Shown here: positions 1-34,700 of the stretch, piece after piece
Numbering within the stretch: the first letter of the stretch is position 1
Layout of the letters: each line of letters starts with the position of its first letter
Made by a program: the position numbers and the translations under genes
The notes under the pieces: generated by a model
The model's database searches: none
What the model saw: the letters and a program-made list of their open reading frames with translations, nothing else
What the model was told of the DNA's origin: nothing
From: a virus
Virus record (IMG/VR): IMGVR_UViG_3300009149_000140
Location: 1-34,700 of that record
Reading direction: 5' to 3' (one strand)
DNA: 34,700 bases

Positions 1-1
1 A

Positions 2-1336
2 TGGGCCAATGAATCGCTCGCGATTCTTGAAGAGAATATGGTAATGGCGAATCTCGTTCACCGGGATTTTTCGCCGTTGGTTGCTAGCTTTGGCGACGTG
101 GTCAATACCCGTCGTCCCAGCGAGTTCAGCACCAAGCGTAAGGCTCAGGCTGACGCCGTTGTTAGCCAAGATGCCGTCAGCACGAATGTGCAGGTTCCGC
201 TGAACCAGCACGTCTACGTGACCTTCACCATCAAGGACGAAGAGGCCAGCCTATCGTTCAAAGAGCTTATCAGCTACTACATGGAGCCCGCTGCGATGCA
301 GATGGCTCGTAGTGTTGACCGCATCCTTTGTGGCCAAGCTCCTCGTTTCAACACCAACAACGCTGGTCGTCTGGCCGAGATGTCGTCTTCGAACGCCAAA
401 GATTGGGTTCTGGACGCTCGCGAAAAGATGAACGTCAACAAGGCGTACCCGAATGGGCGCAACTTGCTCGTCAGCCCCCAGGCCGAAACGTCGATGTTGA
501 AGACGGAACTGTTCATCAAAGCCAACGAGCGCGGCGATGATGGCAACGCCCTGGAAAACGCCCGTCTGGGTCGTATCCTTGGTTTCGACACTTACATGGA
601 TCAGAACGTGAATTACGCTCCTCTGGTCGGTGCTGACACCCTGACTTTGAACCACACCACCGGTGCTGCCGCTGGTACGGCTTCGGGCAACCTTGCCATT
701 ACTGCCAGTTCTGCTGCCACCGTTGGTGCGTATGCTTGGTTCACTGGCGACGGTCAACCCTACGAAGTGAAAGCCGTCACTGGCACCCAGACTGGCATGA
801 CGCTGACAGAAGCGTACAAGAACGCCATTTCCGCCAACGCGGTCGGATATGCGTTCGAGCCTGCTGTGGTTGGAGCCACTTACGCTCTCGGTTACGACAA
901 GGGCATCACGCTCAACACGATCGCTGCCAACTTGCTGCCCGTCGTGGGTCAGGTCTTGGCTTTCGGCACCACCGCTGGTGGCGACCGTAAAGAGTACACG
1001 ATTATCGAAACTGACGCGGTCTCCACCACGTCGGTCATCGTGTGGCTCGATCGTCCGTTGGAAGTCGCTCTGACTGCCGCCGACAAAGCGTTCCCCGGAC
1101 CTCACGGTTCGTGGTGCTTGGCGTTCCACAAGGATTGCCTCGCTCTGGTCAACCGTCCCTTGGCTCTGCCGTCCAACTCGCTTGGTGTGCAGGCTGCGGT
1201 CGGTAGCTATAACGATCTCGCCATGCGAGTCGCTATGCAGTACGACATCACCAATCAGGGCACGATCGTGACCCTCGATATGCTGTGTGGTGTCGCGGTT
1301 CTTGACACGAACCTCGCTTGCGTTCTCTACGCATAA
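2..1336 (+). CDS. Major capsid protein, HK97 fold, P22-coat-like (5' partial)
   Basis: Shell subunit of the phage head. The frame is open from the first bases of the window: WANESLAILEEN is read before the first ATG at 38. Relatives usually have an ILENN-type helix and a V-M-x-x-L-V-H-R segment close to their N terminus, so I place the true start a few codons left of the window; ATG 38 would cut that helix. Visible family features are FGDVVNTRRP early on, a Thr/Ala-rich beta insertion at about residues 195-345 (counted from ATG 38), and the C-terminal AFHKDCLALVNRPLALP and TIVTLDMLCGVAVL strands. Codon use is strongly biased (CGT, AAC, AAG, GCT/GCC), unlike the A/T-richer genes that follow, as expected for the most abundant virion protein. 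A strong terminator follows. The family is clear by motif memory; no alignment was run. Confidence 0.9.
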   Translation, partial: WANESLAILEENMVMANLVHRDFSPLVASFGDVVNTRRPSEFSTKRKAQADAVVSQDAVSTNVQVPLNQHVYVTFTIKDEEASLSFKELISYYMEPAAMQMARSVDRILCGQAPRFNTNNAGRLAEMSSSNAKDWVLDAREKMNVNKAYPNGRNLLVSPQAETSMLKTELFIKANERGDDGNALENARLGRILGFDTYMDQNVNYAPLVGADTLTLNHTTGAAAGTASGNLAITASSAATVGAYAWFTGDGQPYEVKAVTGTQTGMTLTEAYKNAISANAVGYAFEPAVVGATYALGYDKGITLNTIAANLLPVVGQVLAFGTTAGGDRKEYTIIETDAVSTTSVIVWLDRPLEVALTAADKAFPGPHGSWCLAFHKDCLALVNRPLALPSNSLGVQAAVGSYNDLAMRVAMQYDITNQGTIVTLDMLCGVAVLDTNLACVLYA

Positions 1337-1368
1337 AACCTCCCGGCCACTAGGCCGGTTTCGATACG

Positions 1369-1410
1369 AACCGGGCGGGCAACCCCGCCCGCCCGGTTTC
1401 TTTTTATTTT
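1369..1410 (+). terminator. Rho-independent terminator after the capsid gene
   Basis: A 12-bp perfect GC-rich stem (1369-1380 pairs with 1387-1398, loop AACCCC) is followed by a T-rich tail at 1397-1410. A smaller hairpin (1343-1348 with 1353-1358) precedes it directly after the stop codon. It would cap the abundant capsid transcript and reduce read-through into the neck genes. Confidence 0.92.
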
Positions 1411-1421
1411 GGAGAACCCTC

Positions 1422-1709
1422 ATGGCTTTCGCTGATAAGTTTGTGGCCGATGCAGCCTTAGAGCCTGCTGGGTGCGCACAAATCACCCCGAGTGTAGTGA
1501 CAGGCATAAGCATTGCTAATGCTCGCTTGGCTCTCATTCAAGCATTGAATCAAAACGTTCGTATACGTGATGACGGTACAAATCCTACAACTTCAGTAGG
1601 TTACCGTCTACACGCAGGGCAATCTATCTGGTACATCGGCGACATTAAGGCAATCCGTATACTAGAAGAGGCCGCTTCCGCCGAAGTCAACGTAATGGCA
1701 TACAAATGA
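1422..1709 (+). CDS. Small conserved phage structural protein (95 aa)
   Basis: A 95-residue protein starting at ATG 1422 behind a GGAG site at 1411-1414. A longer reading frame upstream would run through the terminator and is unlikely. The C-terminal half (VRIRDDGTNPTTSVGYRLHA, then an IWYIGDIKAIRILEE segment) matches a small all-beta protein that I remember as common beside phage capsid or decoration genes, usually annotated hypothetical. Its place right after the capsid terminator and its ATGA overlap with the next gene suggest a head or neck component. It has no membrane segment or catalytic motif. The exact role is unknown. Confidence 0.7.
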   Translation: MAFADKFVADAALEPAGCAQITPSVVTGISIANARLALIQALNQNVRIRDDGTNPTTSVGYRLHAGQSIWYIGDIKAIRILEEAASAEVNVMAYK

Positions 1710-2434
1710 TCGATTTTGCAGGTAGACATCCCATGTGGCTGACTGACGATGTTGTCGGTCGCGATGAGAAGAATCTAATAGCAACATCAAGTCTCGGTCT
1801 GAGTCACAATGTTTCTATTGTAGGTTCTGAATGGGCTCGTCAACCAGCTAGTTACCTTTCATTTATTGACGGCCTTGATCTTCACAACAATCACGCTGAA
1901 GACCCCGCCACGGACACTTTAACGTTGGCTGACACAGCAACGTTAAATAAAGACTTTGCACGTGGTCTCACTAGCAATATAACCTTCGCCGATTTCGCTC
2001 ACGCCACACTTGACGGTTATCATCCTTCAACAGGTGGAACCACCGATCTCAGTGCTTACACAATGACAAGTGCCGCAGCTATTGTCGAAGGTGCTCCAGT
2101 TTATGTCAGCAGTAGCAACACAGTCATTTCTGCAAACGCCAGCCCAACGCCTAGTAGTGCAGCATGTTACCCAGTAGGCTTCGCTGTAAGTGCTGCTACA
2201 GGTGCCGCAGAAGACATCGACATCCTGACAGAAGGGCATGTTGAACTCACAGACTGGACGGCTATCGCAGGAACAGCAAACTTAGTAGCAGGAACCACAT
2301 ACAAGCTCGACACCACAGCAGGAAAGATAACTACAACGGCTCCTACAGGTAACGGAGAATACGTGGTGAGCGTAGGAGTTGCTGTCACAACAAAGATATT
2401 AGACATTGAGATAAGTAACCCTGTGGTCATCTAG
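1706..2434 (+). CDS. Probable head decoration or fibre-like virion protein
   Basis: A 242-residue, Thr/Ser/Ala-rich, beta-type protein translated from an ATGA overlap with the upstream gene. The N-terminal part (about residues 25-105) carries loose copies of a short repeat (SSLGLSHNV, DTLTLADTATL, SNITFADF) that recurs in two other virion proteins of this window. The C-terminal about 130 residues (VEGAPVYVSSSNTVI, LVAGTTYKLDTTAGKITTTA, EYVVSVGVAVTTKILDIEI) resemble the small beta domain of capsid-cement and fibre proteins, where the 'YxLDTTAGKIT...VGVA' pattern is frequent. The head-gene location supports decoration. It could instead be a fibre-like appendage. No enzyme motif is seen. Confidence 0.6.
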   Translation: MIDFAGRHPMWLTDDVVGRDEKNLIATSSLGLSHNVSIVGSEWARQPASYLSFIDGLDLHNNHAEDPATDTLTLADTATLNKDFARGLTSNITFADFAHATLDGYHPSTGGTTDLSAYTMTSAAAIVEGAPVYVSSSNTVISANASPTPSSAACYPVGFAVSAATGAAEDIDILTEGHVELTDWTAIAGTANLVAGTTYKLDTTAGKITTTAPTGNGEYVVSVGVAVTTKILDIEISNPVVI

Positions 2435-2454
2435 CAAGGCAGTCAGGAGCGGCA

Positions 2455-2712
2455 ATGGAATTTATAGAACTGCTGAAAGATTTCGGACCTTTGGTTGGGA
2501 TCATTCTGTTTTTTATCTGGAGAGACTGGAGACGAGAAGAGAATCTTGTTGAACGAGTACAAAAGCTAGAAGACTTCAACACTGAAGTTCTCAGCACCAT
2601 CGTCAAGGAACAAGCTGGAGTAATTGCTACCAACACGGAAGTAATTAAAGCCAACACTGAGCAAATTCGTCAGTTCAGTAACATGATCGAACGCACTAAG
2701 GCCGCCCAATAA
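2455..2712 (+). CDS. Small single-pass membrane protein with coiled coil (holin-like?)
   Basis: An 85-residue protein with one N-terminal hydrophobic segment (residues about 9-22, FGPLVGIILFFIWRDW), a charged stretch (RREENLVERVQKLED) and an amphipathic coiled-coil-like tail. This layout resembles BhlA/UviB-type holin-like proteins and the 'TM-helix-containing' small proteins common in phages. A GGAG at 2444-2447 supports ATG 2455, and the stop overlaps the next ATG by one base (TAATG). A lysis role is possible, but no endolysin is seen nearby, so a virion or assembly role is equally open. Confidence 0.6.
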   Translation: MEFIELLKDFGPLVGIILFFIWRDWRREENLVERVQKLEDFNTEVLSTIVKEQAGVIATNTEVIKANTEQIRQFSNMIERTKAAQ

Positions 2713-4628
2713 TGGTTAGACCTAACTATAATCTGATTCGTTTCATACGCCGTTGTGTTCGGCAGATGAAAAAAGAATATGGTGGCCAGATCACCGTGTA
2801 TCGTTTGAGCGATGTCACCACCAATCTAGACACAGGCGTAAGAACTACTACCAAAGATTCAGTGGTAGTTAGACGTGCTGTAGTGCTGCCGAACAAGCTC
2901 ACCCGCGATGTAATACAGTCCATCTCCCTCATCTCTGCTAACAAGCAAGTTGTGCAAGGCGGAACTTACGATCCAGGCACACGTAGCTTTATCATTGATC
3001 GCACAGATGTGCCGAACTGGGAATTGCGTCAAGACGATTGGATAATCTATGATGGTAAGAAGTATGACATAAAAGTAATTGAAGAGTTTGAGCAAAGTAC
3101 AGCTTGGCTGATAACGGCGAGAGAAGTCAAACTATTCGTCCCAGAGCAAGATTTGCACTGTTGCTCTTCTAGCTATATGCCTTTGACAAGCGAAGTGGCA
3201 TACCAGTTAAACACATACCACCTAAGAACAGTTGAGGACACTCTTGGTCTCACATCCGAGGCAGTGTTCGGTGAGACGTTTGAAGAGTCCCTCTCTGCCA
3301 ATCTTGGTCTCACATCCGAGGCAGTGTTCGGTGAGACGTTTGAAGAGTCCCTCTCTGCCAATCTTGGTGTGACAGACAGCGTCGTTGGAACTTCAACAGC
3401 GATATACAATGAAAGCGTATCAGACACTCTTGGTGTAACTGACACCGTTGAAGGTATTGCTGGCGTAACATACAATGAATCAGTCACCAGCAACTTGGCG
3501 TTGACTTCAAGTGCTGTTGGTTTTGGTGCAGGTTTTATATCTACTTGGAACACTGAGCAATCTGGCACAAGCAACAGTTTGCAGATCACCCTACCCCTTG
3601 ACACATCTGGAACATACAATTTCACCGTCTTGTGGGGCGATGGAAACGAAGACACTATTACAACATGGAACGACGCAGCTACCACTCACACTTACAACAC
3701 TTCCGGCACATATACAATCTCCATCAAGGGCACTTGCACTGGTTGGTACTTCCGCAGGACACTAGGTGGCGACCGTCTGAAGATAGAGAACATCGTTCAA
3801 TGGGGCGATCTAAGACTGGGTAATCTCACGCAGTATTTCGACGGTGCTTCAAATATGGCTTGCAGCGCCACTGACACGTTAAATCTGTCAGGAACAGACA
3901 ACTTGTATAGATGCTTCGCTGATTGTTCCACATTCAACGGCGATTTAAGCAGCCTGAACACCTCGCTCATAGAATCTATGCAAGCTATATTTAGAGGCTG
4001 CACAATATTTAATCGCGACATTAGTAGCTGGAACACTGCCAACGTCGAAGATATGAAGGACATGTTCAAAGAAGCAGAGGCATTCAATCAGGACATCGGC
4101 AGTTGGAACACCTCTGCTGTCACCACCACGGACGGTATGTTCCAAGATGCTACTGCATTCACACAGAATGTCGGTGGGTGGAACACTGCTAATGTGACTG
4201 ACATGTCCGCAATGTTTGATGGTTGTGAATTATTTAATCAGGACATCAGTAGTTGGAACACATATAAGGTTTTGCAGATGAACCTCATGTTCCGTGATTG
4301 CGACTTGTTCAATCAAGACATTGGAAGTTGGAACACTTCCAATACAACAACCTTTTATGGTATGTTCCAAAATGCCTATGCGTTCGACCAGGATATAGCT
4401 GGCTGGGACATAACTAACGTCACAAACATGACATACATGTTTAGTAATGCAACACTTAGCACGGCTAACTACGACTCCCTACTGATTGGATGGGAAGCAC
4501 AAACTGAACAGGCAAACGTCAACTTCCACGGTGGTAGTAGTAAATACTCAAGTGGTACAGCTAATGCAGCCAGAGCCTCTTTAATATCCACTAGCAATTG
4601 GACTATAACAGATGGAAGTCAAGTATGA
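2712..4628 (+). CDS. Head-closure/adaptor domain fused to BspA-like repeat adhesin
   Basis: A 638-residue mosaic. Residues 1-147 look like a small phage head-tail joining or head-closure protein (basic N terminus; TVYRLSDVTTNLDTGVRTTT; LRQDDWIIYDGKKYDIKVIE), usually an independent protein of 100-150 residues. Residues about 170-275 are tandem Ser/Leu/Thr-rich repeats of about 20 residues, two of them identical. Residues about 280-340 form a PKD-like strand set (FTVLWGDGNEDTI, GTYTISIKG). Residues about 400-580 are six to seven 25-residue BspA/DUF285-type repeats with the core MFxxAxAFNQDIxxWNTSNVT. These repeats occur in bacterial surface adhesins. The position before the tail-terminator-like gene fits a neck protein, so the added parts may form collar whiskers that bind the host or a glycan (inference). 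Confidence 0.78.
   Translation: MVRPNYNLIRFIRRCVRQMKKEYGGQITVYRLSDVTTNLDTGVRTTTKDSVVVRRAVVLPNKLTRDVIQSISLISANKQVVQGGTYDPGTRSFIIDRTDVPNWELRQDDWIIYDGKKYDIKVIEEFEQSTAWLITAREVKLFVPEQDLHCCSSSYMPLTSEVAYQLNTYHLRTVEDTLGLTSEAVFGETFEESLSANLGLTSEAVFGETFEESLSANLGVTDSVVGTSTAIYNESVSDTLGVTDTVEGIAGVTYNESVTSNLALTSSAVGFGAGFISTWNTEQSGTSNSLQITLPLDTSGTYNFTVLWGDGNEDTITTWNDAATTHTYNTSGTYTISIKGTCTGWYFRRTLGGDRLKIENIVQWGDLRLGNLTQYFDGASNMACSATDTLNLSGTDNLYRCFADCSTFNGDLSSLNTSLIESMQAIFRGCTIFNRDISSWNTANVEDMKDMFKEAEAFNQDIGSWNTSAVTTTDGMFQDATAFTQNVGGWNTANVTDMSAMFDGCELFNQDISSWNTYKVLQMNLMFRDCDLFNQDIGSWNTSNTTTFYGMFQNAYAFDQDIAGWDITNVTNMTYMFSNATLSTANYDSLLIGWEAQTEQANVNFHGGSSKYSSGTANAARASLISTSNWTITDGSQV
3242..3361 (+). repeat. Perfect 60-bp tandem duplication inside the neck adhesin gene
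   Basis: Bases 3242-3301 and 3302-3361 are identical over 60 bp, and the match continues for 7 more bases before diverging. The unit is exactly 20 codons, so the frame is kept and one protein repeat (about residues 179-198 and 199-218) is doubled. Neighbouring protein repeats differ at both DNA and protein level, so this copy is recent, or is kept identical by recombination. Confidence 0.95.
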
Positions 4629-5098
4629 AAAACCTTCCTCGTTGGTTATTTGCCTCGTTAGCAAAACACTTCAAAGCTATCGCTGACACCAACAGCATTC
4701 CTTTCTTTGTCGAGGGGCTTTATGAACGCGAGCCTGAGTACATGGAGACGAGCCACGTTGAGTTCAGACTCACAGGCCCGAACACAAAAGAGCTAAGTAA
4801 AGGTTACTACCACGTTTCAGTTGTAGCAAACTTCCTCATAACATCGCTCATGGAAGTTGAGACGGACGCATACACAATGGTCCAATGGGGCGGGATATTT
4901 CAAGAGGCTCTGTTAGATTCAATTCCGATCTACAAACTAGGGACCGGAGCAGATGACACAGGTCTCCTGTTAGGCTGTTTGAAAATAAAGAAAGCCGCCT
5001 CGCTTTATCACTTTGGCCAAGTTAGCAGAGTAGACCGTGTACGGCAATCTGAATTAGACTCAGTTCTTGAGATGGAGCTAACTGAGAGTCAACTATGA
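4625..5098 (+). CDS. Tail-terminator/tail-completion-like protein
   Basis: A 157-residue protein. I take ATG 4625, which overlaps the previous stop as ATGA, rather than the in-frame ATG at 4598. The N terminus (MKNLPRWLFASLAKHF) and the FRLTGPNTKELSKGYYHVSV and FLITSLMEVETDAYTMVQW segments look like small alpha/beta neck proteins encoded between the head-closure and tail-tube genes, the usual position of the tail terminator. Assignment rests mainly on size and order. No membrane or catalytic motif is present. Confidence 0.55.
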   Translation: MKNLPRWLFASLAKHFKAIADTNSIPFFVEGLYEREPEYMETSHVEFRLTGPNTKELSKGYYHVSVVANFLITSLMEVETDAYTMVQWGGIFQEALLDSIPIYKLGTGADDTGLLLGCLKIKKAASLYHFGQVSRVDRVRQSELDSVLEMELTESQL

Positions 5099-5421
5099 AA
5101 AACCTAAAACCAACAGAGACAACTTACTGGTTTACACACGATTCAGTCACAGGTGTCTTCCATTCTGGAGTCACTGAGCCTGGACAAACCACTAGCACTG
5201 ATGCAGACAAGTTTGAATACGGTTCTAATTTGTCAAACACGTTGGAAGCATACATAGAAGTGGCAGAAAATTTAACACTTCCTGTGGTCGATAGCAATAG
5301 CGATGAACCACCTTCTCCAGGGTTTTACATCTACGAAGGTTCACTTGTGCAGTTGAAAAAAGAAGATTGCGCATCGTACAGCACTATTTACGAGACCATG
5401 CAACAAATCACTTCTGAATAG
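5095..5421 (+). CDS. Hypothetical protein of the neck/tail region (108 aa)
   Basis: A 108-residue acidic protein I do not recognise. It starts by ATGA overlap with the preceding gene, so it is translationally coupled to it. The N-terminal part (YWFTHDSVTGVFHSGVTEPG) and the aromatic, acidic C-terminal half (PGFYIYEGSLVQLKKEDC) suggest a small beta-rich fold. No hydrophobic segment, zinc ligands or known motif is apparent. Its place directly before the tail-tube gene points to a tail or neck accessory component. Confidence 0.7.
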   Translation: MKNLKPTETTYWFTHDSVTGVFHSGVTEPGQTTSTDADKFEYGSNLSNTLEAYIEVAENLTLPVVDSNSDEPPSPGFYIYEGSLVQLKKEDCASYSTIYETMQQITSE

Positions 5422-5482
5422 GTTGCGCGACCTATTTAGAGACCACCGCTTAGTCGCGGGTATCGGGGTGTCGCGATACACC
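5417..5482 (+). other. Structured leader between neck genes and tail-tube gene
   Basis: A 7-bp stem (5417-5423 with 5430-5436, loop TGCGCG) overlaps the stop codon of the upstream gene. A second region (5461-5482) can form either a TATCG/CGATA stem (5461-5465 with 5474-5478) or a GGTGT/ACACC stem (5467-5471 with 5478-5482); the two exclude each other. There is no T-run, so these look like RNA processing or stability hairpins rather than terminators. An AGGAG site follows at 5502-5506. Confidence 0.35.
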
Positions 5483-5515
5483 AATTATTAACAACCCTCT
5501 TAGGAGATAACAACA

Positions 5516-6268
5516 ATGGCACGAATAGAAATGCGGGACGTTACCATCTATGTTCAAGATGGTCTCTCCGGCACTGGTCTTATGACCGACAATGCCTCGG
5601 TGAATGATGCCACGTTCAGCATCGGCACTGTCGTCTTGAACAGCACTTTAACCGCTCAAGTACCTGTTGGTGCTCGTTTTACCGTAGCCGGTGAAACTGC
5701 CGCCACGGTACATACTGTAACGGCTCGTGGCCCCACGAGCGGCAATACCACCAACATCACGTTCACTCCGCTGCTCGGTGCAGGAACTTACAACAGTGCC
5801 AACTCGGCAAACGCTGTAGAGTTCACGAACCAGCGAATTGAAATCAAAGTCGGTGAAGGAAATCTTACTTGGTCGGAAGCGAAAGAGTACGAGTACCTTC
5901 GTGAACGCGGCGACCTTGACACTGTCAAGGAAGGCGACGAGCAACCCGTCGAAATGTCGATGGAATTCGTTTACGAGTATGTCAAGACTTCGTCTGGCCA
6001 GACAATCACCGCTACTGATGCCCTCAAGCAATCTGGCGAAGCCAGCGAATGGGTCTCCAGTGCGGCTGACTTGTGTGAGCCTTACTGTGTCGATATTCTC
6101 GCCAAGCATTGTGTGCCCTGTGGCACTGATGAAGACGAAGATGTTCTGTTCACGGACTTCCGTTATGAGTCCTTGGATTTTGATCTTGGCGAAGCTACCA
6201 TTGCCGTTGGTGGACGTTGCAATGTTTCTGAGCCTGCCGTAACTCGCTCTACTGACACCGAGTGCTAA
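5516..6268 (+). CDS. Major tail tube protein
   Basis: A 250-residue protein starting at ATG 5516 after AGGAG (5502-5506). The opening MARIEMRDVTIYVQDGL and the later IEIKVGEGNLTWSEAKEYEY, GDLDTVKEGDEQPVEMSMEF and DVLFTDFRYESLDFDLGEAT segments follow the pattern of a siphophage tail-tube subunit, in which a beta sandwich stacks as rings around the DNA channel. Residues about 40-110 form a Thr/Ala-rich inserted beta region. The codon bias resembles that of the capsid gene, the gene has its own leader and terminator, and the tail-assembly chaperone follows, all consistent with a highly expressed tube gene. The C-terminal part has several Cys (CEPYCVDILAKHCVPCG), unusual for this family and possibly crosslinking or metal-binding. 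Confidence 0.82.
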   Translation: MARIEMRDVTIYVQDGLSGTGLMTDNASVNDATFSIGTVVLNSTLTAQVPVGARFTVAGETAATVHTVTARGPTSGNTTNITFTPLLGAGTYNSANSANAVEFTNQRIEIKVGEGNLTWSEAKEYEYLRERGDLDTVKEGDEQPVEMSMEFVYEYVKTSSGQTITATDALKQSGEASEWVSSAADLCEPYCVDILAKHCVPCGTDEDEDVLFTDFRYESLDFDLGEATIAVGGRCNVSEPAVTRSTDTEC

Positions 6269-6306
6269 ACAACACAGTCCGGTTGGAAGACGGACTTTAG
6301 AGTATT

Positions 6307-6345
6307 GGGCAACGAGAAGCATGATGCTTCTCGTCCCTTTCTTTT
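6307..6345 (+). terminator. Terminator after the tail-tube gene
   Basis: A perfect 9-bp stem (6312-6320 with 6326-6334, loop ATGAT) can be extended by GGG/CCC (6307-6309 with 6335-6337) and is followed by the T-rich tail CCCTTTCTTTT. A second, shorter stem (6276-6281 with 6291-6296) precedes it. This would separate the abundant tube transcript from the chaperone and tape-measure genes. Confidence 0.82.
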
Positions 6346-6373
6346 CCCTTCAGCCTCAAATGGAGACACTAAT

Positions 6374-6829
6374 ATGAAAATCAACGGAGTCCAAGTAACT
6401 CAAGCCGAAGAACTTCTGGTTCTTCCTCGCTCTAACGGCGACGACATCGTATTCCGAGCCATCCCAGTAGCAATCACAGCGGAATTTGACAGTAAGGTGC
6501 CTATGCCTGTACCTCCTATGATTCAAAAGAAAGGCGGAAAGTACCAAGACATCACTGACAAAGAGTTCGTTAAAGCACTGGATCTTCGAAGCGGACGTCG
6601 CTTCTCTTTGATGTTGCTTCGTTCTCTTGAGCCCAGCAACATCGAATGGGAAACAGTCAAACTGGAAGATCCCGGCACTTGGGATAAGTGGGAGGAAGAG
6701 TTGAAAGAAGCGGGACTTTCTGAAGTAGAGTGCAATCGAGTGGTCTCCACTGTGATGGCGGCAAACTCGCTAGATGAAGACAAAATCAAAGAAGCCCGAG
6801 AGGCTTTTCTACGTGGTCAGGAAGCGTAG
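6374..6829 (+). CDS. Tail assembly chaperone (gpG-like, frameshift donor)
   Basis: A 151-residue protein. I choose ATG 6374 behind GGAG (6362-6365); a frame start at TTG 6305 would lie inside the terminator. The sequence has the tail-assembly-chaperone pattern: DDIVFRAIPVAITAEFD, then a helical part with EWETVKLEDPGTWDKWEEEL, and an Arg/Glu-rich end (EAREAFLRGQEA). Such proteins bind the tape measure and tube subunits during tail assembly. As in lambda G/GT, a second open frame in -1 overlaps its 3' end (next entry). The order tube, chaperone, tape measure is the classical siphophage order. Confidence 0.78.
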   Translation: MKINGVQVTQAEELLVLPRSNGDDIVFRAIPVAITAEFDSKVPMPVPPMIQKKGGKYQDITDKEFVKALDLRSGRRFSLMLLRSLEPSNIEWETVKLEDPGTWDKWEEELKEAGLSEVECNRVVSTVMAANSLDEDKIKEAREAFLRGQEA

Positions 6830-7035
6830 CTCGGAAGATTCTCTGGCCAAAATACCGTACATCTGAATACACGATCTGGTCGGCTTGTAGAGAGTTTGGA
6901 ATTCTACCTCCCGGTATCAAACACAAAAACCATGTTTGCTGGGATGATCTCGAAACACCTCAACAAGCCAGACTGATCGGGTTTTATCAAACAACCGAGC
7001 ATGACCGTATCGAACAGACACCGAGGTTCGCCTAA
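6778..7035 (+). CDS. -1 frameshift extension of the chaperone (GT-like)
   Basis: This frame is -1 relative to the chaperone and open from just after a TGA at 6775-6777 to the TAA at 7033-7035. It has no ATG, GTG or TTG in its useful part, so it should be made only by frameshifting from the chaperone frame somewhere in 6778-6829. The translation looks like real protein (RKILWPKYRTSEYTIWSACR, then GIKHKNHVCWDDLETPQQAR and LIGFYQTTEHDRIEQ), with the Trp- and Tyr-rich helices seen in chaperone C-terminal extensions, and its TAA overlaps the next ATG. No canonical X-XXY-YYZ heptamer is evident; TTTT at 6805-6808 lets a P-site TTT codon re-pair fully. The coordinates show the open frame, not a proven slip point. 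Confidence 0.72.
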   Translation, partial: RQNQRSPRGFSTWSGSVARKILWPKYRTSEYTIWSACREFGILPPGIKHKNHVCWDDLETPQQARLIGFYQTTEHDRIEQTPRFA

Positions 7036-7565
7036 TGGCAAAGGCAATGCAATGGAAGGCCGATTTTAAGATAGCCTGGATAGACATGGTCGCTTATAAT
7101 AAAGTGATGCTGAATACACTTCACAATATTAACGAGCGAGCAGGTAGAGCTTGGATTGACACGGCAGTAAATAAAACCCCCATTCCAACTTGGTCGGGGG
7201 CTTCGAGAGCGACATTTCAAAAACTTGCAAACGAGCTTGGAACTTCTGTTCCCATAGGCCCAATCAAATCAAGAAAAAATCGTGTAAGTCTGGGTCACTC
7301 CACTTCAACTGGGAGCGGAATATTTGAGGACACTCCTGGGGGAATCCCAAATGAGGTTGGCTTCGTATATCAGACAAGTCTGAGATATCTCGCTTACAAC
7401 GAGTACAACGTAGCGACTAAAGGCAGTCCACCTCAACCCTTCAGTAATTGTGTGCGTTTCACGCCTTACAATTTTCAAGTCCGTGCTCAAGCAGCGTGGA
7501 AAATAGAAGCTGCAAAAGCTAAATTACCAAACCCTTATAACTATCTTCGCGTGAGGTCGATATAA
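7035..7565 (+). CDS. Tail-region protein upstream of the tape measure
   Basis: A 176-residue basic protein with TAATG overlaps at both ends, linking it to the chaperone extension and to the tape measure. The middle segment (INERAGRAWIDTAVNKTPIP, then TWSGASRATFQKLANELG) resembles the start of small HK97-gp10/minor-tail proteins, but the match is not firm. The second half is rich in Tyr and Asn with no recognisable motif. The location suggests a minor tail or tail-completion component. Confidence 0.6.
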   Translation: MAKAMQWKADFKIAWIDMVAYNKVMLNTLHNINERAGRAWIDTAVNKTPIPTWSGASRATFQKLANELGTSVPIGPIKSRKNRVSLGHSTSTGSGIFEDTPGGIPNEVGFVYQTSLRYLAYNEYNVATKGSPPQPFSNCVRFTPYNFQVRAQAAWKIEAAKAKLPNPYNYLRVRSI

Positions 7566-10500
7566 TGCCTGATATCACACAAAAACTGAGTTTCAATACT
7601 CGTGGGGCCTCCACCAGTTTGACTAACCTCACAAATAAATTGAACGCTGCCAACACGGCAACTCAGGCATTTAATAAGACTACTGGGAAGAATATAGACA
7701 CTAAAGGCCTCAAAAATGCCAAAGCCGGTGTAGACTCGCTCACTCTCTCTTGGAAAACGATGGCACGGATAGCCCAGACCCAGATTGGGCTCCGAGCCTT
7801 TAATCTCACTATCCAAGCATTAAAGGACGGCGTCAATCAAGCCAAAGAGCTTGGGCTAGCTATCGAAGAAATCCAAACCATCATGGGGCGAACTCTCCCT
7901 AGTGCTGGTCTGCAACAGCAAGTTCTTGATCTATCGGACTCGCTCGGGGCTCCCGCTCTGGGCTTGGCTGAAGGTCTGTATCAGACTTTGTCGAACCAAG
8001 TTGTAGACACCGCAGACTCAATGGGTTTCTTGACGCAGGCCACTAAACTGGCCCGCGTCACAGCTTCGGACACAAAGTCTGCTGTAAACGCATTGTCGTC
8101 TGTTATGAACTCCTATGGCCTAGCCGCCTCGGAGGCAGAGCACATCGCGGGCACGTTGTTTAAGACGGTAGAGTTAGGTCGTTTGCGTTTGGACGAGATA
8201 GGTGACATCATCGGACGTGTCACTCCGCTTACTGCTGCGATGGGTGTAGAGTGGGAAGAGGCTGCGGCTGCCATAGCTGTCATGACTCGTCAAGGCGTTA
8301 AAGCCGACACCGCGATCACTCAGTTACGAGCGATCATGACAAAGATCATTAGACCTACCAAAGAGATGCGTGACATCTTCCACTCATGGGGAGTGAAAGA
8401 TGGTAAAGAAGCTGTTGAAGCTTTCGGCGGTATTGGGGCAGTGCTGAAAAAACTAGCTGTAGAAACAGGCGGAAGTTCAGAAGCAATGGCTGACTTGCTG
8501 CGTCGTGTGCGCACGATCGTTGGCCAGTTGTCTTTGATGAACGACGGTGGTGTTCTCCTTGATGAGACAATGGGGAAATTGAAAAAGTCCACTAACGAGG
8601 TTGCTACACAATGGGAAGAGTTCACCCAATCTGATGCTTACCGTTTAGAGAAGTCGGTAAACGAATTCAAAAACTCGTTGACACGTGCGGGAACTGAAGC
8701 CCTCCCTGTCATCGTGAAAGCGATGGAGCATATAAACTGGCACCTTGAAACCCACGTTAAAGGTTGGAAAGTGCTGCTTGGTCTTTGGGACACAGCCGCA
8801 AAATATCAGGTAAACTTCAAGGAAGCAGCTAAAAAAGCACAGGAAGAAATTGACCGCTTAAACAAAGAGCACTCTGAGAATCAGAAAAAACGCTATGAGG
8901 GCATGACTAAATCTCAAGCTCAATTTTATCTTGATTCTAGAAAACAGGAGATAAGAGCCGAACAGATTCGAGACGCCGGGGTCGAGAGAGCAACCCAAGC
9001 GGTCAAAGATCAAGCTAAAAATGTAGTTAACCTATACAAAAGCGCGACAAAAGAACTGTCTTCATTTGTTGACAAAATCAACTCTAAAATAAAATCCAAT
9101 ACTGAGAAAATTGCGGACATCAATCAAAAGATTGCAGACCGTAAATTACAGCATGAGCTTGGTAACGCAAGAAATTCCTATCAAAAGCGACAAATTCTTG
9201 AATCGGCGTTCAATAAACAACAAATGGCAGCAGCGAAAGCCTTAAGAAAGGTAGGCTCCTCTGAGGTAAGCAAGGATAAGGCTATCAAAGCAAACGAGTC
9301 AGCGACCAAATTGGCCGAACAAGCAGAGGAAATGGCCAAAGGAGCAAACAACGCTCGTGAGGAAGCCAGATGGCATAGTGTCGTTAATAAGATGTATGGC
9401 GACCGAGGCAAGATTCTCGCGCGCAACTCCAAATATCTAAAAAGCGCCAAACCTTTTGCCGAGCAGATTTCCAAGGGCATGGAGAAAGACGGAGATAGAT
9501 TTGCCAAACTGAAAAAGCAGTATGACGCCATCTATAAGAGTGGAGACCTTACAAGTCGCAACGAAGAGATACAGAAAAACGCCCGCGCCAATCTCACCAA
9601 AATCGAAGCAGAGATGCTTAAGATCGTCACCAACGCGGAGCGAGCCGACAAGTTTTTCAAGTCTCTTGGTCTTGAGTCCAACCTGCCAAAAATCACAAGT
9701 GCCTTGACTGGTGCCCTTGATGCGGCCCATAAAGATTGGCCTGCCGAAATTAAAAGATTAAATGATACCCTCGCCGCCACGTCACTTAAATTAAAACTTG
9801 AGCTTGATCCAAAAGGAATAAAAGAACAAGCGGCAAAGGACATCGGACTAGCAGACGTAGAGGGCGAGAGCGGTGTGGCACGCCTAAAACGTTCGGACGA
9901 AGCCCAAATAGAGAGAAGAAAACAACATGAAGATGCGGTCAAAAAGATAGAAACAGCACAAATAAAATTAAACACCCGCACGGAGCAGTTTCAGCCAATC
10001 TTGAACAAAGCTGGCGAACAGATCAAAAAGATGCTTGCCGATCTTCAAAAAGGTCTGGGAGTCGGACAAACTTTAGCATTCACTCCAGGCCCCGCTGGGA
10101 ATGTGACCTCCGCCACCAGAACGCAAGAGCAAATCACGGACCCTCAAGCACTAGCGACAGCAAAATTAAAAGCCTTGGAGGCAAAGAAGTATTTTGAGAT
10201 TTTGAAACAGGCGTCAGAGCAGCAAAACAAAGGTCGCCAAATAGATGAGGCGGTGCTCCAAGCCATTCGTGGCCGCGTTTTCACTTTGCGTGAAGAGAGA
10301 GCCATAACGAGCAGTCTTAAGGATGATTTGTTTCTTATGCTTAAGTCTCTTGAGGGTGGTGCTGACGAAGCCAAGGACCTTAAAACCAGCATGAAAGACG
10401 CTCTCCTCAGTACGCCCACAGAAGCTATGGAGAAGAACGCGGAGTCCATGTTTAAGACGAGGGACGCCTCGGAAGCTGCTGCCGAAGCCGCGAGAAAAGC

Positions 10501-11047
10501 CGATGTAAATATAAAAAACCAAGGCACCAATGTACGTAGTGTGAAAGACACAACTGACCAGTACAAGACCTCTATGGACGGTGTTAATACTTCTGCTGGA
10601 AATGTTGTCACAACCACCTCGCAAATAGGTGCAACTGCTTCCGCTCAAGTGGCTGGGGTAAACTCACTTACCGAGGCATATAGTGCTTTGGCAAAGGCTC
10701 AAGCCGCTAGTGCTGTTGGAGGCACAGTCCCCTCTTATCATGGCGGTCCAATGGCTCGTTATTTTGCTGAAGGTGGTATTGTGCCTCGCGGTCAAGATCG
10801 TATTCCAACTGCCTTGTCGAGAGGTGAGACAGTGATAAACTCTAGAAGTAGCAAACGATTCTTCTCAGAGTTGAACGCAATGAATCAAGGTTCGCAACCT
10901 GCATATCGTGAGCAAGGCGGGCCAGTCACCAACGTAGGTGACGTGAACGTAACGGTAAACGGCGGAGACTCATCACAGCAAACTGTGAGGAGTATTGGCC
11001 ACGCACTCCGGCGTGAAATTAAGCGTGGTACTATAACTCTTCGATAA
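7565..11047 (+). CDS. Tail tape measure protein, TP901 type
   Basis: An 1160-residue tape measure that sets tail length and is ejected with the DNA. Residues about 60-330 form the TP901-type core (GLAEGLYQTLSNQVVDTADS, ASDTKSAVNALSSVMNSYGL, AAIAVMTRQGVKADTAITQL). Residues about 385-1000 are mainly charged helices and coiled coil (Lys/Glu/Ala-rich). The C terminus has the Gly-rich FAEGGIVPRGQDRIPTALS and GETVINSRSSKRFF segment typical of tape-measure ends, then NVTVNGGDSS. At roughly 0.15 nm per residue the tail would be about 170 nm (rule-of-thumb inference). It starts by TAATG overlap. No peptidase or lytic transglycosylase motif is evident. Confidence 0.93.
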   Translation: MPDITQKLSFNTRGASTSLTNLTNKLNAANTATQAFNKTTGKNIDTKGLKNAKAGVDSLTLSWKTMARIAQTQIGLRAFNLTIQALKDGVNQAKELGLAIEEIQTIMGRTLPSAGLQQQVLDLSDSLGAPALGLAEGLYQTLSNQVVDTADSMGFLTQATKLARVTASDTKSAVNALSSVMNSYGLAASEAEHIAGTLFKTVELGRLRLDEIGDIIGRVTPLTAAMGVEWEEAAAAIAVMTRQGVKADTAITQLRAIMTKIIRPTKEMRDIFHSWGVKDGKEAVEAFGGIGAVLKKLAVETGGSSEAMADLLRRVRTIVGQLSLMNDGGVLLDETMGKLKKSTNEVATQWEEFTQSDAYRLEKSVNEFKNSLTRAGTEALPVIVKAMEHINWHLETHVKGWKVLLGLWDTAAKYQVNFKEAAKKAQEEIDRLNKEHSENQKKRYEGMTKSQAQFYLDSRKQEIRAEQIRDAGVERATQAVKDQAKNVVNLYKSATKELSSFVDKINSKIKSNTEKIADINQKIADRKLQHELGNARNSYQKRQILESAFNKQQMAAAKALRKVGSSEVSKDKAIKANESATKLAEQAEEMAKGANNAREEARWHSVVNKMYGDRGKILARNSKYLKSAKPFAEQISKGMEKDGDRFAKLKKQYDAIYKSGDLTSRNEEIQKNARANLTKIEAEMLKIVTNAERADKFFKSLGLESNLPKITSALTGALDAAHKDWPAEIKRLNDTLAATSLKLKLELDPKGIKEQAAKDIGLADVEGESGVARLKRSDEAQIERRKQHEDAVKKIETAQIKLNTRTEQFQPILNKAGEQIKKMLADLQKGLGVGQTLAFTPGPAGNVTSATRTQEQITDPQALATAKLKALEAKKYFEILKQASEQQNKGRQIDEAVLQAIRGRVFTLREERAITSSLKDDLFLMLKSLEGGADEAKDLKTSMKDALLSTPTEAMEKNAESMFKTRDASEAAAEAARKADVNIKNQGTNVRSVKDTTDQYKTSMDGVNTSAGNVVTTTSQIGATASAQVAGVNSLTEAYSALAKAQAASAVGGTVPSYHGGPMARYFAEGGIVPRGQDRIPTALSRGETVINSRSSKRFFSELNAMNQGSQPAYREQGGPVTNVGDVNVTVNGGDSSQQTVRSIGHALRREIKRGTITLR

Positions 11048-11061
11048 TTGGAGAAGAACAG

Positions 11062-11559
11062 ATGTTTGTACAGAAAGCCAAATTGGCAGGCCGATTTGTC
11101 GTCGAGCACAGAGACGCCGACGATACTCTTAAAGCAACGTATGAATTCCCGAACGCGATTGTTGACGTTGGTCTTAATCACATCCTTGATGTGTGGGCTC
11201 ATGGAGCGTCTCAAGTAGCCACGTGGTATCTGGGGTTGGTAGACAACTCTGGTTGGACCGCGTTCGCCGACGTTGACACGTTGGCTTCCCACGCTGGGTG
11301 GAGCGAATTCGTCAGCTACACCGAAGCCAACCGCGTTGAGTGGGACGAGGACGCAGCGGCCTCTCGTGCTATTAGTAATACCACGACTGCCGATTTCAGT
11401 GTCAATGCCACTGGAAACGTCAAGGGCATCTTTGTGTCCAGTAACAATGTAAAGAGCACCGGCACCACAGGCACCCTGTGGAGCACTGCTGCTTTCTCTT
11501 CGGTCGTAGCAACGGCCAATGGTGACACGTTGAAAGTGACTTACACTGTCAGCGGTTAA
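11062..11559 (+). CDS. Tail-associated structural protein (fibre/tip type)
   Basis: A 165-residue protein behind GGAG (11050-11053). The pattern (VGLNHILDVWAHGASQVATW, YLGLVDNSG, DTLASHAGWSEFVSYTEANR, ATGNVKGIFVSSN, GDTLKVTYTVSG) belongs to a beta-sandwich domain I recall from many phage tail-fibre and tip regions, often annotated as a structural protein. It follows the tape measure and is separated from the fibre-like paralogs by a strong hairpin. Codon use is biased, suggesting a well-expressed virion protein. The exact place in the tail is unknown. Confidence 0.7.
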   Translation: MFVQKAKLAGRFVVEHRDADDTLKATYEFPNAIVDVGLNHILDVWAHGASQVATWYLGLVDNSGWTAFADVDTLASHAGWSEFVSYTEANRVEWDEDAAASRAISNTTTADFSVNATGNVKGIFVSSNNVKSTGTTGTLWSTAAFSSVVATANGDTLKVTYTVSG

Positions 11560-11573
11560 GTTTTGACTGTCAC

Positions 11574-11600
11574 GGGAGACAGCCGTCTGGGCTGTCTCCC
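11574..11600 (+). terminator. Strong 11-bp hairpin, partial terminator or RNA-stabilising stem
   Basis: A perfect stem (11574-11584 with 11590-11600, loop GTCTG) lies between two tail genes. It lacks a T-run; the downstream bases are ATGAGGCTTGGAG, containing the ribosome site for the next gene. It may protect the upstream mRNA 3' end or attenuate transcription rather than act as a full intrinsic terminator. Confidence 0.5.
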
Positions 11601-11621
11601 ATGAGGCTTGGAGATACTACA

Positions 11622-12698
11622 ATGGCGTTACTTTGGGTTGATGGTTTTGAGAAGTGGGGCACTGGCAACGCTGTATCTCCAGCAGCTACAGTTGCCTCAA
11701 AGTATAAACTTGCTGGTCCTGCTGGAATGGATATTGTTGCTGGTCGTTATAATGGCTACGCTCTTATGATGGATGACACTTCAGCATACATTCAAACACC
11801 TCATATTCACAGCGGCAGCCCAGATAGAACTTTGATTTGCGGTCTTGCTTACAAAGCCGTCAGTTTGTATGCAGGTCAATTTGTGATGACCTTCGTGCAT
11901 CCATCCGAAGACGGAGAACTTAACACTTCCCAGTTCACTCTCAGGCTTAGTGCCAACACACCCAATTCTGGACTTTATATTACTCGCGGTAATACTACCC
12001 TGACTACCAACAATGATGCTCTTCTTACCAGCAACACGTGGGCATATATAGAGATGAAGGTGTATTGTCATCCGACCGCTGGTACATGTAATGTGTACGT
12101 TGATGGAACTGAGGTGATAAGCTACACTGGTAACACTCAGCATCGTAGTTACAATGAATCAACTACATACAGTGCTGTGTATCTTAGTGCTCGCACCACC
12201 TACGGTAAAGAACATCACTTTGACGATTTGTATATTGCTGACGGAAGTGGCAACACAGTCAATGATGTACTAGGCCCTTGTCACGTAGAATGCTTGTCTC
12301 CTACAAGTGATGCATCTGGAAACTGGACGCCTAACACAGGCAACAATATGTATGATAACGTCAACTCACAAGAGGCAGACAGTGACTTTATCTATACTAG
12401 CGCCAGTGGCAACCAAGCAGTGTTTGAGCTTGACAATCTTTCTGCCAACGTTGCTGGCGGGACTGTTAAAGGCATAATGTTGAACGCCGAGTCAGAGCAA
12501 ATTGGCAACAGTATTATGTATGCTAAAACTCTAACGCAGAACGGATCGGGTAACACGGTTCAACACACTGGCAACTTCATGCCGGGTACAGACGGTGTGT
12601 CTTTAAGTCACACCGTAATTATGGAAGATGATCCAGATGGCAACGCATGGTCGCTATCTACTGTTAATCAGTTACGTGCCGGTGTGGAGGCGTCATAA
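11622..12698 (+). CDS. Lectin-like tail fibre protein, copy A
   Basis: A 358-residue protein that I read as a concanavalin/LamG-like beta sandwich, the fold of many glycan-binding fibre domains. The start is ATG 11622 behind GGAG (11610-11613). An in-frame ATG at 11601 directly abuts the hairpin, and the downstream paralog begins the same way (MALLWVDGF here, MALVWCDGF there), which fixes the start. Shared blocks are AYIEMKVYCHPTAGTCNVYV and FDDLYIADGSGNTVNDVLGP, matching the 'EMKV...GTVEVRINGxxV' and 'DDxYVxDGSG' strands of the fold. The C-terminal third is a separate beta domain shared with the paralog (VKGIMLNAE, MEDDPDG). A role in receptor contact is inferred. Confidence 0.72.
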   Translation: MALLWVDGFEKWGTGNAVSPAATVASKYKLAGPAGMDIVAGRYNGYALMMDDTSAYIQTPHIHSGSPDRTLICGLAYKAVSLYAGQFVMTFVHPSEDGELNTSQFTLRLSANTPNSGLYITRGNTTLTTNNDALLTSNTWAYIEMKVYCHPTAGTCNVYVDGTEVISYTGNTQHRSYNESTTYSAVYLSARTTYGKEHHFDDLYIADGSGNTVNDVLGPCHVECLSPTSDASGNWTPNTGNNMYDNVNSQEADSDFIYTSASGNQAVFELDNLSANVAGGTVKGIMLNAESEQIGNSIMYAKTLTQNGSGNTVQHTGNFMPGTDGVSLSHTVIMEDDPDGNAWSLSTVNQLRAGVEAS

Positions 12699-13771
12699 TG
12701 GCTCTTGTATGGTGTGATGGTTTTGATGGTTACGGGGACACAGATAACACTGCCCCCGCCCCTACCGATGTGCTCGCTGATAAGTATTCTACTGTCAACG
12801 AAGAGACTTATCTACGTATTAAAAGCGCTGCTCGCACTGGTAGTTGGTCTATGCTTATGAACACTGGAACAACGACTCAGGGTTACTTTATTACTGATGC
12901 TGTTGTTACTGGCGACACATGTATAGCGGGTATAGCCTACTATGCAAAATACGTATCTTACGCATACTACCATCAACGTTGGCCTCTTCTCGTATTCACA
13001 AACACTGATGGTGACGCAAACGTTGAATTGCTATTCGCTGGTGGTCACATGTTTGTGTGTGGTCCGAACCGCACTTATCTTGGTGGCTGTCGCGCACCAG
13101 TAACCATCGCGAAATTCAATTACGTAGAGATGAAAGTATACCATCATGCCACCGCTGGCACAGTAGAGGTACGAATCAACGGATGTCCTGTGTTTGTCAA
13201 GACTGGACTGGACACTCTCTACGCTAGTGCCAAGCCTACCGTTGCCGTTTCTGTAGGTGGTGCATACGACGCAGAGTACAACTACCTAACTCAGGTAGAT
13301 GACTTTTATGTATGCGACGGATCAGGAAGCGACAACAACGACTTTCTCGGACCCATCAATGTTGAAACTCTTTGGGCGGCTTCAGACGACACCGCTGAGT
13401 TTGCAACAACTGGCAACGCCAATTACAGCACTCATTACGAGCAGGTGATCCGTGAAGAGCGTGACGAGGCAACAGATTATGTTGAAGACGCAACAACTGG
13501 TAACACCGACATCTTTGGCATGGACGCCGCTTCAGTATACGACAGTGTAAAAGGTGTTATCGTCTGGGGTGCAGTGCAATACGACACTGCCACAGCCAAC
13601 TACAGACTGTCTCTTGAAAGTAGCAACACCTCTACATACAGTTCTAACGCAGTTTGTCCTGCTAGCGTTGAAATCCATTCGTTGGTTGTTGAGAATGACC
13701 CAAATACCAGCGCTGCATTTACAAGCAGCGCCCTCGACAGCATTCTTTGTGGCATCGAAGTAATCGCATAG
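12698..13771 (+). CDS. Lectin-like tail fibre protein, copy B
   Basis: A 357-residue paralog of the preceding gene, started by a TAATG overlap. It keeps the opening MALVWCDGFDGYG, the central NYVEMKVYHHATAGTVEVRI strand pair, VDDFYVCDGSGSDNNDFLGP, and the C-terminal SVKGVIVWGAV and VENDPNTSAAF blocks, while the loop regions between them have diverged almost completely. This conserved-core, divergent-loop pattern is what is expected of duplicated receptor-binding or decorating domains. It also carries more Cys. Whether both copies are in the same virion cannot be told from sequence. Confidence 0.72.
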   Translation: MALVWCDGFDGYGDTDNTAPAPTDVLADKYSTVNEETYLRIKSAARTGSWSMLMNTGTTTQGYFITDAVVTGDTCIAGIAYYAKYVSYAYYHQRWPLLVFTNTDGDANVELLFAGGHMFVCGPNRTYLGGCRAPVTIAKFNYVEMKVYHHATAGTVEVRINGCPVFVKTGLDTLYASAKPTVAVSVGGAYDAEYNYLTQVDDFYVCDGSGSDNNDFLGPINVETLWAASDDTAEFATTGNANYSTHYEQVIREERDEATDYVEDATTGNTDIFGMDAASVYDSVKGVIVWGAVQYDTATANYRLSLESSNTSTYSSNAVCPASVEIHSLVVENDPNTSAAFTSSALDSILCGIEVIA

Positions 13772-13780
13772 GAGTGAACC

Positions 13781-15151
13781 ATGAGCGTTCGCTTATCTCA
13801 ATTTTATACTGAGGTCGTTGGGACTCCAGATCAATCGGTAGCATCTTTAAGATGCGAACGATTGTATGTGGACGTCCTAGTTCAACTACCCGCTGGCGGC
13901 ACACCTACTACTCACAATGAATCAGTCAACCAAGCGATAACATTTGTTTCTACTGCTTCTGGTATAGTAGAAGAACAAGACGCCTCATCCACCCTGTCGC
14001 TAACCAGCAACGCAACTGTTGCTCGTGATCTTTCTCTATCCGTATCCGATGTGCTTGGCTTTTCTAGCGAGGGTGGGCGAACCCACACAGCGTCAGCAAC
14101 CTCTACTCTCAATTTCTCATCGACGTTCAATGAATTCAATTACGTTGACGATAGGAAGCCTGCTGGTAACACTCTTAATCTAACCCAGTTAGTTATTGAG
14201 AATAGTAACAGAGTTGTTTCTCAAAATCTAGGTCTCACGCAGACCGTCAATTTACAAGCTCCTACCAAGCTGGTGGTACATCAGCTTCTTGGCGTTTACG
14301 ATCACACTAGCACTCCACACCGCGCGTGGGTAACGGATGACTTAGGTATCGCTAGTTTCCTCGGCATCGCGTTGCCTACTCAACACGTGTCAGACACAAT
14401 TAACTTTGCCCAAGACTCTCCGATCGGGCGGGTAGATCAAACACTCAGTTTCGTTCAAACTCTCACGTATGGCTTCTCGCACTCTGCTTCTCAAAACCTT
14501 AGCATATCTGACAGCGTAGCAGTGCAGGGTATATTTGTTCGTGACGCAACCCATAGCAACTTCATCGGCCACGCTCTAACTTGGTACGAGGATGGTCCAT
14601 GCGAACGCAAGCAGTATACGCCGTTCCAGGGTGAGAACACGATTCCTAACAGTCCTTATACACCTCCGGCCAACGTCCTGCAAGATCCTCAAGGCAACAC
14701 TGAAAACTTTGCTATTTACGTTCCTTACTTGGGAGTCCCCACAAGTAAAGTGACGATGAGAAAACCGGAGATGGACAACCGCGATCGAAACGCTTACACC
14801 CGTGTAAATCAAGAGACACGTGGTGGAAAGTTGATCGTGTACGCTGATCCTCAGTGGCCTAATGTTAGAACCTTGGCAGTCACGATCATCGGTTTGCTTG
14901 AGGCTGAAGTAGACGAGTTCCAGGCTTTCATGTTGGCAACTGTAGGTCAAGAAATAGGTCTTTCCGACTGGGAAGGTCGTCTTTGGAAAGGTGTCATAAC
15001 CAACCCAAATGAGGCGGCCACTCAGGACGGAAAGAAACGCTGGACAATCACATTCGAGTTCGAAGGTGAGATGCTGGACGTTGAACAACCAGGAGGCGAG
15101 GACGGCTCGCAAATGAATCTATCTCAATCAGTTTCAGTGGTGGTAGTATGA
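13781..15151 (+). CDS. Distal tail/tip protein with Ser-Leu-Thr beta repeats
   Basis: A 456-residue protein in three parts. Residues 1-40 hold a short 'QFYTEVVG...RCERLYVDVLVQ' segment found at the start of some virion proteins. Residues about 45-250 are loose repeats (STLSLTSNATV, LSVSDVLGFSS, NTLNLTQLVI, QNLGLTQTVN, DTINFAQDSP, QTLSFVQTLTY, QNLSISDSVAV), the same repeat type as in the neck adhesin. Residues about 295-440 form a compact domain (VTMRKPEMDNRDRNAYTRVN, VRTLAVTIIGLLEAEVDEFQ, GLSDWEGRLWKGVITNP) reminiscent of distal-tail domains. One further repeat-like motif (MNLSQSVSVVVV) ends the protein. It probably lies at the tail tip. It is coupled to the next gene by ATGA. Confidence 0.62.
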   Translation: MSVRLSQFYTEVVGTPDQSVASLRCERLYVDVLVQLPAGGTPTTHNESVNQAITFVSTASGIVEEQDASSTLSLTSNATVARDLSLSVSDVLGFSSEGGRTHTASATSTLNFSSTFNEFNYVDDRKPAGNTLNLTQLVIENSNRVVSQNLGLTQTVNLQAPTKLVVHQLLGVYDHTSTPHRAWVTDDLGIASFLGIALPTQHVSDTINFAQDSPIGRVDQTLSFVQTLTYGFSHSASQNLSISDSVAVQGIFVRDATHSNFIGHALTWYEDGPCERKQYTPFQGENTIPNSPYTPPANVLQDPQGNTENFAIYVPYLGVPTSKVTMRKPEMDNRDRNAYTRVNQETRGGKLIVYADPQWPNVRTLAVTIIGLLEAEVDEFQAFMLATVGQEIGLSDWEGRLWKGVITNPNEAATQDGKKRWTITFEFEGEMLDVEQPGGEDGSQMNLSQSVSVVVV

Positions 15152-15531
15152 GCCTTATATTAAAAGCCCCTTACCCTGCGGTACAGACCACGACTTTGCT
15201 CCCTAGCCCTAAGTGGGGCGACTCAAAGTCGCTTACTTCTACTATAACAACCATGCGATCCTTAAACGGTACGCTCTACACGTATGTTAAATCTCGGGCG
15301 GGAAGAAAAAGATTCCAATGGGAGTTCGAACTGTCCCGCAACAAAGCACTTGAACTTCGCGAGTTTATCAACTCTTATCGCGGAGCCCTCATTCAAGTTA
15401 TAGATCACGACGGCGACACCTGGATCGGATACTTGCGAAACAACCCATTTGAATTATCAGGGGTTGGTAGAGCGGTTGGATGGCCCGGTGGTGAAACAAT
15501 GAATATCATGTTGGAGTTTGAGCAACGATGA
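15148..15531 (+). CDS. Small tail-tip protein
   Basis: A 127-residue basic protein translationally coupled on both sides (ATGA overlaps). The segments TYVKSRAGRKRFQWEFELSR, KALELREFINSYRGALIQVI and DHDGDTWIGYLRNNPFEL echo the fold of the C-terminal domain of the preceding protein (strand, helix with L-E-F, then a 'DW.G...G.I.NP' strand). Both therefore look like members of one distal-tail/baseplate-like domain family. It may form an adaptor ring between the tube end and the hub. The exact role is inferred from order. Confidence 0.6.
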   Translation: MSLILKAPYPAVQTTTLLPSPKWGDSKSLTSTITTMRSLNGTLYTYVKSRAGRKRFQWEFELSRNKALELREFINSYRGALIQVIDHDGDTWIGYLRNNPFELSGVGRAVGWPGGETMNIMLEFEQR

Positions 15532-18500
15532 GAACACTAACGGCAAACGCAAACACCAAATTGACTCAGAACACCGGCACCGAGTGGCTAGTGGTATTGG
15601 AAGTAGAGTGGGTGGAAAACGGCTCCACTTACTACTCCGACCAAGACTTCGCTCAGTGCGAGACTAAAGTTCTCAGTATGTCTGGCTTTGATACTTCAAT
15701 GCAGCTTGAAGGATCTAGTGACTCTCAAGAACTGTCTATTGTTCTAGATGACACAGACGGCTCAATAAGAAACATCTACAATGTCAATGACATTCATAAA
15801 CGCCCTGCTCGCATTTATATGGTCGAGAAGAGCTTGACTCTGGACGACAAGGTTATTGTCTTCCGAGGTGAGCTTGTTACCCCCATCGAATGGGACGAGC
15901 AGCAGCGTTCAGTCTCTTTTAACGTCCTTTCCAAATTGCAAGAACGCCAAATCGGCTTCAGCATGGAAGAGGGCGACTTCCCGAATATCCCAGATGAGGC
16001 GCTGGGGAAGGCGTGGCCGCTCGTATTTGGACAGGTTTGCCACCTGCCCGCCGTCAAGATACGAGCGCCACGCCGAGGTTATTTGCAGGGCGGGGTGGGC
16101 ATCCATGATTTCACCCTTGAGCCTCGTATCTGTCAAGTGTTGAATGTTCAGTGTCCTAGTCAGTCAACTGGGTCTCAGACCACATACACTCAATCGGCTG
16201 GTAATGTTTGGACATCCAACACGGTCAATACTGTCGGTCCTGATCTTGAATGTGTCAATCGACGGTATGGTGAAATCTGCCGCCTGAAGGATCTGTTGGA
16301 CCAACAGGTCGCTTACGAGTATGCTACTATCACTATCTACAACGGGTCTTCATTCCCACAAGGCGAAGACACTGAAATCTTTATTGATAACGCTATCTTC
16401 ACAGGTTACTTCAGCGGTAACACGTTCACTATTAACAATCGTCAACATCCAGATTATGCAGACTTTGAGCATCAGGCTTGTCGCACTATATCTAATCAAG
16501 GATATGGAATGCGGACCAGCCCGACTCAGTTTGGCGGAACCACTTGTACCAATGCTGGTGGTTTTTGGGCCATAGGAGGTAACACTCCTCACACTGCGGT
16601 AGCCTATACTACCGCTTCATGGGTGCCATCAGACGCCACATTCACGCACTTCACTGCTAACCAAACATCGGATCAGGCTTTCGCTTCGTGCGATGAAGCT
16701 TTAACTGCCTCCCCTGGTTTAGTAGGAGGTCCAAGGGAGTCGTGGGAATACTATGACGAGATGGAGGAGGCTTCGTTCTTTTGGGCTCCGGCAGGAACCG
16801 AAGTGTTTATGGAGTCTGAATCCGAGATCCTTTATATTGTTTCTCTGTTGCCGGGAACCGTGGACGGAGTGGCTGCGTTCCGAACCGCCCCTAATGGTTT
16901 CAAGTATCTGACCGAAGTGTCGGCAGATAAGTACACAGTCTACGAAACCGACTATGACGGCTACCAAGTCGTGGAGATCGGCATGAGTAAAGCCTTGTCA
17001 TTATACAATGACCAATGGCAAGACGACAACATTTACGTGTCATTCACCTCGTCGGTTGGCCCTAACCCGTGCGACATAATCGAGTGGCTGGTGGGCAAGT
17101 ACACTGACCTCACAGTAGATGCAGCCTCGTTCGCAGCAGTGGGCTCAGCTTTGACTAATTACCCGACTAACTTCTATCTGACAACTCGTCCTGATGTGTA
17201 CCAAGTAATAAACGACATCGCATACCAATCTAGGTGTGCCATATACGTTCGTAACAACGTTTTGTACATTCGTTATTTATCAGCCGAACCTACCAGCGAG
17301 CGAACTATCAGCGAAAGCGATATCCTCTCTGGTACGTTTGTTGAGTTCCTGAGTGAGACTGAAGATGTCTATACTACACATAACATCCAGTGGCAAAAAG
17401 GTGGGGCATCAGTCCGCGACGATCTTGATAATGAACGAGAAGTTGTTCTTAAATACAATGTCAAGAAATACGGAACAGTAGAAAATGATTGGGATTACTA
17501 CTGCCTCAATCATTTTGATCTGGTGTTGAAGTCAAGCACCTTCTGGCTGATACGTAAGGCCAACTCGTGGAGGAAAGCAAGGTTCCAACTGCCGTTCAAG
17601 CATCTTGATTTAGATGTAGGAGACGCCATCACATTGGATGTAGATCAGTTCGGAGACTCCGTGAAGTGCGTCATCGAGAGCATGAACTTCGATCCTGACA
17701 ATTACACTTTGGACATTGTTGTCTGGTCGCCGATTCGTGTTGGCGAGACTGAAGAGTTCTACTGGGCTTGGCCAGCAGCGAAGCCCTGCGTCTCCACTTG
17801 GCCTTTGGCAGGTGACGACAATGGTGGTGGTGGGTACGACTTCGATGTGACACCTCCCATTGGACACATCCTACTAGGAGGTGCTCACCGAGACGACCAG
17901 CGTGTCATCACTTCTGGCGATCACAATCCTAGTGACGTGTGTGACACTGCGCCATCTATCGTTTGCGAACTAAGCGACTACCTGAACTTTGATGAGGTAG
18001 AACCAGAAATTATCGCGAAGCAGATAGCCCAATCCGCAGCACGGCAGACCATGGAAAACACCGAGACAGGTGGAGGGAATGCCGGAGGCGGGAACGAAGA
18101 AAAAGAGGAAGAGGAAGAATGCGGCACTGGTCCTGGTTGCAATTACAAGGTAATTGTAACGTGGCATAAATCTGAAACTCAGGGGCAAGCAACGGCCCTC
18201 GGTGGTGGTGCCTGTGGTGGTCCTTGTATTTGTGCTGGTGGTTGTCCTTCATGTACTGGTCTTGTCTGGCAAGTTTGCCACACGTTTGGTGCCGCTTTTG
18301 CAGCCATTCAATTTGCACAGTACATGAATGCAAATTACGGTAAGAAGATATCTGATTACTGGGAGTGTGGGGAGTCAGGAGTCACCGGTGCAACCCCTCA
18401 GAACGGCGTTCATGAAGGTCCGTTTGCAGGCGACTGCCAAGATGTAGAGGCAGCTTCAGGTGCCGCCCCTGACGGCACTGCCGCAGCCCAGACCTCTGCT

Positions 18501-18533
18501 CCTACTGGACTCACTGGAGATGAAGCAGAATGA
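15528..18533 (+). CDS. Tail hub/tip protein with Cys-rich C-terminal tail
   Basis: A 1001-residue protein. The first about 175 residues (LSMSGFDTSMQLEGSSDSQE, LSIVLDDTDGSIRN, KVIVFRGELVTPIEWDE, GKAWPLVFGQVCHLPAVKI) have the pattern of tail-hub proteins that close the tube at its tip. A second hub-like part at about 505-720 (PCDIIEWLVGKYTDL, VYQVINDIAYQSRCAIYVR, DVGDAITLDVDQFG) fits gp27-type barrels. Between them is a large insertion with no recognised motif. After about residue 840 the chain changes: a Gly/Glu-rich linker, then a segment with closely spaced Cys (CGTGPGC, GGACGGPCICAGGCPSC) and a low-complexity Ala/Thr end. The Cys-rich part may be disulfide-bonded or metal-binding. The hub role is inferred with good support from order and size. 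Confidence 0.72.
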   Translation: MRTLTANANTKLTQNTGTEWLVVLEVEWVENGSTYYSDQDFAQCETKVLSMSGFDTSMQLEGSSDSQELSIVLDDTDGSIRNIYNVNDIHKRPARIYMVEKSLTLDDKVIVFRGELVTPIEWDEQQRSVSFNVLSKLQERQIGFSMEEGDFPNIPDEALGKAWPLVFGQVCHLPAVKIRAPRRGYLQGGVGIHDFTLEPRICQVLNVQCPSQSTGSQTTYTQSAGNVWTSNTVNTVGPDLECVNRRYGEICRLKDLLDQQVAYEYATITIYNGSSFPQGEDTEIFIDNAIFTGYFSGNTFTINNRQHPDYADFEHQACRTISNQGYGMRTSPTQFGGTTCTNAGGFWAIGGNTPHTAVAYTTASWVPSDATFTHFTANQTSDQAFASCDEALTASPGLVGGPRESWEYYDEMEEASFFWAPAGTEVFMESESEILYIVSLLPGTVDGVAAFRTAPNGFKYLTEVSADKYTVYETDYDGYQVVEIGMSKALSLYNDQWQDDNIYVSFTSSVGPNPCDIIEWLVGKYTDLTVDAASFAAVGSALTNYPTNFYLTTRPDVYQVINDIAYQSRCAIYVRNNVLYIRYLSAEPTSERTISESDILSGTFVEFLSETEDVYTTHNIQWQKGGASVRDDLDNEREVVLKYNVKKYGTVENDWDYYCLNHFDLVLKSSTFWLIRKANSWRKARFQLPFKHLDLDVGDAITLDVDQFGDSVKCVIESMNFDPDNYTLDIVVWSPIRVGETEEFYWAWPAAKPCVSTWPLAGDDNGGGGYDFDVTPPIGHILLGGAHRDDQRVITSGDHNPSDVCDTAPSIVCELSDYLNFDEVEPEIIAKQIAQSAARQTMENTETGGGNAGGGNEEKEEEEECGTGPGCNYKVIVTWHKSETQGQATALGGGACGGPCICAGGCPSCTGLVWQVCHTFGAAFAAIQFAQYMNANYGKKISDYWECGESGVTGATPQNGVHEGPFAGDCQDVEAASGAAPDGTAAAQTSAPTGLTGDEAE

Positions 18534-19102
18534 TAGAGTGTAACAAACGGCAGACCGTAGTAAAGCGATCGAAAGAAGGTACAAGCACCATCTTCCGTTG
18601 TTTGAACAAACAATCTGGCCTACAAGGTCAGGAAGTAGATGAGTGCGTTTGCTCACGCTGCCCTGTACGCAGCGTCGAGCACAAACGCCCCTGTAAAAAG
18701 AAACCTGCCAGCCTTAAGCCAGTAACCGTTGAAGAGTTTAACAACGTTAGCAACGAAGAGTTACTGGCGATGGTGGAGGAGGCCGGTCTTGATCCAGAAG
18801 AACTGACTAGCTTACCTGTTGCCCCTTCTGACCCTAGCCAGCCGTCACCGAGCTACCCTCCCCTCACCATACAACTGTGGACATACAAGGAAGCAATCCT
18901 CAGATGGGCGAAGGCTGGCCGCCCTGTGCGATCTCAGGAGGAGGTAAAACGTATTCATCGAGAGCATTGCGAACCATGCGAATGGTATGACAAAGATAAT
19001 GCTCGCTGCAAGGGGTGTGGATGTTTTGTATCTGTCAGTTCGATTGCCATCTCCAACAAACTAAAGATGGCTACTGAGCATTGCCCGAAAGGCAAATTCT
19101 AA
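18530..19102 (+). CDS. Two-part Cys-rich zinc-ribbon protein
   Basis: A 190-residue protein coupled by ATGA to the hub gene. The N-terminal 55 residues contain scattered Cys (C4, then CLNKQSG, CVCSRCPVRS, CKKK), a possible small zinc site. A linker with Pro-rich sequence follows. The C-terminal part (about residues 145-190: HCEPCEWYDKDNARCKGCGC, then LKMATEHCPKGKF) is the short zinc-ribbon found in small proteins next to phage tail genes ('C..C..y....rCk.CGC...K......CP.g.W'). Its function there is not known. The adjacency of two Cys-rich products is notable. Confidence 0.65.
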   Translation: MIECNKRQTVVKRSKEGTSTIFRCLNKQSGLQGQEVDECVCSRCPVRSVEHKRPCKKKPASLKPVTVEEFNNVSNEELLAMVEEAGLDPEELTSLPVAPSDPSQPSPSYPPLTIQLWTYKEAILRWAKAGRPVRSQEEVKRIHREHCEPCEWYDKDNARCKGCGCFVSVSSIAISNKLKMATEHCPKGKF

Positions 19103-19653
19103 TGGAAACCGCGTTCTCTTGGCTAGGCCAAATCTTCGAAGCGTTGTTACAGTTCGTCCCTCGTAGAGTAATTGTAAGAGCCACTGAGAGGGGTGTAAAG
19201 TGGTCACTGTGGAGAGAGCCAGTAGCGATGGAACCAGGGATACGATTTTACTGGCCTTTAATTTCTGACATTGAACTTGTAATAGTTGCAAGACAATCTT
19301 TCAACACACCTCATCAACCATTGCAGACAAAAGATGGCGTTGAGGTTGTAGCAGGCGGGGTGGTAGTCTACAGTATAAGCAATGTAGAACGAGCGATCGG
19401 AAAGAACAACTGGTCGCCAGAAGACACGGCTCAAGACATAGTGCAGGCTGTAATAGCTTCTGTTATAACCTCGTATGAGCACGCTTTTATTCTAGCTAAC
19501 ATTAACGGAGAGATTGAAACAGAGATCACCTCCGAATGTCAAAAGCAGTTGAAGAAATATGGAGTCCGAGTTTCCCGTGCCGGGTTGTGTGCATTTTCGT
19601 CTACTCGTAACTGGCATCACTCGGGCATAGAAATTAACGTAGGAGGTGCCTGA
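19102..19653 (+). CDS. SPFH/Band-7 domain protein
   Basis: A 183-residue protein. I choose ATG 19102, which overlaps the previous TAA (TAATG), over TTG 19081. The sequence opens with an amphipathic hydrophobic stretch (FSWLGQIFEALLQFVPRRVI) and continues with the prohibitin-like core: VRATERGVKWSLWREPVAME, PGIRFYWPLISDIELV, TKDGVEVVAGGVVVYSISN, VERAIG, and a final QKQLKKYGVRVSRAGL, the typical SPFH order ('G+...PG+.f..P......+.....Q...TKDG....v...V.Y.I.d'). SPFH proteins form membrane-associated cages; in a phage this might act on the host membrane or proteases (inference). The coiled coil usual after the domain is missing. Confidence 0.75.
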   Translation: METAFSWLGQIFEALLQFVPRRVIVRATERGVKWSLWREPVAMEPGIRFYWPLISDIELVIVARQSFNTPHQPLQTKDGVEVVAGGVVVYSISNVERAIGKNNWSPEDTAQDIVQAVIASVITSYEHAFILANINGEIETEITSECQKQLKKYGVRVSRAGLCAFSSTRNWHHSGIEINVGGA

Positions 19654-19982
19654 TGGCTAAGAAGTGCCAGAAGTGCCGCGAAGGAAAGAAAACCAACATG
19701 GAGTCATCACCCACCCGCCCGCCTCGCGGATCGATCCGCAAGGCTAAGCGTGATGAGATGAGGCGTCAGAAGAAAGAACGCATGAGGAGCGTGAGGCAGG
19801 AATCACCCTCACCCTCCAAAGAACCGCATGAGAGCGGCGTAGAGCTTAGCGGTAGCAAGGCAATCAGCCAGAGCGTCGTGAGCGTTATCAAACTGAATGT
19901 CGAGCCGCTTACACATGGACACAAGGTTCAGGAACGGGAAGGGATGTTTACGTCCGTGCCAGACGTAGAGATCATTGATTGA
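19653..19982 (+). CDS. Small basic protein, 3' half antisense to the exonuclease gene
   Basis: A 109-residue reading frame starting by a TGATG overlap with the SPFH gene. The first about 50 residues are very basic with a CQKCREGKK start and Arg/Lys-rich helix (KAKRDEMRRQKKERMRSVRQ), resembling small nucleic-acid-binding phage proteins. From codon 53 on (19809-19982) the frame runs antisense through the exonuclease 3' end, which carries a conserved catalytic motif. The later residues may therefore only be read-through to the next available stop. No convergent terminator is obvious. The gene is supported by coupling and position, not by recognised homology. Confidence 0.5.
   Translation: MAKKCQKCREGKKTNMESSPTRPPRGSIRKAKRDEMRRQKKERMRSVRQESPSPSKEPHESGVELSGSKAISQSVVSVIKLNVEPLTHGHKVQEREGMFTSVPDVEIID
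19721..19744 (+). repeat. 24-nt imperfect palindrome in the convergent overlap zone
   Basis: GCCTCGCGGATCGATCCGC continues to AAGGC. A perfect 14-bp palindrome (19726-19739) is flanked by GCCT/AGGC with one mismatch. It lies inside the basic ORF, 65 bases before the 3' end of the exonuclease gene. There is no T-run. It could be a site for a symmetric protein or merely coding sequence. Confidence 0.3.
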
Positions 19983-20411
19983 TGCCCCGAGCAGCATTGT
20001 GTCACGTGGGTGCGACTGCCAGTAGGTATTGAGACCTTCCACTCCAAGCCAATAGATGAGGAAGCCTCTCTCGAATCCCCAGTTGTGGGCCAGAGGCACC
20101 ATCCTCTTTCCGTAGGGCAACTCACAGTTGTTCCACCACTCGACGAACAGATCAAATCCCTTCTCTTGCGACACGCAGTCAAGTAATGACTCCGCACTGA
20201 TACCGTGCTTTTGTGTCGCCTCTTTGCTAGCCCTCTCTGGGTATTCAGGTCGCATGTTGAGGTAAAACGGCTTCATCTTTTTGTGCGGCTCGAAGTGCTG
20301 ATCTAGCGGAACACATGCGATCTGAATGATCTCGTTGTAACCACACAGCACCCCGGTTGTCTCGACATCTACTGCACACAGGATATGTCCGTTCATATTA
20401 AGTAAGCTCAT
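19809..20411 (-). CDS. DEDDh 3'-5' exonuclease
   Basis: A 200-residue DnaQ-fold exonuclease, possibly proofreading or DNA-processing in the phage replication module. Exo I is AVDVETTG (D15, E17). Exo II is LAHNWGFERGFL (N110, with E114 where the family normally has Asp). Exo III is HDALAD (H178, D183), the DEDDh type. The FE instead of FD at Exo II is unusual and could alter metal binding. The gene starts in an ATGA overlap with the upstream diphosphohydrolase-family gene, and its C-terminal end overlaps the convergent basic ORF. No polymerase domain is attached. Confidence 0.87.
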   Translation of the reverse strand: MSLLNMNGHILCAVDVETTGVLCGYNEIIQIACVPLDQHFEPHKKMKPFYLNMRPEYPERASKEATQKHGISAESLLDCVSQEKGFDLFVEWWNNCELPYGKRMVPLAHNWGFERGFLIYWLGVEGLNTYWQSHPRDTMLLGASINDLYVWHGRKHPFPFLNLVSMCKRLDIQFDNAHDALADCLATAKLYAALMRFFGG

Positions 20412-20779
20412 TCAGCCACCTTCGCCGCTTTCTTATCTGCCCAATACTTCATCCTCTCGTAGAAGACCTTCTCATCCATGACTGGCTTGTCGCCGTGGTT
20501 AAGCTCGGCCAACGCCGATAGGTTCCATACTGCATGGGCCAGATGCGAACACCCCGAGTCCTCGTCATAGAACTCACCGTCGAAGAAATACTGAAGGTGT
20601 CTGAAGCAACTGTTGATGTATTCGTCGTCTGGTTTGTTGCCAAGTCGCCAGTTACCTTCGTTGTACTTGTTAGCCCCAAACTCTTTCACACGGGCAACCG
20701 CTTCGGTCATCCATTTGAATGACCTCATGAAATAACTAAGCTTCGGTTTATTTTCATTGTATCGTAATGCTTCAGACAT
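20408..20779 (-). CDS. dATP/dGTP diphosphohydrolase-family (DUF5664-like) protein
   Basis: A 123-residue protein with the pattern of the phage family annotated as dATP/dGTP diphosphohydrolase N-terminal domain: LRYNENKPKLSYF, then EFGANKYNEGNWRLGNKPDD, YINSCFRHLQYFFDGEFYDE, DSGCSHLAHAVWNLSALAEL. The helical E/D/H pattern suggests an all-alpha NTP pyrophosphatase-like fold related to MazG, adjusting nucleotide pools during replication. It overlaps the primase-helicase gene end by 8 bases and the exonuclease start by 4, so the three form one minus-strand operon. Enzyme activity is inferred from family annotation. Confidence 0.75.
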   Translation of the reverse strand: MSEALRYNENKPKLSYFMRSFKWMTEAVARVKEFGANKYNEGNWRLGNKPDDEYINSCFRHLQYFFDGEFYDEDSGCSHLAHAVWNLSALAELNHGDKPVMDEKVFYERMKYWADKKAAKVAE

Positions 20780-23528
20780 CGTTACCTTCTTTCCTAAGTT
20801 GTTTACCGGATCTAATATACCGGGCGCTGGGTTTTGTGCTCTTGTTAAATGTGAAGTTTCCTATTATTGTTTGATTGAGATTTGGACATCGTCCTAACAG
20901 ATAGTGCTCTGATAGTTTAGATTGGAGGGTCCGTCCTTTTTGCCACTCCTCTACAACGTGAGGTTCCAAGGTGGCAAAGAAACGTGTTTGGAATTCTGTT
21001 AATCTTATCGCTACTCCCGGAATCTCGTAGCAGTTCTCTTCGATAAACGCTGTCAGAGAATCGATATTGTTGTCAGCAGCTTCCAGTTTTCCACGGGTCT
21101 CAATGATAGGAAGCATCAAACGCCCGGTAGCTTCAGGGACGTTGTAGTCCATTAAAGTCCGCATGAAGTGTGGCCCCTCTTCCTTCAGCAGCACATACAA
21201 CCGCTCTCTTGGTATCTCCTCCTCCAACCCTGATACACTCATAGCTGTTATCCTAGTGTCTCCAGGGAACACAGGCAGACTACTACGTTCATTAGACACT
21301 TGTACGAAGTGAAGGGTACTGAGGACATCTCTCACAATTCCACCTTTAGGATGAATAGAAATAGACGTCCCTGTCACCCATTCTTTAATTTTGTTGTATG
21401 CTGCCGATCCAGCGCGTGCTACATCTACTTCATCAATGACCGCTAGTATTGCCTCTTCCAACTCTGAGTTGAAGCCACCTACAGACGTTAAGGCTCTGTC
21501 AGCTTTGGCAACTCCTCTAGTGAGAAGAAACTCTAACGCTTCGTGGAACGATGACTTACCGCAATTCTGTGGACCATACATAAACAGATAGGGTAGTTTG
21601 CCGTAAGGGTTCTGGAACATACATGCTATCCACGCAGTAAGATAGTCACCACCTGTTCTGATGTTCCAGTCTTGGCACCAAGGCAAGTCGTCGATGTACT
21701 CATTCAAGTCCCTGCCACAGTGCTCCATCACACGATTCCAAGTAGGGTGAACTGGATGCTCGCCTTCATTAAGCTCAATAGGTTCATAGCGAAACTGGGC
21801 TCCGTCTCGATTCCATAGTCGCCCTCCTGGATACTCAGGTTGGAATGGATGCTTTACCAACGTCCACGCCTTGAAGATTGCACTTCCCAGAATTGGATCA
21901 ACTTTAGGACACGTCTGTGACAAGTATGATTTGATATTTTCTCGTGGGTGTTCTACCCAGTCACTTTCATCATTCTTTAGTGCCCAAGAATCAAACTTAT
22001 AGCTTCGTCCAGCCTTAACTTGCAACGCACGGAATTGATCGTCTAATTCGGACCACATCATTTCGTTTTCTATATCTTCATCAGGCGTCTCAATTGCATC
22101 TGTTAGGAGTATCTCCCAGCCCTTTGCAGTTTTGACATATCGAGGAAAGTCTTTTTTCTCGTCTTTACGTTTCTTTTCTATGGTTAGGACAGTCTGCTTC
22201 CCTTTGGTGTGCAGAGACAGCGTTCTACCTTCTATGTTATCTGGCAGGTTTGTGTTTTCAGCTTTCAGTAGCTTCAATGCAGCTTGGAGGTCTTCCACTT
22301 CGTCGAATAGATATCCTTGCTTTTCGTCGGTCCCTTCATATCCATTACTGGACAGACAGATTTGCTTCAGGGTAGCTGGTGAGTTGTAGGCAATATGCGT
22401 CCACTTACCATGCGAGTCCCAAAGAGGGTCTTCAGTCGTGCCTTCGCCAAAGCGATACACATCGAATGCCCCATTAGGTTTCGGACGCATGAAGACATTG
22501 GGTTTACCAGGGTCGGTATCGCCCGAGTTGGTGTTGAATAACCCGCGTAGTGGAGTTCCTTTCTCTTCCATCATGTCATAGACATACTTCAGGCCAGCAG
22601 CGTGACCCTGCCATAGGTGATGGTCATGAACCCACAACGCGGTATGCCCTGTGCCTTCTAACTCCTCAAGTATTTTCAAGTGGGTCTCGTCGAGCGGGAT
22701 CTCCGCAACTGCCTGCGTCATTTCATCAAGCTCATCGCCCTTGGTCTCTTCACCATTGGCATCCCATCCCTTTACTCTGACTTTGCTTCGCCCGCCGCTG
22801 GTGACTTCTATGTGGTCCCGCCAGTTCGGAGGGATATGGTCGGCTGTCAGATGTTGGGTAGCTGGTTTAACCAACTCATAACCTCGGTTCTCCTTGGTCA
22901 TGTTGACGTGCCAGATCCACATGATGAGACCCTTGCAGTCAACGTTGGTATCGATGTTCAATCCTGTATGCTCAGCAATCAAAGGTATAAGGGAACGGGC
23001 TACTGCTGAGTGCTCGACATGGTTATTCGCGATTGGGTACGGCTCCTTGAACCAGACATACACGTGACGACCGTTGCCGCGAGTAGAGCGGATTACTTCG
23101 AGCCACGGTACGTCTATATTGTCAAGCTTCTCGATCTCTTCTGGAGAGATACCTACATCCTCGTTATGATCCAGAAGAGAGTCGAAGTCGAAACCTACTC
23201 CAATTGAGCGTTTGTTTCGCCAATCCCACCAACTTGTGCCAATAGCCTGTATCCTCTTTGGAATCGAAAACTTGACTGGAGGATCACTGTAGTTTGGCTC
23301 AGTTCTGGAGTTGTATGGCCATCTCACTGGTCCGAATACTTCTCCACCTTCCTCGAACATGTTCGAGTCGCCAATCTTCACACCCCCTGGTTTGCAATTG
23401 ACTTGCGTCTCTAGGGTGCTGGGGTGCTCCCCCCAACGAGCTATTAGTTCTGGGTTGTTGTGTTCTTTTGACAAGACGTTATTATAGTACGTCTTAAACG
23501 CTGTTGTAACTGATGGATTCTTACGCAC
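20772..23528 (-). CDS. Primase-helicase (AEP-like primase fused to SF3 helicase)
   Basis: Replication initiator/helicase of 918 residues. I choose GTG at 23528 because GGAG (23535-23538) sits 6 bases before it; a TTG at 23540 would add 4 residues and have no such site. Counting from the TTG, primase-like motifs are GVGFDFD (D118, D120), STRGNGRHVYVWF (H159) and NIDTNVD (D197/D201), as in archaeo-eukaryotic primases. The C-terminal helicase has Walker A GPQNCGKSS (about 656-664), Walker B ILAVIDEVD (D703, E704) and a motif-C-like FVQVSNE. The layout is that of D5/P4-type primase-helicases of phages and plasmids. It is the first gene of the minus-strand operon, read from the divergent inverted-repeat region. 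Confidence 0.87.
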   Translation of the reverse strand: MRKNPSVTTAFKTYYNNVLSKEHNNPELIARWGEHPSTLETQVNCKPGGVKIGDSNMFEEGGEVFGPVRWPYNSRTEPNYSDPPVKFSIPKRIQAIGTSWWDWRNKRSIGVGFDFDSLLDHNEDVGISPEEIEKLDNIDVPWLEVIRSTRGNGRHVYVWFKEPYPIANNHVEHSAVARSLIPLIAEHTGLNIDTNVDCKGLIMWIWHVNMTKENRGYELVKPATQHLTADHIPPNWRDHIEVTSGGRSKVRVKGWDANGEETKGDELDEMTQAVAEIPLDETHLKILEELEGTGHTALWVHDHHLWQGHAAGLKYVYDMMEEKGTPLRGLFNTNSGDTDPGKPNVFMRPKPNGAFDVYRFGEGTTEDPLWDSHGKWTHIAYNSPATLKQICLSSNGYEGTDEKQGYLFDEVEDLQAALKLLKAENTNLPDNIEGRTLSLHTKGKQTVLTIEKKRKDEKKDFPRYVKTAKGWEILLTDAIETPDEDIENEMMWSELDDQFRALQVKAGRSYKFDSWALKNDESDWVEHPRENIKSYLSQTCPKVDPILGSAIFKAWTLVKHPFQPEYPGGRLWNRDGAQFRYEPIELNEGEHPVHPTWNRVMEHCGRDLNEYIDDLPWCQDWNIRTGGDYLTAWIACMFQNPYGKLPYLFMYGPQNCGKSSFHEALEFLLTRGVAKADRALTSVGGFNSELEEAILAVIDEVDVARAGSAAYNKIKEWVTGTSISIHPKGGIVRDVLSTLHFVQVSNERSSLPVFPGDTRITAMSVSGLEEEIPRERLYVLLKEEGPHFMRTLMDYNVPEATGRLMLPIIETRGKLEAADNNIDSLTAFIEENCYEIPGVAIRLTEFQTRFFATLEPHVVEEWQKGRTLQSKLSEHYLLGRCPNLNQTIIGNFTFNKSTKPSARYIRSGKQLRKEGNDV

Positions 23529-23557
23529 TGGTGCCTCCAAGGTATATTTCTTTCTAT

Positions 23558-23716
23558 CTACCTATACTGTAGGCAAATTGACGAAAATACTCCACACAAA
23601 ATGGAAATTATGTGAATATATTTAATATAATGCCGTCTCGTGACGAATTTGGAAACTTTGCTCTTTTTTCCATTTTGTGTGGAGCAAATCAGGAAATTTG
23701 CCTACAGTATAGATAG
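23558..23716. repeat. Nested bipartite inverted repeat, divergent control region
   Basis: Two pairs of inverted 18-mers share one centre at 23637. The outer pair is 23562-23579 and 23695-23712 (AATTTGCCTACAGTATAG on the right, its complement on the left), extending to 23558/23716 with one mismatch. The inner pair is 23590-23607 (CTCCACACAAAATGGAAA) and 23667-23684. Outer and inner boxes are separated by 10 bp on both sides. The 10-bp spacers and the AT-rich 59-bp core are not symmetric, so selection has kept only the boxes. The region separates the minus-strand primase-helicase operon from the plus-strand ParB-like gene and probably holds mirrored promoters/operators, possibly an origin or ParB site. 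A weak TGGAGC-N17-TACAGT match is visible on the right-hand side. Confidence 0.9.
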
Positions 23717-23717
23717 G

Positions 23718-24656
23718 ATGAGTGAAATACAACAACAAATACCTATGACTCTGATAGATAAGCCACAGTTAGCACTGCGGTCTGTGAAGCGTTCTGCGCC
23801 GGAGTATGCCGAGCTTTGCGAGTCCGTGCGGAAAGATGGCATCCTCCAACCCATCCTCGTGCGGACTCGTGACGGTGGACGCTACGAGATCGTAGAGGGA
23901 TGGCACAGATATGAGGCAGCGAAAGAAGCTGGTCACGAAAGCATTCCTTGCCTGATACGTGATCTATCTGACATGGATGTGATGTTAATACAAGTGAAAT
24001 GCAATGCTATCCGGCCCACCACATTCTCGTTCGAGTACGCCAGACGCCTAAAATTATTGATGGAAAAAGGCTTGACACTGAGCGAGTTGTCAACTATGAT
24101 AGACAAGAGTCCGCAATGGATCAAAGATCAAATACAACTAAACCGCGTATGCGAAGAGGCTCGACCAGCCATAGAAGATGGTAGGATCAAGCTGAAAGCT
24201 GCGTTGGCGTTGGCCAATCTACCGAGTGAGATCCAGACACAATTCGTGGATGACGCTCTGGCTTTGCCAGTAGGTGAATTCACTGAGAGAGCACAGACTG
24301 CTAAACGCGATTTTCAAACCTACTTGTTAAAGCAGCAAGCAGACGATAGAGATTCGGGAGCAGCGAGACCAACAATCCGAGCATTGAATGTTCTGAAGCG
24401 TGAGTCACTTGACCCCAAAGCAGCCAAGGAAGTATTGAACAGTGTAAAGGCAAAGACGCCTCTTGACGGGTGGATCGCATGTCTGTCATGGATGTTCCGA
24501 TTAGATCCTATAACAGTTGAACAACGAAAGAACAAACGGGAGATTGAACTACATGAAAAGTTAGCAACAAACGAAGAGTACCGACAACTTAATAGAGAGA
24601 TGATTAAAGAGTTTGTGAAATCTAAAACTAAAACTGAAACTGGAGATTCGAAATGA
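23718..24656 (+). CDS. ParB/KorB-like DNA-binding protein
   Basis: A 312-residue protein. The N-terminal ParB/Srx-type domain has VRKDGILQPILVR, GGRYEIVEGWHRYEAAKEAG and IPCLIRD (about residues 30-85). A helix-turn-helix follows (TLSELSTMIDKSPQWIKDQI, about 115-135), then helical and Lys/Glu-rich regions. Such proteins bind operators or partition sites; some related domains are CTP-dependent switches. I take ATG 23718: an in-frame GTG at 23640 lies inside the inverted repeat, and the resulting extra N terminus looks non-protein-like. No Shine-Dalgarno spacing fits, so it may be leaderless. The adjacent inverted repeats are the obvious candidate binding sites. It is coupled to the next gene by ATGA. 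Confidence 0.82.
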   Translation: MSEIQQQIPMTLIDKPQLALRSVKRSAPEYAELCESVRKDGILQPILVRTRDGGRYEIVEGWHRYEAAKEAGHESIPCLIRDLSDMDVMLIQVKCNAIRPTTFSFEYARRLKLLMEKGLTLSELSTMIDKSPQWIKDQIQLNRVCEEARPAIEDGRIKLKAALALANLPSEIQTQFVDDALALPVGEFTERAQTAKRDFQTYLLKQQADDRDSGAARPTIRALNVLKRESLDPKAAKEVLNSVKAKTPLDGWIACLSWMFRLDPITVEQRKNKREIELHEKLATNEEYRQLNREMIKEFVKSKTKTETGDSK

Positions 24657-25339
24657 GTGGTAAAGAACTGACGCCGTTTTCAAAGAAGATGGGTTTGCCC
24701 GCTGTCAACGTGGAGTCCTTGGAATCCTTGGACGAAGTCGCGAAGGGCTCGGACTTCCTGCCTCGTATCCAGCTTATCACCAAAGGTAAGTATGTGGACA
24801 CAGGCAAGATCAAGCCCGGTCATTGGGGCGTCCCTCTTCCCGGAGGCGACGAGATCGAAGACCTCGGTGAGAAGATCGACGTTGTGCCGTTGGATTACCG
24901 TCCGAAGGCTTTGGACGTCAATGACAAAGACGCCATTGTCGCGGTGTATGACACCTCTGATCCTGAGTTCCAACGGATCAAGCAAGCTCCGAAGAACTCG
25001 GGCTGTATGTGGGGTCCGTCATTCCTGGTGCTCGAACGCAGCACAGGCAAGTTGTACGAGTTGTTCTTCGGCAACAAGTCTGGTCGTAACGAGGCTGGCA
25101 AGCTGAAGCCCTTCTTGCTGTCCCGCGCCCCTGTAAGCCTGGGAATCCGTTACAAGAAGATGCCTGAGTATGGATGGCATGTTCCGGTAGTCACCAAGTG
25201 CTCGGAGCCCTTCGATCTTGACGCCATTAAGGTAACGGAAGAGCAGGTCGCCAAAGAGCTTGAGGTGTTCCAGAATCCTGAAAAGGGTGCTGAGAAAGTC
25301 GAAGAGAAAGAAGCCGAGACGCAAGGCCGCGCACGCTAA
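24653..25339 (+). CDS. Conserved replication-module protein, likely abundant
   Basis: A 228-residue protein with patterns I recall only from uncharacterised phage genes: SDFLPRIQLITKGKYVDTGK, IKPGHWGVPLPGGDEIEDLG, VPLDYRPKALDVNDKD, APKNSGCMWGPSFLVLERS, then an acidic/charged tail (EKGAEKVEEKEAETQ). Codon use is much more biased than in its neighbours and similar to the capsid gene, and a strong terminator follows, both suggesting high expression. Abundant, acidic-tailed proteins in replication modules are often single-strand DNA-binding proteins; that is only a hypothesis, and no OB-fold motif can be claimed by eye. Confidence 0.6.
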   Translation: MSGKELTPFSKKMGLPAVNVESLESLDEVAKGSDFLPRIQLITKGKYVDTGKIKPGHWGVPLPGGDEIEDLGEKIDVVPLDYRPKALDVNDKDAIVAVYDTSDPEFQRIKQAPKNSGCMWGPSFLVLERSTGKLYELFFGNKSGRNEAGKLKPFLLSRAPVSLGIRYKKMPEYGWHVPVVTKCSEPFDLDAIKVTEEQVAKELEVFQNPEKGAEKVEEKEAETQGRAR

Positions 25340-25360
25340 TAGCCTCCCCCGCCTTGCTTC

Positions 25361-25396
25361 ATGAACCCAGCGGGCAAAACCGCTGGGTTCATTTTC
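25361..25396 (+). terminator. Rho-independent terminator
   Basis: A perfect 13-bp stem (25361-25373 with 25380-25392, loop GCAAAA) is followed by TTTTCAC. It ends the ParB-like/abundant-protein transcript and separates it from the small-gene cluster leading to the helicase. Confidence 0.85.
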
Positions 25397-25422
25397 ACAA
25401 CTTTAATTTATAAGAGATAACA

Positions 25423-25542
25423 ATGGATGACTTCATAATCTGCCCGGAATGCGGAAGAGAATTTATGGTAGTCTGGACCAACGATGGTCTTGGGCCACCT
25501 GAGTATTGTCCGATGTGTGGAGCGTATATAGACAATGAATAG
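25423..25542 (+). CDS. 39-residue zinc-ribbon protein
   Basis: ATG 25423 to TAG 25542 encodes 39 residues with two CxxC knuckles: CPEC at residues 7-10 and CPMC at 29-32, with IDNE at the end. This is the minimal zinc-ribbon layout. It lies between the terminator and a gene whose ATG overlaps its stop by 8 bases, so it is probably the first gene of this operon. Only a weak site (AAGAGAT) precedes the ATG. A nucleic-acid or protein-binding role is plausible, with no specific evidence. Confidence 0.65.
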   Translation: MDDFIICPECGREFMVVWTNDGLGPPEYCPMCGAYIDNE

Positions 25543-25828
25543 AGATCCTCAAAAAACATTAGATTGGTGTGTTGAACATGAAGTTACTTTCAAGCTTACG
25601 AAAACGGCTGACCAATTGGTTGTTACCGCGAGGTGTGACAATATCGCCGCAGAATACTTTGTCGATCAACCATACACCGAATACACAATTGGAAGAGCTA
25701 TCCAGGCGGCTTTATTCGCAGTTAAGGAAGGATCAGAATTCCACTCCAAATTCGGACACTTCCCGCCCACAATCCCGTCAAGAAGAGATGGACCAACTGG
25801 AGATGGCACTGACAAGGCAGGAGATTGA
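25535..25828 (+). CDS. Hypothetical protein (97 aa)
   Basis: A 97-residue protein starting at ATG 25535 inside the end of the zinc-ribbon gene. The sequence (TLDWCVEHEVTFKLTKTADQ, LVVTARCDNIAAEYFVD, YTIGRAIQAALFAVKE) suggests a small alpha/beta fold; the last 25 residues are Pro/Gly/Asp-rich and probably flexible. It overlaps the next gene by 41 bases. I do not recognise a family. Confidence 0.55.
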   Translation: MNRDPQKTLDWCVEHEVTFKLTKTADQLVVTARCDNIAAEYFVDQPYTEYTIGRAIQAALFAVKEGSEFHSKFGHFPPTIPSRRDGPTGDGTDKAGD

Positions 25829-26033
25829 GACTGCCAAAGCTGAAACAATGTTGAAGCAAAGTCTCAGTATGCCTCATCGGACCTACCCACCCGCAATGAC
25901 ACATGATGGAATGTGCTGGGTAGCGACGGCCAAGTTCATTGATGACTCGATGCTAGTGGGTCGTGGGTTGAGCCCAGCAGAAGCGTTGATGGATTACGAC
26001 TTGCAATGGCTAGGTGTGAAAGGAAAAGAATGA
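25788..26033 (+). CDS. Small conserved phage-type protein (81 aa)
   Basis: I start at ATG 25788; the open frame goes further left, but there it overlaps the preceding gene and reads as low-complexity basic sequence. The 81 residues comprise a charged helix (MDQLEMALTRQEIETAKAET) and a C-terminal block DGMCWVATAKFIDDSMLVGR followed by GLSPAEALMDYDLQWLG. That 'G.G.SP.EA..D.D..WLG' ending is common in small phage proteins of unknown role. It is coupled to the following gene by ATGA. Confidence 0.6.
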   Translation: MDQLEMALTRQEIETAKAETMLKQSLSMPHRTYPPAMTHDGMCWVATAKFIDDSMLVGRGLSPAEALMDYDLQWLGVKGKE

Positions 26034-26545
26034 GTGGAGTCGCTTTAATACAGTTTTCCAATTTAGACCTCAAGAAATATCTTGTTCTGGGTCGTCAGGG
26101 ATTTGATCGCAACTTAGCCGAAGCTGCTGACAGTGCCGGTCACGAACCACCTCTGCATCACATGCTGTGCGTGGCAGGGATGAAGAATCCCGACGCTAAG
26201 TCTGTCGATGACCTTGTGGCATACTTGGATTTATTCCACGCTGGCTTCATGATCGTGGCCGACGAACGCGACTGGACTGAGATTTTAGAGTTGGCCTCCA
26301 TGCCTTGCATTCTTTCTCAATCGGTACAGCGTGGGCTAGACGTGGGAATCATGACAGGCACATTAACTCAGTGGAGAACTGCCCTGCTGCGGGGATGCCA
26401 AAAGGAAGCCAGCGGGGCGGCCAGAGGAACTTTCAACGCCATCTACAATGAGTTTCGTAAGGTAGGGATATCTGGAGCATTTGAATTTCGAACAAAGCAA
26501 AACACACGTGATACAACATTCTTGCTAGAACACCGACCGAACTAA
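26030..26545 (+). CDS. Hypothetical protein (171 aa)
   Basis: A 171-residue protein; ATG 26030 forms an ATGA overlap with the preceding stop and is preferred to an in-frame ATG at 26006. The sequence is mainly helical (KSVDDLVAYLDLFHAGFMIV, DWTEILELASMPCILSQSVQ, TQWRTALLRGCQKEASG), with a beta-like end (GAFEFRTKQNTRDTTFLLEH). No catalytic motif or membrane segment is seen. It lies in the small-gene cluster before the helicase, suggesting a replication or host-interaction accessory role. Confidence 0.65.
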   Translation: MSGVALIQFSNLDLKKYLVLGRQGFDRNLAEAADSAGHEPPLHHMLCVAGMKNPDAKSVDDLVAYLDLFHAGFMIVADERDWTEILELASMPCILSQSVQRGLDVGIMTGTLTQWRTALLRGCQKEASGAARGTFNAIYNEFRKVGISGAFEFRTKQNTRDTTFLLEHRPN

Positions 26546-26561
26546 CTTCATAAGGTTACAC

Positions 26562-28439
26562 ATGTCTGAAAATATAAAGCTGATAACTAGAACGAAGAAA
26601 GGAACCCTGCTGAAGGTTCCAGCCACAATCGAGCGTGAAGGTGGTCGAATCTACTTTGTAAAATCCCCTTTCGAATTGAAAGATGAAATCAAGTCGATGC
26701 AAGGGTCGCGATGGCATGGGTTCATACCAGAAGATCATCGCAAGATTTGGTCGGTAGCAGACTGCACTAGAAACAATTTCCAACTTAGTTATATGCAAGG
26801 TGGGAACCCTTACGAAAATTGGGATCAACCGCTAAAGAACTTCGGCTACACTCGTAGCTTGTTCACGCACCAGAAGCTAATGACCGATCACTGCCTGACG
26901 TATCACTACGCGATACTGGCAGCCGAGATGGGCACAGGTAAAACACTGTCCGCTATCGAACTGATGGAGAAGTCTGGAGTGATGGACTGGTGGTGGGTGG
27001 CTCCGAAGTCTGGCCTTGCTGCGGTAGAGCGTGAGTTCGTCAAGTGGGATCTGAAAGTGCAACCCAGGCTGATGACTTACGATCGACTCCGTATTGAGAT
27101 CGAGCGATGGGAACCAGGACAGCCAGCGCCACAAGGTGTGATTTTCGACGAGTCCTCACGCCTCAAGACAGCGAATGCGAAACGCACAAAAGCCGCTCAG
27201 CATTTAGCTGACTCTATCCGAGACGAGTGGGGTTGGGATGGGTACGTTGTCTTGATGTCTGGAACACCATCGCCCAAGTCGCCTGTTGACTGGTGGCCTC
27301 AATGTGAGATAGCCTATCCTGGCTTCGTGAAAGAGGGAAGCGATAAAGCTTTCGAGTGGAGACTTGGTATCTTCCAGAAGCAGATGTCCGACGCTGGAGA
27401 GTTCTGGAAGCGCAAGACATGGCGAGATGACGAAGCCAAATGTGATGTGTGTGGTGAGTTGGCAGACCACCCCGATCACCTTGCGGACGATGGCGACAAC
27501 GAGTTGTTTGGCGGCGACGAGACACACGCTTTTGTGCCAAGCAAAGATGAGGTCAGCTACCTGTACGAGCGGCTCAAGGGATTGGTCGTCACACTTAAGA
27601 AGAAAGACTGTTTGGACATCCCCGATAAGATTTATCGTGAGATTGTGCTCGAACCCACTTCGACTCTTAAACGTGTAGCAAAGGCTCTGGCCAAGTCTGC
27701 TGAGACAGCGATCCAAGGTCTCACATGGTTGCGTGAACTGTCGGACGGCTTCCAATATAAAGAGAAGCAAGAAGGTACAAAGCAATGCCCGGTCTGCAAA
27801 GGCGAGGGCACGTGCGAACAGTGGAAACTGAACGAACAGTTAGACGAGTCATTTAAGATCACCGAAGGATGTCTTACCTGCGACGGCACCGGTAAGGTTC
27901 CCAACATGGTGCGTGACACCAAAGAGATCAAGACGCCGAAGGACCAAGCTGTCCGTGACCTGCTGGAAGAGAACGAAGACTCAGGTCGCATCGTGATCTT
28001 CGCTGGCTTCCAAGGGTCAATCGATCGCATACTGAGAATTTGTCATCGTGAGCATTGGGACGTGGTGCAGGTGGATGGTCGTGGGTGGAAAGTCAAGAAA
28101 CATGACGGCGAGAAGACCCCGCCGAAGACCAAGCCATTGGACTACTGGGCTGACAGGAGCAACGAACGTGTAGCGTTCGTGGCTCACCCAGCATCGGGAG
28201 GCATGGGCCTGACCCTGACCGAGGCAAGTATGGCTGTGTTCTACAGCAACGACTTCATGCCTGAGTCGCGGTCGCAAGCTGAAGATCGTATTCACCGTCC
28301 TGGTATGGACGAGAACAGAGGGGCTACTATTGTTGATCTGTTCCATCTCGGAACAGATCGCCGTGTACTTAATGTATTGAAAGACAACCGTCGTCTAGAA
28401 TCTATGACCTTGGGAGAGCTACGGGAGAGTATGGAATGA
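26562..28439 (+). CDS. SNF2/DEAD-type SF2 helicase with two zinc-knuckle inserts
   Basis: A 625-residue superfamily-2 helicase or translocase. Motif I is AAEMGTGKT (about 120-128), motif II is FDESS (about 195-199), and motif III is MSGTP (about 232-236). Motif V is HPASGGMGLTLTEA (from about 542), and motif VI is QAEDRIHRPGM (about 572-582), typical of SNF2-like enzymes. Between the two RecA lobes are two Cys inserts: CDVC with nearby His at about 294-306, and a DnaJ-like pair CPVCKGEGTC and GCLTCDGTGKVP at about 409-446. The latter is unusual for phage SNF2 helicases and could be a DNA-junction or protein contact. Expected roles are replication-fork or recombination remodelling. Confidence 0.87.
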   Translation: MSENIKLITRTKKGTLLKVPATIEREGGRIYFVKSPFELKDEIKSMQGSRWHGFIPEDHRKIWSVADCTRNNFQLSYMQGGNPYENWDQPLKNFGYTRSLFTHQKLMTDHCLTYHYAILAAEMGTGKTLSAIELMEKSGVMDWWWVAPKSGLAAVEREFVKWDLKVQPRLMTYDRLRIEIERWEPGQPAPQGVIFDESSRLKTANAKRTKAAQHLADSIRDEWGWDGYVVLMSGTPSPKSPVDWWPQCEIAYPGFVKEGSDKAFEWRLGIFQKQMSDAGEFWKRKTWRDDEAKCDVCGELADHPDHLADDGDNELFGGDETHAFVPSKDEVSYLYERLKGLVVTLKKKDCLDIPDKIYREIVLEPTSTLKRVAKALAKSAETAIQGLTWLRELSDGFQYKEKQEGTKQCPVCKGEGTCEQWKLNEQLDESFKITEGCLTCDGTGKVPNMVRDTKEIKTPKDQAVRDLLEENEDSGRIVIFAGFQGSIDRILRICHREHWDVVQVDGRGWKVKKHDGEKTPPKTKPLDYWADRSNERVAFVAHPASGGMGLTLTEASMAVFYSNDFMPESRSQAEDRIHRPGMDENRGATIVDLFHLGTDRRVLNVLKDNRRLESMTLGELRESME

Positions 28440-28516
28440 TTTGGCATCCTGTGGTGGGTTATGAAGGCTACTATGAGGTGAGCGACACTGGACTTGTCAA
28501 GTCAATGGCTAGATAG
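28436..28516 (+). pseudogene. NUMOD4 fragment of an HNH homing endonuclease
   Basis: A 26-residue frame coupled by ATGA to the helicase reads WHPVVGYEGYYEVSDTGLVK and then a stop. This is the NUMOD4 DNA-binding motif (W.pv.GyEg.YeVS..G.V.S) that normally begins a 150-200 residue HNH homing endonuclease. No HNH His-Asn-His motif exists in the following 50 bases in any frame. It is therefore a relic of a homing endonuclease, or an independently kept NUMOD4 peptide. Confidence 0.75.
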
Positions 28517-28565
28517 TTGGAAATACACAAAGGTATAAATATGAAATCCTTGATCGGAGAGACCC

Positions 28566-28730
28566 ATGTTAATTAGTGAATTGGTTGATACTTTGTCGTA
28601 CTGCCTCGACGACGTTGAAGTGGTGGTAGAGGTCAACGGTGTGCAACACACCATCACTGCTGCTGATGAGACCAGTCAAGCGTTGATACTGGTTGTTGAC
28701 ACGGACCAAGAAGAGCGGGAGATGCGATGA
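28566..28730 (+). CDS. Small acidic protein (54 aa)
   Basis: ATG 28566 to TGA 28730, 54 residues, with a GGAG site at 28555-28558 and an ATGA overlap with the methyltransferase gene. It is very acidic (DDVEVVVEVNG, DTDQEEREMR), with a beta-hairpin-like centre (VEVVVEVNGVQHTITA). I do not recognise it. Position and coupling suggest it is translated with the modification genes. Confidence 0.55.
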   Translation: MLISELVDTLSYCLDDVEVVVEVNGVQHTITAADETSQALILVVDTDQEEREMR

Positions 28731-29899
28731 GCCATTTGAACTGTTGTCCAGCTTGTCAGTCTGCCAATTTGAAGACTATGCTATACTTGGGAAGACAACC
28801 TAAATCATTGATATCGTTGCAGACCGACCCTATAGAGTCGGCGGCATCTGAAAGGCACTCGATAACACTGTCAATATGTCACAACTGTGCTCATGTGCAT
28901 AACATCGACTTCGACCCTAGTGCTGTCTCCTACTCTGACGCCGGGTGTCGCATGTACAATGCTGGCGAAGGCTGGCAGGATCACATGGCAGAGGTCAAAG
29001 AACTTTGTGAGGCGTTACCAGACATGGACTTGATCGTAGAGATTGGGGCCGGAGATTGCGAATTCCTCGCATCCTTAAAGTCCGACGCTATTAAGCTGGC
29101 TGTTGATCCTTGTGACGCCGTAGTGAGAGCCGAGGAACTGGGGCTACACTATCGACAGGAATACTTCCGGGCCGATAGACACATGCCTGATGGCACAAAA
29201 GGTAACACCCTTGTAATCATGCGCCACCTGTTGGAGCACATGGAACACCCGCGAGATTTCATTGAAAAGATCGTGGCTCGTGCTGAACAACTGAAGCATG
29301 ACACATATCTGTATATTGAGACACCATGCTGTCAAGAAGCGTTGAAGCGAACACGCATCGAAGACTGGACCTACGAGCATCCACAGCACTTTACCGTCAG
29401 GAGCATGATGAAGATGCTTCGCGCGTGCGGTATCGAGTGGTCTTCTGTCTGCACTGGTTACGAAGGCGAAGTCCTTAAGAGTATCGCCAAGATCGAGCCG
29501 AGAACCAAGCGTGGCCTGTCGGTAGACGATGTCCTAAGAAACTACAAGGAGGCAACTGACTCAATAGTTAATGCGTCTTTGTGGATAAATGAGAACATTC
29601 AAAACATAGCTTTGTGGGGTGGTGCTGGCAAATCCGCCGTATTCATTCACAAGTTCGGCCTTCCTGGCTTCGCAACTGTGGTTGACAGCCACGACGTCAA
29701 GTGGGGTTACTGCGTCCCCGGAACGGGAATCAAAATGGTTCCAACTTCCGTACTGAAAGACAACCCTGTAGATTACATCATTGCAACTACTTCATGGAGA
29801 GCAAATGATATAGCTCGTGAGATCAAACGCGACAAGATACCCTGCAAAAAACTATTAAAATTCGAAAATGGAAAACTAACGGAGGTTCCTCTTGGCTAG
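28727..29899 (+). CDS. Sugar C-methyltransferase-like SAM enzyme
   Basis: A 390-residue class I SAM methyltransferase with the three-part layout of TylC3/NovU-type sugar C-methyltransferases. A zinc-binding N terminus has CPAC (C7, C10) and CHNC (C51, C54). The central SAM domain has DLIVEIGAGDCEFL (about 101-114), MRHLLEHMEHPRDF and YEHPQHFT. The C-terminal domain (ENIQNIALWGGAGKSAVFIH, then VDSHDVKWGYCVPGTGIKM) matches the C-methyltransferase C-terminal type. Such enzymes methylate nucleotide-linked sugars. It lies directly before a GT41-like glycosyltransferase, so a modified sugar donor is a plausible product (inference). Protein, glycan or base modification cannot be distinguished. Confidence 0.83.
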   Translation: MSHLNCCPACQSANLKTMLYLGRQPKSLISLQTDPIESAASERHSITLSICHNCAHVHNIDFDPSAVSYSDAGCRMYNAGEGWQDHMAEVKELCEALPDMDLIVEIGAGDCEFLASLKSDAIKLAVDPCDAVVRAEELGLHYRQEYFRADRHMPDGTKGNTLVIMRHLLEHMEHPRDFIEKIVARAEQLKHDTYLYIETPCCQEALKRTRIEDWTYEHPQHFTVRSMMKMLRACGIEWSSVCTGYEGEVLKSIAKIEPRTKRGLSVDDVLRNYKEATDSIVNASLWINENIQNIALWGGAGKSAVFIHKFGLPGFATVVDSHDVKWGYCVPGTGIKMVPTSVLKDNPVDYIIATTSWRANDIAREIKRDKIPCKKLLKFENGKLTEVPLG

Positions 29900-29993
29900 A
29901 ACTAAGAAACGACAACAGCAGATGAACAAGATCCACAAAGCACGTAACGCAAAACGACGCGCCCAGCTTGTTATTCAACCTGACGATTTCTGA
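29892..29993 (+). CDS. Basic 33-residue peptide (TTG start)
   Basis: TTG 29892 with an ideal GGAGG at 29881-29885 (6-base spacing) overlaps the end of the methyltransferase gene by 8 bases. It opens MARTKKRQQQMNKIHKARNA and ends in PDDF after a Lys/Arg-rich middle. The charge and length fit a short nucleic-acid-binding peptide, but no family is recognised. The strong ribosome site is the main support for translation. Confidence 0.55.
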   Translation: MARTKKRQQQMNKIHKARNAKRRAQLVIQPDDF

Positions 29994-30008
29994 ACCTGTA
30001 TCCCAGCG

Positions 30009-31751
30009 ATGAATGTACCGGAGTCGCTGAAACTCATCGCCGACCGTGATCCCAGTTTATGGATGTCCTTCTTTGAATATTTTCAGTTTTTCGAGAAGCA
30101 TCACTACATGCAATATGGTAAGTCGTCGATACAGAAAATAAACGATTTTGTAAGTTTGTTTTTCACAGCCTGTCAGAGAGACGACTATTTGCCAGCCAAG
30201 CAGTACCTCGCTAACCTGATTCAGTGCGGTCATATTTTGCAGCACTTGGTAGCCGTCTCCTCGTATCGTACAACCAACTCGGTGCTAGACGCCTCCCTTA
30301 TGATCGAAGGCAACGTACCCAAGATAATGACGTTGCAAAATCCACGGTGCGATTTGCAACTAAATCAGGAGAAGCTGTTTGACATCGACCCGCAATCGGC
30401 CTCCATCTGGTACATGATGTACTTACTGGGTATTTCGGCCACGACAGCAAAGACGTATGCGAACATGCACCGTCACCTGGAACTGATGGATGAGAGATGG
30501 ATACCTCCTCACAATTCTGTTAGCGGATTGTACTTCGGCTGCACGTACATCAATCCTGGTGCTGTGCGTCGGGTGAAGTCGATTATGAACAAAGGTATAA
30601 AAGCCAAAGGGGTGCCCACGTTCACGAACAATCCTGACCCAAAATCCATTGCGATTGTAACTGAGCGTTGGCATAGAAACCACGCTGTGTACAAGTCGCA
30701 GTCACCTCTACTTGAGCAGCTTAAGGACGATTACAAGCTCACCTTGGTTTGGACCAACCCGCCCGATCAAGTGCCACCCACGATCGTCAAGGATTACTTC
30801 GATGACGTGTGTCACATGTACTTCAAGCCTGACGGCTCAATGGTCATCCCGGATAAAGTCAAGAACAATGACTTCGCGATGGTCTACTATCCCGATATCG
30901 GAATGTCGGACGAAAGCATTTGGATGTCGAACATGAGGATCGCTCCGATCCAGGCTGTAGGTTATGGCCACCCTGACACAACCGGCGACAACAATGAGAT
31001 CGACTACTTCATCGGCGGGCACGTCGAGAAGGACGCCGGAGCCGCCTACTCCGAAACACAGATCCTCATTCCTGGTCTGGCTCAAGAGCCTGCATGGCCC
31101 TCGGTGGAGCGTCAGAACAACTACATCGACGACGGTATCGTTCGCATCAACTGCGTGTGGGGACCGGACAAATACAACCACCCTCTACTGATGATGTTGG
31201 CAGAGATCAACAAAGCTGTCTATAAGATCAACCCTGACTCCAAGCATGAATTCAACATGTATGGTAGCCCTGGTTTGAATCGCTATGCCGCTCTGCCCGT
31301 CTTCAACCACGATGTAAAGACACTGTTACCGAACGCCAAGATTCATTCTCAGTGGGAGTATGTTGACTACATGCGAGAGGCCGAAAAGAGTGACTTCGCT
31401 TTGAACTCGTTCCCCTTCGGCTGTTATAATGTGTTGGTAGAGTCCTTGTGGATGGGCCTTCCATTCCTGTCGCTGGTTGGTGACAGATTCTATAACAAAG
31501 CCGGTGCGTACCTGAACGAGCGAGTTGGGATGGAAGAAAACAACTTCCACGATCCTCAAGGCATGATAGCCAAAGCCGCCGAGTTGATTACCAACCCGGA
31601 AGCTCTTAAGAAGCAGCGAGAGCATCTTGCCGCCCTCGATCTTAAAGAGCGATTATTCACGCTAGAGGGTAAACACTTCCTCGGGGCTGTAGACCACATC
31701 CTCGCAAATCACCCGATTAACGACACTACGCTGATAGGAGAACAACAATGA
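30009..31751 (+). CDS. GT41-like (OGT/HMW1C-type) glycosyltransferase
   Basis: A 580-residue enzyme. The N-terminal about 200 residues are helical, without obvious TPR repeats. The C-terminal part carries GT-B motifs of the OGT/HMW1C family: DFAMVYYPDIGMSD (about 288-301), RIAPIQAVGYGHPDTTG (about 310-326), IDYFIGG (about 331-337), and the nucleotide-sugar site FPFGCYNVLVESLWMGLPFL (about 468-487), which aligns with the 'FPFg.tN.iVd....GlP' segment. These enzymes transfer hexose or GlcNAc to Asn, Ser or Thr of proteins. It is unusual in a phage. The preceding C-methyltransferase and the Ser/Thr/Asn-rich virion proteins suggest a modification pathway (inference). ATGA couples it to the phosphoesterase. 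Confidence 0.8.
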   Translation: MNVPESLKLIADRDPSLWMSFFEYFQFFEKHHYMQYGKSSIQKINDFVSLFFTACQRDDYLPAKQYLANLIQCGHILQHLVAVSSYRTTNSVLDASLMIEGNVPKIMTLQNPRCDLQLNQEKLFDIDPQSASIWYMMYLLGISATTAKTYANMHRHLELMDERWIPPHNSVSGLYFGCTYINPGAVRRVKSIMNKGIKAKGVPTFTNNPDPKSIAIVTERWHRNHAVYKSQSPLLEQLKDDYKLTLVWTNPPDQVPPTIVKDYFDDVCHMYFKPDGSMVIPDKVKNNDFAMVYYPDIGMSDESIWMSNMRIAPIQAVGYGHPDTTGDNNEIDYFIGGHVEKDAGAAYSETQILIPGLAQEPAWPSVERQNNYIDDGIVRINCVWGPDKYNHPLLMMLAEINKAVYKINPDSKHEFNMYGSPGLNRYAALPVFNHDVKTLLPNAKIHSQWEYVDYMREAEKSDFALNSFPFGCYNVLVESLWMGLPFLSLVGDRFYNKAGAYLNERVGMEENNFHDPQGMIAKAAELITNPEALKKQREHLAALDLKERLFTLEGKHFLGAVDHILANHPINDTTLIGEQQ

Positions 31752-33016
31752 CCAAACTGAATAACGATATGGCTGCCGAAATCAAAGATCATATAGCTCG
31801 AAAGCAGCTAACGCAAAAGGAAATTGGTGCGAAGTTTGGCGTCAGCCGCTCTGTAATTTCTGACATTGCGTGTGGGCGTGTCCACAAGGATGTGAAACCC
31901 GCGATGGAAGCCAGCGAAGAGGAAGCCGAAATCTTCAAGCTTCAGTCGGAGGTTGCTCACTTACGTGAGGAACGCAACCTTGCTAACCGACGTTTGAAGC
32001 AAGCCGCCAAGACGCAAGGCTTGTTCCAGGCAATCGCCGAAGAGATGGAAGCTAAGGTCACGCCTATGTCAGCGTTACCTAAAGCCCGGCCAGTATTCGA
32101 GCCAACACACGACACCAAGAGCGAACATCTGGTGATGCATTTGTCGGATGGTCACTTCGATCAGGTAGTGACAAAAGATGACACGGGTGGGTTGGAGACG
32201 TATGATTTTCCAATCGCTATGGCACGTGCCGAGCGACTGGTAGATGCCACTCTTAAATGGACGCAGGAAACTCTTGCTCCTCAGTTCAAGTTCCCTTCGT
32301 TGACCATCCTGTCCTACGGCGACCACACGAGTGGTGAGATCCATGGCGCGGCTCAACGGTCGTATTTCCGCAACATGTTCAAGAACTGTCATGCCATCGG
32401 CCAGCTTCAAGCCCTGATGATCCGTGACTTGGCTCCTCATTTCGAGCAAGTCAACGTGGTGTGTGTCCCTGGTAATCATGGGCGTCGAAGCCAGAAGAAA
32501 GATTACAATGGACCTCACGACAACTGGGATTATCTGGTGGCCTTGACCGCCAAGCTATATTGTAAGGATTTGGCCAACACCAATTTCTGCATTCCAAATT
32601 CTTTCAGTTGCAACGTTGATATTGACGGTGTTGGCTTTCAGATTTTCCACGGTGACGATGTAAAGTCACAACTTGGCATCCCCTGGTACGGACTGGAAAA
32701 GAGGCGGCATCGAATGATGGCGTTGGAGAATGTTCGACAAGGCATCCCAGTACGCTACTACTGTTGTGGTCACTTCCATCGTCCCGGTAGCACCACCGAG
32801 GTCAATGGTGAGATGCTCATCAATGGTGCGTGGCCCGCGAGCGATGCATACAGTTACAACGCCTTTGGTGGCTTTACTGAACCCTCCCAGTTGATCCATG
32901 GGGTCAATAAAAAATACGGAATAACTTGGAGACTTCCGGTCAAAATCCGCTGCGACTATGAAGGTCGTGGACCACGACGGTATAAACTTGCAGACATGGA
33001 TGATGTATCTATTTAA
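31748..33016 (+). CDS. HTH-coiled-coil-metallophosphoesterase fusion
   Basis: A 422-residue protein. Residues about 6-45 form a helix-turn-helix (LTQKEIGAKFGVSRSVISDI), and about 57-90 a coiled coil (EEEAEIFKLQSEVAHLREER). Residues about 125-350 are a calcineurin-like phosphoesterase with all metal motifs: DGH (D134, H136), GDH (D192), GNH (N243, H244), H301 in FHGDD, and GHFH (H342, H344). DNA-binding and phosphoesterase parts are thus joined in one chain. It could cleave nucleotides or nucleic acid at a specific site, or remove phosphate during the modification pathway. It is coupled by ATGA to the glycosyltransferase gene. Confidence 0.85.
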   Translation: MTKLNNDMAAEIKDHIARKQLTQKEIGAKFGVSRSVISDIACGRVHKDVKPAMEASEEEAEIFKLQSEVAHLREERNLANRRLKQAAKTQGLFQAIAEEMEAKVTPMSALPKARPVFEPTHDTKSEHLVMHLSDGHFDQVVTKDDTGGLETYDFPIAMARAERLVDATLKWTQETLAPQFKFPSLTILSYGDHTSGEIHGAAQRSYFRNMFKNCHAIGQLQALMIRDLAPHFEQVNVVCVPGNHGRRSQKKDYNGPHDNWDYLVALTAKLYCKDLANTNFCIPNSFSCNVDIDGVGFQIFHGDDVKSQLGIPWYGLEKRRHRMMALENVRQGIPVRYYCCGHFHRPGSTTEVNGEMLINGAWPASDAYSYNAFGGFTEPSQLIHGVNKKYGITWRLPVKIRCDYEGRGPRRYKLADMDDVSI

Positions 33017-33040
33017 TTTAACCCTTTGGAGATTTGAATT

Positions 33041-33766
33041 ATGGCTGGAGCCATCGCAACCCTTATCACTTCCTCGGTCGCTGTCCCGAAAACAGCCACC
33101 GGACTCCGAGCACAGAACCGACACGCCTACGCTGAACTGGAGCAGCTACAGGCAGTAGGAGATCCCGCTTTGGCGTCTCCTTACTTGAAGGCTAGTGCTG
33201 TTTCCACCGTCGCCGACAACGGCGGTGGATCTGGAAACCTTACGATCACTATTAACTTCCCTAAACAGGGTGTCGCAGTGACCACCGGCAACATCGCCTA
33301 TGATGCTGCTGCCGCTGCCATCCAGACAGCAATCGACAATGCTTTGGCCACCAAGGTTATCTTGGCCACTTACGTCGCTGGCGATGTTGATGCCGGAGCA
33401 TGTGTGGACTTCTCGTCTGCTACCTGTGCAATCACTGCAAACGGCACAACCGTTAATGGTGCCTACATGGTTGTCACGACTGCCAACGCAGGCGACTTGA
33501 GCGTCAACGCTCCCGCCGTGACTGAGACCACTGTTGGTACTCAGAACCGTCCTGCTCAAGCCCTTTTGGATGTCTACGGGGTTTTCTCTCCTGCTTCCAC
33601 TGTCACTCCTCAGAGTGGTGCCACTCCTGCGGACGCCGACTATGCTGACGGAGCTAATCCTATGTCTCTCAGCCCTGGTCTGATCGACCTGTTGGTGTCA
33701 GAGGTGCAGGCCAACGAAGATGTGGCAATCGGAAAATATCTCCGATCGAAGATCGGCTGCGTCTGA
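33041..33766 (+). CDS. Virion-type beta protein, probably abundant
   Basis: A 241-residue Ala/Thr/Val-rich protein behind GGAG (33028-33031). The middle section (GSGNLTITINFPKQGVAVTT, GNIAYDAAAAAIQTAIDNAL, ANGTTVNGAYMVVTTANAGD) matches a beta domain seen in phage head-fibre and decoration proteins, where 'tl.....Ai.aaL' is followed by strand pairs. Strong codon bias and a following terminator suggest high expression. It lies outside the late structural block, next to a phosphoesterase. Either it is a virion protein expressed separately or an intracellular abundant protein; both remain open. Confidence 0.55.
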   Translation: MAGAIATLITSSVAVPKTATGLRAQNRHAYAELEQLQAVGDPALASPYLKASAVSTVADNGGGSGNLTITINFPKQGVAVTTGNIAYDAAAAAIQTAIDNALATKVILATYVAGDVDAGACVDFSSATCAITANGTTVNGAYMVVTTANAGDLSVNAPAVTETTVGTQNRPAQALLDVYGVFSPASTVTPQSGATPADADYADGANPMSLSPGLIDLLVSEVQANEDVAIGKYLRSKIGCV

Positions 33767-33776
33767 TGAACTACTT

Positions 33777-33818
33777 GGTGACAACTCCAGCGATGGGGTT
33801 GCCACCTTTTTATATTTT
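33777..33818 (+). terminator. Rho-independent terminator before the early promoter
   Basis: A 12-bp stem with one mismatch (33777-33788 with 33795-33806, loop AGCGAT) is followed by TTTTTATATTTT. It ends the modification-block transcript just before the strong promoter at 33822. Confidence 0.82.
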
Positions 33819-33821
33819 CAC

Positions 33822-33850
33822 TTGACAATATTCAGATGGCATGGTATACT
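33822..33850 (+). promoter_or_regulatory. Strong sigma70-type promoter A, likely leaderless
   Basis: TTGACA (33822-33827), a spacer of exactly 17, then TATACT (33845-33850) with extended TGG directly before it. The predicted start point, 6-7 bases after the -10, falls on the ATG at 33857. An in-frame ATG at 33836 lies in the promoter spacer and is rejected as a start. Confidence 0.88.
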
Positions 33851-33856
33851 TTAGAT

Positions 33857-34324
33857 ATGAGAGCTTTGTACTTTATCCCTCTTCTGCTTTTGGTAATACT
33901 TGCATTAAAAGAGGAGTCTGAACCACACAAGATTAGGAGAGCGTTTATTGAGGCCGTTCAAGACGCAGACGCTCATGTGTGCGAGTCGAATCCTAACCTG
34001 ATCCTGAAGATAGAAGCGCAGAAGCAAGCAGAATTACAGGCCAAGCTTGACGTGCAAGGTCATCAAAGATGGTCCAAACGATACAAGTATCTTCAACATA
34101 AACTAGGTAACGAATTCACATTCAGCGAGATATGTGCGGAGACATGGAAGAGGCAAGCAGACTGCACCCCATTGGAGATCGCCACTGAGTTCTTTCATTG
34201 TTGGAAGCAATCACCCGGACACTGGAAGACAGCCAAAGCTGCACACCACTATTATGGCTGTGGGATGGCACAAGGAAAGAGCGGAGTTTGGTACGGTTGT
34301 ATAATCGTGGCAGATAAGAAATAA
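33857..34324 (+). CDS. Membrane-anchored or secreted CAP-domain protein
   Basis: A 155-residue protein with an N-terminal hydrophobic segment (MRALYFIPLLLLVILALKEE), a signal peptide or anchor. The rest shows CAP/SCP (PR-1-like) features: GHQRW with its His, a FTFSEICAETW block in the place of the family's acidic motif, CWKQSPGHW (the CAP 'W..SPGH' motif) and YYGCGMAQGKSGVWYGCIIV (the 'G.G.A.....WY.C.' motif). CAP domains in bacteria are usually extracellular and of unclear function. The gene is the first of an early-type operon, has no Shine-Dalgarno sequence, and begins at the predicted transcription start. It may act on the host envelope, for example in exclusion (inference). Confidence 0.75.
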   Translation: MRALYFIPLLLLVILALKEESEPHKIRRAFIEAVQDADAHVCESNPNLILKIEAQKQAELQAKLDVQGHQRWSKRYKYLQHKLGNEFTFSEICAETWKRQADCTPLEIATEFFHCWKQSPGHWKTAKAAHHYYGCGMAQGKSGVWYGCIIVADKK

Positions 34325-34328
34325 TAAT

Positions 34329-34357
34329 TTGACAACCTTCCTTTTATGTGGTATACT
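34329..34357 (+). promoter_or_regulatory. Strong sigma70-type promoter B, likely leaderless
   Basis: TTGACA (34329-34334), spacer 17, TATACT (34352-34357) with TGG before it. It is a near copy of promoter A. The predicted start lies at the ATG at 34363, 5 bases after the -10. Confidence 0.88.
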
Positions 34358-34362
34358 TTAAT

Positions 34363-34698
34363 ATGAACAACGTACACACAACACTTGACGGAATCCAAAA
34401 GAAGCTTCAGCAGCAATCGTTCGACGTCTCGGTGCTGGCCCTATGGTCACACGCCAAGGCAACAACAGGACTCACGGAAGACGACATTCGAGCGTTCACC
34501 TTCCGCCCTGAGTTTCTTACTCCTGAAGAGGCCAAGAAGAACAAGGACGCCAAGTTCGCGACGAAGCCACCCGTTTACTGCGACAAGAATTGGCACAATG
34601 CTCTTCGACTTCATGACGAGAGTTTGGTTCCCATGCCCGGTATCACACGTCCTACCCCACCGGCTTGGATTGGTACATCGGTAGGAGGGAGAATATAA
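34363..34698 (+). CDS. Hypothetical early-type protein (111 aa)
   Basis: A 111-residue protein starting at ATG 34363, the predicted start point of promoter B; a GTG at 34348 lies within the promoter. The sequence has a helical N-terminal half (LDGIQKKLQQQSFDVSVLAL, TEDDIRAFTFRPEFLTPEEA) and a His/Pro-rich end (KNWHNALRLHDESLVPMPGI). I do not recognise a family. Its TAA overlaps the next ATG (TAATG), so it leads an operon continuing past the window. Unlike the CAP gene it has no hydrophobic segment, so it probably acts in the cytoplasm. Confidence 0.65.
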   Translation: MNNVHTTLDGIQKKLQQQSFDVSVLALWSHAKATTGLTEDDIRAFTFRPEFLTPEEAKKNKDAKFATKPPVYCDKNWHNALRLHDESLVPMPGITRPTPPAWIGTSVGGRI

Positions 34699-34700
34699 TG
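34683..34700 (+). promoter_or_regulatory. Ribosome site and start codon of a gene cut by the window end
   Basis: AGGAGGG at 34683-34689 precedes ATG 34698-34700 (TAATG overlap with the stop of the 111-residue protein). Only the start codon is inside the window, so the product is unknown. Confidence 0.6.

Follow-up and report, generated by a model that had tools for sequence, protein, structure and literature searches.

Twin boxes between the primase-helicase and ParB-like genes of an uncultured phage group: a probable back-to-back pair of genome-specific promoters

The window, i.e. the whole stretch of DNA analysed here (34,700 nt, positions 1 to 34,700 of the IMG/VR record IMGVR_UViG_3300009149_000140), contains two 18-bp boxes, each present in two copies, in the intergenic region from which a leftward and a rightward operon depart (Table 1). 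The preliminary description of this DNA had placed these boxes between a primase-helicase operon and a ParB-like gene, and both gene identities are as claimed there, the primase-helicase gene lying on the minus and the ParB-like gene on the plus strand. The protein encoded by the second gene of the rightward operon was found in 15 of the 15 relatives searched; its structure model had a mean pLDDT of 57 and was therefore too uncertain for searching. Elsewhere in the window, the product of 30009–31751 is a relative of UDP-glucose:protein N-beta-glucosyltransferases (under the curated cut-off), and two adjacent genes of a single family (phrog_2448, function unassigned; 11601–12698 and 12698–13771) probably arose by tandem duplication. 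In three other contigs (L027, L023 and L031) the primase gene is split near residue ~350 by an intein-like insert of ~950 bp.

Table 1. Features of the divergent region and its flanking genes (window coordinates, except for the intein-like inserts, which are given for the contig named).
Feature	Position	Strand	Remarks
Box 1 (AATTTGCCTACAGTATAG), left copy	23562–23579	−	bears the -10-like TACAGT of the predicted primase-side promoter
Box 1 (AATTTGCCTACAGTATAG), right copy	23695–23712	+	bears the -10-like TACAGT of the predicted ParB-side promoter
Box 2 (TTTCCATTTTGTGTGGAG), left copy	23590–23607	−	covers the -35 position of the predicted primase-side promoter and extends upstream of it
Box 2 (TTTCCATTTTGTGTGGAG), right copy	23667–23684	+	belongs to the predicted ParB-side promoter
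-10-like TACAGT, left arm	23566–23571	−	inside box 1
-10-like TACAGT, right arm	23703–23708	+	inside box 1
Spacers, 10 nt each	23580–23589 and 23685–23694		between box 1 and box 2; mostly unmatched
Core, 59 nt	23608–23666		between the box 2 arms; AT-rich, no symmetry
Primase-helicase gene	20772–23528	−	first in leftward operon; putative GTG start at 23528, placed by alignment with relatives
Leftward operon, remaining genes	19809–20779	−
dATP/dGTP diphosphohydrolase N-terminal-domain protein	20408–20779	−	leftward operon
RNase-T-like exonuclease	19809–20411	−	leftward operon
ParB-like gene	23718–24656	+	312 aa; ParB_N and HTH_ParB domains
Rightward operon, gene 2	24653–25339	+	228 aa; no known family
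Intein-like primase insert, L027	4081–5034	−	in frame
Intein-like primase insert, L023	8033–8980	+	in frame
Intein-like primase insert, L031	1151–2106	−	frame broken

The earlier account of the geometry, namely perfect inverted copies of both boxes about a shared centre at 23637 with 10-nt spacers, is correct to the base. Among inverted repeats with arms no more than 400 nt apart, the two boxes are the longest perfect ones of the window; the longest inverted repeat seen in 100 dinucleotide shuffles was 15 bp, and two repeats of at least 10 on one centre were absent from all 100. Each box occurs twice in the 34.7 kb, even when three mismatches are allowed. The full arms constitute a 63-nt inverted repeat (79%) separated by 59 nt. 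The only dyad in box 2 of the window is a short one (TCCA-N7-TGGA), and an Rfam search of the box region gave no match. At 23581–23589 lies a further motif (TGACGAAAA/TTTTCGTCA), which is present in 5 of 15 intergenic regions (0.1 expected) and is possibly the site of a conserved factor.

To follow the boxes in related genomes, searches with the ParB-like and primase proteins were performed, which yielded a near-copy of the window (L014) and 14 relatives; the window and these 14 relatives form the discovery set of 15 genomes. Searching with the 228-aa protein provided 13 more testable contigs, which were used as a held-out set. No close named phages were found in the relative searches, and a single GTDB genome scan detected no more than weak ParB relatives. 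In nearly all relatives the ParB-family gene and the primase gene lie on opposite strands facing each other, with a gap between the primase and ParB-like protein matches of 65 nt in L069, 177 nt in the window and ~980 nt in L066. When the arms were read outward, the best match of each was its partner in the same genome in 15 of 15 discovery-set genomes (mean score 52 within and 15 between genomes, between-genome maximum 26), and none of 100,000 permutations reached this own-partner score. Since the arms in this test were marked by eye, in some cases ahead of an extra small gene (downstream of the left arm in L020 and L021 and of the right arm in L029), a second run took its windows from the start codons alone (11 of 12), and the held-out set was tested as well. 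There, the twin was present in 10 of 13 contigs, eight by fixed windows and two, L064 and L066, in which an extra gene shifts its position, and absent from the three most diverged ones (L077, L078 and L079); in L069 the whole region measures only 65 nt and the twin match runs into the coding starts. In L029 (6661–7001), where the extra gene separates the right box from the ParB-like gene, the latter has a weaker box copy of its own (CTATAATATAGAG).

The identity between the two arms of a genome is distributed in two blocks: it is ~0.85 over the 0–20 nt upstream of the box end, 0.39 at 25–29 nt and 0.70 at 30–39 nt, compared with 0.24–0.36 between genomes. The spelling of the boxes differs from phage to phage while the two-block layout is common to the group, and clear similarity of boxes between phages was seen only in close kin, e.g. 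L020/L064/L066 or L033/L059. The related contigs, in which the twin is family-wide and self-matching, support the earlier claim of selection, and we conclude that the boxes are very probably under selection.

The arms could also be alike mainly as the by-product of an inverted duplication that gene conversion or template switching has kept uniform, in which case the exact letters would matter little. In line with this, the matching tract of L020 spans 77 bp almost continuously and runs through the ribosome-binding site and the start codon. However, the identity averaged over genomes is concentrated in two blocks of constant position and drops between them, the arms are usually 350–900 nt apart in the genomes compared, and unlinked further copies (see below) carry the same letters. 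We regard this as a very unlikely main cause of the likeness, to which recombination could nevertheless add.

The position and composition of the boxes point to promoters. Over 30 arms, box 1 showed a mean -10 likeness of 5.05 versus 2.65 ± 0.38 in shuffled boxes (0 of 2000 shuffles), with a weak match in L026, L030, L018 and L033. With each arm read outward, box 2 lies 10 nt upstream of box 1, over the -35 region; the promoter scan found no TTGACA 16–18 nt upstream of the -10-like elements at the boxes, and box 2 occupies the -35 place. This generic scan did not call the box sites and called a TATAAT in the core, which is at chance level. In the window, the right box 1 ends 5 nt ahead of the ATG of the ParB-like gene with no clear ribosome-binding site there, so that the ParB-like message is predicted to be near-leaderless. 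On the other side, 33 nt separate the end of the left box 1 from the putative GTG of the primase-helicase gene, which is preceded by GGAGG (23534–23538) and a predicted leader of ~31 nt. In the set of 15 genomes, an in-frame ATG without a ribosome-binding site follows 0–3 nt past the marked box end on the ParB side in 9 of 15, and the primase side mostly has a 20–30 nt leader with a GGAG(G) site. These start codon positions fit a predicted transcription start just downstream of the -10 element, which would place the starts of the window at about 23715 (plus strand) and 23559 (minus strand). The twin-box layout thus appears to be the anatomy of a promoter. Our preferred reading, which we hold to be probable on the basis of sequence comparison, is that the boxes represent two copies, arranged back to back, of one bipartite, genome-specific phage promoter. 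Box 1 would supply the -10 region and ~10 nt upstream thereof, and box 2, over the -35 region, would substitute for a TTGACA element. One copy would drive the primase/exonuclease operon leftward with a normal leader and ribosome-binding site, and the other the ParB-like operon rightward, with the transcription start adjoining the ATG. The copies share a spelling that is private to each phage and is kept alike within its genome, the likely cause being a trans-acting factor that recognises the boxes: an activator, a repressor or a specificity factor acting with RNA polymerase.

Within the 15 loci of the discovery set, no box 1 was found outside this region. Searches of whole contigs (62–125 kb) revealed two to three box copies per contig. 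An exact further copy was located ~40 kb away in G011 (124.7 kb) and G012 (87.9 kb), in both cases directly preceding a gene of one family of ~180 aa, and G006 and G009 contained two copies only. Five more contigs were checked upstream of the same ~180-aa gene: G020, G016 and G013 showed a clear match to their own boxes, G003 shared only TGAACCTACA, a weak match (score 20) within the background, as the arm of another genome scores 22, and G021 had no box copy there. Thus, a further copy precedes this head gene of the structural operon in 5 of 7 testable contigs, of which G011 and G020 are not fully independent because they are close kin with similar boxes. The operon starting at the ~180-aa gene contains terminase, portal, scaffold and major head genes in G003; this family (function unassigned) also heads the structural operon in L081 (3363–3899), L085 and L101 (738–1250), and its gene stands directly behind the further box copy in several contigs. 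As the window begins at its major head gene (position 38), a further copy belonging to it would be expected ~13 kb beyond its left end if the gene order is the same. Of the divergent two-operator switch considered in the preliminary description, the control region for both directions is supported by the related contigs, but the box is not confined to it.

A replication origin, with paired initiator sites around an AT-rich unwinding element beside the primase-helicase gene, was also considered for the inverted repeats. In the window, the box 2 arms flank 59 AT-rich nt, and in 14 of 14 discovery-set relatives the DNA between the twins contains inverted repeats above every shuffle, some of them inverted pairs around a centre of some 60–70 nt. 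Most relatives possess a repeat-rich, origin-like region of 250–800 nt where the window has its core; in L026 (6149–6976), L033 and other relatives this non-coding region is full of inverted repeats, often genome-specific words arranged as inverted pairs around an A-rich centre. Lying beside the primase-helicase gene, the between-twin region of the relatives may be a fair origin candidate. The core of the window, however, has no such repeats (score 12 versus a shuffle mean of 11.8), and the multiple repeated sites seen in the non-coding region of relatives are absent from it, each box occurring only twice. L069 and L070 are also compact between the twins, indicating, together with the window, that the twin persists without room for origin-like repeats. 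In the relatives the boxes stand apart from these repeats, near start codons, are -10-like and recur ~40 kb away before another operon. The GC skew, which had been proposed as a check for an origin, merely tracks gene direction. An origin made of the boxes themselves, as suggested earlier, is hence a most improbable reading.

On the preferred reading of a bipartite promoter, the boxes would be recognised by a protein that co-evolves with them. One candidate is the ParB-like protein, which could repress its own and the primase promoters as KorB does on plasmid RK2: the gene accompanies the primase gene in nearly all relatives, its profile matches structures of Spo0J, ParB, Noc and KorB, and the arrangement at RK2 PkorA, with OA overlapping the -10 element in its upstream half and OB immediately upstream of -35 (PMC11790492), is much like that of box 1 and box 2. 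Against this, the ParB recognition helix (KSP.WI.DQ type) is near-identical in the window, L026, L028, L029 and L030, the boxes of which match one another at or near the between-genome background, which makes box reading through this helix unlikely. Palindromic symmetry in the boxes is weak and takes varying forms: box 1 scored 3.88 versus 3.43 ± 0.16 in shuffles, with variable spacing, and a dimer-type palindrome was not retained. A ParB-binding site, as put forward in the preliminary description, was accordingly rejected as the main reading, and operators of the ParB-like protein are considered quite unlikely. A search for sigma region 4 gave no match above the cut-off; the sub-threshold match in the window (31805–31867) is a helix-turn-helix at the start of an exonuclease-like gene (31748–33016), and similar sub-threshold matches occur in large open frames in most relatives. 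For T7-type polymerases, PF00940 was unmatched in 17 contigs, and control genomes gave no match either. The similarity of the boxes correlated weakly with that of ParB, the primase and the 228-aa protein alike (0.16–0.30), so that no reader is singled out.

Immunity operators, i.e. main promoters bound by the lysogeny repressor of each phage, are one concrete form of the promoter-class explanation, in which the private spelling would reflect immunity type. In Cluster A mycobacteriophages, sites are known whose genome-specific sequence follows the repressor (PMC6550527), and the number of promoter-linked copies, two or three per genome, would suit operators. Yet the genes searched in the window, which is an incomplete genome, included none recognised as a repressor or integrase gene, and a structural operon is not the usual direct target of a lysogeny repressor. 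We therefore judge such operators to be unlikely.

Returning to the bipartite promoter, the data suggest a promoter code private to each phage. That this code, almost wholly changed between related phages, is read by a phage-encoded specificity factor outside the known sigma factors and the T7-type polymerases is a tentative proposal that we consider possible rather than probable. If this proposal is true, the divergent pair and the structural promoter would constitute much of the transcription programme of the phage. The boxes indicate how an uncultured phage group may run its transcription from very few promoters. The letters of the putative promoters change more quickly than the three core proteins that were compared and yet stay matched within a genome, which offers a natural series for finding the box-reading protein and for studying how a phage can alter its promoter specificity and remain functional. 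In practice the box also serves as a marker, having led to the predicted operon-head promoter of the structural genes in other contigs.

The -35 element of T4 middle promoters is replaced by a MotA box. Like the T7-type and T4 middle (MotA-dependent) phage promoters, the set proposed here would be recognised by a factor of the phage itself; it differs in its small size, with no more than two or three such promoters on a contig, of which two are arranged back to back. The RK2 promoters controlled by KorA and KorB (PMC11790492) share with the boxes two unlike sites per promoter, one over -10 and one next to -35, and the involvement of a ParB-family protein. In RK2, however, there is one operator set for a given KorA and KorB, whereas in the phages the spelling changes and the ParB helix-turn-helix does not, and no gene resembling korA, which RK2 possesses, was identified here. 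In Cluster A mycobacteriophages (L5, Bxb1 and Trixie), the spelling of operators and stoperators tracks the phage DNA-binding protein (PMC6550527), and, as for the boxes (15 of 15 genomes), there is one spelling inside a genome and a different one between genomes. Those sites are 13 bp long, numerous and mostly off promoters, in contrast to the bipartite sites of ~45 nt described here, which lie at operon heads and number only two or three. Cluster O mycobacteriophages have divergent leaderless promoters predicted to be of the SigA type (PMC4351075); as proposed for the window, they depart from one AT-rich intergenic region with a message that begins at the start codon, but there both members of the pair are leaderless, whereas here this is predicted for the ParB side only.
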